Below are positions 1 to 57,517 of a stretch of 57,517 nucleotides of DNA, piece by piece (positions within the stretch are counted from its first letter, which is position 1; the number at the start of each line of letters is the position of its first letter). Origin of the DNA: Bacteroidota bacterium (GTDB lineage: Bacteria; Bacteroidota; Ignavibacteria; SZUA-365). The DNA lies in assembly GCA_014860565.1 (NCBI GenBank), contig JACZJN010000155.1, positions 1 through 57,517 on the forward strand, given 5' to 3'. The position numbers and the translations under genes are program-made. The notes under the pieces were generated by a model that searched no databases, was not told the origin of the DNA, and saw nothing but the letters and a program-made list of their open reading frames with translations.

Positions 1-22
1 ATAATATATAATATATTTGCTT

Positions 23-979
23 ATGCATTTCCTCGTTACCGGCGGTGGCGGTTTCATCGGCTCGAATCTTGTCGAAGAACTACTTAAAAGCGGTCAAACC
101 GTACGTGTCCTCGACAACTTCTCGACCGGGAAACGAGAGAACCTCAGACCGTTCATCAGTGACTTTGAACTGATCGAAGGCGATATCCGTAGCTACCATG
201 TGACGGATCGCGCGGTTAGAGGAACGGAAATTATCCTCCATCAGGCGGCTCTTCCGTCGGTTCCCCGTTCGATCAACGATCCGATCACGAGCAACGAGGT
301 CAACGTCGTTGGGACGTTGAACATCCTTGAAGCCGCCCGGTCACACGGTGTGCGGCGAATCGTGTACGCATCATCGTCATCCGTATATGGTGATAATCCC
401 ATGCTCCCAAAGGTCGAGACAATGACACCGAAGCCGTTGTCGCCATATGCGGTGTCGAAGCTTGCAGGGGAACACTACTGCCGGATATTCTCAGAGCTCT
501 ACGGAATTGAAACAGTTGCATTGCGGTATTTCAATGTATTCGGACCGCGACAAGACCCGAATTCGCAGTACTCAGCGGTCATTCCCAGGTTCATCAATGC
601 CATGTTGAATGGTACATCCCCGATGATTTACGGCGACGGCGAGCAAAGCCGTGATTTTACGTACGTTTCGAACGTTGTGAGGGCGAACATGCTCGCCGCC
701 ACCGAAGCGGATGCTGTCGGAAAGGCCATGAATTGCGCGACGCATGGTCAGATCACATTGAACGATCTCGTCGATAATCTGAACGGTATCCTCGAAACGG
801 ACATAAAGGCCCAGTACGCTGATACAAGACCAGGCGACATCAAGCATTCCTATGCCGATATCCATCTCCTTCAGTCAGCAACCGGCTATTCGCCGATCAC
901 CGATTTCGCATCTGGTCTCCACAAAACCGTACGGTATTACCGTGAGCAACCAAATATGCCAGCATCCTTCACCTCTTAA
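23..979 (+). CDS. NAD-dependent nucleotide-sugar epimerase/dehydratase (WbpP/Gne-like)
   Basis: An extended short-chain dehydrogenase that should act on a UDP-sugar in the cytoplasm. Seen: the N-terminal Rossmann motif TGGGGFIG at residues 6-13, an SSSSVYG segment carrying the catalytic Ser, the Y142-x3-K146 pair (SPYAVSK) and a C-terminal substrate lobe with RPGDIKHSYAD. At 318 aa it has the length of UDP-GlcNAc/UDP-Glc 4-epimerases, and RPGDIKHS is typical of the WbpP branch. I chose the ATG at 23 over the in-frame TTG at 17 because it places the glycine motif at the usual distance from the start. The wbpB- and wbpD-like genes follow directly, so it probably feeds the same uronic-acid branch. 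A 4,6-dehydratase role cannot be excluded. Family call firm; substrate uncertain. Confidence 0.88.
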   Translation: MHFLVTGGGGFIGSNLVEELLKSGQTVRVLDNFSTGKRENLRPFISDFELIEGDIRSYHVTDRAVRGTEIILHQAALPSVPRSINDPITSNEVNVVGTLNILEAARSHGVRRIVYASSSSVYGDNPMLPKVETMTPKPLSPYAVSKLAGEHYCRIFSELYGIETVALRYFNVFGPRQDPNSQYSAVIPRFINAMLNGTSPMIYGDGEQSRDFTYVSNVVRANMLAATEADAVGKAMNCATHGQITLNDLVDNLNGILETDIKAQYADTRPGDIKHSYADIHLLQSATGYSPITDFASGLHKTVRYYREQPNMPASFTS

Positions 980-987
980 CTATAACG

Positions 988-1971
988 ATGTTGAACTTCG
1001 CCCTCACAGGCATCGCCGGCTATATCGCTCCTCGCCATTTGAAGGCCATCACGGCTGTCGGCGGAAGTCTCGTAGCCGCCTGTGATCCACATGACTCCGT
1101 TGGTGTCCTCGACAGCTACTTCCCAAATGCTGCCTTTTTCAAGGAATATGAGCGATTCGACCGACACCTTGAGAAACTGCGTCGCGCAACTGACGAAGAA
1201 CGTGTGAATTACGTCAGCATCTGTTCGCCAAATCATTTGCATGACGCACATATCCGCCAGGCACTTCGGATTGGTGCGGATGCCATCTGCGAGAAACCTA
1301 TTGTTCTCAACCCCTGGAATCTGGATGCGCTTGCGGAACTGGAGGAAGAATATGGGCAAAGGATATGGACGGTGCTGCAGTTGCGCGTGCATCCGGCGAT
1401 TTTGGAGTTGAAGAGGAGAATTCGTGGAGAAACGGGAAATGAGGGGAATGAAGGAAATAAAGGGAATGAGAAACGATTCAGTGTAGATTTGACATATATC
1501 ACGACCCGGGGTTTGTGGTATGATTACTCCTGGAAAGGGGATGTTGAGAAGTCAGGGGGAATTGCGACAAATATCGGTGTGCATTTCTTCGATCTGCTGT
1601 TGTGGCTGTTTGGATACGCACGACACAGCGAGGTGCATGTATGCGAGCAACGGAAAATGTGTGGGTTCCTGGAATTGGCGAATGCGGATGTACGCTGGTG
1701 TCTCTCCCTCCAACGTGAGGATCTTCCCGAGGAAGCGCGCGTGAACGGGAACGCGACGTATCGTTCCATCAGAGTGGACGGTGAGGAGATCGAATTCACC
1801 GGCGGATTCACCGATCTGCATACCGAGGTCTATCGTGAAACCCTCGCTGGTCATGGCTTCAGTATTCACGACGCCTATCCAAGCATAGAGCTCGTCCATC
1901 AACTCCGCCACAGCAATCCAATTATTGCATCGGACAAAGCCATGATTCACAACCTCGCCTGGAAACCCTAA
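988..1971 (+). CDS. wbpB: UDP-N-acetylglucosaminuronate 3-dehydrogenase-like, Gfo/Idh/MocA family (WbpB/WlbA)
   Basis: Predicted to oxidise C3 of UDP-GlcNAcA, the first step toward UDP-2,3-diacetamido-2,3-dideoxy uronic acids. Seen: an N-terminal Rossmann start (LTGIAGYIAPRH) characteristic of the WlbA branch, the CEKPIV motif with E102-K103-P104, and the conserved block TNIGVHFFDLL near residue 190. Gfo/Idh/MocA enzymes use a Lys-Pro motif and a His in the C-terminal sheet domain. The next gene is the matching wbpD-like acetyltransferase, which strengthens the call. Odd feature: four 9-bp units at 1434-1469 add a GNE/GNK-rich stretch (about residues 149-160) just before the conserved RFSVDLTYIT strand. 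The wbpE aminotransferase expected for the pathway is not in the window. Confidence 0.88.
   Translation: MLNFALTGIAGYIAPRHLKAITAVGGSLVAACDPHDSVGVLDSYFPNAAFFKEYERFDRHLEKLRRATDEERVNYVSICSPNHLHDAHIRQALRIGADAICEKPIVLNPWNLDALAELEEEYGQRIWTVLQLRVHPAILELKRRIRGETGNEGNEGNKGNEKRFSVDLTYITTRGLWYDYSWKGDVEKSGGIATNIGVHFFDLLLWLFGYARHSEVHVCEQRKMCGFLELANADVRWCLSLQREDLPEEARVNGNATYRSIRVDGEEIEFTGGFTDLHTEVYRETLAGHGFSIHDAYPSIELVHQLRHSNPIIASDKAMIHNLAWKP
1434..1469 (+). repeat. In-frame 9-bp tandem repeat inside wbpB-like gene
   Basis: Four consecutive imperfect 9-mers of the form GGGGAATGA (1434-1442, 1443-1451, 1452-1460, 1461-1469). They keep the frame and encode GNE, GNE, GNK, GNE-type triplets. The insertion lies between two conserved segments of the enzyme, so it probably extends a surface loop. 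Confidence 0.8.
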
Positions 1972-2012
1972 CCATCTTTGACCTCTTGACTCCTTCACCT
2001 TTTGACGATCCA

Positions 2013-2600
2013 ATGATAGAATACCACGCCCACGAAAGTGTTTATATAGACCCAGATGTGCATATCGGTCAGGGTACAAAGATTTGGCACTTCACCCACA
2101 TCCAGAGCGGTGCACGTATCGGGAAGAACTGCGTCTTTGGCCAGAATGTGAATGTCGGAAACAATGTCAGAATCGGCGATCACTGCAAGGTGCAAAACAA
2201 CGTGTCGATCTACGAGGGGGTAATACTGGAGGATTACGTATTCTGCGGACCATCGATGGTTTTCACAAACGTACTCAATCCCCGCTGCAAGTATCCGCAG
2301 AGCGGTTCCGAATTCTATCGCGAAACCGTCGTCGGTGAGGGAGCGTCGCTGGGAGCCAACTGCACCATCGTCTGCGGTAATCGGATCGGGGAACACGCAT
2401 TCATCGGTGCCGGAGCGGTGGTGACGAAGGATGTTCCCGACTATGCACTTGTTGTTGGAAGTCCGGCTCGGATCGTGGGCTGGGTGAGCGAAGCAGGTGA
2501 GCGGCTGCATTTTGATCAGGGTGGAATTGCGCTATGTGCTCGAACGGGTATCGAATACCAAAGAAAGGGGAACCTCGTCACCAATATGGGGACTTTGTAA
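2013..2600 (+). CDS. wbpD: UDP-2-acetamido-3-amino-2,3-dideoxyglucuronate N-acetyltransferase (WbpD/WlbB-like)
   Basis: A left-handed beta-helix acetyltransferase expected to acetylate the 3-amino group of the UDP-2-acetamido-3-amino uronate made by WbpB plus the aminotransferase WbpE. Seen: hexapeptide repeats from about residue 13 (VHIGQGTKIWHF, ARIGKNCVFGQNV, VRIGDHCKVQNNV), the family block VFCGPSMVFTNVLNPR, and the C-terminal GERLHFDQGGIALC segment typical of WbpD. The ATG at 2013 (MIEYHAHESVYI) fits the family start better than an upstream codon at 1986 and gives 195 aa. It is downstream of the matching dehydrogenase. High confidence in family, good confidence in substrate. Confidence 0.9.
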   Translation: MIEYHAHESVYIDPDVHIGQGTKIWHFTHIQSGARIGKNCVFGQNVNVGNNVRIGDHCKVQNNVSIYEGVILEDYVFCGPSMVFTNVLNPRCKYPQSGSEFYRETVVGEGASLGANCTIVCGNRIGEHAFIGAGAVVTKDVPDYALVVGSPARIVGWVSEAGERLHFDQGGIALCARTGIEYQRKGNLVTNMGTL

Positions 2601-2685
2601 GCACGAAGACGGGGCAAGAACCCTGATAAAATTAGTATCTCATACAGCAGTTGAAAGAACCAAGTATTTGTTGTGTAAAGGGGAG

Positions 2686-4080
2686 GTGATTGCGAACGCA
2701 CGATCTCGAAGATACAACCTGACTGGAGGACAAATTACTGAATTAGATACATGTGCTGCAGCGACTCGTACATCCCGTTTGAAGCAAAATATTATCGCAT
2801 TGCTATTAAGGAAGGGGTTTGGCGCAGGTATTTCGTACTTACTGGTGCCCATTGTTCTTGATTACCTAGATCCTGTGCGCTATGGAGTCTGGATAACAAT
2901 GACGTCTGCTGTATCATGGCTATATCTCTTTGATGTGGGGCTAGGAAATGGTATGCAAAACATGGTTGCTTCAGCTTTGGCGCATGCCGACAAGATTTCT
3001 GCAAAGATCTATATCAGCACATCCTATATTGTCGTCACGGTCATAGCGGTTCTGCTTTCTGCAATATTGTTGTTTGTGTATCCACTAATAAATTGGGGAA
3101 CAATTTTCAACACACCTCAAACGATAATTGAGGATGTAACTTTGGCGGTAGCAATCACGGTGTTTTTCCTCCTCTGTCAGTTAGTTGCTCGTCTCATAGG
3201 GTCGATTCTGCGCGCTGATGAGATGCCCGCGTTAGCTGGATATTTCAACACGGCTGGAAGCGTTATGACACTTGTTTGTGTTCTCGTTGCAAAGCGATAT
3301 TATCCTGGTTCAATCAGCCTCCTTACGGCAATATCTGGCATTTCTAATCTCGTACCATTCGTCATCGGTTCTGTCGTTCTATTTAGTACGAAGTATACGG
3401 AGATTAAACCTTCGTTCGAGTGCTTCAAGAGCGATAGAGTGGGTCCTCTATTAAGTCTTAGCGGGAAATTTCTTGTTCTTCAACTGTCTGCCGTTGTGAT
3501 ATTTTCGACAGATTCTATGATAATTTCGCAATTGTTTTCACCAGCAGAAGTTGCGCCCTATGCAATATCAAATAAATACATCGGCGTGGTCATGATTTTC
3601 TTTGGCATTGTGTTGCAACCCTTTTGGGCTTCATTTACGCATGCTCATGAACTGAGAGAAACTGATTGGATAAAAAGGATGGTAGGTGGACTATTAAAAT
3701 TATGGGGGTTCGTTTTACTATTAATTGTAGTTTTGGTACTCATTAGCCCGATCGTGTATCGGTTGTGGCTAGGTTCACAGCTCCGAATACCGTTTATGCT
3801 TACGCTATTAATGGGTGTTCATTTCGCCATTCTTGCGTTTTCGCAGGTCTTTTCAAAGTATATCAATGGCGTCGGGAAATTGAGAGTTCAAACCATCTAC
3901 GCAGTGGTTTCTGGTATTGTGAATATACCACTGTCAGTTTTCTTGGCATCCACCTGCTCGTTGGGCGTAAACGGTGTAATTTTGGCGACAATAATATCCA
4001 CCGCTCCCGTCCTATACCTTGCCCCATATCAGTATTGGCAATTGCTAAACTCACGAGCACGCGGTATTTGGGATCAATAG
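2686..4080 (+). CDS. Oligosaccharide flippase, Wzx-like (MOP superfamily)
   Basis: Predicted inner-membrane flippase moving undecaprenyl-linked repeat units to the periplasm. Seen: a chain of roughly twelve hydrophobic segments, beginning after KQNIIALLLRKGFGAGISYL, with the MOP-like motif DYLDPVRYGVWITMTSAVSW and a loop SKYINGVGKLRVQTIY near the C-terminus, all usual in Wzx proteins. The open frame reaches back to 2497 but that part overlaps wbpD and is not flippase-like. There is no ATG between there and the first membrane segment, so translation must start at a non-ATG codon: GTG 2686, preceded by AAAGGGGAG, or TTG 2779. I give 2686; the true start is uncertain. The ISL3 remnant follows immediately. 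Confidence 0.82.
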   Translation: MIANARSRRYNLTGGQITELDTCAAATRTSRLKQNIIALLLRKGFGAGISYLLVPIVLDYLDPVRYGVWITMTSAVSWLYLFDVGLGNGMQNMVASALAHADKISAKIYISTSYIVVTVIAVLLSAILLFVYPLINWGTIFNTPQTIIEDVTLAVAITVFFLLCQLVARLIGSILRADEMPALAGYFNTAGSVMTLVCVLVAKRYYPGSISLLTAISGISNLVPFVIGSVVLFSTKYTEIKPSFECFKSDRVGPLLSLSGKFLVLQLSAVVIFSTDSMIISQLFSPAEVAPYAISNKYIGVVMIFFGIVLQPFWASFTHAHELRETDWIKRMVGGLLKLWGFVLLLIVVLVLISPIVYRLWLGSQLRIPFMLTLLMGVHFAILAFSQVFSKYINGVGKLRVQTIYAVVSGIVNIPLSVFLASTCSLGVNGVILATIISTAPVLYLAPYQYWQLLNSRARGIWDQ

Positions 4081-4269
4081 TAACAAGATGGGACTTGAAA
4101 AAGCAGCCTAATGTCATGTAATGCTTAATATGGCGTAATTGTACGGCTTTTCGCCCTTTCTTGATGGATAGTTTTGGGCATCGAGCGGTAGAATGAGCTT
4201 GATTTATCAGTCTGGCGTCTATCTAATGCCCGTTTCGGTCGCTCTCGCCACCAATTACCATTAACTTTT

Positions 4270-4850
4270 CGGTCTGGTGCATCATTGGAAATTAACGGAG
4301 ACCAATCACGAAACCCTCTGTGGCGTGTCGACATTACACTGGGAGGGCTCAAAGGGAAGAAGGTGCAGTGCCCGGAATGCTCGAAGCGTTGCAGAGTGAA
4401 AGATCATTGACTGGTACGAACTTGGTGTAATCTTGATGACATGAAATTCAAGACTGTTCTCCATTATCGCATCACGCACAGAAAATGTAAAGCGCACTGC
4501 GCGCTGGCGTTTACCGTGCCTTTGGCCGAAGCGGGGTCGCAGTTAACCTTGTTGTTCGAGACCTACGCAGCCCTAGTTATGAAGCAGGTCCCGTCATTGC
4601 GAAAGTCTGCGACACTTATTGGGATCTCTTTGAAGGAAGTTCGTACTTCGCGGAAACACGCAGTCATGCGTGTTCTGGAGCACCGCATCGTCTAAGAGAT
4701 CGAACACCTGGGCTTTCACGAAAAGAGCTTTGGGAGGAATCAGAGTTTCATCACTGTGCTCACGAATCCGACCGGAGAAAGGGTGTTAGATGATCGCACC
4801 GTCGACATTGAGCGCCGCGGCCAAGACGGTCCCGGCCGTGGTGTCAGAGG
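4270..4850 (+). pseudogene. ISL3-family transposase, N-terminal fragment
   Basis: Conceptual translation gives an ISL3 transposase N-terminus: a zinc-finger-like VQCPECSKRCRVKDH segment from about 4363, then FKTVLHYRI, PLAEAGSQLTLLFETYA and the helix-turn-helix-like ATLIGISLKEV. The frame is broken by TGA at 4408 and TAA at 4693. After the second stop it continues as HLGFHEKSFGRNQSFITVLT, where ISL3 enzymes carry DEKSF: the presumed first catalytic Asp is His here. No indel is needed to follow it, so decay was by point mutation. It stops being recognisable close to 4850, where the IS3 element begins. Confidence 0.8.
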
Positions 4851-4875
4851 GGAGCGTCCCCCTCCGTCAGGATAG

Positions 4876-4903
4876 TTGACCGATGAAAAATTCTGCCTAT
4901 AAT
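4876..4903 (+). promoter_or_regulatory. Sigma-70-like promoter of the IS3 element
   Basis: TTGACC at 4876-4881 and a perfect TATAAT at 4898-4903, separated by 16 bases, 33 bases before the orfA start. The -10 box is centred in a near-palindrome (GCCTATaATAGGC, 4895-4907), which could serve as a repressor site for OrfA. Promoter inferred from sequence only. Confidence 0.6.
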
Positions 4904-4935
4904 AGGCAAGAGAGGGCACAGAATCGAGGTCAACG

Positions 4936-5430
4936 ATGCGATATCCCGCTGAACGCAAGGAAGCTGTTCTGAAGAAAATGCTTCCTCCCCACAACAAAAC
5001 TGTCCCTGAGATCGCGAAGGAAGAGGGGATCTCGGAACCAACGCTGTACAACTGGCGCAAGGAAGCACGCGCCAAGGGGCGTCTCCTTCCTGACGGCGAG
5101 ACGACACCGGAAGGATGGACCAGTAGAGACAAGTTCTCGGCTGTCGTCGAGACCGCCGCGCTGAATGAAGCCGACCTGGCGGAGTACTGCCGGCAACGTG
5201 GCCTGTATCCCGAACAGATTCGATCGTGGCGTCGCGCCTGCGAACAAGCCAATGATTGGGAGGAGGCCCATGCGCGAGAGACAAAAGAGGAAGTGCGCGA
5301 GCTTAAACGCAGGCAGAAGGAACTCGAACGAGAGAATCGTCGCAAGGAGAAAGCGCTGGCAGAAACCGCAGCGCTTCTGGTTTTAAAAAAAAGAATGTCC
5401 GAGATCTGGGGGGAGCACGAGGAAGAATGA
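4936..5430 (+). CDS. IS3-family transposase OrfA (DNA-binding subunit)
   Basis: The 164-aa DNA-recognition subunit of an IS3-type transposase. Seen: two helix-turn-helix-like modules, VPEIAKEEGISEPTLYNW at about residues 24-41 and LAEYCRQRGLYPEQIRSW at about 79-96, followed by a long charged coiled coil (ELKRRQKELERENRRKEKAL) expected to dimerise. It ends in an ATGA overlap with orfB. Near the end, at 5385-5391, is an A_AAA_AAA heptamer within an A8 run. A -1 slip there enters the orfB frame, which is open from that point, so an OrfAB fusion could be made in the usual IS3 manner. Confidence 0.85.
   Translation: MRYPAERKEAVLKKMLPPHNKTVPEIAKEEGISEPTLYNWRKEARAKGRLLPDGETTPEGWTSRDKFSAVVETAALNEADLAEYCRQRGLYPEQIRSWRRACEQANDWEEAHARETKEEVRELKRRQKELERENRRKEKALAETAALLVLKKRMSEIWGEHEEE
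5385..5391 (+). promoter_or_regulatory. Probable programmed -1 frameshift site (A_AAA_AAA)
   Basis: The heptamer is correctly phased for -1 slippage in orfA (codons AAA 5386-5388 and AAA 5389-5391). After slipping, reading continues through AAG AAT GTC into the orfB frame with no stop before the orfB ATG at 5427. This matches the standard IS3-family mechanism for making the fused transposase. Confidence 0.6.
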
Positions 5431-6476
5431 CCGCAGCCGACGCCCGTACCTACGCGCGCGAACTGATCGAAGAGGCTGTTGCCAACGGGGCGCGGCTCGC
5501 ATCTGCATGCCGTGAACTTGGCATCAGCGCACGCACGTGGCAGCGCTGGCGCCGGAACCCGGCGGGTGATGGCAGGCCAACGGCGGTGCGACAGCGGCCA
5601 TCGCACGCATTGACCGAGGCAGAACGCACGGAGATTCTCACGATCTGTCACCTGCCGGAACATGCCTCTCTTTCTCCGATGCAGATCGTCCCTGCGCTCG
5701 CTGATGCCGGTGTGTATATCGCCTCGGAATCGTCGTTCTATCGGGTGCTTCATGCCGCGAACGAGCAACATCACCGCGGTCGTACCTCGGCGCCGCGAAA
5801 GGTCGGTCCGCCCCGTATGCATACGGCAGCGGGTCCGAACCAAGTGTGGACCTGGGGTGTGACGTACCTGAAGGGGCCGGTCCTCGGTCTGTTCTTCTTC
5901 CTGTATATGATCATCGACCTGTTCAGCCGCAAGATCGTCGGCTGGGAGGTTTGGGAAAAAGAATCCGGCGACTATGCCGCGACGCTTGTCGACCGTGCGG
6001 TGCTCTCCGAACGATGTCGAATGATCCTGCGGGTCCTTCACGGTGATAACGGCGCGATCCAGAAATCGTCTACCCTGCTTGCAAAAATCGATGCACTCGG
6101 CGTTCTACCGTCGTTCAACCGTCCCGGCGTCAGCAACGACAACTCGTACAGCGAATCGCTGTTTCGTACCTGCAAGTATCGGCCGGATTTTCCCACGCGT
6201 GGATTTGCCTCGATCGAAACGGCGCGTCAGTGGGTGCACGCCTTTGTGTATTGGTACAACCATATCCATCGGCACAGTGCACTCCGTTTTGTCACTCCTG
6301 CCGCTCGGCATGCGGGTCTCGATGGTGAGATCCTCACCGAACGACGTCGCGTCTACGAACAAGCGAGAGATGCGAATCCAGCGCGCTGGTCCGGAGCCAT
6401 ACGCAATTGGAATCCGGTCGGCGCGGTGCATCTCAACAGGTGCAAGGACGAAGAACTCATGATCATCGTCCCCTGA
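5427..6476 (+). CDS. IS3-family transposase OrfB (DDE catalytic subunit), catalytically impaired
   Basis: The integrase-fold subunit, 349 aa, full length. Seen: an N-terminal HTH (ACRELGISARTWQRW), the HTH_21-like segment (LSPMQIVPALADAGVYIASE), and the rve core from about residue 140 to 300, ending in FVYWYNHIHRHSALRFVTP. In this IS3 subgroup the first catalytic Asp lies in a W-[ST]-W-D-I-T motif; here it is WTWGVT, so Asp is Gly at residue 144 (GGT at 5856-5858, one transition from GAT). The usual HSDNGSPMKG motif is also altered (HGDNGAIQKS), although its Asp and the later Glu (NSYSESLF) remain. The ATG overlaps the orfA stop. Confidence 0.85.
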   Translation: MTAADARTYARELIEEAVANGARLASACRELGISARTWQRWRRNPAGDGRPTAVRQRPSHALTEAERTEILTICHLPEHASLSPMQIVPALADAGVYIASESSFYRVLHAANEQHHRGRTSAPRKVGPPRMHTAAGPNQVWTWGVTYLKGPVLGLFFFLYMIIDLFSRKIVGWEVWEKESGDYAATLVDRAVLSERCRMILRVLHGDNGAIQKSSTLLAKIDALGVLPSFNRPGVSNDNSYSESLFRTCKYRPDFPTRGFASIETARQWVHAFVYWYNHIHRHSALRFVTPAARHAGLDGEILTERRRVYEQARDANPARWSGAIRNWNPVGAVHLNRCKDEELMIIVP

Positions 6477-6560
6477 CACCAAATCGACCGAGGACATTCT
6501 GGAATACAGCGTGTTCAGAGACCGCATGGATGGCCTCGGAGCGCATACTGGCGGCAGGGG

Positions 6561-6611
6561 CTGTCGACAAGAGCCCTATGACCTAACGGGCTTGTATACT
6601 CTTGTCGACAG
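6561..6611. repeat. Perfect 13-bp inverted repeat (cruciform-like) beside the IS3 element
   Basis: CTGTCGACAAGAG at 6561-6573 is exactly inverted at 6599-6611. A second inner pair (AGCCC 6572-6576, GGGCT 6588-6592) tightens the loop. It lies just past orfB and before the ISL3 coding resumes. It could be an IS end, a terminator without a long U-run, or a protein-binding site. Confidence 0.6.
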
Positions 6612-7339
6612 TCCTCGCCGACAGCACATTGCTTCCGCCATCCATGCGAGTGATTGCTGTACGAAATACTGTTTTGACTATAAGTGACGATATGCGATTT
6701 TGCGACAACTACCCTGAAAGTCACCGGCGTACGCCCGTCGAAGTTGTGGTGATGGATACGAGTGCCGCTATGGAAAACGCCTGGCGTGAGGAAGTGCCGA
6801 ATTCCGATATCGCATACAATATATACTACCATGAAAAACGCTTCTCGGATAAGATGGGAAAGTTTCGGTGATGAGAGCACTAGGATTTGCTGACGCTGGG
6901 CATACCGATCTTCATGGGGACGAGATACCTGTTTCTGCGGCGTCCATTGCGCTGGAGCGAAAAATAGCGAGCACAGTACCAAGAAATCAAGAGTGAATTT
7001 TGCGCGACGCATAATTCCCATTCGCGTATTGGGCGGATGTGAGCGGCCAAGGAAGCTTTCCGGCCCTTCTATAATTACGTATCAGAAAACGGTGCAGCAA
7101 GGTATTTCCGATGCAGCTTCTTATGGGCGACGCAAAGTTTTATCCCGGAACTCATCTGGGTCGCGAAGATGATCAAGGCGCATCTCGACAATATTCTCTC
7201 CTACCTCCGCCAGGGTAATACCAATGCATTCATCGGAAGTACAAACTTAAAAATCCAGGAGATCAAATCTGCCGCGCGTGGGTTCGGAAATTTCAAGAAC
7301 TATCGGATCGCCATAATGTTCCACTGTGGGAAACTCTAA
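6602..7339 (+). pseudogene. ISL3-family transposase, C-terminal fragment
   Basis: The remainder of the ISL3 transposase on the far side of the IS3 insertion, all in one frame. Recognisable blocks are VEVVVMDTSAAMENA (the segment with the second catalytic Asp), NSDIAYNIYYHEKRFSDK, MGTRYLFLRRPLRW, AKEAFRPFYNYVSENGAARY, MIKAHLDNILSYLRQGNTNA and the terminal KIQEIKSAARGFGNF. It is broken by in-frame stops (TGA 6869 and 6872, TAG 6881, and at least two more before 7060) but needs no frameshift, matching the decay pattern of the N-terminal piece. It ends at TAA 7337-7339. The 155 bases from there to the next gene hold only the presumed right IS end. Confidence 0.8.
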
Positions 7340-7494
7340 ATGAGACAGCAGTGATGATTCATGAATTGCTCAAAAGGATCTCACAGCAAAGTCTGAAGAA
7401 CCGATTCGGACTGTGGTACATGGACAACACGTGCACAAAACGGACGAGTCAGGCGGTGTTACACACACACAATAGAGAAGAGCCAATATAATGT

Positions 7495-8682
7495 GTGAGT
7501 GCGAAAACCTGTTTTGCATGCGTGAGATGTAATGTAATGACGGACAATAGAGAGATATACAAAAGTTGGTATTCGAAGAAGGATCTCATCCAAGTCACAA
7601 TGCACTACCATCCATTCCGAAGTGGTGGTCAGCAGCTCTATGTTGAAGAATTGCGTGGAATTACTACCGAGATGGGTTTGTTATCCTCTGTAATTCAACC
7701 AATGCGGGGTGGTGAACCTCCTGAATGGGTAGTGGAAATTGCTCCTATGAGGGGATTGCGCAAAATCAGCCCTCATGCATCGTGGTTTTGGTTTACATAT
7801 CGTTTACGCTCCAGATGGGCATGGATTGATAACGCAAGTGTGGTTGTTGTGCATTATCCGTTCCACGTTACTGGGTTGTCATCCTCCTCGCGAAAAATAA
7901 TACTGTCACACGGAGTTGATTGGCCAGAGCGACCCGTGAAGCTTGTAGACAGGTACAAGAAATGGGTTGCTGAGTATTGCAAACAGAAGGGTATGCCGAC
8001 AGTTGCGAACGATACGGATTATTTTCGTCGTATCGGCATGGATGTTCCAGTCGGGCAACCACCATACTCAATGGTGGCTCAAAACTCTTGGTACATACCG
8101 AATGCTGTCGATACAGACTTTATGAGGGATGAAAAGGGTAAACGCAAGCCGGTAGTACTGGTTCCAAGGAATATCCGTAAATCCCGTGGTATTCATCTTG
8201 CCATCGAGGCTTTCTGGCATTTTCATAAGCGGAACCCCTCATTTGAAATGTGGATTGCCGGTGGACAGACACGAGGTCTGTATTATGAACTGTGTCATGA
8301 CCTTGTTAAGGACTATTCGCTTCAGAACCATGTCCGATTCCTAGGGGAGGTCGAGCATGCTCAAATGAATAGTTTATACCAAGAAGCGATGGTGACCCTT
8401 ATTCCTACGCTGGCTTTCGAGGGAACCTCATACAGCGCCTTGGAAGCGATGGCATGCGGTTCGGCGACTCTTTCCACCAACGTTGGGGGGCTGGCCGACC
8501 TTCCTACAGAGAAAACAGACATTGAAGCCGTGGCGGTAGCGGAGCGACTCGAGGAGATGTTGGAGGGTCGTACCAATATTGTTGAACGACAGCGTGCGTT
8601 GGTCGAACGCGACTTCGACATTCGACAATGGCGAGCGGCGTGGCGACGAGTCATCGAATGGCGGATGAGTTTGCCATCCTGA
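7495..8682 (+). CDS. Glycosyltransferase family 4 (GT-B fold)
   Basis: Predicted cytoplasmic sugar transferase acting on the lipid-linked repeat unit. Seen: a GT-B layout with a C-terminal nucleotide-sugar domain starting near PVVLVPRNIRKSRGIHLAIE, and a retaining GT4-type E-x7-E motif (EGTSYSALE, E309 and E317) followed by ACGSATLSTNVGGLADL. The sugar is not predictable. The GTG at 7495 gives 395 aa; the ATG at 7537 would give 381 aa and starts nearer the first domain, so the start is uncertain. It directly follows the ISL3 right end, so its promoter may lie in or have been changed by that element. The stop is one base before the next start, implying cotranscription. Confidence 0.82.
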   Translation: MSAKTCFACVRCNVMTDNREIYKSWYSKKDLIQVTMHYHPFRSGGQQLYVEELRGITTEMGLLSSVIQPMRGGEPPEWVVEIAPMRGLRKISPHASWFWFTYRLRSRWAWIDNASVVVVHYPFHVTGLSSSSRKIILSHGVDWPERPVKLVDRYKKWVAEYCKQKGMPTVANDTDYFRRIGMDVPVGQPPYSMVAQNSWYIPNAVDTDFMRDEKGKRKPVVLVPRNIRKSRGIHLAIEAFWHFHKRNPSFEMWIAGGQTRGLYYELCHDLVKDYSLQNHVRFLGEVEHAQMNSLYQEAMVTLIPTLAFEGTSYSALEAMACGSATLSTNVGGLADLPTEKTDIEAVAVAERLEEMLEGRTNIVERQRALVERDFDIRQWRAAWRRVIEWRMSLPS

Positions 8683-8683
8683 G

Positions 8684-9457
8684 ATGGACATTTCCGTCGT
8701 CACTATAGCGCTCAATGACTGCAGCCGCATCAGCAGAACCTTGGAAGGTATTCGTAGACAATCGAGGCGCCCTGAGGAGTATTGCATCATAGACGGTGGG
8801 TCGGTTGACGGTACAATGGGCCTCATCGAAAAAAGCTTGGATATTGTTTCAACTGTTACGAGCGAAAAAGATAACGGGATATATGATGCGATGAATAAAG
8901 GGATACGGTCCACTTCAGGTATTTGTATCGGCATCGTTAACGCAGGGGATTTCTATTTCAACGGCACGTTGGAAGCGGTTGCTGGTATTATGAACGATAC
9001 TGATGCGGATATAGTACATGGCGACCAGATGGTATTTTATTCATATCGCAACTTCACGCATTTTCGGATCCAGCGACCGGATCCTGATATTGCCCAATTG
9101 GAATCAAAGCCAACAATCTTTCATCCAACGTGTTTTGTGCGTCGTTCTCTGTACGAGAGAATAGGTTTATTTGACACACGCTACCGTATTGATGCGGATT
9201 ACGAGTTCCTTCTCCGGGCAAAACGCGCCGGAGCGACATTCCAATATATTCCGAAGCTCTTGACTGGTTTTGAGGCTGGGGGTGTCAGCGGTGGCTGTCG
9301 TCGTTTCAGCGAAGGCTACCGAATATTGAAGGAGTATCGCATACCGCGGTACACTTCCAATACAATGAAACTGATAAAGTGTCTCGGTATGTCATTTGTC
9401 TCGCGTTTTATTGACATAGAGGGAAAGCTGGAGAAAAAACGATTGCTGGAATCGTAG
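8684..9457 (+). CDS. Glycosyltransferase family 2 (GT-A fold, WcaA-like)
   Basis: A 257-aa inverting glycosyltransferase of the cytoplasmic repeat-unit assembly. Seen: VVTIALNDCSRISRTLEGI at the N-terminus, YCIIDGGSVDGT at about residues 33-44, the subgroup motif SEKDNGIYDAMNKGI, then IVNAGD as the metal-binding region and FHPTCFVRRSLYERIG with DADYEFLLRAKRAG toward the acceptor side. These are typical of WcaA/WcaE-like enzymes. Donor and acceptor unknown. It begins one base after the upstream stop and is followed within two bases by the MaoC-SDR gene, so it belongs to the same transcription unit as the acyl-carrier cassette. Confidence 0.85.
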   Translation: MDISVVTIALNDCSRISRTLEGIRRQSRRPEEYCIIDGGSVDGTMGLIEKSLDIVSTVTSEKDNGIYDAMNKGIRSTSGICIGIVNAGDFYFNGTLEAVAGIMNDTDADIVHGDQMVFYSYRNFTHFRIQRPDPDIAQLESKPTIFHPTCFVRRSLYERIGLFDTRYRIDADYEFLLRAKRAGATFQYIPKLLTGFEAGGVSGGCRRFSEGYRILKEYRIPRYTSNTMKLIKCLGMSFVSRFIDIEGKLEKKRLLES

Positions 9458-9458
9458 A

Positions 9459-10649
9459 ATGAGAGCATTTATAGACATCGCGCTTGGAGAGAAAGCAACG
9501 GTGAAGCATCTTCTGACTGAAGAGGATGTTCGGCGCTTCACATCACTGACCGGTGACGACAACCGGCTGCATGTAGATCCAACATTCGCAGCAGGAACCA
9601 CCTTCTCGCGTCCGGTTGTACATGGCATGCTTGGGGCTTCCTTCATCTCGACTCTGATTGGGACCAAATTGCCAGGTGACGGAGCCCTCTGGCACAGGCA
9701 GACACTGGAATTTATACGACCGGTGTTTGTGGGCGATCGCCTTACGGTGACCGCTGTTGTGACGGCAAAACAGTCTCGGTCAAGGACGATCATCCTTGAT
9801 GTGGTCATTCGCAATCAGCGAAGACAAGTGGTCACCAAAGGCGAAGCGCATGTGCGCGTCCTGGAGCAGAACCGAAAGGCTGAGGTGTCTGCTGTTTCAT
9901 CGAATGAGGTAAAGGGGGGTGTTTTCATCGCGGGAGGCAGTGGCGGCATCGGTTCTGTAACAGCGAAACTGCTGGCCAGCCGCGAGTTTCCAGTCGCCCT
10001 GCATTACCATGGTGCCATGTCCGAAACAATGGATATCATCGATGACATTCGAAAGAAGGGCGGGACGGCGGTGTCTGTCACGGCTGACGTTCGGAGTCAG
10101 AAGGAAGTGTTGTACGCGATTACTCAGGCGGAGGCGCGTCTGGGTTCCCTGTCGTCCCTCGTGTATAGTGTGACCGGTCCACTCGAATCGCCGGAGTTTG
10201 ATGTTTTGGATTGGTCCGATTTCGAACAATCCCTCGCAATCGAAGTGCATGGCGCGTGGAATGCCGTACGGGCAATACTGCCCATATTCCGACGGAATGG
10301 AGGTGGCAGTATTGTTTTTATCTCCAGCCAGGTCGTAGATGCTCCCAATGCCGACTGGATGCCATACATCACGGCGAAAGCTGCATTGGAGGGTTTCGCA
10401 CGTTCCCTTGCTCTCGCACTTGCGCCTGACCATATTCGTGTCAACATAGTCGCGCCAGGGATGACGGATACGGCGCTGATCGCCGGTCTCCCGTCCATCG
10501 CACGTACACGCGTGCAGTCCACAGCACCGCTTCGGCGCCTCGCCGACGCCCGAGATGTCGCAGGGGCAATCGCCTTTCTGCTTTCTGATGACGCAGCATA
10601 CTGCACTGGCGAAACCATCCGTGTCAATGGTGGGCAGGTCATGCGATGA
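9459..10649 (+). CDS. MaoC-like hydratase fused to FabG-like short-chain reductase
   Basis: A single 396-aa protein combining two fatty-acid-type activities. Residues ~1-140 form a MaoC/PhaJ hot-dog domain (TGDDNRLHVD with D33/D34 and H38, then VVHGMLGASFIS), a family that hydrates enoyl or dehydrates hydroxyacyl thioesters. Residues ~155-394 form an SDR: GGSGGIG at 159-165, the FISSQVV Ser, Y303-x3-K307 (YITAK) and NVVAPGMTDT-like INIVAPGMTDT region (here NIVAPGMTDT), as in 3-oxoacyl-ACP reductases. Together they would interconvert 3-oxo, 3-hydroxy and enoyl groups on a carrier. Two ACP genes lie downstream, but no ketosynthase is in the window. It overlaps the FkbH-like gene by ATGA. Domain calls are firm; the substrate is inferred. 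Confidence 0.85.
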   Translation: MRAFIDIALGEKATVKHLLTEEDVRRFTSLTGDDNRLHVDPTFAAGTTFSRPVVHGMLGASFISTLIGTKLPGDGALWHRQTLEFIRPVFVGDRLTVTAVVTAKQSRSRTIILDVVIRNQRRQVVTKGEAHVRVLEQNRKAEVSAVSSNEVKGGVFIAGGSGGIGSVTAKLLASREFPVALHYHGAMSETMDIIDDIRKKGGTAVSVTADVRSQKEVLYAITQAEARLGSLSSLVYSVTGPLESPEFDVLDWSDFEQSLAIEVHGAWNAVRAILPIFRRNGGGSIVFISSQVVDAPNADWMPYITAKAALEGFARSLALALAPDHIRVNIVAPGMTDTALIAGLPSIARTRVQSTAPLRRLADARDVAGAIAFLLSDDAAYCTGETIRVNGGQVMR

Positions 10650-12415
10650 AGGATATCAAATTCGCCGATATCATCGCTGCGAACCGTGAAATGAAGAGCC
10701 GACAGAAAGGTGAACCTCTACGCATCGCTGTACTTTCCAATGTCACAGCGCAGCCACTAAAGGAGATCCTGGAATACGCACTTCGGTCTGATGGGTTCGC
10801 AGTGGAGGTGCGTCTGGGTGATTACGATCAGATTATTCAGGAGAGCTGGAAAATAGAAGAGTCGGTGGTTGTTGTCCTCTGGGAGGCAGCGAACCTTGTT
10901 GATGGGCTGCCATATCTGATCGAGGAGATGCATGCCGAGGAGAAGACGGCCTTATTGACACGCATCGGTTCGGAGCTTCGCACCGTCGCGGACAACTTGG
11001 CCGAAATTCCCCTTGTTCTCTGGGCAACGCTTTCGTCATTGCCTTTCACTGCCGACATTGCCGAGGCTACCGCATTCGATGTGTTCGCTGATGAATGCAA
11101 CGCAGAACTGCGCGCCACATCTCGGCCCAACATGCGCTTGGTGGACCTGGCAAAGATTTACGCATCCGTATCGCTTGAATCCGCCATTGATTGGAGGGGA
11201 TGGTATACTTCGCGATCATTGTACTCCGTGGCGTTTTATAAGGCCTTCGCGATACATGTGAAACCGTGGCTGTACTCTCTGCAAGGACAGACGTCAAAAG
11301 TTCTCCTCATGGATTGCGATAATACACTCTGGGGTGGTATCCTCGGGGAGGAAGGTGAGGAGAATATCAAGCTCGATCGTAATCAGTACCCTGGGAACGT
11401 CTTCACTGAAATCCAGCACAGGGCCCGGTGGCTCGGCCATCGTGGTGTCTTGCTCGGTCTGTGTAGTAAGAACAATGCCGATGACGTGGATGCAGTCCTG
11501 CGGGATCATCGGGACATGGTGTTGCGCGACGAAGACTTCACCGTCAAACGCGTCTCATGGGATGCCAAAACGGAGAGTATCGTCTCCATCGCCAGCGATT
11601 TGAACCTCGGGATTGATTCGATGGTGTTTCTCGATGACTCCGCCTTCGAAATCGGCCTGGTACAGGAGCAACTGCCCGAGGTAACAGTGTACAGAGTTCC
11701 TGAACAGCTTTATCGTTACCCGTCCCTTTTCCGGGCGATCGAAACTCGCTTCATCCAGCTCTCCCGCAGCGATGAGGATCTTGCACGCGCGAGACAGTAT
11801 CGGGAGGAACAGAACAGGACTGTCGAACGCACCCGACACCCGGATCTGGAAAGTTATCTTCAGGGCTTGGGCCTTTCACTCGATGTCTCCTTGAATGACC
11901 GGTTGTTGGTGCCACGTATAGCACAGATGACGCAGAAAACGAACCAGTTCAACCTCACGACCCACCGGTACACGGAGCCGGAGATCGCGCGATTCGTCGA
12001 GTCCGCTGACGCGGATGTAATCGCGCTTCAGGTTCAGGACAGGTTTGGTGACAGCGGCATCTCCGGAGTCGTCAACCTACGCTACTCCGGCAATATCTGC
12101 GAGATCGATACAATGTTGCTCAGTTGCCGTGTGCTGGGTAGGAGTATCGAATTTGTCTTCATGGACGTCGTATGTGCCGCTGCCGCCGCGCGTAATGTTC
12201 ACATCCTTCGTGGTATGTACTTGCCCACAAAGAAAAATGGGCAGGTTGCGGAGTATTTTGACCGATGCGGATTCGCTCGTGACAGCGTGTCCGAAGGCGG
12301 TGACGTCTCCTATTCCATGAAACTCGCCGATTACAAACCCTTCGACATCCCTTATATCAAGGTACAGTATGCATCAACGGATCCGCCTGGTGTTTTCCAA
12401 GGTTTTTGGCATTGA
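10646..12415 (+). CDS. FkbH-like HAD-IIIC protein with C-terminal GNAT-like domain
   Basis: In characterised relatives, FkbH proteins capture a glyceryl unit from 1,3-bisphosphoglycerate, dephosphorylate it and load it on an acyl carrier protein. Seen: an N-terminal FkbH-specific region (~1-215), the HAD nucleophile motif MDCDNTLWGG with D223, D225 and T227, the later motif FLDDSAFEIGLV, and a C-terminal region (~400-560) with FGDSGISGVVNL and CRVLGRSIEFVFMD, typical of the GNAT-like tail. At 589 aa it is the normal size. Its last 47 bases overlap the start of an ACP gene, its likely partner. Not every FkbH relative makes glyceryl-ACP, so the product could be another acyl unit. Confidence 0.85.
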   Translation: MKDIKFADIIAANREMKSRQKGEPLRIAVLSNVTAQPLKEILEYALRSDGFAVEVRLGDYDQIIQESWKIEESVVVVLWEAANLVDGLPYLIEEMHAEEKTALLTRIGSELRTVADNLAEIPLVLWATLSSLPFTADIAEATAFDVFADECNAELRATSRPNMRLVDLAKIYASVSLESAIDWRGWYTSRSLYSVAFYKAFAIHVKPWLYSLQGQTSKVLLMDCDNTLWGGILGEEGEENIKLDRNQYPGNVFTEIQHRARWLGHRGVLLGLCSKNNADDVDAVLRDHRDMVLRDEDFTVKRVSWDAKTESIVSIASDLNLGIDSMVFLDDSAFEIGLVQEQLPEVTVYRVPEQLYRYPSLFRAIETRFIQLSRSDEDLARARQYREEQNRTVERTRHPDLESYLQGLGLSLDVSLNDRLLVPRIAQMTQKTNQFNLTTHRYTEPEIARFVESADADVIALQVQDRFGDSGISGVVNLRYSGNICEIDTMLLSCRVLGRSIEFVFMDVVCAAAAARNVHILRGMYLPTKKNGQVAEYFDRCGFARDSVSEGGDVSYSMKLADYKPFDIPYIKVQYASTDPPGVFQGFWH

Positions 12416-12602
12416 CGAACAGTTGATACCTGACGGGAGTTCTCCGGACACAATTCAAGGCTGGGACAGCCTGAAGCATCTCAATCTCGTCACCGCACTT
12501 GAAGAGGAGTTCGACGTCGAGTTCACGGACACGGAAGTGGTGGAATGCACGAGTCCGGCAATGGCAAAGGAAATCCTCAAACTGAAAGGTGTAGGCGGTT
12601 GA
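12369..12602 (+). CDS. Acyl carrier protein (first of two)
   Basis: A 77-aa carrier. The phosphopantetheine site is GWDSLKHL with the attachment Ser at residue 34, followed by LEEEFDVEFTDTE as in ACP helix III. The ATG lies inside the 3' end of the FkbH-like gene (47-base overlap, different frame), with AAGG eight bases upstream. This suggests translational coupling and a functional FkbH-ACP pair. The stop TGA overlaps a TTG start of the next gene. It is shorter than fatty-acid AcpP proteins and more like the carriers of polyketide or surface-glycan acylation clusters. Confidence 0.88.
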   Translation: MHQRIRLVFSKVFGIDEQLIPDGSSPDTIQGWDSLKHLNLVTALEEEFDVEFTDTEVVECTSPAMAKEILKLKGVGG

Positions 12603-13735
12603 TCACGGAAGTGCTTCAGTCGTACTGGTCCGCTATGGGGAAGTATGGCGAAATGCCTCGCGTCGTTGTCGCTTTTATTCCCGAGCTGGAAAGTGCTCTG
12701 ACTCCAGAGCACCTGCCTCCCCAGACAACAATTCTTTCCCTCGCCGAAAACACTACCGATTCAAATGAGAGTGGTTGTGTTGGCTGGATGTATGGGACCG
12801 TTCAGCTTGAGGGTGACCCGCTATGGGTGGCCAGAGGCTCCGTCGCAGATCGGTTACTCAACTCAAATACAATCACAGGTTTTGACGCCTCCTCCCCGCT
12901 GGGGATTGCCGCCTCCGAGGGCGGGATAGCCATAATTCAGGGAGAACGAGGCTGGGAAATGCTTGTCCGTTGGATCGAGGAAGCCGCCGCTGTGCCGTAC
13001 CGCCACTGGCGGAAATACGAAATGGTGGGTACGGACGGGGGGCGGCGAACCGTGTCATTCCGTTATATCCTGAATGATGGCATGCGGATCGATACATCCC
13101 CTGATCGACTGCTCGGAATTCAAGGCCTTCCGATATGGAGAGACGCGTCCTCCGGTTCGGATGTGTATGTCATCCTTCTTGATGCTTTCCGTAACGCCCT
13201 CACCGATTACCTACAGGCCCATCCACATCATTTTATTATCGATAGGGATCTTACGGATTTGACGCAACGCAGTCCGGTAATCCGTCTCGATCATATAGGG
13301 GTCGTGTCGAAGTATGAGGATCAGATTCGGAAACTCCTGCCGCTGCTCGGGGGCCGGCTCGCCTATCAAGGGCCCGTCGACGCAATCGGGGTCTTGTGCG
13401 AATACCATGCGCTCGCGAACGTCGACATCGAGATCGTTTCGCCCATGCAGGAAGATAGCATCGTCAGTGCGCAACGGACGAAACTCCCATTTCATCCTCT
13501 GCATCATCTCGCATTCGAGGTCGAAGGCCTTGAGGCCGGAGTAGAGTATTTCCGAGCGCATGGGTATCATCCCATTGACGGGAAGGTGTTGCTTGCCCCG
13601 AAACCATACCATCGTGTCGTGTTTCTGTCCCCCATGCAGACGAGAGGACTCCTGATCGAACTGGTGGCAGACGAGGGACGATCGTTCGATGTGTATGGCG
13701 GCACGCTTCCACACGCGGAGGGAACGGCGGCATGA
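12599..13735 (+). CDS. VOC-superfamily protein with an uncharacterised N-terminal domain
   Basis: The C-terminal ~120 residues are a vicinal-oxygen-chelate (glyoxalase/methylmalonyl-CoA epimerase-like) domain: RLDHIGVV with H232, VDIEIVSPM, HPLHHLAFEVEG and GLLIELV give the order of metal ligands expected in methylmalonyl-CoA epimerases. The first ~225 residues match no family I recognise. I chose TTG 12599 because it overlaps the ACP stop (TTGA) behind AAAGGTGTAGGCGG; an ATG at 12545 would overlap the ACP gene by 58 bases. The setting among ACP and adenylation genes suggests action on a carrier- or CoA-bound acyl group, for example epimerisation or an oxygen-chelate rearrangement. Function otherwise unknown. 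Confidence 0.75.
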   Translation: MITEVLQSYWSAMGKYGEMPRVVVAFIPELESALTPEHLPPQTTILSLAENTTDSNESGCVGWMYGTVQLEGDPLWVARGSVADRLLNSNTITGFDASSPLGIAASEGGIAIIQGERGWEMLVRWIEEAAAVPYRHWRKYEMVGTDGGRRTVSFRYILNDGMRIDTSPDRLLGIQGLPIWRDASSGSDVYVILLDAFRNALTDYLQAHPHHFIIDRDLTDLTQRSPVIRLDHIGVVSKYEDQIRKLLPLLGGRLAYQGPVDAIGVLCEYHALANVDIEIVSPMQEDSIVSAQRTKLPFHPLHHLAFEVEGLEAGVEYFRAHGYHPIDGKVLLAPKPYHRVVFLSPMQTRGLLIELVADEGRSFDVYGGTLPHAEGTAA

Positions 13736-15306
13736 GGAATGTGCTTGAACGCATCGTTCAGACCGTGGAGCAACATGGTCTGCGCCCTGCGCTGGAGGTC
13801 GGTGACGCCCAATGGACCTACCGGGAGCTCTGGAATGCCGCAGCCACGGTGGCAAAAACGGTGCGTGAAGCCGACCTGGCTGCGGACGTACCGGTTACCC
13901 TTTTTAGTGCGAGGCAGATGGAGACATATGCCGCGCTGCTCGGCACCTTGATTTCCGGGCATCCGTACTTGCCGGTGAATCTCAAGTTTCCGGCGGGTCG
14001 CGTTGCCCGCATTGTGGATACGGCGGAATCCAGTATTTATGTTGTGAGCAGGGAGTTCGTGTCACTGTTTCGCGTGTTCATGGATGGGCACAATGGAGAA
14101 GTGTACGTCATTACTTTCGAGCAATCCGTCGCTGACGAGGTAAGGCAGCTTGAAAACGTCACAGTCACAGTACTGGATCTCACACCCGTAACAAAACAGG
14201 ATGCGTCACTGCTACTGCCGGTGGATTTCTCGCGTTTCGTTTATATTCTGTTCACCTCCGGTACGACGGGCGAACCGAAAGGCATCCCGATCAGTCATGG
14301 TAACCTCAACGCCTATCTCGATCATATCCTGACGAGCTACGACATCAAACCCGAGGACCGCTGCTCACAGGCCTTCGACATCACTTTCGATCCGAGCGTG
14401 CACGACATCTTTGTCACATGGTCGGCCGGTGCATGCCTTTGCCCTCTCTCGCAGGCCGACCTGCTCTTGCCGAACCGTTTTATTACATCCAGGCGACTCA
14501 CTGTGTGGTACTCCGTACCCTCAATCGCCCTGCGAATGAAACAGGTGCGAATGTTAAAGGAGGGTGCCTTTCCACTGCTCCGCTACAGTATTTTTTCGGG
14601 TGAAGCGCTGCCGGCGCATGTCGCCGAGTCGTGGCAGGCAGCCGCGCCGTCGTCAATTGTGGTGAACTACTATGGCCCCACGGAAGTGACGATCAATGTG
14701 ACGGAGCATTGCTGGGATCCGCAAAAAAGTCCATCAATCGTCCGCAATGGCGTGGTACCGATAGGGACGGTGTTCCCGAACTCCTTCTATCGCGTAGTCG
14801 CGTCATCCGGTGACGCTTGCCCACCCGGGATCGAAGGCGAGCTGTTGGTTGGAGGTCCGCAGGTCTCTGAGGGGTACCTGCGAGATCCCGAGCGGAGCGA
14901 ATTACAATTCGTGCTCCACTCTGGTGACAGTCAGGTAAGATGGTACAGGACAGGCGACCGTGTGATTGAACTAGTGGACGGGACGCTTTTATTTCTCGGT
15001 CGTGTTGATCACCAGGTGCAAATCCGGGGCTACCGCGTGGAACCGGCGGAAGTGGAAGAGGTTCTGCGTCTGAACCGCAATGTAGTGGAAGCCGTTGTGC
15101 TGCCGCTCGTAGATGAGGGCGGTCTGGCTGTTGGGCTGCGCGCGTGGGTGATTGCGGGTGGAGATACCAGGACTGCGGACCTGCTGCGCGAATGCAAGAA
15201 TAAGCTTCCGGTATACATGGTACCCGACAGAGTCGTTTTGGTACCATCTTTCCCTCTCACGGTAAACGGTAAAATCGACAGAACAAAATTATATGGAGTA
15301 GGATAA
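13732..15306 (+). CDS. Stand-alone adenylation enzyme (NRPS A-domain / D-alanine ligase-like)
   Basis: An AMP-forming ligase of 524 aa expected to activate an amino or carboxylic acid and load it on a carrier protein. Seen in order: YILFTSGTTGEPKGIP (ATP-binding A3, from residue ~172), FDITFDPSVHDIF (A4 region), NYYGPTEVTINVT (A5), YRTGDRV (A7), GRVDHQVQIRGYRVEPAEVE (A8) and the terminal VNGKIDRTK with the catalytic Lys (A10). It has no condensation or thioesterase domain. It overlaps the VOC gene by ATGA and is followed after four bases by a second ACP, its probable partner. The presence of an Asp in the A4 region favours an amino acid, but the substrate is not determined. Confidence 0.88.
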   Translation: MRNVLERIVQTVEQHGLRPALEVGDAQWTYRELWNAAATVAKTVREADLAADVPVTLFSARQMETYAALLGTLISGHPYLPVNLKFPAGRVARIVDTAESSIYVVSREFVSLFRVFMDGHNGEVYVITFEQSVADEVRQLENVTVTVLDLTPVTKQDASLLLPVDFSRFVYILFTSGTTGEPKGIPISHGNLNAYLDHILTSYDIKPEDRCSQAFDITFDPSVHDIFVTWSAGACLCPLSQADLLLPNRFITSRRLTVWYSVPSIALRMKQVRMLKEGAFPLLRYSIFSGEALPAHVAESWQAAAPSSIVVNYYGPTEVTINVTEHCWDPQKSPSIVRNGVVPIGTVFPNSFYRVVASSGDACPPGIEGELLVGGPQVSEGYLRDPERSELQFVLHSGDSQVRWYRTGDRVIELVDGTLLFLGRVDHQVQIRGYRVEPAEVEEVLRLNRNVVEAVVLPLVDEGGLAVGLRAWVIAGGDTRTADLLRECKNKLPVYMVPDRVVLVPSFPLTVNGKIDRTKLYGVG

Positions 15307-15310
15307 CAGC

Positions 15311-15571
15311 ATGAAGGAAACCATTCGCGTGTTCATCCAGGAAAGACTGGTGGAGAAGGCGTCGATGCTGGATATGGAGGCACCGGAAATGAATGACGAT
15401 CTTCCGCTCACGGGCATCGGTCTGCTCGATTCGATGGATTTCTTCGGGTTGATCACGGATGTCGAGGAGAGATTTGGAATAGAGATAGACTTTACAGAGA
15501 AGGAACCTGCGGAATTCTCCACGCTAGGTGGATTTGTGATCTGTGCTGTGGAGGCGCTGGAGCGGCGATGA
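15311..15571 (+). CDS. Acyl/peptidyl carrier protein (second)
   Basis: An 86-aa carrier with LLDSMDFFGLI around the attachment Ser 41 and an acidic helix (VEERFGIEIDFTEKE). It is only weakly similar to the first ACP in this cassette, so the two probably serve different loading enzymes: this one the adenylation enzyme directly upstream, the other the FkbH-like protein. Its stop overlaps the start of the GNAT gene (ATGA). Confidence 0.87.
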   Translation: MKETIRVFIQERLVEKASMLDMEAPEMNDDLPLTGIGLLDSMDFFGLITDVEERFGIEIDFTEKEPAEFSTLGGFVICAVEALERR

Positions 15572-16062
15572 GTATTGCCGTCGCCTTCCTGGACAGGGAC
15601 GATCCCCGATTCGATCAGCTCGCCCCGCTGTTTCGGAAATATTATGAGAGCATGGGAGACAAAGGACTTATGCTCCCCCTCGTCGAGAACGGCGAGCAAC
15701 TCTGGCTGGAAAGTCTGCGAAAAAGTCTCGGCCGGTTCTATCAGCTTGTGGCAGCAATAGATGGCAACACGATCGTCGGTTTCGTGTTCGGCTACGTTCG
15801 CATCACACAGCCATATCTCGGTTCTTTAAAGGTGGGTTTCTGGGACGGCCTGTACCTCGAAGCAGAATACAGGAAGGGCTCTACTGTACTGAGGATGATC
15901 CGTCTTCTTGAAGGATGGTTCAAAGATCAGAGAGTGCATTCATGCGAATTGCAGGTACTCGTGGGAAACGAGCATACCTGGCGGTTGTGGGAGGGACTGG
16001 GCTACAAGAGCGAACTGTACCAGATGAGAAGAATCTTTCCGAACAGGGCAGGCAATGCATAA
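15568..16062 (+). CDS. GNAT-family N-acyltransferase
   Basis: A 164-aa GCN5-related acyltransferase. Seen: the beta4-beta5 region VGFVFGYVRITQP, GLYLEAEYRKGSTVLRMIRLLEGW as the acyl-donor loop and helix, and CELQVLVGNEHTWRLWEGLGYKSE, where N-x-x-A/T-W-x-LWExLGY is a classic GNAT C-terminal motif. As the last enzyme directly behind the second carrier, it is a good candidate for moving the carrier-bound acyl group onto an amino sugar, although acetyl-CoA use is equally compatible. It overlaps the next gene by eight bases. Confidence 0.82.
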   Translation: MSIAVAFLDRDDPRFDQLAPLFRKYYESMGDKGLMLPLVENGEQLWLESLRKSLGRFYQLVAAIDGNTIVGFVFGYVRITQPYLGSLKVGFWDGLYLEAEYRKGSTVLRMIRLLEGWFKDQRVHSCELQVLVGNEHTWRLWEGLGYKSELYQMRRIFPNRAGNA

Positions 16063-16654
16063 CTATCCTGTCCCTTGGATATTGGAGACCAGATGCCGCA
16101 AAGCAGTGTGGATGCTTCGTGGTAGATTGCTTACCTTGTATCTCCGGGTACACGGATGTAAGGTAGGAAAATCGCTTAAATGCAAGGACTGGCCAATTTT
16201 TCGTCAAGTACCGTGGAAAAATATTGTCCTTGGAAGCAATATAACCGTCGGTTATCGTGTGGTGCTCGATGTGCACCTTGGTGCTATGCTTGCAATCGGG
16301 GATCACGTCAACCTCACTCAGGATCTACTGATTGGATGTGGCTCCGAAGTGCAGATAGGAGCCTATTCCGGTATTGGGGAATATTCCAGTATCCGTGATG
16401 GAGAGCACGGTTACAGTGCAGACGAATTGATACACGGACAAAAGACAACTTACAAATCGATCACCATCGGAACTGATGTGCAGATAAGTAAAGGTTGCTT
16501 AGTTCTTCCTGGAAGTCAACTGCCGGATGGAGTGTTGATTGGTGCACATTCCTCAGTCACTGCAAATTCACGTTTGGTCGCCTACGGGATTTTCTTGGGA
16601 AATCCAGTGAAAATGATCGGGAAACGAGTTCCTAAGTCGGAAATCAAGCGGTAA
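16055..16654 (+). CDS. Hexapeptide (LbH) acyltransferase
   Basis: A 199-aa left-handed beta-helix O-acyltransferase. After a short N-terminal helix region, hexapeptide turns run from about residue 57 (IVLGSNITVGYRVVL, LAIGDHVNL, VQIGAYSGIGEY), interrupted by a loop with the putative catalytic His (DGEHGYSADELIHGQ), then ITIGTDVQISKGCLVLPG and GIFLGNPVKMIGKRV. This is the usual layout of sugar O-acetyltransferases in capsule loci. Acceptor unknown. It closes the acyl-carrier cassette and abuts the following glycosyltransferase gene. Confidence 0.85.
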   Translation: MHNYPVPWILETRCRKAVWMLRGRLLTLYLRVHGCKVGKSLKCKDWPIFRQVPWKNIVLGSNITVGYRVVLDVHLGAMLAIGDHVNLTQDLLIGCGSEVQIGAYSGIGEYSSIRDGEHGYSADELIHGQKTTYKSITIGTDVQISKGCLVLPGSQLPDGVLIGAHSSVTANSRLVAYGIFLGNPVKMIGKRVPKSEIKR

Positions 16655-16655
16655 C

Positions 16656-17888
16656 ATGAGGCGAATAGGAATTGTAACGACCTGGCATGATCGTGGAGCT
16701 TCCTATGTCTCAAGGCAATATGAACAATTACTTCGAGATGCATTCGAGGTATACATTTATGCAAGGGGTGGTTATTACGCCAGAACCGATCCGGATTTCA
16801 ATAAATATAATGTGTATTGGGGCAAAATAAGTGGGAGGCCAGTCAGCGCCGCTCTTGATATCAAGGACCTTCTGGCATGGATAAGGATTAATGCCATTGA
16901 TACGGTGATTTTTAATGAGCAAGCATGGTGGCCGCCTGTTATAGCATGCAATAAAGCTGGTATAATAACCGGAGCATATGTAGATTATTATACAAAAGAA
17001 ACAATCCCCCTCTTTGCTGCCTACGACTTTCTTCTTTGTAACACAAAAAGACACTACGGAGCATTCAGTTGGCACTCGAATGCATTTTACTTGCCATGGG
17101 GGACTGAAACGGACGTTTATACCCCAAGTAGAAAGGAATTATATCCCGAGTGCCTTACCTTTTTCCACTCCTGTGGGTACAGCCCTGAGAGGAAAGGAAC
17201 TGATGTATTTCTTAGAGCAGCAGGAAGCTTGACAGGAAGGTTCCAAATTCTAATTCACACCCAGAAGAGTCTTGAAGAAATGGGAGACGAGGTAAATAGG
17301 ATCATCGATGATCTAGAACGTCAGGGTAAACTTTCGATTGTAACCGGAACGATCAAGCCGCCGGGTCTTTATACAAAAGGCGATGTTTACGTCTATCCAT
17401 CACGTTTGGATGGAATTGGTCTAACATTGCCAGAAGCGATTTCATCGGGTCTCGCCGTTGTAGTAACGGATCATCCCCCGATGAATGAATTTTATAATTC
17501 TGATTTCGGTTTAAATATCCCGATAGTAAAACAGTACAGTCGTCAGGATGGCTATTACTGGGACATGGTTGAGCCTTCCATCGAGTTTCTTCATAGGCAT
17601 TTGCAAGATATGATTGATGGTAGGTACGATATTGATGAGATGAAAAGGCGGGCTCGCTCGTATGCTACTAGAGCGTTAGATTGGAATAAGCGAAAAGACG
17701 AACTCGTCGCGACGGTAGCAAAGATAAATAAAAATGAGTGTGGGAAGGTATTTGATGTGATCCAGATGATTTCAAAATATGAGGATTCCAGAAAATCGCA
17801 TCTACTGAAGGTGTACAATACGCTCCCTTGGCTCCTTGAGCCAATATTACGGATCCGCCGTAGGATAATACGAAGGGTTTCTTTGTGA
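16656..17888 (+). CDS. Glycosyltransferase, GT4-like
   Basis: A 410-aa GT-B enzyme. The N-terminal domain starts MRRIGIVTTWHDRGASYVS, as in GT4 proteins. The C-terminal domain has a donor-site region SCGYSPERKGTDVFLRAAG, DVYVYPSRLDGIGLTLPEA and SSGLAVVVTDHPPMNEF, in which the Glu of LPEA aligns with the second E of E-x7-E. The first Glu position is occupied by Asp (DGIGLTLPE), a common variant. AT-richer coding than the neighbours on either side suggests separate acquisition. Sugar unknown. Confidence 0.8.
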   Translation: MRRIGIVTTWHDRGASYVSRQYEQLLRDAFEVYIYARGGYYARTDPDFNKYNVYWGKISGRPVSAALDIKDLLAWIRINAIDTVIFNEQAWWPPVIACNKAGIITGAYVDYYTKETIPLFAAYDFLLCNTKRHYGAFSWHSNAFYLPWGTETDVYTPSRKELYPECLTFFHSCGYSPERKGTDVFLRAAGSLTGRFQILIHTQKSLEEMGDEVNRIIDDLERQGKLSIVTGTIKPPGLYTKGDVYVYPSRLDGIGLTLPEAISSGLAVVVTDHPPMNEFYNSDFGLNIPIVKQYSRQDGYYWDMVEPSIEFLHRHLQDMIDGRYDIDEMKRRARSYATRALDWNKRKDELVATVAKINKNECGKVFDVIQMISKYEDSRKSHLLKVYNTLPWLLEPILRIRRRIIRRVSL

Positions 17889-18074
17889 TAGAGCGCATTA
17901 TTCTAAGTACCGAGTTGATGCGGCGATTAGAATTGTATTCATCGTTTACAATCCTGGAAGCTGAACTCAAGTGGTATAGTGTCAAGTTCTCGTTCTACAT
18001 GGTCTCAACCAACGTTTGTCTCATGATAGACATTTACGTGTTAAATATGGAAGCTCTACAGCCGAGATAATTTC

Positions 18075-19343
18075 ATGCAGATATTTCAATGGTTGGGATG
18101 GTTCAATAATCTTAAAATTGAGAAGAAATGGTTCGTCGTTGTGATGCTTCTTCGGCCGGTTCTCGAGGGGCTGTTTTTCCTTAAAGAGGTGTCGATTGTT
18201 CTGTCACCCCTTTACCTGCTGGGAATAGGAGTCCCGATAGCTGTGCTCTTGTCCATTTTCACACGGTACAAAAAAAAGGCAAAGGAAGTCGGTGGGGTTG
18301 ATGCGTTCAGATTGTTTAGTTATTTCACGGTGATTTCTTGCGCTTTGCTGATCGTCCGTAGTGGCGTGGGTATATCAACAATCCAGGCAGTTCTTCGTGT
18401 ATCACTCATCATTTTCATTTTTTCGTATTCGGCACGCTATTTTTTGAATATCAGAGATGTCGAGGGCCTACTTATTACCTTCCTGATCTCTTCATTGTAC
18501 CCTCTCATGATGATGATGTATGAAATCTTGGTTAATCCGATCAGCATAGAGATGTCCAGGAGTCTCGAGCGGATACGAGGTCTGTACGCGGATTCATTCA
18601 ATTACTCAATTTATATTACGATGTCGACAATCGCCGTGATGTATTTCCAGGATAAGTGGAAATGGATGAATTATCGTATTGTTCTGCCGTTGCTTGTGGT
18701 TGCAGTGCTTGGGCTCTATCACCTGAACCATATCGCAAGCTGGGCTGCATTTATGGCGATTATGGCTGTGAGAATCGCCTCGAGCCCTAGACGTCTGATA
18801 ATCGTGTTTGCAGCAGCCTTAGTATTCATTCCAATACTTATGAATCAACAGGTGGATCTCGACGTCATGTACGATTCCAAGTTGGTGGGAAAGGAGTATG
18901 AGATTCTACTGGGAGAGCGGCCTGTGGAGCAGGCGTTTCACGGCCGAATGACGAGATGGGAATATTACGCGAAGCTGATCGATGATGCTGCACCTCAAGT
19001 ATGGGTGCTCGGAATCTTCTCCGACCTCGACCTATATCCGGAAGTAGGGTACGTTCTTGTGGCACCGCACAACGATTTTCTGAGAATATTTCTGCTATCT
19101 GGCTTACTTGGTCTTACAGGATATCTGGTGTTTCTTTTATCGTCAATGAAAAAAGCTTGGGAAATGCCGAGGGGGCCGCGTTTCTTGAAATACTCAGTTG
19201 TTGTCCTACTCATGATGTATTCGGTTTCTGCGATTCCTTCGATATATCCATCACTAATATCAATTGCGATACCGGTGTTGGTCGCCTATGATTTCAAAGA
19301 AGGTGGGGACTCATCAGCAAACGATCTTGTTCTCAAGGCGTGA
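18075..19343 (+). CDS. O-antigen polymerase/ligase-like membrane protein (Wzy/WaaL family), copy 1
   Basis: A 422-aa polytopic protein with ten or more hydrophobic segments. The signature is a periplasmic loop ending VLVAPHNDFLRIFLLSGLLGL, where the His-Asn-Asp segment before a membrane helix is typical of Wzy/WaaL proteins, preceded by an Arg-rich stretch (GRMTRWEYYAKLI). It resembles the protein at 36039 in overall plan: the N-terminal LLRPVLEGLFFLKE versus LLRPLIDASWSLKN and the shared AHND..RIF motif. It probably polymerises repeat units or ligates glycan in the periplasm. It is preceded by a 186-base stretch with no convincing gene and overlaps the next gene by TGATG. Confidence 0.8.
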   Translation: MQIFQWLGWFNNLKIEKKWFVVVMLLRPVLEGLFFLKEVSIVLSPLYLLGIGVPIAVLLSIFTRYKKKAKEVGGVDAFRLFSYFTVISCALLIVRSGVGISTIQAVLRVSLIIFIFSYSARYFLNIRDVEGLLITFLISSLYPLMMMMYEILVNPISIEMSRSLERIRGLYADSFNYSIYITMSTIAVMYFQDKWKWMNYRIVLPLLVVAVLGLYHLNHIASWAAFMAIMAVRIASSPRRLIIVFAAALVFIPILMNQQVDLDVMYDSKLVGKEYEILLGERPVEQAFHGRMTRWEYYAKLIDDAAPQVWVLGIFSDLDLYPEVGYVLVAPHNDFLRIFLLSGLLGLTGYLVFLLSSMKKAWEMPRGPRFLKYSVVVLLMMYSVSAIPSIYPSLISIAIPVLVAYDFKEGGDSSANDLVLKA

Positions 19344-20461
19344 TGCAAGTTCTGTCGCAGGAAAAACGATCAAGTGTAATCTTGTTCGGGAAACTCCCTC
19401 CTCCATTTATTGGTCCTGCGATCGCAACCAGGATATTACTCAGCTCCGCATTGAATACATACTACGATCTACACCATATCAATACGATGCTCCATGAGAG
19501 TCTGGAATCGTTCGGGCGTTTCGAGTTCAAAAGGGTTTATAGGAATTTAGGTTTATACATACGATGCAATAAGATCGTCCGGTCGCATCGACCACAATTA
19601 GTAATAATACCTATCAGCCAAACGGGACTGGGTTTACTGAAAGACACTCCATTTATCCTTCTTTCGAAGTATTCTGGCGCAAGAGTCATAGTGCAGCTTC
19701 GAGGAAGTGAGTTCAGAGATTGGTATGACAGCTCCAATGCCGTGACAAGACGACTCGTTTCAGCGTTACTCAGGAAGGTGAGTGGTGCAGTCGTCCTGGG
19801 CGACAGACTTCGCTGGATATTTCAGGGGCTGGTGCCAGATGATCGAATATTTGTGATACCTAACGGAGCGGATATCGTTGTTCCCGAAAGGCCTAATAAA
19901 TCTGGCAGGCAGATTCTTTATCTTTCCAATCTTCAGCCATCGAAGGGGATCGAAGATCTAGTTTCTGCATGCGTTAATCTGAGCCGAGACGCGTGTGAGT
20001 ATGAATTAGTAATCTCAGGCGCATGGTGGGACAGAGATACAAAACGGAAGGTGGAAGAATTGATTGATACAAGGAGGATTACTGCACGCTATGTTGGTGT
20101 ATGCGAGGATCATCAGAGGAAATTGGCACTGCTTGATCAAGCGGATATTTTCGTGTTTACACCAAGGTCTCCAGAAGGGCATCCGTGGGTTCTGGTGGAA
20201 GCGATGGCTGCTGGGTTGCCGATTATTGCAACAGACAAAGGCGCCATTGCGGAATCAGTGAGAGATGGTGAAAATGGGTTCATCGTACCGTCACACAGAC
20301 CGGATGCGATAGCAGAGAAGTTGGCAATACTTCTGGAGGATAAGGATCTTAGAAATCGCTTGGGGAAACGCTCCCGTCAGCTTTACGAGCAGAACTTCAC
20401 CGAAGATAAAATGATACAGCGCTGGATAAACGTGATAGAATCTGTACTGGCTCGGACCTGA
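19343..20461 (+). CDS. Glycosyltransferase family 4
   Basis: A 372-aa retaining GT-B transferase. Seen: GKLPPPFIGPAIATRILLSS near the N-terminus, a donor domain starting RQILYLSNLQPSKGIEDLV, and the E-x7-E motif with surroundings SPEGHPWVLVEAMAAGLP, then IATDKGAIAESVRDGENG, the standard GT4 finish. ATG 19343 overlaps the upstream wzy-like stop (TGATG); a GTG three bases earlier is also possible. Substrate unknown. It is followed two bases later by the AsnB-like gene. Confidence 0.86.
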   Translation: MQVLSQEKRSSVILFGKLPPPFIGPAIATRILLSSALNTYYDLHHINTMLHESLESFGRFEFKRVYRNLGLYIRCNKIVRSHRPQLVIIPISQTGLGLLKDTPFILLSKYSGARVIVQLRGSEFRDWYDSSNAVTRRLVSALLRKVSGAVVLGDRLRWIFQGLVPDDRIFVIPNGADIVVPERPNKSGRQILYLSNLQPSKGIEDLVSACVNLSRDACEYELVISGAWWDRDTKRKVEELIDTRRITARYVGVCEDHQRKLALLDQADIFVFTPRSPEGHPWVLVEAMAAGLPIIATDKGAIAESVRDGENGFIVPSHRPDAIAEKLAILLEDKDLRNRLGKRSRQLYEQNFTEDKMIQRWINVIESVLART

Positions 20462-20463
20462 GT

Positions 20464-22329
20464 ATGTGTGGTATCGTAGGCGGATTCGGCCGAGCTGAAT
20501 ATAATATTTCTGCTGCGCTGCACAGTTTGCTTCATAGAGGGCCTGATGCGAACGGATCATTGCGTCTAATGGGCAACACATGGCAGGGCTTTATCGGACA
20601 TACAAGACTCAGTATTCTGGACGTCAGTCAAAACGGAAATCAACCCATGCAAGTATCGGATGGGACCACATCAATCGTGTACAACGGAGAAGTGTACAAC
20701 TTTCGTGAGCTTGCTGCACGATTTCTTGGTGATGTAGGTTTGCGATCCGGGACTGACACCGAAGTTGTTCTGCAACTCTTCCATTTGCATGGACCGAATT
20801 GTCTCCAATGGCTCCACGGTGATTTCGCCTTTGCGTTTTATGATAGCCGTACATCAAAGATTTACCTTGTCCGCGATCGTCTAGGCGTCAAGCCGCTGTA
20901 TTATCGACATTCCGAAGATGGACTGGTCTTCGGTTCCGAACTAAAGGTGTTCACTAAAAATGGTGCTTCACCACGCGAAAACACAGTCGATCTTCAATCA
21001 TATTTCGCATTCAAATACTTCCCTGAGAATCGTACACCCTTCGAGGGCGTGTACCGCGTCGATCCCGGCACTTGGTTGGAGTACGACATTCCTGCCAACA
21101 CGCTGGGACGACATCGGTACTGGGAGGCCGAGACGAGAGTATCTAATGGTATGGCCTACAGTGATGCAGTCACTGAGCTTCGGTCCTTGCTGTCGGATGC
21201 CGTGGAGGAAAGGCTCATCGCGGATGTGCCGGTGGGTACTTTCCTATCGGGAGGACTCGATTCTTCTGCAATCGCCTATTTCCTGCGGCAGAATGCTGAT
21301 GTCGAGCATCACTGTGCTCGCAAGACGCGTACGGACCTGCGCAAGGAAGGAACCACATCTGATGCGGATTATGCGGAGCGACTCTCGCGCGAATGGGGCC
21401 TGCGTACGCATTTCTACGATATTGGCGCCGAGCAGGCGGACGAGGATCTTATCGCCACGACATTGTTCTACGGTGATGACCTTATTGCTGATGGATCACA
21501 GATTCCGTCCTATATGATTACGAAGAATGCCGCATCCGTATCCAAAGTGCTTCTCTCCGGTATGGGTGCCGATGAAATCCTACTGGGCTACGGTGGGCAC
21601 TTACTGATGCTGCTTTCAGCATACCTGGACCAGCTCCCGGGGTCGCTCAGAAAAATGCTGATATCGCGGATGGCCACTCTACAGCCGGGCAAGGGACGTG
21701 GAAAGGGGTATAAACGCTTCTTGGTGAAGCTCGGGAGATATGAATCGTACGGCCGCAGTAAGTATGGCCTGTATTCAATCGTCGGCGATTACGAGCGGTC
21801 GCTGTCCGTCGTAAAGGGAGGAAGCGACCCCTTGAAATTTGTCATCCCATATTTCGAGAATTCCGAACATCCCTTCGAAGCGCTGACACGATTCGAATTG
21901 AAGAATGTTCTTGTGAAGAATTTAACCTACCTCGATCGTATGTGCATGGCGAACAGTGTGGAAGGGCGCGTTCCCTTCATGGACCACCGGTTGGTGGAGT
22001 TTGCCCTTTCGCTTCCGGTAGAATACCGCCTATCCCCGTTCGGAAATTCTAAGCGCATATTGAAAGATGCAATGAAAGGGCGGCTGCCTGATTATATTCT
22101 AAACCGCCGCAAGGCAGGTTTCGGCATGCCTCTACGCAGCATCTTCTCCGATAGGCGAAAACTGGTGGCTTTGCTGAATATCGACTACTTTGGGGGAATG
22201 ACGCATTTCAACACAGACAACATTGTAGCACTTGTGGACGAACACGTAGCAGGCGTCAATGACAACTCATCCATCCTGTATGCCCTCGTCTCCTACCGTA
22301 TCTGGAGGCAGCGATGGATCGGGAATTGA
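20464..22329 (+). CDS. asnB: Asparagine synthetase B-like glutamine amidotransferase, copy 1
   Basis: A 621-aa two-domain enzyme. The N-terminal glutaminase begins MCGIVGGFG with nucleophile Cys2, then LLHRGPDANG, IGHTRLSILDVS, YNGEVYNF and SGTDTEV. The synthetase half carries the ATP pyrophosphatase P-loop FLSGGLDSSA, then SGMGADEILLGYGGH and EGRVPFMDHRLVEFA. In surface-glycan clusters such proteins often amidate uronic acids rather than make free asparagine, and UDP-uronate genes are present in this window (ugd, wbpB). The segment after the P-loop (CARKTRTDLRKEGTTSD) is unusual where a longer variable stretch is common. Four bases separate it from the next gene. Confidence 0.87.
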   Translation: MCGIVGGFGRAEYNISAALHSLLHRGPDANGSLRLMGNTWQGFIGHTRLSILDVSQNGNQPMQVSDGTTSIVYNGEVYNFRELAARFLGDVGLRSGTDTEVVLQLFHLHGPNCLQWLHGDFAFAFYDSRTSKIYLVRDRLGVKPLYYRHSEDGLVFGSELKVFTKNGASPRENTVDLQSYFAFKYFPENRTPFEGVYRVDPGTWLEYDIPANTLGRHRYWEAETRVSNGMAYSDAVTELRSLLSDAVEERLIADVPVGTFLSGGLDSSAIAYFLRQNADVEHHCARKTRTDLRKEGTTSDADYAERLSREWGLRTHFYDIGAEQADEDLIATTLFYGDDLIADGSQIPSYMITKNAASVSKVLLSGMGADEILLGYGGHLLMLLSAYLDQLPGSLRKMLISRMATLQPGKGRGKGYKRFLVKLGRYESYGRSKYGLYSIVGDYERSLSVVKGGSDPLKFVIPYFENSEHPFEALTRFELKNVLVKNLTYLDRMCMANSVEGRVPFMDHRLVEFALSLPVEYRLSPFGNSKRILKDAMKGRLPDYILNRRKAGFGMPLRSIFSDRRKLVALLNIDYFGGMTHFNTDNIVALVDEHVAGVNDNSSILYALVSYRIWRQRWIGN

Positions 22330-22333
22330 ACCA

Positions 22334-24472
22334 ATGAAGCAGCTCACCCAAAATCTCAAACACGGTACCATGCTGGTCATGGAAGTCCCACAGCCAGCAT
22401 CAAAGCCGGGCAGAATGCTTATCCGTACATTGTATTCCGTGATCTCCGGAGGGACGGAGGGGAAAACGGTCACCGACGCCAGAAAAAGCTACCTTGACAA
22501 GGCGAAGTCTCGGCAGAAGGAAGTCCGTCAGGTCATCGAACTCTCGAAGAGCAACGGAGTACTCGAGACCTACAAGCTGGTCATGAACAAGCTCGAGGCC
22601 TATTCGTCGTTGGGATACGCCGCGGTTGGCAGAGTCAGCGAAATCCCTGAAGACCGAACGGACTATAAGGTTGGCGATCTGGTAGCCTGTGGTGGTGCGG
22701 ATGCAGCGCATGCGGAAGTGCTATCTATCGGGACGAATCTCTGCGCAAAGGTACACGAGGGGACAGATCCGCGGCATGCCGCGCTGGCGACGATCGCTGC
22801 TATCGCAATGCAAGGTGTTCGACAAGCTGAGGTCCATTTGGGCGAGTCCGTCGTTGTCATCGGGTTGGGACTCATCGGCCAGCTTACGCTGCTGCTGCTG
22901 GCGGCACAAGGATGCTCGGCGATAGGTGTCGACGTTGATTACAGACAGGTAGAGCTTGCCAAACGCTGTGGATTCGACCATGCGTTTGTTTCCTCGCATG
23001 AAGGTCTCGTACAGGCGGTAATGGATCTGACTCGTGGAGTTGGCGTCGATGCGGTGATCATTACTGCTGGAACGACTTCGCTTGGTCCGGTCAATCTTGC
23101 CGGAGAATTTTGCCGGAAAAAAGGTAAAGTTGTTATCGTTGGGGCGGTACCGACGGGCTTCGAGCGGAAGCACTACTACCGCAAGGAACTGGATCTTCGA
23201 ATGTCCTCGTCCTACGGTCCGGGACGCTATGATCCGCTCTATGAGGAACAGGGAATAGACTATCCCGTTGGCTATGTCCGGTGGACGGAACAGCGGAACA
23301 TGCAAGCCTATCTTGACCTGCTGGCGACTGGGAAACTGAACATCGAACCGTTGATCACGCATGAGTTTCCGCTCGAACGTGCCAAGGATGCGTATGACAT
23401 GATTCTGGCGAAGAAGGAGCATTACTGTGCCGTTTTGTTGGAGTATGCTACGTCAGGTGAGATGCAGGGAACAGTCTACAATAAGATCGTAAAGGGTAAA
23501 GAAGTAAAGAAGGCTGGCGTTGGCGTGAAGACTGCCTTCATTGGGGCCGGGTCGTTTGCACAGAATATGATCTTGCCGAATCTAAAGGGGATGGTGGATT
23601 TTGTCGGGATTTCGACACGTCATGGGAATACGTCCCGGTATGTTATGGACAAGTATGGATTCGATTATGCGACGGATGATGTCGGGAAAATTCTGTCGGA
23701 TGGCGACACGAATACAGTTTTTATCATGACACGGCACGACACGCATGCGAGGTATGTCATTGATGCCCTGCAGGCTGGGAAGGATGTATTTGTCGAGAAA
23801 CCGCTGGCACTGACGTTCGATGAACTGGAGAAGGTGCTGAAGGTTTATGAGACCTCGAACGCTAGGATGATGCTCGGATTCAACCGTCGCTTCGCACCAC
23901 AGGTTGTGGAGATGATGAAGCTATTCGAGCGCAGTCAGAGAAAAGCGATTTCCTACCGTGTGAATGCAGGCATCCTGCCCTCAGACCACTGGGTGCATGA
24001 CCCGAAGGTCGGTGGCGGACGCATTATTGGTGAAGGCTGTCATTTCATCGATCTCTGTGCCTTTATCGCCGGGGCACCAATTGTTTCAGTTGCCGCACAT
24101 GAAACGGCCTCCGGTGCCGGACAACGCGATACGGTAAGTATATCACTCGCTTTTGCCAACGACAGCAGCGCGAACATCTCCTATTTCTCTAACGGCAGCA
24201 AGCATTTGTCGAAGGAGTATCTCGAGGTGTTCTGTAACGGTGTTTCTGTGGTTATCGACGATTTCAGGTGCATGACGGTGTATGGTGAGAAGGTCCGAAA
24301 GAGTAAACTTAAGCGTCAGGACAAGGGACACGCCGCTGAGTTGAAGGCCTTCGTGCAGGCAATCAAGGACGGTGAGCCAGCACCAATACCATTCGAGGAG
24401 ATCTATAACTCGAGTAAGGCCACCTTCGCGGTACTCGAATCCATAGGTGAACGTAAAATGGTGCATCTGTAA
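22334..24472 (+). CDS. Two-domain oxidoreductase: MDR zinc-type dehydrogenase + Gfo/Idh/MocA
   Basis: A 712-aa fusion. The first half is a medium-chain dehydrogenase with NAD motif VVIGLGLIGQLTLLLLAAQG and GVGVDAVIITAGTT. The second half starts VKTAFIGAGSFAQNMILPNL and has the Gfo/Idh/MocA motif VEKPLAL and RFAPQVVEMMKLF. This fusion recurs in bacterial polysaccharide clusters, usually beside heparinase-like or alpha/alpha-barrel genes, and probably performs linked oxidations or epimerisation on a sugar. The exact reaction is not known to me. ATG 22334 (MKQLTQNLKHG) was chosen over a longer frame beginning inside asnB at 22259. It is followed by a repeat hairpin, then the alpha/alpha-barrel gene. 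Confidence 0.85.
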   Translation: MKQLTQNLKHGTMLVMEVPQPASKPGRMLIRTLYSVISGGTEGKTVTDARKSYLDKAKSRQKEVRQVIELSKSNGVLETYKLVMNKLEAYSSLGYAAVGRVSEIPEDRTDYKVGDLVACGGADAAHAEVLSIGTNLCAKVHEGTDPRHAALATIAAIAMQGVRQAEVHLGESVVVIGLGLIGQLTLLLLAAQGCSAIGVDVDYRQVELAKRCGFDHAFVSSHEGLVQAVMDLTRGVGVDAVIITAGTTSLGPVNLAGEFCRKKGKVVIVGAVPTGFERKHYYRKELDLRMSSSYGPGRYDPLYEEQGIDYPVGYVRWTEQRNMQAYLDLLATGKLNIEPLITHEFPLERAKDAYDMILAKKEHYCAVLLEYATSGEMQGTVYNKIVKGKEVKKAGVGVKTAFIGAGSFAQNMILPNLKGMVDFVGISTRHGNTSRYVMDKYGFDYATDDVGKILSDGDTNTVFIMTRHDTHARYVIDALQAGKDVFVEKPLALTFDELEKVLKVYETSNARMMLGFNRRFAPQVVEMMKLFERSQRKAISYRVNAGILPSDHWVHDPKVGGGRIIGEGCHFIDLCAFIAGAPIVSVAAHETASGAGQRDTVSISLAFANDSSANISYFSNGSKHLSKEYLEVFCNGVSVVIDDFRCMTVYGEKVRKSKLKRQDKGHAAELKAFVQAIKDGEPAPIPFEEIYNSSKATFAVLESIGERKMVHL

Positions 24473-24477
24473 GATGA

Positions 24478-24570
24478 ATTGCACCACCGAGAACAGAGGG
24501 GGCACAGAGGGCTTTTCTCATCTTTTTTTAGTAATCGCTCTGTGTCCTCTGTGCCCCCAGTGGAGCAATA
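24478..24570. repeat. CACAGAG-family hairpin repeat (MITE-like)
   Basis: Arms ATTGCACCAC...GGCACAGAGGGCTTTT (from 24478) and ...CCTCTGTGCCCCCAGTGGAGCAAT (ending 24570) form an imperfect inverted repeat around an AT-rich centre. It occupies nearly all of the space between the oxidoreductase stop and the next start codon. It is related to the arms at 30383 and 32564. Confidence 0.75.
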
Positions 24571-24582
24571 TTCTTGCTGCTC

Positions 24583-25746
24583 ATGATTAGATCGTCACTT
24601 AATAGTCTTCTCTCATATGTTGAAGATGAGAATTACTGCGGTTACGACCCCTACGACACGCTGAACTCGTGGGTGCCGTTTCACTGGCTGGGGAAATGGG
24701 GTCCTGTGTTGGCAACACAGTTCCAGAAGCGTAATCCGCTGAACCTCCGTCCCCTTCTCGGCATCCCGAAGGAACGTAATCCCAAGGGAATCGGCCTCTT
24801 TCTACATGGATATTCCTTGCTCTATGCCCGTGATCCGCAGCCGGTATACCTGAAGCGGATTGATGAACTTCTCATATGGCTTAAGGCGAATACAGCGCGA
24901 GGTTACAGTGGGCCATGCTGGGGTTACAACTTCGCATGGGCAGGGCCAGCTAAGACCATTCCGGCCTACACGCCTTCTGCAGTGGTTACAGGTTTCATCA
25001 GCCGAGGCCTTCACGCCTGCTATGAGGCTACGGGGGATCCGCGCGCGAGCGAAATGCTGCTCGGTGCAACGCGTTTTGTACTCGATCACCTTGCAAGGTA
25101 TGAGGACGAGAGCGGCGTCTGTTTTAGCTACACGCCTGTAATGCAAGATGCATGCTACAACGCAAGTCTGCTCGCCGCGGAAGTACTTGCCAGAGCGGAT
25201 GCCGTGGGCGGGACATACGGGAACCGAACACTAGTGGAACAGGCGATTCGGTTCGTCCTGAGGAGGCAGAAGCCGGACGGTCACTGGAAATACAGTCTCG
25301 ATCTCGCGACCGGCCAGGAACGAACGCAGACGGATTTTCATCAGGGGTACGTACTCGAGTCGTTACATGATCTCCTCGCTATGACGGGAGTCAGGATCGA
25401 GGGAGCACATGAGGCGATAGACCACGGACTAGTCTTCTACCGACATGCGCAATTCTTCGATGATGGCCGCTCGAAGTGGCGACTCCCAAAGGTTCGGCCA
25501 GTTGAAATCCACAACCAGGCGCAGGGAATCATCACTTTCAGTCGCCTACTCGATTATTCGTCCAGTGACCCTCCCTTTGCCGTGCATATCGCAGAGTGGG
25601 CGATCCGGAATATGCAATCAAGTGATGGGCACTTCTATTACCAAAAACGAAAGGCATACACTATTCGCATCTCCTACATGCGCTGGTCGAATGCCTGGAT
25701 GTTCCTCGCGCTCTCAGGCTTAAGTCACGCAGCCTCCTACGATTGA
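24583..25746 (+). CDS. Predicted alpha/alpha-barrel (six-hairpin/toroid) protein, function unknown
   Basis: A 387-aa protein built of repeated helical hairpins, with aromatic, Gly/Asp-rich turns: GYNFAWAGP, YTPSAVVTGFISRGLHACYE, TPVMQDACYNASLLAAEVLA, RRQKPDGHWKYSL, TDFHQGYVLESLHDLL and SDGHFYYQKRKAY. This is the style of six-hairpin glycosidases, epimerases and terpenoid-cyclase toroids. It is not a known family by name to me; some relatives carry unhelpful automatic names. Its constant companion is the two-domain oxidoreductase upstream, so the two may act on the same sugar. ATG 24583 is three codons after a possible TTG. No signal peptide, so cytoplasmic. Confidence 0.7.
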   Translation: MIRSSLNSLLSYVEDENYCGYDPYDTLNSWVPFHWLGKWGPVLATQFQKRNPLNLRPLLGIPKERNPKGIGLFLHGYSLLYARDPQPVYLKRIDELLIWLKANTARGYSGPCWGYNFAWAGPAKTIPAYTPSAVVTGFISRGLHACYEATGDPRASEMLLGATRFVLDHLARYEDESGVCFSYTPVMQDACYNASLLAAEVLARADAVGGTYGNRTLVEQAIRFVLRRQKPDGHWKYSLDLATGQERTQTDFHQGYVLESLHDLLAMTGVRIEGAHEAIDHGLVFYRHAQFFDDGRSKWRLPKVRPVEIHNQAQGIITFSRLLDYSSSDPPFAVHIAEWAIRNMQSSDGHFYYQKRKAYTIRISYMRWSNAWMFLALSGLSHAASYD

Positions 25747-25811
25747 ATTTGCCTCAATGATCACGAGGAATTGTTGCAGAAAAGCTAACTTGGAATTCAT
25801 AGGTTGAAAAC

Positions 25812-25873
25812 AAAAAACTGCATTGATCCCACTGTATATCTGTTGCCTGACACAGTGGAATCGGCAGTTTTTT
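25812..25873. terminator. Long bidirectional-terminator-like hairpin
   Basis: AAAAAACTGC (25812-25821) pairs with GCAGTTTTTT (25864-25873). Inside, CCACTGT (25829-25835) pairs with ACAGTGG (25852-25858), with GAT/ATC pairs in the internal bulge. The flanking A-run and T-run give a rho-independent form on both strands. It probably marks the end of the transcription unit that finishes with the alpha/alpha-barrel gene. Confidence 0.65.
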
Positions 25874-25918
25874 TATGTATTGTCGTCACCACACCTCCCA
25901 CCGCGCACGAGAACTAAC

Positions 25919-26959
25919 ATGCTCGTTAAAAAGAACAGAATCCCCGTCCTCCAGATCGCCACAGTAGGATTGCTGCCATCCCTCTTAAAGGTTGCGTACT
26001 ACAGGCTCAAGGGGTACAAAATTGAAAGTGATGTACATATTGGGCTCGGGTCGGTTGTTTTAGGCAGTCGAGTATATCTGAAAAAGGGAGCGAAAATTGG
26101 ATTTCTGTCCGTAATACGCGGGAGAGAAATTGAAATAGGAAGATTTTCACGAATTGGTTCAATGTGCTTCATCGATACGCATAAGGTACAGATCGGTGAG
26201 GACACACGAATCAACGAGAACGTAATCATCGGTGGAATCAAATTCCCTGACAGTTCGATCACCATAGGAGATAGGTCGATTGTGATGGAATATTCTTATT
26301 TAAATCCCAGTCGACCTATCAAGATAGGGGACAATACTGGAATTGGTGGACATTGTTTTCTTTTCACGCATGGGTCATGGTCTTCCCAACTCGAAGGTTA
26401 TCCAGTTACATTCGCCCCGATCACTCTCGGCGACAATGTCTGGCTCCCTTGGCGGGTTTTCATCATGCCTGGAGTTGAAATCGGTGATGGGTGTGTCATA
26501 GGAGCGAACTCCCTTGTGGCTAAAAGTTTGCCGTCTAATTCACTGGCGGCCGGCAGCCCGGCAAAAATCATCAAAGAAGGATATCCGGAGAAGCCAAGCA
26601 CAGAAAGAACGGAATCAATGGTCTTGGAAATGGTGCGTGGATTTGTCAGCTATCTTGAGTCTGAGGAATTCTCCGTAACATATGAAACCGAGAAGGACTC
26701 CCATCTACCCATCCGACTCACAGTGTCGAGAAATCAGTTGCATCGGACAATCTCGTTTCTCTTGAATTCAATCAGTTCCCATTTTTCAGCGGAAACCGCA
26801 GTATATATGAACCGGGACGAAATACATACACAGAAAGCACATGGGGAGCGGATGACGATTTCACTTAGTCCGGCGTTACGATTTGGAAGTACAGACGTCG
26901 GCGAGGAATTCGTGTCGTTCATCTCGCGTTATGGAATTCGTTGCAGGAGGTTGGACTAA
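25919..26959 (+). CDS. Hexapeptide (LbH) acyltransferase with C-terminal extension
   Basis: A 346-aa acyltransferase. Residues ~30-205 hold beta-helix turns (VHIGLGSVVLGSRVYL, AKIGFLSVIRG, IEIGRFSRIG, VQIGEDTRI, ITIGDRSIVME, IKIGDNTGIGGH) and the closing DGCVIGANSLVAKSLPSNS, AAGSPAKIIKEGY motif of sugar O-acetyltransferases. The last ~125 residues are an extra region of unknown role, which such enzymes usually lack. I prefer ATG 25919 (MLVKKNRIPVLQIA) because the upstream part of the frame runs through the terminator-like hairpin. It is the first gene after that hairpin and so may start a new transcription unit. Confidence 0.8.
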   Translation: MLVKKNRIPVLQIATVGLLPSLLKVAYYRLKGYKIESDVHIGLGSVVLGSRVYLKKGAKIGFLSVIRGREIEIGRFSRIGSMCFIDTHKVQIGEDTRINENVIIGGIKFPDSSITIGDRSIVMEYSYLNPSRPIKIGDNTGIGGHCFLFTHGSWSSQLEGYPVTFAPITLGDNVWLPWRVFIMPGVEIGDGCVIGANSLVAKSLPSNSLAAGSPAKIIKEGYPEKPSTERTESMVLEMVRGFVSYLESEEFSVTYETEKDSHLPIRLTVSRNQLHRTISFLLNSISSHFSAETAVYMNRDEIHTQKAHGERMTISLSPALRFGSTDVGEEFVSFISRYGIRCRRLD

Positions 26960-26966
26960 CCGGCAT

Positions 26967-28007
26967 ATGAATCTACTCTTCCAATTACACCATCCTGCGC
27001 ATTATCATCTCTTCAAGCACAGCATGAGAGAGCTGGCCATCAGGGGGCATGTGGTCCAGATTGTTATTAAAAGCAAGGACGTGCTCGAAAACCTTCTCCA
27101 GGAAGATGGTTGGGATTACACCAATATCGGGAAGCGTTCAGGGCCATCTCGTGAGGGAGTTGCAGGCGGACTGGTCCAGCGGCTAATGGAACTCAATCGT
27201 CTTCTTGGGAAATGGGATATAGATATTCTCGTTGGTTCTACAGCCGATATCGCAATTCTTGGAAGATATCGAAGGATACCATCATGCATATTTTTCGAAG
27301 ATGACTTTCGAGAAGTTCGCATTTATGCATTTCTCGTTGGCCCAATGGCCAATACTCTCGTATGTCCGGTCGCCTGTGATGCATGGTATTGGGATAAAAA
27401 AGCAGTGAAGTACCCAGGTTATCACGAGCTCGCATATCTTCATCCAAACCGTTTTATCCCTGATAAAGAGATGATATCGAAACTTTTCGACGGAAAGGCC
27501 CGGTATGTTCTGCTTCGGTTCTCCAGTCTGGAGGCATACCACGACAAAGGAAAATGCGGGATAGATGACACCCTTGCGACTGAGATCATCACAATCTGCG
27601 AAAAATACGCGGCTGTCTGGATTGTATCAGAGAGAGCGCTGCCGGAGGTTTTCGAGCGGTATCGATTCCCCCTGCCAGCATCTGTTATGCATCACGCTCT
27701 TGCCTTCGCAGATCTTTATATAGGCGATAGCCAGACCATGGCTGCAGAAGCTGCTGTTTTAGGCACACAATCCATCAGGTACAACGATTTTGTTGGTAAG
27801 CTGGGATATCTGGAAGAACTAGAGCACCGATATGGTTTGACAGTTGGCATTAAGGTTGGAGAAACAGAAAGACTTATGGCCACCGTGAAAGAAAACCTGG
27901 ACGGTAGCCGCGATAGGTCTGTTAGTACTGAGCTGCTATATCAAGAGAAGGTGGATGTGACTGATTATATAGTGAATTTTCTTGAAAACTATTTAAGAGC
28001 CTGGTGA
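26967..28007 (+). CDS. DUF354-like GT-B protein
   Basis: A 346-aa protein that starts MNLLFQLHHPAHYHLFKHSM, with the HPAH segment and GHVVQIVIKSKDVL typical of DUF354 proteins, which have the fold of UDP-GlcNAc 2-epimerases and MurG-like transferases. Later motifs are GSTADIAILGRYRRIPSCIFFEDD, VRYVLLRFSSLEAYHD-like (ARYVLLRFSSLEAYHD here), IGDSQTMAAEAAVLGTQSIRY and LEELEHRYGL. GDSQTM-x-EAAVLG is the family's nucleotide-binding signature. Activity is not established for this family. The ATG at 26967 removes an implausible upstream extension. Located between acyltransferase and deacetylase-fold genes. Confidence 0.8.
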   Translation: MNLLFQLHHPAHYHLFKHSMRELAIRGHVVQIVIKSKDVLENLLQEDGWDYTNIGKRSGPSREGVAGGLVQRLMELNRLLGKWDIDILVGSTADIAILGRYRRIPSCIFFEDDFREVRIYAFLVGPMANTLVCPVACDAWYWDKKAVKYPGYHELAYLHPNRFIPDKEMISKLFDGKARYVLLRFSSLEAYHDKGKCGIDDTLATEIITICEKYAAVWIVSERALPEVFERYRFPLPASVMHHALAFADLYIGDSQTMAAEAAVLGTQSIRYNDFVGKLGYLEELEHRYGLTVGIKVGETERLMATVKENLDGSRDRSVSTELLYQEKVDVTDYIVNFLENYLRAW

Positions 28008-28047
28008 TCTGAAAATTCAATATGTTCTTGTCGGATTGTAAGCGGCA

Positions 28048-28797
28048 ATGGATTTTACCTTGACAAAATATCGAGCATTATTGCTCAGCCTAAGAGATGC
28101 AGAATATCAGTTTTGTCTTTTTAGAGATTATAAGCTATCGGACAATGTCGGGAAGCAAGTCTATCTTCGGCATGATATAGATGATAGACCCGAAAATGCA
28201 CTGGAAATGGCAATAGAGGAAAATCGGGTCGGGATAGCAGGTACATATTATTTCAGAAATAGAAAACACATTTTCATTGAGAAAATAATTCGTAGAATTG
28301 AAGACTTGGGGCATGAAATAGGGTATCACTACGAGAATCTGGCAGATTCAAAGGGTGACGCAGTATTTGCGATCGACGATTTTCGTATCAATCTAAATCG
28401 ATTCCGTGCGGTGGCCGATGTGCAGACGATCTGCATGCATGGTAGCCCCTACTCCCGGTGGAATAACCTTGATCTGTGGGACCAATACTCGTATACTGAC
28501 GAAGAAGTCATCCTTGAGGTCTTCAGGGATATTGACTACAATGGCTCAATGTATCTGACTGATACAGGGCGGAAGTGGGACAGCGGCAGAGAAAATATGC
28601 GGGATAAAGTGGCTAGCTCGATTCCGCATTCGTTTCAATCGACCGACGATATCATTCAATCTATATTTACTTTACCTTCTAAGCTGTTTATCACGGTACA
28701 TCCCCAACGTTGGACGGACAATTCGGTACTATGGATTAGAGAACTGGTCATGCAAGCGGCGAAGAATGTCATCAAAAGAAAACTGATCCGGCATTGA
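28048..28797 (+). CDS. Polysaccharide-deacetylase-fold protein (WbmS-like)
   Basis: A 249-aa protein with NodB-superfamily-like motifs: YLRHDIDDRPENAL (metal-binding Asp-Asp), GHEIGYHYENL (His pair region), CMHGSPYSRWNN and FITVHPQRWTDN (terminal His motif). No signal peptide, so probably cytoplasmic, acting on a nucleotide- or lipid-linked amino sugar. Similar small proteins occur in O-antigen loci and are called WbmS-like. The substrate and even deacetylation are not proven. AT-rich compared with genes further downstream. Confidence 0.78.
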   Translation: MDFTLTKYRALLLSLRDAEYQFCLFRDYKLSDNVGKQVYLRHDIDDRPENALEMAIEENRVGIAGTYYFRNRKHIFIEKIIRRIEDLGHEIGYHYENLADSKGDAVFAIDDFRINLNRFRAVADVQTICMHGSPYSRWNNLDLWDQYSYTDEEVILEVFRDIDYNGSMYLTDTGRKWDSGRENMRDKVASSIPHSFQSTDDIIQSIFTLPSKLFITVHPQRWTDNSVLWIRELVMQAAKNVIKRKLIRH

Positions 28798-28863
28798 CCA
28801 GCGACAGATGAAATTAAAATATTACGAGGATACTATCCATGTTCTAGATGGTGCAACACTGTT

Positions 28864-30378
28864 ATGAAAGGACGATACAAATACCCCACGCTTCTCTTTT
28901 TTGACCTGGTGTTCATTGCCGCTGCAATGTCACTGAGTCTGGTTATCAAGGGTGCTGACTTCCTTAGGGCAATCGTCGCATACCGCGAGCCAATGTTAAT
29001 CTTTACTGCAGTGTGGGTTTTGGGGTCAATTCTGCTTCGCAAGTATTCGATCCGGAAAGATTTGAAGATTCACTCAGGGAGCCTTCTTATCATTCGGGAT
29101 AACGTCATTCTCCTTCTGCTCGTGACGTTTGTGATTTTTCTTCTTCAGCAGGATTATTCCCGTGGTGTGCTGCTTGGGGCGGCGCTGTTCACTACCGTGT
29201 TCGAGCTCATTGCGACCTACGCCTACACGCTTGACAAACAGCTCGGGGAAACTAGTCGCTTGGTTGAGGACTATCTCGAGCAGCCAGCGCAGCACGAACC
29301 GATGGTGGAACGTTCCGTCCAGGGAGCCAGGCTTGATGGCCGCATTCGTGATACCATTGTTGAGGAATCCGGTGAAAAAGCGTTTTCGTTTATTCGTCAG
29401 CAGCTCGGAGAAAACCCCGGGCAAACACTCTTCGTATCGACGACGACGAGATTCAATATCGAAACGCAGCCAGATGGTGTGTACGAAAATATCGTGAATC
29501 TGCACCGTATTAATGACATTCCCCGTATCAACAAGTTTTTCGAGTCGATAAACACAAAGATCCCAATGGGCGGTATGTTCTTATGTTGTGTGGAGACGGC
29601 AAAGCAGCGAAAGGCGCGGCTACTGAAGAAATATCCTCCTCTGCTTAATTACATCTACTACCCTCTCGACTACGTTTTCAAACGCGTATTCCCGAAACTA
29701 ACCCTCACCAAGGGGCTCTACTTTCTCGTAACACGCGGCAACAATCGTGTCATGTCCCGTGCTGAGTCCTTGGGACGGCTCTACTCCTGCGGTTTCGAAG
29801 TAATTGGTGTGGAAAACTCCAACGGTCGCATGTGCATCGCCGCACGGAAAGTCAAGGACCCGGCATTCGACATGAATCCGACCTACGGTCCTCTGGTCAA
29901 ACTCCGCCGCCATGGTAAGGACGGCAAGATCATCGGTGTGTACAAGATGCGTACCATGTATCCCTTTTCGGAGTATCTGCAGGATTACGTCTTTAAAAAC
30001 AATAAACTCGCCGACGGCGGCAAGTTCAAAGATGACTTTCGCATCACCGGTCCCGGCCGCATCATGCGCAAATTCTGGCTCGACGAACTGCCGATGCTGC
30101 TGAACTGGGTAAAGGGCGATTTGAAGCTCGTAGGTGTCCGGCCGCTCAGCAAGCATTATTTCAGTCTGTACACGCCCGAACTTCGCCACCGACGTATCAA
30201 GTTCAAGCCCGGCCTCGTGCCCCCGTTCTACGTCGACCTCCCGAAAACGCTTGAAGAGGTGATGGAGTCGGAGGCCCGGTATCTCGACGCGTACGAACAG
30301 CATCCCTGGCAAACCGACTGGCGGTATTTCTGGGCAGCGATGTACAATATCTTCATCAAACGCGCGCGTTCCGGGTAA
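28864..30378 (+). CDS. Membrane sugar-1-phosphate transferase (WcaJ/PGT-like), atypical
   Basis: A 504-aa protein. The first ~125 residues hold about four membrane helices (LLFFDLVFIAAAMSLSLV, LIFTAVWVLGSILL, NVILLLLVTFVIFLL and the following one). The C-terminal part carries bacterial sugar-transferase motifs: GVYKMRTMYPFSEYLQD, DDFRITGPGRIMRKFWLDEL, PMLLNWVKGDLKLVGVRPLS and the end WRYFWAAMYNIF. Such enzymes start repeat units by moving a sugar phosphate to undecaprenyl phosphate. The usual re-entrant helix before the catalytic core is not obvious, and a middle region of ~150 residues is unfamiliar. A second initiating enzyme of a different type is at 54147. Confidence 0.78.
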   Translation: MKGRYKYPTLLFFDLVFIAAAMSLSLVIKGADFLRAIVAYREPMLIFTAVWVLGSILLRKYSIRKDLKIHSGSLLIIRDNVILLLLVTFVIFLLQQDYSRGVLLGAALFTTVFELIATYAYTLDKQLGETSRLVEDYLEQPAQHEPMVERSVQGARLDGRIRDTIVEESGEKAFSFIRQQLGENPGQTLFVSTTTRFNIETQPDGVYENIVNLHRINDIPRINKFFESINTKIPMGGMFLCCVETAKQRKARLLKKYPPLLNYIYYPLDYVFKRVFPKLTLTKGLYFLVTRGNNRVMSRAESLGRLYSCGFEVIGVENSNGRMCIAARKVKDPAFDMNPTYGPLVKLRRHGKDGKIIGVYKMRTMYPFSEYLQDYVFKNNKLADGGKFKDDFRITGPGRIMRKFWLDELPMLLNWVKGDLKLVGVRPLSKHYFSLYTPELRHRRIKFKPGLVPPFYVDLPKTLEEVMESEARYLDAYEQHPWQTDWRYFWAAMYNIFIKRARSG

Positions 30379-30382
30379 GAAT

Positions 30383-30954
30383 AAGAAGTTGAACCACAGA
30401 GGGCTTGAAGGGCTAGGAGGATTTTTTAGATCACGAACCTGTGAATTCCTTCCCGCATCCTCGCTTCATGGAAGTTTAATAGCAGCCCCACATGCTTTTT
30501 CATGAGTTTCAGGTACGTGATGATTTGCGCTTGGTGAACGGGTAGGATTCTATCAACGGCCTTCAACTCGACGATGATCTCATCTGCGACGAGGAGATCC
30601 AACCTGAAACCAGATTCCAACTGTACACCATCGTATTCCAATGGAATCATGACTTGCCGTTGGACCGTATACCCGCATTTAACAAGCTCATGTGCCATAC
30701 AGACTTCGTATGCAGACTCCAGTACGCCAGGCCCCAATGCTGAGTGTACCTTGTAGGCACAACCGATTATCTCGTACGAAATGTGTTTGAGCGTTCCGTG
30801 GTCCATCGTGTCTCCCTGATCGATGCATATCAGCAAAATGCGACACAATCCGATGCAAGCAAACTCAAAATCACGTCCCTGACGCCATAATGACCATAAA
30901 TCCGACCACAACAAAAATCCTCCTCGCCCTTCTAGCTCTCTGTGGTTCAATTCT
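30383..30954. mobile_element. Inverted-repeat element carrying a GxxExxY gene
   Basis: Left arm 30383-30429 (AAGAAGTTGAACCACAGAGG...GGAGGATTTTTTA) and right arm 30912-30954 (AAAAATCCTCCTCG...TCTCTGTGGTTCAATTCT) are inverted copies over about 43 bases, enclosing one gene on the minus strand. The same arms joined without the gene occur at 32564-32650. This looks like a mobile or duplicating unit with a non-autonomous derivative. No target duplication was identified. Confidence 0.65.
30426..30806 (-). CDS. GxxExxY protein (PDDEXK_3 nuclease-like)
   Basis: A 126-aa protein on the minus strand, the only convincing gene in this window that opposes its neighbours. Seen: the family motif GVLESAY, SALGPGVLESAYEVCMAHEL at about residues 21-40, and a PD-(D/E)xK-like core, FRLDLLVADEIIVELKAV, with Asp, Glu and Lys in order. 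The start ATG (30804-30806) has CAGGGAG upstream. A longer frame to 30977 runs through the right arm and the wzi start and is not credible. The family has no settled function. The gene's 3' end lies inside the left repeat arm. It is probably the cargo or the enzyme of the surrounding repeat element. Confidence 0.85.
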   Translation of the reverse strand: MDHGTLKHISYEIIGCAYKVHSALGPGVLESAYEVCMAHELVKCGYTVQRQVMIPLEYDGVQLESGFRLDLLVADEIIVELKAVDRILPVHQAQIITYLKLMKKHVGLLLNFHEARMREGIHRFVI

Positions 30955-32563
30955 GTTTTCACCGACCACGAGAGCACAGAGTGTCCCCGAGCATATATCC
31001 TGGACGACGCTGTACGAGTTTCTCGACGAGCTTGCCAGTGAACAGATCATTTCGCTTAACACATCCGTCAAGCCCTACACACGCGAACTGATCTTCCAGA
31101 AGCTCACTGAAGCTCAGAGTAGCGACGCCTCGCTCTCAAATCGTCAGCGCCAGGAGATCGCCTTCTACCTCCGCGCGTTCCAACTTGAAGCTGGGTCCAA
31201 TGCCCGGCAACCAGGCGACATCGACCTGATCCGAAAAAGCGAGAAGGCGTCGGTTTCCCTTTATCCCACAGGCATCTTTTACAGCGACTCGTTATTCGCA
31301 CTCGGCGTGACTCCCGTACTCGGCCTGCAGTACTTCAGTAATGAGAACGAGTCCTTCTATCACCGTTTTCATGGCGTGAATGCCTTCGGGCGGCTTGGTG
31401 CGAATGTGGGATTCTACGTCAGTCTGCGGGATAACCATGAAAGCATACCGCTGACATCAGAGCATTTCCTCACTGATCGCTATGGCGTGCCTGCCAAGAA
31501 ATCAGGCAACGGCGTCGACTACAGCGAGGCGCGGGGGGGATTGACTGTTGGCTGGGATTGGGGTTCGGTGGGACTGGTGAAAGACCACTTCGCCTGGGGT
31601 AGCGGATACAACGGTGCGAATATCTTCTCTGGCCGCTTCCCTTCGCCGGGACAGCTGACGCTGCACCTGGCTCCTGTGGATTGGTTCGAATTCAATTACG
31701 TCCACGCCTGGCTGGTGTCGGAAGTGCTCGACTCCAGCCGTTCCTACAATACTAGCGAAGGAGTGTATCGCGAGGTATTCCACGACAAGTACCTTGCCGC
31801 GAACCTCTACACCTTTAAGCCGTGGCAAGCGCTGCATGTGTCCTTCGGGAATTCGATTATTTACAGCGACATCGGTGTTCAGGCGGCATACTTGGTACCC
31901 TTCCTGTTCTACAAATCCGTCGACCATACGTTGAACGGTGCTGCGAACAAGACCGGTCAGAACGCCCAAATGTTCCTCGATATCAGCTCGAGGCAGATCA
32001 AACACCTGAATCTGTACACGACGATCTATTTCGACGAACTCAATACCCGCCGTTTTACGGAAGGAAACGATAACAATTTCTTCAGTCTGAAAGCAGGCGC
32101 GCGGCTCAGCAACTGGCCGCTGAAGGATGTGATGGTTACGGCTGAGTATACCCGTACGAATCCGATGACCTACAAGCACAACCTCGATGCCACGACATTC
32201 GAGACCAACAACTATGTGCTGGGTCATTATCTTCGGGATAATGCAGACCAGATCCATCTGTCGGCGATCGTACGTCCTTTTCGCGGACTGCGTGTCCTCG
32301 CTTCTTTTACCCGCGATCGTCGTGGACCAGACATCGCCTACGTCAAGGGCGCTGATGCTGTCAAAGTGCCATTTATGGAAGAAGTCCGGTTCGAGCGACA
32401 GAGTATACGTTTCGAAGCAGGGTACGAAGTCACCCACAACGGTCGTATCTTCGCCGGCATCGACCTGCAAGACGTCACCGGCACCGATGCCGCGAAATAC
32501 GTACCCACAGCGTATCTTGGCACAACCACCACGATATCCGGTGGTTTCCAAATCGGCTTTTAA
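30890..32563 (+). CDS. wzi: Capsule assembly Wzi-family outer-membrane protein
   Basis: A 557-aa secreted beta-barrel-type protein. The signal peptide is MTINPTTTKILLALLALCGS... with likely cleavage at TRA|QS (residues 29-30). The mature N-terminus (WTTLYEFLDELASEQII, SVKPYTRELIFQKLTEA, LSNRQRQEIAFYLRAF) is typical of Bacteroidota-type Wzi-family proteins, and the rest alternates aromatic beta strands, ending in Phe (GGFQIGF). Wzi helps bind capsule to the cell surface. Odd feature: codons 9-22, the hydrophobic core, coincide with the right arm (30912-30954) of the adjacent repeat element, and the ATG itself lies inside that element. No other Met or GTG start is available near the mature region. 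Confidence 0.88.
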   Translation: MTINPTTTKILLALLALCGSILFSPTTRAQSVPEHISWTTLYEFLDELASEQIISLNTSVKPYTRELIFQKLTEAQSSDASLSNRQRQEIAFYLRAFQLEAGSNARQPGDIDLIRKSEKASVSLYPTGIFYSDSLFALGVTPVLGLQYFSNENESFYHRFHGVNAFGRLGANVGFYVSLRDNHESIPLTSEHFLTDRYGVPAKKSGNGVDYSEARGGLTVGWDWGSVGLVKDHFAWGSGYNGANIFSGRFPSPGQLTLHLAPVDWFEFNYVHAWLVSEVLDSSRSYNTSEGVYREVFHDKYLAANLYTFKPWQALHVSFGNSIIYSDIGVQAAYLVPFLFYKSVDHTLNGAANKTGQNAQMFLDISSRQIKHLNLYTTIYFDELNTRRFTEGNDNNFFSLKAGARLSNWPLKDVMVTAEYTRTNPMTYKHNLDATTFETNNYVLGHYLRDNADQIHLSAIVRPFRGLRVLASFTRDRRGPDIAYVKGADAVKVPFMEEVRFERQSIRFEAGYEVTHNGRIFAGIDLQDVTGTDAAKYVPTAYLGTTTTISGGFQIGF

Positions 32564-32650
32564 AGAAGTTGAACCACAGAGGGCAAGAAGCGCTTGGAGG
32601 ACTTTTTAATATTTTTCCTCCTCGCCCTTCCAGTTCTCTGTGGTTGAAAC
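32564..32650. repeat. MITE-like inverted repeat, deletion form of the GxxExxY element
   Basis: An 87-base hairpin that starts right after the wzi stop codon: AGAAGTTGAACCACAGAGGG... GGAGGACTTTTTAATATTTTTCCTCC... CTCTGTGGTTGAAAC (parts quoted). Its two arms match the left and right arms at 30383 and 30912 closely, with no gene between them. It might also act as a transcription terminator for wzi, since the stem is followed and split by A/T runs. Confidence 0.78.
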
Positions 32651-32690
32651 AGTAGTCTGCATCAATTTTTAACCATTACGATATTTCCTC

Positions 32691-33731
32691 ATGAAAACTG
32701 CACTTATCACAGGGATCACCGGTCAGGATGGTTCGTATCTCGCGGAGCTTCTGCTGGAGAAGGGCTACACGGTCCACGGCCTCATTCGCCGCAGCTCGTC
32801 CTTTAACACCGGCCGTATCGATCACCTGTACAATGATCCTGCGATCTATAACGAGAAGCTGTTTCTCCACTACGGTGACCTGACCGACTCGAGCAATCTC
32901 AACCGTCTGCTCGAGAAAATCGGACCGGATGAGGTCTATAACCTCGCCGCCCAGAGTCATGTTAAAGTATCGTTCGAGGTTCCCGAATACACAGCTGAGG
33001 TCGATGCCGTGGGTACGCTCCGCTTCCTCGATGCCATCAAGGAAACCGGCGTCAAGACGCGCTTCTACCAGGCCTCTACAAGCGAACTGTACGGCAAGGT
33101 GCAGGAGATACCGCAGTCCGAGATCACACCGTTTTATCCCCGTTCCCCCTACGCCGTCGCGAAGATCTACGGGTACTGGATCGTGGTGAACTACCGCGAG
33201 GCCTACGGCATTTTCGCCAGCAACGGCATTCTCTTCAACCATGAATCCCCCCGCCGCGGTGAGACGTTCGTGACTCGCAAGATCACACGCGCTGCCGCGC
33301 GCATTCGTGAGGGGAAGCAGGATAAGGTCACGCTCGGAAACATGGACGCTAAGAGAGACTGGGGTTACGCACCGGAATTCGTGGAAGCCATGTGGCGCAT
33401 GCTGCAGCAGGATGCTCCCGATGATTACGTTGTCGCGACAGGTGAGACGCACACCGTACGTGAGTTCACCGATATTGCATTTCGTGAAGTCGGTATTGAA
33501 TTGCGCTGGGAAGGGGAAGCGGAGAACGAGAAGGGGATTGATGTCGAAAGCGGAAAGGTCCTCGTTGAGGTGAGTCCTCGCTACTACCGTCCCACCGAAG
33601 TCGATCTGCTGATTGGTGATCCGCGCAAGGCCAAGGAAAAACTGGGCTGGGAGCCTCAGGTAAAATTCGAGGAGCTTGTGCGCATCATGGCAGCAGCGGA
33701 TCTCGAGAAGGTAAAACGTCGGGGATACTGA
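32691..33731 (+). CDS. gmd: GDP-mannose 4,6-dehydratase
   Basis: Converts GDP-D-mannose to GDP-4-keto-6-deoxymannose, the first step to GDP-L-fucose and related deoxysugars. Seen: the SDR cofactor motif [34 protein letters not shown], the catalytic STSELYG and [10 protein letters not shown] (Y-x3-K), [20 protein letters not shown], and [20 protein letters not shown], all diagnostic of Gmd. At 346 aa it is normal length. It is paired with the fucose synthase gene, from which it is separated only by a repeat arm. Confidence 0.97.
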
Positions 33732-33780
33732 CATTGGTTGACACAGAGTACACAGAGTTCACAGAGCACACGAAGGGTTT
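33732..33780 (+). repeat. CACAGAG/CACGAAG half-arm forming the whole gmd-fcl spacer
   Basis: CATTGGTTGACACAGAG... through GAGCACACGAAGGGTTT, ending one base before the fcl ATG. The last 17 bases are identical to 34450-34466 inside fcl. GAAGGG sits at a workable distance from the ATG and may serve as the ribosome binding site. Confidence 0.75.
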
Positions 33781-34842
33781 ATGAATAAGACGGATAAAAT
33801 CTACATTGCCGGGCACACCGGGATGGTCGGTTCAGCGATTTGGCGTCGACTTGAGGCAGAAGGTTTTGTTAATCTGCTCGGGCGTTCATTGAATGAACTC
33901 GATCTCACACGGCAGGCTGATGTTGAAGCATTCTTTCATGCTGAGCGACCGGATTACGTGTTCGTCGCGGCTGCGCGGGTGGGTGGTATCTACGCGAATA
34001 ATGTCTACCGTGCGGAGTTCATTTACCAGAATCTCGCCATACAGAACAACGTCATTCATTCTGCGCATCTGCACGGTGTGAAAAAGCTGCTGTTCCTGGG
34101 TTCATCTTGCATTTATCCGAAGCACGCTCCCCAGCCGATGCAGGAAGAGCATCTGCTGACAGGTGAACTCGAGCAGACGAACGAGCCGTACGCGATTGCG
34201 AAGATCGCGGGATTGAAGATGTGCGAATCCTATAAGCGGCAATATGGGGATAATTTCATCTCGGCGATGCCGACAAATCTGTATGGGTATAATGACAACT
34301 TCGATCTGAAGAACAGTCATGTGTTGCCGGCGTTGATACGGAAGTTTCATCTGGCGAAGCTGTTGCGTTCGAATAACATTCAAGGGTTGGAGAGGGATAT
34401 CGCTGCGAAACCTTTCAACACTGAGAACACGAAGAACACGAAGAACACGGAGCACACGAAGGGTTTGTTAGAAGAACTGGCGGCTTCTGGTGTGAGTGGC
34501 GATGCTGTTGAAGTTTGGGGGACGGGAGCGCCGAAGAGGGAGTTCTTGAACGTGGATGATTGTGCGAGCGCAGTTGTATTCATGATGGAGAACTATGATG
34601 GGGAAGGGCATTTGAATGTCGGGACGGGGGAGGATCTGTCGATTCGGGAGTTGGCGGAGATGGTGAAATCGGTTGTGGGATTTGAAGGGGAGCTGCGATT
34701 CAATCCGGAGTATCCGGACGGGACGCCGCGGAAGCTGATGGATGTGTCTCGGTTGAAGGGTTTGGGATGGGAGCCGAGGATTTCGTTGGAGGAGGGGATA
34801 AGGCAGACGTATGACTGGTATTGTAAGCGTGCAGCGCAGTAG
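33781..34842 (+). CDS. fcl: GDP-L-fucose synthase
   Basis: An epimerase-reductase that makes GDP-L-fucose from the Gmd product. Seen: [18 protein letters not shown] at the N-terminus, [29 protein letters not shown], the Y-x3-K motif [31 protein letters not shown] and [15 protein letters not shown], all diagnostic. Relatives in Bacteroidota have a loop after RKFH; here that loop contains a Thr/Asn/Lys-rich stretch ([19 protein letters not shown], about residues 210-228) encoded by an inserted repeat copy (34416-34467) in frame. The core motifs on both sides are intact, so activity may be kept. Its TAG stop is in the same frame as the following glycosyltransferase. Confidence 0.95.
34416..34467 (+). 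repeat. CACGAAG repeat inserted in frame in fcl
   Basis: Three to four tandem AACACGAAG-type units followed by GAGCACACGAAGGGTTTG, the same 3' end as the spacer repeat at 33764-33780 (17 identical bases). It is translated as a low-complexity [16 protein letters not shown] loop. Confidence 0.8.
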
Positions 34843-34893
34843 ACTTTCTCGACACAGAGCCCACAGAGCTCTCAGAGCGCACGGAGGGCTTTT
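34843..34893 (+). repeat. CACAGAG half-arm at the 5' end of a glycosyltransferase gene
   Basis: GACACAGAGCCCACAGAG... to GCGCACGGAGGGCTTTT. It joins directly to sequence that still reads as glycosyltransferase N-terminus in frame. It contains GGAGG (34883-34887) six bases before an in-frame CTG at 34894. Confidence 0.65.
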
Positions 34894-34926
34894 CTGAGCG
34901 CTTCCTTTCTCCTTTTCCAACGGATC

Positions 34927-36042
34927 GTGCCGTCCTATCGCGTGCCGGTGTTTCGACGGTTGCATGAAGAGCTGGGGGTGGTGGTGTGCCACAGTCCGGA
35001 AATGGAGGACAAGGTCAAACTCTCCGGGGACGACCAGATGGACTTCCCGTCTGAAAGGATTCCGGGAAACTATCTATTCGGTCGCAAGAGCTTGATCAAT
35101 CAGCGCGTTTTTACCGTTCTCCGAAAACATCGTCCGAAGGTTGTGATCGCCCAGTTCTCGCTGGGCGTTCTTACATTCTGGAAGCTGCTGCTGCTCCGTC
35201 CCTTCTTCGGGTACAAGCTCATTCCCTGGTCGCATGGAATTCGCAACCGGGATATGGTCCTCACCGCCACCTCCGGCCATTTCGCCATCGTGCCCGTCAT
35301 CTATCGTCTTGCGGATGTCGCGCTCTTTTATTCGCAGGCTCGAAGGGATCGCATTGTCCGAAACACACCTGCGCTTGCAAGCAAGTGCTTTGTCGCCTCC
35401 AACACGCTCGACACGAAAGCGCTTCAGGCAGCTCGAGCTGAGGCATCTGAGGAGACGGAACGTCCGTTCACTATGCTGTATCTTGGCCGTCTGTTGTCTA
35501 CCAAACGGCTCGACCTGATTCTCGAAGTGCATTCCATCCTCTCCAACCGGCATCGAGTGAGACTCGTTTTCATCGGTGACGGCCCTGAACGCGAAGGGAT
35601 CGCCAATCGGAACAATCCGGACATCATCCTCACCGGCGCCATTCATGACACGAACATTTCCGCTCTCTATCTCAAGAACGCCGACGTCATGATCATGCCC
35701 GGCTATGTCGGACTTGGCATCGTCCATGGGTTCGCTTTCGGTCTCCCAATGATCACCTGTCGAAGTACCGAGCAGGGGCCGTTCCATTCTCCCGAAATCG
35801 AGTATCTCAAGGATGGAGAGAACGGCTTTCTCTGCGACTCCGATCCTGCTGACATCGCGGCGCATATCGAGCGGCTCATTCTCGATCCTGACCTTCTCGC
35901 GCGTATGAAGGAAAATGCGCTGCGAACGGTCAGGGAGGAGGCAAGCATCGATCGGCTGGTGGATGGCTTTCGGCAGGCGATTGAGTATGTGTTGGATCGT
36001 GAAGAGGTAAAGGGGTTAAGAAGTAAAGAGGGAGAGAATTGA
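34927..36042 (+). CDS. Glycosyltransferase family 4, probable altered 5' end
   Basis: A 371-aa GT4 enzyme as listed from GTG 34927 (MPSYRVPVFRRLHEEL). The frame upstream is open back to the fcl stop and reads FLLFQRIV immediately before PSYRVPVF. In relatives that segment is the true first beta strand, normally just after the Met. No ATG precedes it; instead there is a CACAGAG repeat arm with GGAGG six bases before CTG 34894, so the start may be CTG 34894 or GTG 34927. Other motifs: FTMLYLGRLLSTKRLDLILE, FIGDGPEREGI, PGYVGLGIVHGFAFGLPMIT and YLKDGENGFLCD. The very C-terminus (EEVKGLRSKEGEN) comes from a GTAAAGG-like repeat. Sugar unknown. Confidence 0.82.
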   Translation: MPSYRVPVFRRLHEELGVVVCHSPEMEDKVKLSGDDQMDFPSERIPGNYLFGRKSLINQRVFTVLRKHRPKVVIAQFSLGVLTFWKLLLLRPFFGYKLIPWSHGIRNRDMVLTATSGHFAIVPVIYRLADVALFYSQARRDRIVRNTPALASKCFVASNTLDTKALQAARAEASEETERPFTMLYLGRLLSTKRLDLILEVHSILSNRHRVRLVFIGDGPEREGIANRNNPDIILTGAIHDTNISALYLKNADVMIMPGYVGLGIVHGFAFGLPMITCRSTEQGPFHSPEIEYLKDGENGFLCDSDPADIAAHIERLILDPDLLARMKENALRTVREEASIDRLVDGFRQAIEYVLDREEVKGLRSKEGEN

Positions 36043-37295
36043 CGACGGTCATGCGTAGCAGGTTGGATGAACTTAAAGATCTGGGTTGGTCTATCGGGAT
36101 CTGGCTGCTTCTGCTGCTGCTCCGACCGTTGATCGATGCGAGCTGGTCCCTGAAGAATACGCCGATAGGATTTTCGCCACTGCAGCTGGTGGGCGCCGGA
36201 CTCCCGGCGTTTTTTGTATGGACCCTTTGGAAGAAGCGCAACCGAGTGCATTCATTGCTCAAAGAGAAACCCGAGGTGATAGCGTGGGGCGTGCTTCTCT
36301 TGCTCGCTGCGGTTGCCGCGGTTGTCATTGAGCCAGGAAGTGCGTCGCTCGGTGTTGCGCTCAAATTCGTGTTGCCGCCGCTCGCGATAGTTTTCGGGTA
36401 TCTGTACGTGCGTGATGAGAAAGTGTTTACTACTGCGGCGTGGGCGCTGCTGACTGCGGGTGGTGTACCCGTACTATTTCTGCTGTACGAACTGATCGCT
36501 GGACCGATGTCAACGTCTATTCGTGGCGGTGTGCCACGGTTTATCGGTCCATACGCCCAGGTCTCTGTCTACGGCATCCATTTAAGCATGATGTTGATGG
36601 GGATGGGGTATCTTGCAATCCGTAAGGGTGATCGCCTGCATCTTGTTCTGTTGCTGGCCACAACTGCCATACTCGGACTGTCCACGGCGTTTCTCGTGCA
36701 TGTCAGCACCTGGGCTGTCCAGCTCGGAATGGTCATTCTCATTCTCGCCTTTCTGTTGCGTAAACGCGCGTGGTCCCGCAGTGCGATGCTTGCAGGAACA
36801 GCGGTGCTGTTCGTGCTTGCGGGTTTCGCTTTGCGTCCGGAATACACCTACCGCTGGGTTATCATGCCGGATGTTGAAGTCCTCTCCAGCGAAGCACCGG
36901 CCGAGCAGTTCATGAATTCCCGTGGTGGTATCTGGGAGCACCATCTCGCAGATATTTCCCGTCTTCCACTTCACGCACAGCTGTTGGGCTCATCACTCTC
37001 AGGAACGAATTTTTTTGGCGCCACCACCTTTGGCGCGCATAACGATCTCCTCCGCATTTTCATGGCAACGGGCGTGATCGGGTTGTTGCTCTATCTGTTC
37101 TGGCTGGGGAGAGTGATATGGAGGGTGCTGCATATGCACGCTGAGACTCGATTTCTCGGACTTGCGGCTCTGATTGTTTTGCTTGGCTATTCGGTCGCCT
37201 TGACGCCGACGTATATCGTCCCGCTCGTAACGGTACTGCTGCCGGTGCTCGGGGGACTGAGCGGGTGCACGGGAAGCAATGACAGGCTAGGATGA
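36039..37295 (+). CDS. O-antigen polymerase/ligase-like membrane protein (Wzy/WaaL family), copy 2
   Basis: A 418-aa polytopic protein with about ten membrane segments, the same plan as the protein at 18075: LLLRPLIDASWSLKNTPIGFSP near the start and GAHNDLLRIFMATGVIGLLLYL in the second half. The periplasmic loop before this (RGGIWEHHLADISRLPL) is the likely catalytic region. TTG 36039 overlaps the upstream stop (TTGA) behind GAGGGAGAG; ATG 36051 is the alternative. Either polymerase or ligase is possible; two such proteins in one window suggest either one of each or two merged loci. The methyltransferase overlaps by ATGA. Confidence 0.8.
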   Translation: MTTVMRSRLDELKDLGWSIGIWLLLLLLRPLIDASWSLKNTPIGFSPLQLVGAGLPAFFVWTLWKKRNRVHSLLKEKPEVIAWGVLLLLAAVAAVVIEPGSASLGVALKFVLPPLAIVFGYLYVRDEKVFTTAAWALLTAGGVPVLFLLYELIAGPMSTSIRGGVPRFIGPYAQVSVYGIHLSMMLMGMGYLAIRKGDRLHLVLLLATTAILGLSTAFLVHVSTWAVQLGMVILILAFLLRKRAWSRSAMLAGTAVLFVLAGFALRPEYTYRWVIMPDVEVLSSEAPAEQFMNSRGGIWEHHLADISRLPLHAQLLGSSLSGTNFFGATTFGAHNDLLRIFMATGVIGLLLYLFWLGRVIWRVLHMHAETRFLGLAALIVLLGYSVALTPTYIVPLVTVLLPVLGGLSGCTGSNDRLG

Positions 37296-38254
37296 AAACA
37301 CACTTTTCTTGCCCTGTTTGTCGCGGTTTTTCATGGAAGTCACTCGGGTCTCATTTTTTCCTTAGAGACCGGATTAGACAGCTCCCCGAGTATTACCGGC
37401 TGCGCTGGGAGATTTTCTTCGATCTCTGGTTCCCTGGTCAGGACCGGGTGGAATTACGGGAAATGATGTGCAAGGATTGCGGACTGATGACCTATTCGCC
37501 GCGGCCGGAGACAGCGGACATCGACGCACAATACGCGTATCTCGATGAACGACAGACTCCGATTGGCACGCGTCCTTTCGACGAAAACGATCGCGGCACC
37601 CTTCGCCGCATCCGCCGTGTACACGCGTTTCTCGCATCGCATCTGCCGCCGCGCACGCTGCGCATCCTGGATTACGGGGGATCGGACGGTAAGCTGCTCG
37701 TTCCCTTTCTCCGCGACGACCATGATTGTGAGGTCGTCGATTATCATCCTGAACCGCTGAAAGGTATCCATCGGCGCGGGAGCACATTGGAAGACATCCC
37801 GCAGGAAATGCGCTACGATGTTATCCTCTGCAGTCATGTCCTGGAACATCTCTCGGAGCCGGGAGAGCTCCTGCGTCAGCTTTCGGCTCGACTTACGGAA
37901 GGCGGACTGCTCTATGTGGAAGTTCCCAATGAGATCTGGCGCGGCACCCCCATCACGTATGATCCGGTGACGCATGTGAATTTCTTCAATCGCGTGAATA
38001 TCGCATTGTTGTGTCAGCAGAAAGCCGATCTCGGAATCATCGCCACGAGAACAGGCAGAGAGCAGTTTGGTGCATGGCGAGTGAAAGTGACCGGCATACT
38101 GGCGCGGAAGGGTGCGAAGCGGATCGAAATTCCGCTTCCGTCAGCATTGAACGCGACACAACGCTTACAGCGGCCTTCCCTGGCAGCGGCGCTTGCTCAT
38201 CTATTTGAGATTCGAATCCCAAACAAAATTGCCCGACTCCGAAGCGAGGTGTGA
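37292..38254 (+). CDS. Class I SAM-dependent methyltransferase with N-terminal zinc-ribbon-like motif
   Basis: A 320-aa methyltransferase. Cysteines CPVC (residues 8-11) and CKDC (~60) make a zinc-ribbon-like start, as in sugar C-methyltransferases. The SAM core begins RILDYGGSDGKLLVPFL, followed by DVILCSHVLEHLSEPGELL and GGLLYVEVPNE. C-methyltransferases of this kind act on nucleotide-linked ketosugars; here the substrate is unknown. It is the first gene of an overlapping block of membrane glycosyltransferases. Its 3' end overlaps the next gene's listed start by 62 bases, though that start is uncertain. Confidence 0.82.
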   Translation: MKTHFSCPVCRGFSWKSLGSHFFLRDRIRQLPEYYRLRWEIFFDLWFPGQDRVELREMMCKDCGLMTYSPRPETADIDAQYAYLDERQTPIGTRPFDENDRGTLRRIRRVHAFLASHLPPRTLRILDYGGSDGKLLVPFLRDDHDCEVVDYHPEPLKGIHRRGSTLEDIPQEMRYDVILCSHVLEHLSEPGELLRQLSARLTEGGLLYVEVPNEIWRGTPITYDPVTHVNFFNRVNIALLCQQKADLGIIATRTGREQFGAWRVKVTGILARKGAKRIEIPLPSALNATQRLQRPSLAAALAHLFEIRIPNKIARLRSEV

Positions 38255-39887
38255 CATCGAGAGAAAATTCAAAAGGCATCCCTTAATTCCTGGTGCAAGT
38301 TTTTATCTTGCGACCACTTTGCTGTTGTTCGGGATCTGGCACATCGGGAGGTATATTCTCGCGCTTACTGATGGGCATTTCGTGTACGGCCTCGATGATC
38401 CTTACATCCACCTCTCTATTGCGCGGACACTTGTCGATCATGGGGTTTACGGGGTGAGTGCAGGTGCCGTGGGCTTTGCAAGTTCTTCCGTCCTCTGGCC
38501 ATTGCTGCTTGCCGCGCTCGGATTCTTTACCGGCAAGCTGCTCCTTTTCCCGTTCATTCTGAATGTCCTTGCTGCCGTGGGCTGTCTCTGGCTCATCGAG
38601 GCAATGGGGAAGCGCGGCGGACTCTCCTCGGCTGGTCGATTCCTGCTGATGTTTTTCCTCGTTGTGCTGACACCCCTTCCTCCCCTGATATTCATGGGGA
38701 TGGAGCACACGCTGCACCTTTTTTCGGTTCTCTGGATTCTCTACCTCTTTATTAAGCGCTATGAGACCGAACAGTATGGCCGCACTCCGTGGCTGCTGCT
38801 CCTGAGTATCGCGGTATCCGTTCTGCTGCGCTACGAGACGCTCTTCCTCGTGCTTCCACTTCTTGTTCTTGTCCTGTACAGGCGGCAATATGGTACTGCG
38901 TTTGGAATGGCAGCCGCGGCGGTAATCCCTGTCCTTATTGTCGGTGCGGTCATGTTGTCGACAGGCGGGTATTTTCTTTCCAATTCCCTGCTTGTCAAGG
39001 GTCCGCTGCTCGAAACCCGTGATCTGCTGAATCCCGTACATTTTCTGTACTACTACCTGCTCTGGCCTGAGACCCAGGCCATACACTGGCGTCTGATTTC
39101 CATTGCGACACTGATCATTGGAGTGCTGTTTATTGCGTCCGGCGGGGGACGACGCCGTGTTCATCCCCAGTTGCTCTATGCGATGCTCGCCTTCATCGCC
39201 ATTCATATTCTCGCTGTTCGTTTCGACCATTTTAATCGCTATACCGGGTACATCGTCGGGAGCACGCTGACTATCGCCGGGTACGTTTTTCTCTCGGGAT
39301 TGAACTTCTTCGGGAGTACCAGGCCAGCTGCTGATGCGCGGCGCTTCACCGTGCCGCTGATTCTGATTGCGGTGCTTACGCTTGTTCCACTCCTGATGGA
39401 TGGAATGTCCAAGGTGCGTACGGTCCCCACTCTCAGCAGGAACATTTACGAACAGCAGTATCAGATGGGGCGGTTCCTGTCTGAATATTATCCGCAGAAA
39501 TCGGTTGCGATCAATGATCTGGGTCTGGTCGTGTATGACGGACATATCACTCCCGTGGATCTGGCAGGTCTCGCCGACCCACGCATCGCGATCGCACGTC
39601 GGCACCGGGTATTTACAACCGACAGTATTCGTGTTATCACCAGAGAGCATGGTGTCGATATCGCGGTACTCTACCGTTCCTGGTTCATTGATGCGTTCAC
39701 CCTTCCGGACGAATGGATTCCAGTCGAGGAATGGATTCTGCAGGACAATGTGATCTGCGGCAGCGACACCCTGAATTTCTACGGGCTCAATGCCCCTGCG
39801 GCGGATACGCTTCGGCAACGACTGCGGCGCTTTCATCCGCTCCTGCCATCACGTGTGATCGTCAGGGAAGTTCTGCTGCCGCAATGA
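38193..39887 (+). CDS. GT-C-like multi-pass membrane glycosyltransferase (first)
   Basis: A ~560-aa polytopic protein with 10-12 hydrophobic helices and a soluble C-terminal domain. The first periplasmic loop has FVYGLDDPYIHLSIARTLVDHG, the double-Asp motif expected of GT-C enzymes that use polyprenyl-phosphate sugars. ATG 38193 overlaps the upstream methyltransferase gene by 62 bases; no other ATG or GTG is available before the first helix (SFYLATTLLLFGIWHIGRYI), so the start is unsure. Probably cotranscribed with the next gene, which overlaps by ATGA. The sugar and acceptor are unknown. Confidence 0.75.
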   Translation: MLIYLRFESQTKLPDSEARCDIERKFKRHPLIPGASFYLATTLLLFGIWHIGRYILALTDGHFVYGLDDPYIHLSIARTLVDHGVYGVSAGAVGFASSSVLWPLLLAALGFFTGKLLLFPFILNVLAAVGCLWLIEAMGKRGGLSSAGRFLLMFFLVVLTPLPPLIFMGMEHTLHLFSVLWILYLFIKRYETEQYGRTPWLLLLSIAVSVLLRYETLFLVLPLLVLVLYRRQYGTAFGMAAAAVIPVLIVGAVMLSTGGYFLSNSLLVKGPLLETRDLLNPVHFLYYYLLWPETQAIHWRLISIATLIIGVLFIASGGGRRRVHPQLLYAMLAFIAIHILAVRFDHFNRYTGYIVGSTLTIAGYVFLSGLNFFGSTRPAADARRFTVPLILIAVLTLVPLLMDGMSKVRTVPTLSRNIYEQQYQMGRFLSEYYPQKSVAINDLGLVVYDGHITPVDLAGLADPRIAIARRHRVFTTDSIRVITREHGVDIAVLYRSWFIDAFTLPDEWIPVEEWILQDNVICGSDTLNFYGLNAPAADTLRQRLRRFHPLLPSRVIVREVLLPQ

Positions 39888-41464
39888 AGATAAATGCAAG
39901 ACATGCGCGTTTCTTCTTTCCTCTGATGCTCGCAGCGATTCTCATCGCAGTCTATCTTCCGCTTATCCTGCAGCAAAATGATTTTCGTACGGATGATTAT
40001 TATCTGCTCACACTGCTCAAACAGCATGGAATGATCTCGCCATTTGATGGGGTGCATTACGCATATTTCAGCGCTTTCCGCGTTGTCCCGATGTTGAGTC
40101 TTCTCGCGGATTACCTCATGTACGGCCCACACCCTCTCGGCTTTTACCTTTTTAATCTCACCCTCCATATCGCGACGGTCCTCCTCTTCTTCTCCCTGCT
40201 GAAGCTGCTGTTTCAGCAGTTTTTCCATTTTACGGACGAACTGCTTCCGTTTTTTCTCGCACTTCTGATGGGACTGCACGCAGACCTTTTTTACAATGTC
40301 CTCTGGATCTGCAATCGCACCGAAGGCTTCCTGCTGTTCTTCTATCTTTCCACGGTATATGCCTGGTTCCGATTTTTTACGGAGCGGAACGGCGGATGGT
40401 ATCTGGTCGGACTCCTCTCCCTCCTCCTTGCATTGTTATCAAAAGAGCAGGCGATACATCTCCCACTGATGTTCATCCTTATCGGTGTTGTCGCGCGACA
40501 CTTCCAGTCGGGGGAGCCGCGCTGGCGATCGCTCCTGCTTGCAGCTGTCCCGGTTGTTGCATTTGCATCGGGGATATTGCTGCTACGGTGGATCTACGAT
40601 CCCAGTGCCGCGTTCCAGGCGGGACTTGTTTCTCCCAGGAAACTTCTCTCTCTCGTCGGAATAAACCTGATTGCCTTTCATCCGACAATCGCCAAACCCG
40701 TGTTCCTATTTTTCGTCGACCACAAGCTTGTTGCGGGATTGATCGGGGCCGTGCTTTCGGGGAGCGCCATTTTTGCTTTTTCCCGCAGTGTTCAGAGAAC
40801 ACGTCGCCTCGTGTTGGTTCTGATGCTGGCGTTCGTCATCATCGCCTTCCCGCGAATCTTCTACCAGGTCTTCCCTCGTGTCAATTCTATCCAGGTCGTG
40901 TACCTCCTTGTCGTGATGGGAATCATTCTCCTCCGCTGGCCAGTGAGATGGATGTCCATCGCCGCGCTGCTGCTGGTCATGCTGCAGGCTGCGGGGATGG
41001 CATTTGAGCTGCCGACGTGGCGAATGGAGACCTCGAATGATCGTTACGAACAGCTGGCACGCCGCGCGCCATTGCAGGGAGGAATGCAGAACATTCTGCT
41101 TCTGCAATACCATGATCATGCGCGGTATATCCTCTATTTTCTGCGGAAAGGAGATTTTGGGGTTGACAGCTCATTCACCATCACTCCCCTGGAAATCGAC
41201 CGACGCTACGCCGCAGGAGAGGCGCCGGAATATGAATTCACTCAACAGGATTCCGCACTCATCTTTCGCATGAACGACCCGCGCGTTGTTTTTCTGTATG
41301 ATACCACGCTCACGTTGCCTGATGGTATTGAAATCACGCTCGCTGATCCAGCTCCAGACTACGGTTTCCGCAGTGCGATGGTTTCGCTCACGGCTTTCGC
41401 ACCGCACGCACAGTATCTCATAGAACGAAATTTCGAATTTGAGATTCTTCCCTTTCAAAGGTAA
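39884..41464 (+). CDS. GT-C-like multi-pass membrane glycosyltransferase (second)
   Basis: A 526-aa membrane protein starting MKINARHARFFFPLMLAAIL. The first loop contains QQNDFRTDDYYLLTLLKQHG, with a DD pair in the GT-C position, and FNLTLHIATVLLFF and ICNRTEGFLLFFYLSTVY follow. The last ~130 residues are soluble, beginning about ETSNDRYEQLARRAP. This resembles PMT/tetratricopeptide-less GT-C proteins of surface-glycan loci. ATG 39884 overlaps the upstream stop (ATGA); a frame extension to 39713 lies within the upstream gene and is not needed. Substrate unknown. Confidence 0.78.
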   Translation: MKINARHARFFFPLMLAAILIAVYLPLILQQNDFRTDDYYLLTLLKQHGMISPFDGVHYAYFSAFRVVPMLSLLADYLMYGPHPLGFYLFNLTLHIATVLLFFSLLKLLFQQFFHFTDELLPFFLALLMGLHADLFYNVLWICNRTEGFLLFFYLSTVYAWFRFFTERNGGWYLVGLLSLLLALLSKEQAIHLPLMFILIGVVARHFQSGEPRWRSLLLAAVPVVAFASGILLLRWIYDPSAAFQAGLVSPRKLLSLVGINLIAFHPTIAKPVFLFFVDHKLVAGLIGAVLSGSAIFAFSRSVQRTRRLVLVLMLAFVIIAFPRIFYQVFPRVNSIQVVYLLVVMGIILLRWPVRWMSIAALLLVMLQAAGMAFELPTWRMETSNDRYEQLARRAPLQGGMQNILLLQYHDHARYILYFLRKGDFGVDSSFTITPLEIDRRYAAGEAPEYEFTQQDSALIFRMNDPRVVFLYDTTLTLPDGIEITLADPAPDYGFRSAMVSLTAFAPHAQYLIERNFEFEILPFQR

Positions 41465-41467
41465 GTA

Positions 41468-41641
41468 ATGGAGTTGCCTACGCTGGCCTATATTGATCCC
41501 GGAACGGGAAGTCTGATCATCCAGGCATTGATCGCAGGTTTGCTCGGTATGCTTTTTGCCATCCGGAAATGGCTGCACAGCGGCTTCCTTCGCCTTCGCG
41601 GTTTCTTTGCAGGAAAACACGACGATGCAGGGGATGAATGA
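41468..41641 (+). CDS. Small membrane peptide with IDPGTGSLIIQ motif (57 aa)
   Basis: An ORF shorter than 60 codons: MELPTLAYIDPGTGSLIIQA, then ALIAGLLGMLFAIRKWLHSG and a basic/acidic tail ending GKHDDAGDE. One membrane helix, N-terminal YIDPGTGS motif. Small proteins with this motif recur beside sulfatase-fold and NoeA-like genes, as here. It starts three bases after the upstream stop and overlaps the next gene by ATGA, so it is clearly part of the operon. Role unknown; an accessory subunit of the neighbouring membrane enzyme is a reasonable guess. Confidence 0.8.
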   Translation: MELPTLAYIDPGTGSLIIQALIAGLLGMLFAIRKWLHSGFLRLRGFFAGKHDDAGDE

Positions 41642-43026
41642 TGAATGCAGACGAGATGCATGTTCTGCCCTCCTCGTTCCGTGATCCTGCCGGTTTCATG
41701 TGTGAGACCGGGGGAGAGATGTACCGTGTGGTGACGACAGAGGGGAGAGAGGATGTCCAGCATTTTTTCGACTCCGGCCTGTACGATGAATTAGGAAAAG
41801 CGGCTCTGATACTCCCGCATGAGCAGGTCTCCCCGTCCATGGTCGGGATGAAAGATGACGTGCGAGTGCTCAGAACCAACCGGCTTCCATTTTTTTCCTA
41901 CCCGTATGAATGGAGTTATGCCCAGTTTCGCGACGCAGCGCTCCTGACTCTCGATGTGACGCGCCGTGCCCTGAATAGGGGGATGATATTGAAGGACGCA
42001 TCCGCGTTCAACGTCAGTTTTCATGGTACGCACGCCTACTTCGTGGATATGCTTTCATTTACACGTTACACTGAAGGGGCTCCCTGGCTCGCCTATCGTC
42101 AGTTCTGCGAACATTTTCTCGCCCCATTGCTTCTCTCCGATTATTCCGGTGGACAGCTGTTCACGATGCTGCAGAGTCATGTTGACGGGATTCCCCTCGG
42201 CATTGCCGCCTCGTTGCTGCCGCTGCGCAGTCGCTTCCGTTTCTCCGAATCGCTTCATGTGCATGCCCACGCAAGCGGAATACGCCGATTCTCCGTTACG
42301 GGGTCTCAGCAGGCGCGACAGCGTTCCACGAACGTTGGCGCACTTGTGGAAAGCCTGTGGGGTCTCGTCTCTCGATTGCCTCGTCGGCGCGGCACGAGCG
42401 GCTGGTCGGATTACTATGATTCTACCGTGTATTCCGATAGCGAGGAAGCGGAGAAGGAGCAGTTCGTTCGAACGTTCATCGAAGAAATCACCCCATCTGC
42501 CGTATGGGATCTGGGTAGCAATACCGGGCGATACGCACGAATTGCTTCGGAGCTGGGGATATCGACCGTGGCTATGGATGCAGACCCTGCTGTCGTTGAT
42601 AGAATGTATCAGGAGGGGAAAGCCCGGGACGACCGGACGCTGCTGCCGTTGGTGATGAATATCGCTCAACCAAGCCCTCGCCTGGGCTGGGCGCACGAAG
42701 AACGTGCATCGCTTCAGGATCGCGGTCCCGTCGATGCCGCACTCTACCTCGGTATCGTCCACCACCTGCGCTTTACGCACACGATTCCCCTCGGCAAACA
42801 GATCGAATACCTTGCGGCGATAGCAAGGAACGTCGTTTTTGAGTGGATTCCCCCGGATGATATCAACGTAAGACGCATGATTGCCGGTACGGTGAAGGAA
42901 TTCCTCCCGTATTCGATCGATATTCTCGAATCCGAGTTGAGGAAGTACTTCTCTGTTGAGAAAAGAATGCCGGTCGGTTCGACCGGGCGGCTGCTGCATC
43001 ATCTGAGGCTTCTCCCCGTTCCGTGA
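41638..43026 (+). CDS. NoeA-like SAM methyltransferase with N-terminal kinase-like region
   Basis: A 462-aa protein. The C-terminal half has SGWSDYYDSTVYSDSEEAEK and AVWDLGSNTGRYARIASELG (SAM site), then ALYLGIVHHLRF, a pattern of NoeA-like proteins first named from rhizobial nodulation. The N-terminal half contains MILKDASAFNVSFHG followed by AYFVDMLSF, spaced like the catalytic D-x4-N and DFG-like Asp of kinase/phosphotransferase folds. The exact reaction is unknown. It lies between the small IDPGTGS peptide and the sulfatase-fold gene, overlapping both by four bases, which suggests they form a functional unit. Confidence 0.78.
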   Translation: MMNADEMHVLPSSFRDPAGFMCETGGEMYRVVTTEGREDVQHFFDSGLYDELGKAALILPHEQVSPSMVGMKDDVRVLRTNRLPFFSYPYEWSYAQFRDAALLTLDVTRRALNRGMILKDASAFNVSFHGTHAYFVDMLSFTRYTEGAPWLAYRQFCEHFLAPLLLSDYSGGQLFTMLQSHVDGIPLGIAASLLPLRSRFRFSESLHVHAHASGIRRFSVTGSQQARQRSTNVGALVESLWGLVSRLPRRRGTSGWSDYYDSTVYSDSEEAEKEQFVRTFIEEITPSAVWDLGSNTGRYARIASELGISTVAMDADPAVVDRMYQEGKARDDRTLLPLVMNIAQPSPRLGWAHEERASLQDRGPVDAALYLGIVHHLRFTHTIPLGKQIEYLAAIARNVVFEWIPPDDINVRRMIAGTVKEFLPYSIDILESELRKYFSVEKRMPVGSTGRLLHHLRLLPVP

Positions 43027-44645
43027 AAAAGCACCTCCATATCCTGTTTCCCGTGGCGATGGGGTTGTATCCGCCGTTGCTCTTTTACTCGATAAATCTC
43101 TACCTCTTTCCGCTTTCGGAAATGACAGAGACCATATTCCTTTCGCTGTTGTTTTGTGGGGTGCTCTGGGTGGTTTTTTACATGATGCGGAGACAGGCGA
43201 TTGAAGCGTCCGCCGCGACGGGTGTGCTTTCATTTCTCCTGTTATCGCATAACCATTATCGTTCCCTGCTCGCGGCGATAGGCTTCAGCGAGGTCGAGAC
43301 ATACCGGTTACTCATGCAGTTGCCGTACCTGGCCGTGTGTGTACTGTTTGCTCTGCTGGCCATGCGGCTTGTGCGTCATAAACCGGGGCTCATAGACCCG
43401 GCAATCGTTTTTTGTCTGGTACTGCTCGCCTTTCCTTCTACCTCCCTTGGCAGGACGATGTACGCTGTGTATTCCGCGCGGAACGGAGTGATCACCGCCC
43501 GGTCGACCGACACTCCCCCAACGGGGAACAAGCCTGTTTCCACATTACCCAATATCACCGTCCTCATGCTTGACGGTTATGCCAGAGCCGATGTTCTGAA
43601 AAAACTCTATCGGTACGACAACGGACCATTTGTTCGCGCATTGGAGGAAAGAGGTTTCTTTGTTGCCAGCGGCAGCCGCTGCAACTACAGCGGAACCCTG
43701 GCTTCACTGGTAAGCACGCTGAACATGAGCTATCTCGACTCCCTCGACGCGCTCAAAGGCGAAGGGCTTCAAGACCGCATGGTGTTCTCGGAGCTCTTTT
43801 CCTCTGCCAGAATCTGGAGCATTGCGAAGGGACTGGGGTATTCGATCGCTTCCTTTGATGCCGTCAGTATGTTGGTGAAAAAGGATAGCGACATCTTGAT
43901 ACAGGTTGACGCCGCAATGCACGATTTCCCGGGGTACTCATTTTCGAAGCAGACCTTTCTCGTCATCATACAGAAGGCACTGGGGACCGCTGGACTGGAA
44001 AAGCATTCTCCATCGCGTGAGGATTGGAGAAGCAGTATCATAAATATGCTGCGGCACAGTGTCCATCTCTCCTCTTCCATTCCACCCATGCTGACGTTCG
44101 TGCATATTCTCTCACCACATCCACCATTCGTTTTCGCACGTCCCGGTCATCAACGCGTGCCGTTTTCTCCCGTGCCCGCCGACGGCAGTAATTTTCATCG
44201 CATAAACGGCACGGGAGTAGAGTATTTTGTGGAGGCCTACGCGCAGCAGGTGGAAGGTCTGAATATTGCGTTGCTGGAAACGATTGATGACATCCGCAGT
44301 CAGTCCCGTCCGCAAATCATTATACTTTTCTCCGATCACGGTGCCGGTGCGCATTTCGACTACGATCATAAAGAAAACTGCAATGACTGGGAACGCATGT
44401 CCAACCTCATCGCTGTCTATTACAGTGATGGCGAGACCACATCCTTCTATAACGATATGACGACTATCAACCTGTTTCCCATTGTCTTCAACTCATGGCT
44501 CGGGACATCCCTGTCGATGCATGAGGATATCTCCTTTCGCTGGCCATTTCTATCTCCGGATGAGATGGAGGATATCAGCGATACACTCGATGCGATGGAT
44601 GAAGCGTACGGTGGTCCACCCCCTCTTGTGCGTGAGGCCGAATGA
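43023..44645 (+). CDS. Membrane-anchored sulfatase/alkaline-phosphatase-fold protein
   Basis: A 540-aa protein with about five N-terminal membrane helices (to ~residue 145) and a periplasmic catalytic domain. Seen: NITVLMLDGYARADVLKKLY (metal site Asp), CNYSGTLASLVSTLNMSYL with the Ser/Thr nucleophile region, FVHILSPHPPFVF, and the metal-binding IILFSDHGAGAHFD. This is the architecture of LTA-synthase-like and phosphoglycerol or phosphoethanolamine transferases, so it probably adds or removes a phosphodiester group on glycan or lipid. The GTG start overlaps the upstream stop (GTGA). Substrate unknown. Confidence 0.82.
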   Translation: MKKHLHILFPVAMGLYPPLLFYSINLYLFPLSEMTETIFLSLLFCGVLWVVFYMMRRQAIEASAATGVLSFLLLSHNHYRSLLAAIGFSEVETYRLLMQLPYLAVCVLFALLAMRLVRHKPGLIDPAIVFCLVLLAFPSTSLGRTMYAVYSARNGVITARSTDTPPTGNKPVSTLPNITVLMLDGYARADVLKKLYRYDNGPFVRALEERGFFVASGSRCNYSGTLASLVSTLNMSYLDSLDALKGEGLQDRMVFSELFSSARIWSIAKGLGYSIASFDAVSMLVKKDSDILIQVDAAMHDFPGYSFSKQTFLVIIQKALGTAGLEKHSPSREDWRSSIINMLRHSVHLSSSIPPMLTFVHILSPHPPFVFARPGHQRVPFSPVPADGSNFHRINGTGVEYFVEAYAQQVEGLNIALLETIDDIRSQSRPQIIILFSDHGAGAHFDYDHKENCNDWERMSNLIAVYYSDGETTSFYNDMTTINLFPIVFNSWLGTSLSMHEDISFRWPFLSPDEMEDISDTLDAMDEAYGGPPPLVREAE

Positions 44646-45622
44646 GTGCCGTGCTGCAAATACTGATTCCCGTCTATAACGACTGGGAGAGTGTGTCCCG
44701 GTTGCTCGTGGAGTTGGACAGTTCACTTGCACTCGCTGGTCGCGACGCCGAAGTCATTCTCGTCGACGATGGGTCATCGTGTACTGGTTCCACGTTGCTG
44801 CTCGGAACGCAGTACAAGGCCATCCGTGAGATTCAGCTGCTCAAGCTCGTAGCGAATCTGGGCCACCAGCGAGCGATTGCAGTCGGGCTCTCATGGCTGG
44901 CGCAGGAAGCCTCCGATGCGCCCGTATGCATTCTCGATGCGGATGGTGAGGACAATCCTGATCACGTCAAGGATTTGCTTGCCGAATTGGAACAGCATCC
45001 CGAGACTGCAGTGGTATTCGCCCAGCGCGGCAAGCGGACAGAATCGGTCATGGTGCGGATTCTCTACACCGGCTACAAGCTGCTTCACCGCATCCTGACG
45101 GGTTTTACCGTTGACATCGGCAACTTCAGCGTGCTGCGGCGGAGCGCTTTGCAGGCATTGACGGCGGGCAGTTCGCTCTGGAATCACTATCCCGCCGCGG
45201 TGCTCCAGTCCCGAATACCCGTGCGCAAACTCAGAAAGGACCGCGGAAGCAGATATGCCGGACAATCGAAGATGACGCTGCATACCCTGATCATCCACGG
45301 TCTCAGCGCGGTGTCCGTTTTCTCCGATCGATTTGGCGTGCGTGTCTTGATGGGTGCAGGACTGCTCACATTCGTCCTCTGCCTGGGGGCGATTATTTTG
45401 ATGTTCACGACCGGAGTCTCAAGTGAGATGTGGGTTTTGTTTGCAGCCCTGGTCGTCCTGCTGCCTGTGCAATTCGGCATGCTCTCCCTGGCATTCGTGA
45501 TTTTCATACTCTCGAACCGGAATTCCTACAGTTTCATTCCACGGCGGGACTACCACATCTTTATCCATTCCATGCAAACGCTCTATCCGGCGGTCAGAAA
45601 CACTGATGAAACCATCAGTTGA
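44642..45622 (+). CDS. Glycosyltransferase family 2, polyprenyl-phosphate sugar synthase (DPM/ArnC-like)
   Basis: A 326-aa GT2 enzyme with two C-terminal membrane helices. Seen: LQILIPVYNDWESVSRLLVE, VILVDDGSS, NLGHQRAIAVGL, CILDADGEDNPDHV and TVDIGNFSVLRR, then GRGSRYAGQSKM-like (RGSRYAGQSKM) before the helices. These are features of enzymes that make polyprenyl-phosphate sugars as donors for GT-C transferases. It therefore probably supplies the donor used by the surrounding GT-C proteins. It overlaps the next gene by 17 bases. Confidence 0.85.
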   Translation: MSAVLQILIPVYNDWESVSRLLVELDSSLALAGRDAEVILVDDGSSCTGSTLLLGTQYKAIREIQLLKLVANLGHQRAIAVGLSWLAQEASDAPVCILDADGEDNPDHVKDLLAELEQHPETAVVFAQRGKRTESVMVRILYTGYKLLHRILTGFTVDIGNFSVLRRSALQALTAGSSLWNHYPAAVLQSRIPVRKLRKDRGSRYAGQSKMTLHTLIIHGLSAVSVFSDRFGVRVLMGAGLLTFVLCLGAIILMFTTGVSSEMWVLFAALVVLLPVQFGMLSLAFVIFILSNRNSYSFIPRRDYHIFIHSMQTLYPAVRNTDETIS

Positions 45623-47207
45623 CAGGAACGATACGCTGTCGCGGCGGATCTCTCGCACGGTTTGGGTTCTGTTGGTGATTGGCGTCGTCCACGGGGGCTT
45701 CTTTACGCTGTTGCACAACGACGTCTGCAATGACGTGGCGCAGTATTATTCCGCAGCGAAAATGCTGCATCAGGGCGATGTATTGTATCGGGATATTATC
45801 GATACCAATCCACCTCCGATATTCTATCTCAATCTGATTCCGTTATTCGTTTCGGATACCACGGGTCTTGATGCGGTGCGCGCGATCAATATCAGCTGCT
45901 ACGTCGCACTGCTCCTGGTATTCATATGCGCCCTTCAGCTTTTTCGTGCGGCGAATCCTACCGTTTTGCCCGTTGTGCAAGCCATTTTTCTTCTGGTCTG
46001 GCTGCATGTTGGTTTCATGGTGCTCGATGCACATCAATTTGCGCAGCGTGATCCCATGATCGCCGTGCTGCTTCTGCCCTACCTTATGCTCGTTTACGCG
46101 CGTTGGCGGGGCCAAAATGTCCCTGCTCTGCTTTCCGGTGCCGCGGCGATGTTTATGGTGCTCGCAGTCACAATGAAGCCGCATTATATACTTATGCCTC
46201 TCGCGCTTGAGACGTATTACCGTTGGAGAGAAGCGTCCCGGAGATACTACTGGCGCATGGAACATTCGATCGCAGTGGTCGGGATTCTACTTCTGGTGAT
46301 GCTGATCGTCCTGATACCGGGCTTCCGTTCCTATTACATCGACTGGATGCCATTGCTGCAAAAGTATTACTCCGCCTACGGTGGAGGTGTGATCCAATCG
46401 ATTTCGACACTGTTTTCCGAGGCGCTCGCTCGGGCATTCCTAATCGGTGCGCTTCTCGCCGGTATCGTGCTCTTTCGCTCTCCAGCTATGGAAGATCGTC
46501 AGCTCGCACAATTGCTCTCGCTTTCTCTTTTGCTGTTTTTACTGATCTACCTGCTTCAGGGAAAGGGATGGATTTATCAGCGGATTCCGATCTGGTATGC
46601 ATCCGCCACAATGATTGCATTTGCAACAGGTGTGATTCTCCACAGGGGAACAGAGAGAATTCGTTGGCAGCATCTTCTTGTCCCAATGATTCTCGTGCTC
46701 ATGCAGTTGGCAATGGTGCCGAGGCTGCACGCCTATTTCATCAGGGGACTCCCACCACAGGCGGAATCGTCACTGGCACACTATTTCAAGACGCACAGCA
46801 TGCCTGGTGACAGAATAGCCGTGATAAGCATGGTGGTGGCCCCGGGATCCGAGGCATTGCTCTACGCTGACCGATTACCTGCGATACGTTACCTTTCGGC
46901 CTTCCCACTCCCACTCGCATATACCGGAACGTCTTCGCATCAGCTCACGGGCGAGCGCAAACGCATGGCGGATGGATACTATGTTTCTCTGCTTGCGGAT
47001 CTCCGTACATTCCGTCCACCAATCGTAGCAATCGATACACTCTGGTATTTCCGGAATACACCCGATGGATTTACCATGAAGAAGTGGCTGCAGCAGCGGG
47101 ACTTCTACCGTACGTTAGAATCGAACTACCGACGTGTCGCGCCCGTCATGAATTTCGAGATGTATGAGCGCCGCAAGAATGCGCCACGAGCCCGAGCGGT
47201 TGATTGA
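45606..47207 (+). CDS. GT-C-like multi-pass membrane glycosyltransferase (third)
   Basis: A 533-aa polytopic protein, starting with a short Arg-rich N-terminus before the helix TVWVLLVIGVVHGGFFTLL. The first loop has HNDVCNDVAQYYSAAKMLHQ and RDIIDTNPPPIFYLNLIP, which resemble GT39/GT83 proteins, including Asp residues in the catalytic loop. The C-terminal ~150 residues are soluble. Start ATG 45606 overlaps the upstream gene by 17 bases. It is the likely user of the polyprenyl-phosphate sugar made by the upstream GT2. Substrate unknown. Confidence 0.78.
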   Translation: MKPSVDRNDTLSRRISRTVWVLLVIGVVHGGFFTLLHNDVCNDVAQYYSAAKMLHQGDVLYRDIIDTNPPPIFYLNLIPLFVSDTTGLDAVRAINISCYVALLLVFICALQLFRAANPTVLPVVQAIFLLVWLHVGFMVLDAHQFAQRDPMIAVLLLPYLMLVYARWRGQNVPALLSGAAAMFMVLAVTMKPHYILMPLALETYYRWREASRRYYWRMEHSIAVVGILLLVMLIVLIPGFRSYYIDWMPLLQKYYSAYGGGVIQSISTLFSEALARAFLIGALLAGIVLFRSPAMEDRQLAQLLSLSLLLFLLIYLLQGKGWIYQRIPIWYASATMIAFATGVILHRGTERIRWQHLLVPMILVLMQLAMVPRLHAYFIRGLPPQAESSLAHYFKTHSMPGDRIAVISMVVAPGSEALLYADRLPAIRYLSAFPLPLAYTGTSSHQLTGERKRMADGYYVSLLADLRTFRPPIVAIDTLWYFRNTPDGFTMKKWLQQRDFYRTLESNYRRVAPVMNFEMYERRKNAPRARAVD

Positions 47208-49102
47208 AGGTAATCTCTCGATTCTCTCGTGAGTCCGGAGGGATGCTCCTCCCGATAGCTGGCATCGTGTTTCTCACATGCGTTCTGCTATGGCATGCCG
47301 CGCAGTTCTACCCGTTCATTTCCGATGATGCGCTGATCTCGATGCGCTATGCCCAGAGACTTGTGGATGGGGAAGGGTTGACCTGGTCGAACGGCCTACC
47401 CGTGGAGGGGTATTCCAATCTCTTGTGGACCCTTCTGCTTTCTTTTTCCGGCTTTCTGGGTATTGACCTCGTTTTCGCAGCACGCACCATGGGCGTGGTG
47501 TGTATCGGGCTTATCCCCGTTTTACTGCTGTACGCGATGCGTCGCGACACAACAGTGGAAAAGCTCGTCACCCTAGCACTCCTTGCGCTGTTCCCGCTCA
47601 ACGCCTCGGCAGCGGCCTGGGCCATCGGAGGTCTGGAGATGCCTCTCACCGCACTGCTCCTGGTCATGGCGCTTGTGTTACTCGACGGCGGTATCGAGAA
47701 AGCATGCGTGGATCGTCGCATAGCGCTGCATTCCGGTCTTCTACTCGGATTCGCCTCGATCAACCGACCGGATGGCCTGCTGTTTCCCGTTGCGATCGTA
47801 ATGGTACTGCTGGGTTTCAAGATCTTCCGCAAGCTTGAGTCGAGGTTCATCGATCTTTTCCTCGTCGTCGCCATCCCGCTACTCTTTGCAGCTGGGCAGA
47901 TGGTATTCCGCTTTGTCTACTACGCGGAGTTGCTCCCAAACACCGCGTATGTCAAGCTATCGTTCTCGCGATTTCATATGGGCATCGGTTGGGATTACGT
48001 ACTGCAGGGAATCTCGGTTCAATGGCCCTTCTGGATTCTGGTCGCCGCGGCATTTGGATTGTTGTTCGTGCGGCGGGACAGGGCAGCCGTTCTCTTCATT
48101 GTACCTGTGCTGGCATGGTTCGGCTACGTCACCGTCGCAGGAGGTGATTACGCACCAGCATTCCGGCTGCTGCTGCCTGCGGTGGCGATGGGGATGCTTC
48201 CTCTGCTGAAGGCGGGCCGCGTGCTCGCTGCCGCTCCGTTGTGGTCAAGGAGGCCGATTACCGGTCTCAGTGCATTGATTCTTCTTTGTGTTGCTGCGTA
48301 TCCGGTTTTTTACGTCGTGCAGCACGAATCGTATGATATCGTGCGGGCTCGGGAGGAAGTATGGGAATGGGACGGCAAGATCCTGGCGGAGACACTCCAT
48401 GCAGCATTTCACGGTCGGGATCCTTTTATCGCCGTCACCGCTGCGGGATGCATTCCGTATTGGTCCGGTTTCCGTTCCATCGATATGCTCGGATTGAACG
48501 ATCGGCATATCGCGCATCGAAGACCGAGGTCCCGAGGATTCGGTCCCGTCGGGCATGAGCTTGGTGACGCACGATATGTTCTGGACCAGAAGCCGGACAT
48601 GATCATACTCAATGTCGGAGACAGCTCGTCACAGTATCGTGAATACGAAGACACGATGAGGACGCAGGCTTTTCGGAACGAGTATGTCGCGGTGAGCATT
48701 GCGGCCAAACAAGCGGAGCGGAAAAAGTTTACTGTATGGATGCGGAGGGAGAGTCCCCGCATTGGAATAAAGAAATGGGCGGATTCATTACGCATTCCAG
48801 GATATTTTCTTCGTCCCCTCTATTCCGAGAATGATTCGATCCGACAGGGAATCGGGGCTCAGGCCGTTTTTCTCGACAGGAACGGTGTGCTGGTGCAGCC
48901 GTTACAGGTCGGTCAGCGGTTGGCGTACGCCTTTCCGGGCGAAAGCTACTTGATCTTAGGCATTCGACTTACGGGGAACAATGTCTCGCATGTAATGGCA
49001 ACGAGGGATGGAGAACGGCTGGTACTCCAATCCACTGACGGCGATGCCATGATAGAGCACATTGTTTTGCAAGTATCTCGCAACACAATGCAGGCGAATT
49101 GA
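47204..49102 (+). CDS. GT-C-like multi-pass membrane glycosyltransferase (fourth, AftB-like first loop)
   Basis: A 632-aa membrane protein. The first loop FISDDALISMRYAQRLVDGE, with GLTWSNGLPVEGYSNLLWTL, is close in pattern to the D-D-A-F-I...RYA...VEGYT..LW motif of arabinofuranosyltransferase-type GT-C enzymes. About ten membrane segments are followed by a soluble tail of ~230 residues that includes RSIDMLGLNDRHIAHRR. The TTG start overlaps the upstream stop (TTGA). It is the last gene of the overlapping membrane block; a 544-base gap follows. Confidence 0.78.
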   Translation: MKVISRFSRESGGMLLPIAGIVFLTCVLLWHAAQFYPFISDDALISMRYAQRLVDGEGLTWSNGLPVEGYSNLLWTLLLSFSGFLGIDLVFAARTMGVVCIGLIPVLLLYAMRRDTTVEKLVTLALLALFPLNASAAAWAIGGLEMPLTALLLVMALVLLDGGIEKACVDRRIALHSGLLLGFASINRPDGLLFPVAIVMVLLGFKIFRKLESRFIDLFLVVAIPLLFAAGQMVFRFVYYAELLPNTAYVKLSFSRFHMGIGWDYVLQGISVQWPFWILVAAAFGLLFVRRDRAAVLFIVPVLAWFGYVTVAGGDYAPAFRLLLPAVAMGMLPLLKAGRVLAAAPLWSRRPITGLSALILLCVAAYPVFYVVQHESYDIVRAREEVWEWDGKILAETLHAAFHGRDPFIAVTAAGCIPYWSGFRSIDMLGLNDRHIAHRRPRSRGFGPVGHELGDARYVLDQKPDMIILNVGDSSSQYREYEDTMRTQAFRNEYVAVSIAAKQAERKKFTVWMRRESPRIGIKKWADSLRIPGYFLRPLYSENDSIRQGIGAQAVFLDRNGVLVQPLQVGQRLAYAFPGESYLILGIRLTGNNVSHVMATRDGERLVLQSTDGDAMIEHIVLQVSRNTMQAN

Positions 49103-49646
49103 ATGCGCAAAATGTACTTGGGAATCTTCGCCCTCCTACTTGGATAGGCGAGGAGAGACGGGTGCTTCCATCGTACGCGATATCGACAGCGATCATCCTT
49201 GCCGCCTGCTATTACATGGATATGCTTACGAAGCATATCACGGTTGGGATACCAGTTTCGTGACATTCCTCACGGTATATCTGAATCACCCAAATCCCGA
49301 TTGGGGGTCATTGCCTAACGTCAGTACGGAATGAATAAAGGTACTTGCCTTGGCACAAACAAAATGGAGAGATCCGGAGCGGACAGGACTTTTCATCTGA
49401 TTTTATGGCCTCATGTAGGGAATACCTCCTCTGGCTTTTCGATATTCGTGCATCTTCATCAGAAAAACTTGTATTCCGCCACTTTGAGCTTATAGGTGGT
49501 GACAGGGGCACTTCTACCTTGTTTTTCACGAGCGACACGGATACTATGCGATATTCAGATCAAGCCTAATACGTGTTTTCAAGCTTAACCATGGGGGTAT
49601 CAATCCTCCGGACACTCAACATCCACAAGGTTCAATAAGCGATACC
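49103..49646. other. 544-base gap without a convincing gene
   Basis: Short open frames occur here on both strands, but none has a plausible start, recognisable motif or codon pattern like the neighbours. The composition is AT-richer than the asnB gene that follows. It may hold the promoter of the downstream block and degraded coding sequence. I see no repeat arm, tRNA or clear terminator. Confidence 0.5.
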
Positions 49647-51494
49647 ATGTGCGGCTTCAACTCCATATTCCATTATAACGACACCCGCGGCGTGGATGTC
49701 GACGAACTGCGACGGACGCGCGATCGCATGGCGGATCGGGGTCCCGACGGCTTCGGCGAATGGTTCTCCGAAGACGGACGCGTCGGTCTCGGCCATCGCC
49801 GTCTTTCAATCATCGACCTCTCCGAACGTGGCGCGCAGCCGCTGCACTCGGTAGACGGTCGCTATTCCATCGCTTTTAACGGGGAAGTATACAATTACCG
49901 TGCGCTGCGGGAAGAGCTGCTCGCCACCAGCTGGAAGTTCCATTCCGACACCGATACGGAAGTGGTCATTGCCATGTACGCGCGTTACGGAGCCGATATG
50001 CTGCCGCGCCTGCGGGGGATGTTCGCCTTCGCGCTGTGGGACAACGAAACCCGCACCCTCTTCGCTGCGCGCGATCCTTACGGCATCAAGCCGCTGTACT
50101 ATGCCGACGACGGCCACGTGATCCGCCTCGCCTCGCAGGTGAAAGCCCTGCTGGCCGGGGGAGCGGTAACGGCGGACATCGATCACGCGTCGCTGCTGCA
50201 TTTCCTCATGCTGGGGAGCGTGCCGGAGCCGGAGACGATTTATTCGTCCATCAAGGCGCTGCCGGCGGGGAGCTGGATGCAGGTGGATGCCGCGGGAGTG
50301 CGGGGGCCGGTGCAGTATTTCTCCGTCGCGGGAGTCCTCTCTGAAACACAAAGACACCAAGACACGAAGACACAACGAAATGGGATAGAAGAGCATGTCG
50401 CGGAGGCGTTGAGGGAGTCGGTGGCGCATCATATGATCGCGGATGTGCCGGTGGGGGCGTTTCTGTCGGCGGGGATTGATTCGGGGACGCTGGTAGGACT
50501 CGTGCGGGATGCGGGCATCGCGGATCTGACGACGGTGACCTTGGCGTTCGAGGAATTCCGTGGACGCCATGATGACGAAGCGCCGCTTGCCGAGGAAGTC
50601 GCGCGGCATTACGGCACTGATCATCGCACGCGCATGCTCACGCATCATGAATTCTCGGGCGATCTCGAGCACATCCTCGACGTCATGGATCAGCCCAGTA
50701 TCGACGGCATCAATACATACTACGTCAGTAAAGCGGCGAAGGAGAACGGGCTGAAGGTGGCGTTGTCCGGACTCGGCGGCGACGAACTTTTCGCCGGATA
50801 CAACACCTTCATCGACGTTCCTGCCTGGGTGCGGCGTTTTTCCAATCCCGCGTACCGGCTCCTGAACTCCGATTTCATTCGGGCGATGATGTCGGCGATG
50901 CTGCTGCAGGGGAGTCCGGGCGGAAGTCCCAAGCGTGCCGGCATCTTCAAATACGGGGGCAGTTATCCCGGTGCCTGGTTCCTGCGCCGCGGGCTGTTCA
51001 TGCCGTGGGAGTTGAAAAGTATCGTGGGGGAGGATATCGTCCGTTCCGCCCTCGACGACGCGCGTTTCCTCGCGCGCATCGAAGCCGCGATGACGCCGGA
51101 TCCCGTCACGCCGTATGGCCGTGTGGCCGCGCTGGAGGCGGGACTGTACATGAAGAACCAGCTGCTGCGCGATTCCGACTGGGCCGGCATGGCCCACAGC
51201 ATCGAGATCCGCGTTCCGCTTGTGGATGCGTTCCTGCTGCGTGATCTCGCACCGCTGCTGCACATCCATGCACTGCAGAGGCGCAAGACGCTGCTGGCGC
51301 AGTCGCCATCGAAGCCCATTCCCGAAAAGCTGCTCAACCGCGCGAAGACCGGTTTCCAGGTCCCCATCCGCAGCTGGCTCGAGCAGGACGAACGCATCGA
51401 CGCCTGGAAGCGGCATCCGCAGCTCGCGCGGGAAGGGGTGAACTGGGAGAGAAGGTGGGCCTATGTATTAGCTCAGAAAGTAATGGGCGCATGA
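49647..51494 (+). CDS. asnB: Asparagine synthetase B-like glutamine amidotransferase, copy 2
   Basis: A 615-aa enzyme: MCGFNSIFHYND with Cys2, MADRGPDGFGEWF, LGHRRLSIIDLSERG, FNGEVYNYRAL and SDTDTEVV in the glutaminase half; the P-loop VGAFLSAGIDSGTLVGL (SAGIDSG instead of the usual SGGLDSS), SGLGGDELFAGYN and EIRVPLVDAFLL in the synthetase half. Between the halves, a Gln/Thr/His-rich stretch (SETQRHQDTKTQRNG, about residues 231-245) is encoded by a repeat copy at 50342-50380. Probable role: amidation of a glycan uronic acid. It is GC-richer than copy 1 and only moderately similar, so not a recent duplicate. It overlaps the next gene by ATGA. Confidence 0.86.
   Translation: MCGFNSIFHYNDTRGVDVDELRRTRDRMADRGPDGFGEWFSEDGRVGLGHRRLSIIDLSERGAQPLHSVDGRYSIAFNGEVYNYRALREELLATSWKFHSDTDTEVVIAMYARYGADMLPRLRGMFAFALWDNETRTLFAARDPYGIKPLYYADDGHVIRLASQVKALLAGGAVTADIDHASLLHFLMLGSVPEPETIYSSIKALPAGSWMQVDAAGVRGPVQYFSVAGVLSETQRHQDTKTQRNGIEEHVAEALRESVAHHMIADVPVGAFLSAGIDSGTLVGLVRDAGIADLTTVTLAFEEFRGRHDDEAPLAEEVARHYGTDHRTRMLTHHEFSGDLEHILDVMDQPSIDGINTYYVSKAAKENGLKVALSGLGGDELFAGYNTFIDVPAWVRRFSNPAYRLLNSDFIRAMMSAMLLQGSPGGSPKRAGIFKYGGSYPGAWFLRRGLFMPWELKSIVGEDIVRSALDDARFLARIEAAMTPDPVTPYGRVAALEAGLYMKNQLLRDSDWAGMAHSIEIRVPLVDAFLLRDLAPLLHIHALQRRKTLLAQSPSKPIPEKLLNRAKTGFQVPIRSWLEQDERIDAWKRHPQLAREGVNWERRWAYVLAQKVMGA
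50342..50380 (+). repeat. CACGAAG repeat inserted in frame in asnB copy 2
   Basis: AACACAAAGACACCAAGACA then CGAAGACACAACG, the GACAC-(G/A)AAG type of unit seen at 54021-54073 and 34416-34467. It sits in the linker between glutaminase and synthetase domains and keeps the frame. Confidence 0.78.
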
Positions 51495-53125
51495 GCGGCA
51501 AGTCCCCGGCATTCTCGAGGGTTGCAAGGGATGTACTTGTCGCCATCCTGTATGCGACACCGGTCTTCGTGTATTATGCCGCACATTTCATGTATCGCAC
51601 TCCTGCAGGGGGGGAGCCGACAGGTTTCGTCGTATACGATATGCCGTATTACATGGCGAATGCGAGGCAGTATGTCGAGCATGGATTCTCACAACTCTTC
51701 TATGCAAATCCATTCGATTATCCTGTCGGGAGTCCGAAAATTTATTTCCAGCCGCTGATTTATATCCTGGGGCTGCTGCTGGCGATTCATCCGTCGACTC
51801 CAGGGCTTCCCTTTGTCCTGATCTGCTTCACTGCAACCATCGCTGCATTTTTCATTCTTCGTCGTTTGCTGCGGTTACTCTATCCGGATCTTTCAGGCGG
51901 CCTTCGCATCATTACGGAACTCAGCATTGCCTGGGGTGGAGGATTCCTTGCGATTGCTGGCACCCTGCGCTCCCTGGCAGCGGGTACTGCGATTCAGCCA
52001 TTGATGTACGATCCATTCAATGGATTGTGGTTTCTCAACCTCGGGCGGAATTTCATCTTCCCCACCGAGGCCATCTATCACATGCTCGTGCTTGGTCTCT
52101 TCCTGTCACTTGTAGCCCGCAGGCATCGAACGGCGTATATACTGCTTTGGCTGGTCGCAATGAGCCACCCTTATACTGGGCTGCAATTCGCGATGATCGC
52201 CTTCATCTGGGTATTCCTGGAAAGGCAATTTCTGCAGTCAGGCGAATATGAATGGAAACATGTCGGGCTCGCGGCTCTCCCTCTGGTCTTCGTCTTCGGG
52301 TACTATCTATTCTATCTCCCGCATTTCCCCAGTCATCTTGCTTTGATGCGCCAGTGGACTCTCGCATGGACACTTGACCTGTACCCGATGCTGGGAGCGT
52401 ATGGAATAGTCGGAACACTGGTACTCTATCGCTGCAGAACGAAGAAACGATTCCTTGAGTGTTTCTCGCAGCCATTCGCCCGCTTCCTCGCAATAATGTT
52501 TGTCGTCTCGTTTGTTCTGGCCAATCACGAATTCTTCCTGCGGCCGAGACAGCCGATACATTTCACTCGTGGATATCTCTGGACACCACTCGCCCTGCTT
52601 GGTATGCCGGTATTGGCACAAGTATGGAAGCGCGTGCAGGATTCGCGGCTGCTTCTTGGTTTGCTTGCGACAGGTTGGCTCCTGCTCATCCTGTCAGATA
52701 ATGCGACGTTCTTCGCAGTTGATATGCAGAAAACGAGAGGAATATACCTTACGCAGGAGCAGGCGACTGCACTGTCTGTCATTGATTCCGTGGCGAACGA
52801 GCCGCTTCTGGTCTCCGATAACTTGTTCCTTTCCTATTTGTCGACTGTTTACAGTTCTGCGCGCCCTTTCGTGGGGCACTTGTCGAACACACCCGATGTG
52901 TCCTCCCGGTTCAGAGTGCAGGACACGTTATTCTCATCCGGCCTCCTCCTTGAACCCCTCCGCAGTGAGAAATTTTATGTGCTGTCCGATGCGCATCAGG
53001 AGAAGCTCCGCGCTGATTCTCGCTTCAGGGAAATCCGCAGGTATCCGGGGATAAGTCTCTTCGTGTATCCTTCACAAAACGCCTCTCACTCCGATCCTCG
53101 CGCAACGGACATCGGTTCGCACTGA
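51491..53125 (+). CDS. GT-C-like multi-pass membrane protein (fifth)
   Basis: A 544-aa polytopic protein from ATG 51491 (MSGKSPAFSRVARDVLVAIL), overlapping the asnB stop by ATGA. The first loop, VVYDMPYYMANARQYVEHGF, has an acidic motif in the GT-C position. It is followed by about ten membrane segments, with LWFLNLGRNFIFPTEAIYHM and a C-terminal soluble part of ~130 residues. It resembles GT-C or other polytopic surface-glycan enzymes without a specific family match that I recognise. Function inferred from topology and context only. Confidence 0.7.
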   Translation: MSGKSPAFSRVARDVLVAILYATPVFVYYAAHFMYRTPAGGEPTGFVVYDMPYYMANARQYVEHGFSQLFYANPFDYPVGSPKIYFQPLIYILGLLLAIHPSTPGLPFVLICFTATIAAFFILRRLLRLLYPDLSGGLRIITELSIAWGGGFLAIAGTLRSLAAGTAIQPLMYDPFNGLWFLNLGRNFIFPTEAIYHMLVLGLFLSLVARRHRTAYILLWLVAMSHPYTGLQFAMIAFIWVFLERQFLQSGEYEWKHVGLAALPLVFVFGYYLFYLPHFPSHLALMRQWTLAWTLDLYPMLGAYGIVGTLVLYRCRTKKRFLECFSQPFARFLAIMFVVSFVLANHEFFLRPRQPIHFTRGYLWTPLALLGMPVLAQVWKRVQDSRLLLGLLATGWLLLILSDNATFFAVDMQKTRGIYLTQEQATALSVIDSVANEPLLVSDNLFLSYLSTVYSSARPFVGHLSNTPDVSSRFRVQDTLFSSGLLLEPLRSEKFYVLSDAHQEKLRADSRFREIRRYPGISLFVYPSQNASHSDPRATDIGSH

Positions 53126-53147
53126 TGCACCAACTCATCCAACCTCT

Positions 53148-53846
53148 ATGAACTATATCGGTGATGAACTCGAACTCTTCCGTGAGGCGAGAAAGTGGAA
53201 ATCTTACTATGCCAGCATCTTGCATCAGTGGATACGAGGAGTAGTGATCGAGGCCGGCGCCGGAATCGGCGGGTCGACGCCATTTTTATTCAATGATGCG
53301 GTTGAATCCTGGAATTGTGTGGAGCCGGATGCACGTTTTCGAGATGCGTTGTTGGCCGTCGAGGCATCACTCGCGGAGAAGGCGCCGGTCGCAATCCATA
53401 TCGGGAAGCTTCGTTCGCTGGCGGGGGCCTCTGCGGACTGTATCCTCTACATCGATGTCCTTGAGCATATCGAGGATGATGGAGATGAGTTGGAATATGC
53501 AGCTTCCTGTTTGAAACCCGGCGGGCATATCGTCGTGCTCGCTCCTGCGCATCAATTTCTCTACTCTGCCTTTGACAGGGCGATTGGTCATTTTCGACGA
53601 TACGATCGGGAATCGATTCGTGCCTGTATCCCTGCGAACTGCCAGCTCAAAGGCCCATGGTTTCTTGATTCGCTGGGGATGGCGCTCTCACTTGGGAACC
53701 GGCTGCTGTTGAAGCAAAGCGCTCCCACCCCCACTCAGATCCGCTTCTGGGATAGTTGGCTTCTCCCCATTTCGAGACTGCTGGATTTTCTTTTTCGCTA
53801 CTCGATCGGGAAGACTGTGGTATGGGTACTGGAAAGGAAGGGGTGA
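53148..53846 (+). CDS. Class I SAM-dependent methyltransferase
   Basis: A 232-aa methyltransferase. Seen: VVIEAGAGIGGSTPFLF (SAM-binding motif I), NCVEPDARFRDALL (post I acidic residue), DCILYIDVLEHIEDDGDEL and KPGGHIVVLAPAHQFLYSAFD with IGHFRRYDRESI, the usual pattern of sugar or lipid methyltransferases in polysaccharide clusters. Its substrate is unknown. It is separated from the preceding gene by 22 bases and from the next by a 300-base non-coding region. Confidence 0.83.
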   Translation: MNYIGDELELFREARKWKSYYASILHQWIRGVVIEAGAGIGGSTPFLFNDAVESWNCVEPDARFRDALLAVEASLAEKAPVAIHIGKLRSLAGASADCILYIDVLEHIEDDGDELEYAASCLKPGGHIVVLAPAHQFLYSAFDRAIGHFRRYDRESIRACIPANCQLKGPWFLDSLGMALSLGNRLLLKQSAPTPTQIRFWDSWLLPISRLLDFLFRYSIGKTVVWVLERKG

Positions 53847-54146
53847 TCGCGACGGTTCTGCTGCAATCACAGTACGAAGTGGGATCTGTCACAGACTCCG
53901 GGGTGGGGTGTCGATTCAGGGTGCCTCGATACGGCCGCCTTCGTCTGCTGAGGCGAACTTCGGCGAGCCTCCCTGGCATGACGGCTTCCTGTACATTCGC
54001 GGTTTCCCCGAAACGCCGGTGTTTTCACAAATCCTTCGTGCTCTTCTTCGTGTCGTCGTGACTTCGTGGTTTGCATTTCCGCGTTTGTCCGGCACGTGGA
54101 ATTGCGTAAATTTCAACAATTGACCTGAATCCAAGGCATCGCATAC
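53847..54146. other. Non-coding spacer containing an inverted CACGAAG repeat copy
   Basis: No gene is convincing here. At 54021-54073 the minus strand reads as a repeat of the CCACGAAG/CACGAAG family, ending in CACGAAGGATTTGTGAAAAC in the opposite orientation to the copies at 33732 and 34416. The remaining sequence shows no clear promoter, terminator or RNA gene. Confidence 0.6.
54021..54073 (-). repeat. CACGAAG repeat arm (minus orientation)
   Basis: On the minus strand: AACCACGAAGTCACGACGAC, then ACGAAGAAGAGCACGAAGG. Same unit as the in-frame copies in fcl and asnB, and the same 3' end (GAGCAC.GAAGG.TTTGT). Confidence 0.72.
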
Positions 54147-55487
54147 ATGCTGCTGTATCCCATACTCGCTTTGTTCCTCGCCGTCTCGGCGATGCCGCTG
54201 TGCATCCGGCTGGCGCGGCGGTATGGACTGTTCGACGCACCCGACGCGCAGCGGAAGATGCATGCGGATGCGGTGCCGTTTACGGGCGGCTATGCGATCG
54301 TGATCGCCTTCGCGCTGACCTTCGGCGTGATGTGGTTCGTGGAAGGGGAATCGTTCTTTACACGGCAATACGCCAGCTTCGCGCCGATGTACATGTACAT
54401 CGCCGAGGCGACGCTGATCATCGTGCTGCTCGGCATCGTCGACGACCTGCGGGAACTCACCTACTCGCAGAAATTCTTTTTCCAGTTCATCGCCTCCTTC
54501 CTGATGATTCTCGGCGCCATCAAGTCGAGCATCTTCCCCTCGGTGTTCAGCATCGAGAATTCGGGTGTGCTGGTGAATTCCGCCGGCATGGTGGTGTCGC
54601 TGCTCTGGCTGGTCGGCACGACCAACGCGATCAACATGATCGACGGCATGGACGGACTCGCGGGCGCGACCTCGCTGATATCCTCGGCCGCACTCGCGGT
54701 GGTGGCGTTCGTCTGGGGCAATCCGGTGCTCGGTATCGTGCTGCTCACGCTCTCCGGCGCCATCCTCGGGTTCCTGGTCTTCAACCTGCCGCCCGCACGG
54801 GTGTTCATGGGCGACGGCGGGTCGATGTTCATCGGCTTCATCCTCGCCTTCAGCGGCTGGATGCTGGTGGACAGCGGTCCCAAGGACCCGATCGCCGTCA
54901 TGGTGCCCATCATCATTCTCGGACTCCCTGTTTCGGACACACTGCTCGCTTTCTTCCGCCGCATCGTGCGCGGGTCGAATCCCTTCGTGCCCGACCTCTA
55001 CCATATCCACCATATGCTCGCGCGGCGCACGGGACTTCCCCTCCGCCAGGTGGTGCTGCTGCTTTCCCTCATCGCGCTCGTCTATGCCGGCACCGGCATC
55101 GCGGTGTCGCTTCTCCCCACCAACTACGGGTGGATGCTCATCGCCACCGTGCTGCTCGGGAAAATGTACCTGCTCCACCGCCTCGGCTACACCGACCTCG
55201 TGCGTTCACGCGACCGCGTGACGCATCAGTCCCACATCCTCGCCATGCGCGTGGTGCAGAAGGGGAAGGGGCATGATAACGAGCACGAGCACGTGCACGT
55301 GCACGTGAATGGGAACGGCAATGGGCACGTGAACGGCAATGGGCACGTGAATGGGAACGGGAACGGAATTCATGTGAACGGGAATGGGAACGGATATTTG
55401 AACGGAACGAACGGAAACGGGAGCGCGGCGAAGTCCGCGGAGAAGAAGCCCAATGCAGAGCAGAATCCGGATGCCAATGCGGCGTGA
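54147..55487 (+). CDS. Polyprenyl-phosphate GlcNAc-1-phosphate transferase (WecA/TagO-like) with low-complexity tail
   Basis: A 446-aa PNPT-family enzyme that would start chains on undecaprenyl phosphate with a HexNAc-1-phosphate. Seen: QRKMHADAVPFTGGYAI, LGIVDDLRELTYSQKFFFQF, NAINMIDGMDGLAGATSL, ARVFMGDGGSMFIGFILAF and DLYHIHHMLARRTGL, the hallmark Asp and His motifs, with about eleven membrane segments. Residues ~377-446 are an added His/Asn/Gly-rich tail (HVHVHVNGNGNGHVNGNG and similar) encoded by 10-12-base tandem units, then an Ala/Lys/Glu end. High GC. Start ATG 54147; a second ATG lies within the first helix. Confidence 0.88.
   Translation: MLLYPILALFLAVSAMPLCIRLARRYGLFDAPDAQRKMHADAVPFTGGYAIVIAFALTFGVMWFVEGESFFTRQYASFAPMYMYIAEATLIIVLLGIVDDLRELTYSQKFFFQFIASFLMILGAIKSSIFPSVFSIENSGVLVNSAGMVVSLLWLVGTTNAINMIDGMDGLAGATSLISSAALAVVAFVWGNPVLGIVLLTLSGAILGFLVFNLPPARVFMGDGGSMFIGFILAFSGWMLVDSGPKDPIAVMVPIIILGLPVSDTLLAFFRRIVRGSNPFVPDLYHIHHMLARRTGLPLRQVVLLLSLIALVYAGTGIAVSLLPTNYGWMLIATVLLGKMYLLHRLGYTDLVRSRDRVTHQSHILAMRVVQKGKGHDNEHEHVHVHVNGNGNGHVNGNGHVNGNGNGIHVNGNGNGYLNGTNGNGSAAKSAEKKPNAEQNPDANAA
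55290..55430 (+). repeat. Tandem AATGGGAACGG/GGGCACGTG units coding a His/Asn/Gly tail
   Basis: Repeated ACGTGCACGTG followed by many AATGGGAACGG and GGCAATGGGCACGTG units, all in frame with the wecA-like gene. The unit is variable and purely coding. Confidence 0.75.
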
Positions 55488-55499
55488 CTCATCGGCGCG

Positions 55500-55518
55500 C
55501 TGGAGCGCACCGCTCCAG
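55500..55518. repeat. Short perfect hairpin after the wecA-like gene
   Basis: CTGGAGCG (55500-55507) and CGCTCCAG (55511-55518) pair around a three-base loop, 13 bases after the stop codon. No T-run follows directly, so it is a weak terminator candidate or an mRNA-stabilising stem. Confidence 0.5.
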
Positions 55519-55596
55519 ATTCGCCTCCGGGGTGGACGGCGTCGCCACTTCATTTTTTGATCTTTTGACCCCTTAACAATATTCCCAAGAGTCCTT

Positions 55597-56940
55597 ATGC
55601 CTTATAACATCGCAGTCATTGGTACCGGATACGTCGGTCTTGTTTCCGGCACCTGCTTCGCGGAAAACGGCAATCGCGTGATCTGCGTCGACAACGATCC
55701 GAAAAAACTGGCGAAGCTCAACAACGGACAGATTCCCATTTACGAACCGGGACTGCATCCGCTGTACGAGCGCAATTTCCGCGACGGCCGCCTGACGTTC
55801 ACCGACAACCTGGAAGAGGCGGTGGTCAAGTCGGAAATCATTTTCCTCTGTCTCCCCACACCTCCGCAGGAAGACGGCAGCGCCGATCTTCAGTACGTGC
55901 TGAAAGTGGCCGAAGACATCGGCGGCATACTCGCGAAGCACGCCCCGCAGGAATTCAAGATCATCGTGGACAAGAGCACCGTGCCCATCGGCACGTCCGA
56001 GCGCGTCACCGCGGTGATCCGCGAGAAGTACGACGGGGAATTCACCGTCGCCTCGAACCCGGAATTCCTCCGCGAGGGCTTCGCGGTGGAAGACAGCCTG
56101 CGTCCCGACCGCGTGGTGATCGGCACCTCCGACCCTCGCGCGCACAAGGCGCTGACGGATCTGTACGAGCCCTTCGTGCTCTCGGGCAATCCCATCATCG
56201 TCATGGACGAGCGCAGCGCGGAAATCACGAAGTACGCGGCGAACAGCCACCTCGCCATGCGCATCTCCTTCATGAACGACCTGGCGAACCTCTGCGAGAT
56301 CCTCGGCGCGAACATCGACAACGTGCGCCGCGGCATCGGCACGGATTCGCGCATCGGCAAGAAATTCCTTTTCGCCGGCACCGGCTACGGCGGTTCGTGT
56401 TTTCCGAAGGACGTCAAGGCCCTGCTCCGCACCTCGACCGACGCCCAGCACACGCTGCGCATCGTCGAAGCAGTGGAGGACGTCAACGCCGACCAGCCCA
56501 AGCGCTTCTTCAAGAAAATCTACGACTACTTCGACGGTGACCTGAAGGGCAAGACCTTCGGCATGTGGGGACTGGCGTTCAAGCCCAACACCGACGACAC
56601 GCGCGAAGCCCCGGCCTTCATCATCATCGACCTTCTGCTCGAAGCCGGCGCCGTGGTGCAGGCCTTCGATCCCGAAGCGATGGAGAACACGCGCGAACTG
56701 CGCTTCGGCGACCGCATCACCTACGCCGAACACGCCTACGATGCGCTCAACAACGCCGACGCGCTGCTGCTCGTCACCGAGTGGAACGAGTTCCGCATGC
56801 CCGACTGGAAGAAGATCAAAAGCATGCTCAACATCCCCGTCGTCTTCGACGGCCGCAACATTTACGACATGGATGAAATGGAGAAGAACGGCTTCGATTA
56901 CTTCTCCGTCGGCCGTCCCATGGTGCGTGGAAGGAAATGA
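55597..56940 (+). CDS. ugd: UDP-glucose 6-dehydrogenase
   Basis: Oxidises UDP-glucose to UDP-glucuronate using two NAD+. Seen: IAVIGTGYVGLVSGTCFAEN (NAD site), YEPGLHPLYERNF, FLCLPTPPQEDGSADLQYV, VDKSTVPIGTSERV, NPEFLREGFAVED, and the catalytic Cys motif GTGYGGSCFPKDVKALL, then WGLAFKPNTDDTREAP. At 447 aa it has the normal length. The Cys motif is that of UDP-glucose rather than UDP-HexNAc dehydrogenases. High GC, consistent with its flanking genes. It overlaps the next gene by ATGA. Confidence 0.96.
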   Translation: MPYNIAVIGTGYVGLVSGTCFAENGNRVICVDNDPKKLAKLNNGQIPIYEPGLHPLYERNFRDGRLTFTDNLEEAVVKSEIIFLCLPTPPQEDGSADLQYVLKVAEDIGGILAKHAPQEFKIIVDKSTVPIGTSERVTAVIREKYDGEFTVASNPEFLREGFAVEDSLRPDRVVIGTSDPRAHKALTDLYEPFVLSGNPIIVMDERSAEITKYAANSHLAMRISFMNDLANLCEILGANIDNVRRGIGTDSRIGKKFLFAGTGYGGSCFPKDVKALLRTSTDAQHTLRIVEAVEDVNADQPKRFFKKIYDYFDGDLKGKTFGMWGLAFKPNTDDTREAPAFIIIDLLLEAGAVVQAFDPEAMENTRELRFGDRITYAEHAYDALNNADALLLVTEWNEFRMPDWKKIKSMLNIPVVFDGRNIYDMDEMEKNGFDYFSVGRPMVRGRK

Positions 56941-57485
56941 ATTTCGCTGAAACATCCCTTCCCGGCGTTCTGCTGATCACTCCGAAGGTCTTCGGCGACT
57001 CACGGGGTTTCTTCATGGAATCCTTTCGGCGGGATGTGTTCGACGAGGCGGGAGTGCCGGCGCTGGTGCAGGACAATCACTCGCGTTCGGTGCGCGGCAC
57101 GCTGCGCGGACTGCATTTCCAGCATCCGTACGGACAGGGCAAGCTGATCCGCGTCGTCACCGGCACGGTATTCGACGTGCTGGTGGACGTGCGGGAGGGT
57201 TCGCCTGCCTTCGGCAAATGGGAGGGCTACGAACTTTCGGGTGAGAACAAGCAGCAGTTGTGGGTTCCCCCCGGTTTCGCGCACGGCTTCTGCGTGCTCA
57301 GCGACACCGCCGACTTCCTCTACAAGTGTTCGGACTACTACCATCCCGAAACCGAGATGACCTTGCTGTGGAACGATCCCGCCGTCGGCGTCGAATGGCC
57401 GGTGGAGGATCCGATCCTTTCCGAGAAAGATCGACGAGGGGTGCCGTTACGGGAGCTCACGCGGCTCCCGCAATTCCCGAGTTGA
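56937..57485 (+). CDS. rfbC: dTDP-4-dehydrorhamnose 3,5-epimerase-like protein
   Basis: A 182-aa RmlC-fold cupin. Seen: GVLLITPKVFGDSRGFFMES, LVQDNHSRSVRGTLRGLHFQ (catalytic His), GKLIRVVTGTVFDVLVDVRE, VPPGFAHGFCVLSDTADFLY (second active-site region with Tyr-containing YKCSDYYHPE) and LLWNDPAVGVEWP. It converts dTDP-4-keto-6-deoxyglucose toward dTDP-L-rhamnose. The rmlA, rmlB and rmlD partners are not in this window. The start overlaps the ugd stop (ATGA). Confidence 0.95.
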   Translation: MNFAETSLPGVLLITPKVFGDSRGFFMESFRRDVFDEAGVPALVQDNHSRSVRGTLRGLHFQHPYGQGKLIRVVTGTVFDVLVDVREGSPAFGKWEGYELSGENKQQLWVPPGFAHGFCVLSDTADFLYKCSDYYHPETEMTLLWNDPAVGVEWPVEDPILSEKDRRGVPLRELTRLPQFPS

Positions 57486-57489
57486 GAAA

Positions 57490-57515
57490 AGCCCCGCCAC
57501 CGTGCGGGGTTTTTT
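57490..57515 (+). terminator. Rho-independent terminator
   Basis: CCCCGC (57492-57497) pairs with GCGGGG (57504-57509) across a six-base loop, followed by six T residues (57510-57515) and preceded by AAAA. It is five bases after the rfbC stop and closes the transcription unit. Confidence 0.9.
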
Positions 57516-57517
57516 AT

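Follow-up and report, generated by a model that had tools for sequence, protein, structure and literature searches.

A GxxExxY element arm read as the predicted signal-peptide core of a Wzi-like protein in Ignavibacteria

A repeat-derived protein signal has been proposed in Yersinia, where the 168-bp palindromic repeat RU-2 lies in YPO1552 (Delihas 2007, PMC2759123), and Rickettsia palindromic elements (RPE) are palindromic repeats that have entered coding genes in frame (Ogata et al. 2000, relayed in PMC2229807). The locus reported here is of the type described by Delihas, in that repeat-family sequence likewise appears to form an N-terminal signal in frame, at the start of a wzi-like gene of a Bacteroidota bacterium of the Ignavibacteria. 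The gene lies within the window, the whole 57,517-nt stretch of contig JACZJN010000155.1 that was analysed (genome G000). The initial annotation had supposed that this would be an unusual case; the Yersinia repeat is a precedent for it.

The element at the 5′ end of wzi

The window carries an element that separates wzi from a bacterial sugar transferase gene (28864–30378, PF02397). The gene of this element, on the reverse strand at 30426–30806, encodes a GxxExxY protein of the PD-(D/E)XK superfamily (PF13366, E = 3.6e-41; TIGR04256, E = 9.4e-43, 145.3 bits vs. a curated cut-off of 35). Matching inverted-repeat arms are present on both sides of this gene. The left arm (30384–30426, forward strand) lies directly past the sugar transferase stop and the right arm spans 30913–30954 on the forward strand; they are 89% complementary across 27 nt in an ungapped search, and their local alignment scores 64, whereas shuffling never gave more than 22. 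No target-site duplication around the element was evident by eye.

Read in frame, the right arm gives wzi codons 9–22, KILLALLALCGSIL. The start codon and n-region (30890–30912, forward strand), the latter with one positive charge, lie within the element between the GxxExxY gene and the right arm, and the c-region (30955–30976, forward strand) leads to a predicted cleavage at A29|Q30, placed by alignment with six relatives in which Q30 is invariant and marks the point where homology with the relatives starts. The predicted signal peptide of the window protein is MTINPTTTKILLALLALCGSILFSPTTRA|Q, with 29 residues up to this alignment-based cleavage site. In the wzi frame, the first start codon to follow a stop is ATG 30890, and the stretch from there to the mature region contains no further ATG, GTG or TTG in that frame. 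No ribosome-binding site can be recognised ahead of this ATG, and a promoter scan yielded no promoter-like sites. Signal peptides were judged from hydropathy and alignment, and export is a prediction. On this sequence evidence, the conclusion that the wzi-proximal arm encodes the hydrophobic core of a predicted signal peptide, and that the element supplies the start codon, is supported. Here our results agree with the initial annotation, which had placed the core in the right arm and the start codon inside the element and had noted no other start near the mature region. The GGAGG that it had reported on the minus strand is present but has no evident function. It precedes the GxxExxY start codon (30806) by ~110 nt and does not evidently serve this gene as a ribosome-binding site; the gene has its own AGGGAG ahead of its ATG, as read from the sequence.

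The protein encoded at 30890–32563 (forward strand) had no Pfam match up to E = 10, hence the name Wzi-like, and a profile search of solved-structure sequences with it found nothing. A 33%-identical relative passes the PF14052 (Wzi) cut-off (3e-12). The AlphaFold2 model of the window protein (pLDDT 59) is of beta-barrel type and has a helical part at its N-terminus; with this low-confidence model, Foldseek returned outer-membrane porins and Wzi 2ynk among many barrels. We therefore treat the protein as a putative outer-membrane beta-barrel of capsule type; such barrels require a signal peptide.

Right after the wzi stop follows a gene-less hairpin with the same arms as the element (32565–32650, forward strand; fold z-score −5.0). 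The right arms of element and hairpin, read directly from the sequence, are identical at ~30 of 33 positions. In the same register the non-coding hairpin copy gives FLLALPVLCG followed by a stop, whereas the coding copy stays open. Genome-wide arm counts were made by sequence patterns only; an arm-derived pattern with up to 3 mismatches matched the genome only at the element and at this hairpin.

Relatives with and without the element

In G005, which corresponds to the uncultured Ignavibacteria assembly CAJXVM010000016.1, Wzi is 75% and gmd 87% identical to those of the window, and the gene order (sugar transferase, element, wzi) is the same. Its arm, spelled differently, encodes a signal core KILWVLWVLCVS in the same codon register, within a signal peptide of 34 residues, and the inverted repeat continues as far as CACTCGTA. 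In G008, by comparison, wzi is 72% identical, no element lies upstream and another gene stands there instead. The G008 signal peptide, MQKLHKILLIALLFLCAMSIQA|Q, has 22 residues, and other element-free relatives have signals of 19–22 residues. Signal peptides appear unrelated in the repeat-free homologues (G008, L065, L067, L068 and L072), and no homology between the arm and the G008 signal-peptide DNA was detectable above codon-shuffled versions, 22% of which score equally high.

The orthologue comparison proposed in the initial annotation thus came out as expected for G008, with a different signal and no arm, whereas G005 also carries an arm-encoded core; a close relative with the same signal DNA but no element, which the annotation had taken as the telling counter-case, was not found. 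Among 391 genomes of the class, the search for further wzi orthologues returned only relatives of 30–37% identity beyond those already known. With two orthologues showing the arrangement and one close orthologue lacking the element, the polarity of the change rests on G008 together with more distant relatives, and no exact empty site is seen because the upstream gene order of G008 differs.

The GxxExxY proteins of the window and G005 wzi loci are 55% identical and are sisters in a 24-row tree (96/95) and in a 134-row tree (SH-aLRT 94). Alternative pairings of the window protein gave p-AU values of 0.046 with L044 and 0.052 with L045, pairing with L048 was not rejected (p-AU 0.11), and pairing with either of the two remaining GxxExxY proteins in its own genome gave 0.001 or less. 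One old insertion appears to be the likelier, though not certain, reading of these tree tests.

Arms across the class and in the exopolysaccharide locus

Inverted-repeat arms were found at 91 of the 134 GxxExxY loci surveyed in the class, mostly built of short units (e.g., CTCTGTGG, CTTTGCG or CTTCGTG) that read outward. The window arm has an inner AAAATCCT and an outer CTGTGGTT pattern, as in other GxxExxY elements such as L045. Of the arms surveyed, 182 in all, the pair at wzi are the only ones that form a signal core, and this use of an arm is probably rare, one event among 91 elements rather than a habit. Of outward arm frames, 21% are open and reach a mean hydropathy of at least 1.5 over 10 residues, compared to 14% for shuffled arms, 7% for random places and 2% for inward frames. 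Outward arms are therefore ~3 times likelier than random places to yield an open hydrophobic frame, and the 14% among shuffled arms indicates that this bias is partly one of base composition. No paper describing repeats that flank GxxExxY (TIGR04256)/PDDEXK_3 genes was found in the literature searched. Elsewhere in the survey, the start codon of a mutS-like gene (MSTPLM...) lies within the last nucleotides of another GxxExxY element's arm (L057, L056), and at a GxxExxY locus of G009 (L044) each arm is ~109 nt long and itself hairpin-like.

Across 34 core positions, the coding arm equals its own partner arm at 31 in the window and at 29 in G005, and the two coding arms equal each other at 23; 7 of the 11 columns that differ between window and G005 changed on both arms. 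If transcription ran through it, the region would fold strongly by arm-to-arm pairing (−192 kcal/mol, z −6.2). The partner arm would place Gln (window) or Arg (G005) in the hydrophobic core, where the coding arms place Leu, a contrast that, drawn from two sequences, is suggestive only as a sign of constraint.

Repeats of the ACACAGAG type cluster in the window at junctions of the exopolysaccharide locus (24485–24560, 33742–33775, 34417–34463 and 34853–34880), and matches to a two-unit pattern fall nearly all within this locus in the window genome and likewise in G005. The hairpin at 24485–24560 was examined as a possible further signal-peptide case, which was dismissed because its gene starts beyond the arm. 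An in-frame arm-type repeat of 15 residues (34417–34463, forward strand) sits in a variable loop of GDP-fucose synthase; the same loop (L040, L041) reads TTDYTDYTDD (GATTACACG type) in G005 and is of AACACGGATT type in G008, so that one position holds its own repeat sequence in each of three genomes. The wzi–gmd gap contains a gene-less repeat or hairpin in all three genomes (window 32565–32650; L002 ~3160–3260; L003 on the reverse strand, after wzi), with an arm sequence own to each. The positions of arm-type repeats shared by several genomes are before and after wzi, at the gmd–fcl junction and inside fcl; repeat sequence varies between genomes, and copies at several junctions agree inside one genome. 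Tentatively, a copying process might rewrite the locus copies jointly, coding ones included, with the signal peptide occasionally overwritten and re-selected, although we regard this as doubtful.

Origin of the wzi signal and comparison with known systems

Our preferred reading, with a probability of roughly 0.78, is that a GxxExxY inverted-repeat element inserted at the wzi 5′ end replaced the native signal and has since been kept. The insertion would have taken place in an ancestor of the window genome and G005. Because the wzi-proximal arm, read outward, is pyrimidine-rich, open and hydrophobic, and a start codon was available inside the element, the arm could have taken over as signal n- and h-regions, with the previous c-region and cleavage site following it. 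The arm would then have been kept under two apparent constraints, partner-arm pairing and hydrophobicity. The identity and frame of the arm, its sharing with G005, its absence from G008 and the lack of detectable signal-DNA homology are direct observations. We infer which way the change went, that one insertion underlies both loci, that the arm has been under selection and that the protein is exported with this signal. The initial annotation's view that a mobile repeat donated or replaced the signal is borne out to the extent that the element-free G008 signal differs and is shorter and that G005 shares the arrangement. Its term "exon-like capture" is better exchanged for 5′-end replacement by insertion, because in the window genome the core arm includes neither the c-region nor the cleavage site.

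It seems unlikely to us that G000 and G005 independently received related elements at this one junction and that both insertions yielded a signal by chance. Chance signals would be conceivable because the elements lie close to gene ends and have arms that are hydrophobic when read outward, and the two genomes do differ in arm sequence, start codon and n-region, with only borderline p-AU values against other GxxExxY pairings. However, the GxxExxY proteins are well-supported sisters, the junction, gene orientation and codon register are all the same with no gap, and concerted change, as in the columns altered on both arms, accounts for the differing arms. We consider it very improbable that the arm is itself the native signal peptide, from which the left arm and the downstream hairpin were copied. 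The resemblance of KILLALLALC to the G008 KILLIALLFLC at the protein level invites this idea, but leucine-rich segments resemble one another; at the DNA level the likeness is no better than that of codon shuffles, the arm shows the inner and outer pattern of other GxxExxY elements, and G005 carries a different arm at the same place.

Least probable of all is a misassigned wzi start, with the arm an untranslated leader and the protein not exported through this segment. It would fit the missing ribosome-binding site and the weak n-region charge, but it is contradicted by the absence of another in-frame start ahead of the mature region, by the conserved cleavage Gln and mature part that follow directly, and by G005, which keeps both frame and hydrophobicity.

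If an inserted element did replace the native signal, this would be a comparatively well-documented instance in which a mobile repeat supplied the targeting signal of a protein whose family otherwise brings its own, and the relatives compared represent both sides of the change. Such elements may lend themselves to a signal role because their outward arms tend towards open, hydrophobic frames, and the coding segment appears to be under pairing and hydrophobicity constraints at once.

RU-2 in YPO1552 is a MITE that carries no gene, lies in a small putative protein and is 100% conserved in close strains; the window signal, in contrast, comes from the arm of a gene-carrying element, belongs to a Wzi-like protein and is kept in two diverged genomes with its sequence changed. 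The fucose synthase insert resembles the in-frame palindrome insertion of RPE; as portrayed in PMC2229807, RPE are palindromes that carry no gene and lie within coding genes, whereas the wzi case would replace a targeting signal. With GxxExxY (TIGR04256)/PDDEXK_3 genes that have inverted repeats, the window shares gene family and arm type, and arm use as a signal core is confined, among the loci surveyed, to the two wzi loci. The principle is thus already known, and what this locus adds to it is that the element carries a gene, that the arrangement is kept in diverged genomes and that the coding arm can be compared with its partner.
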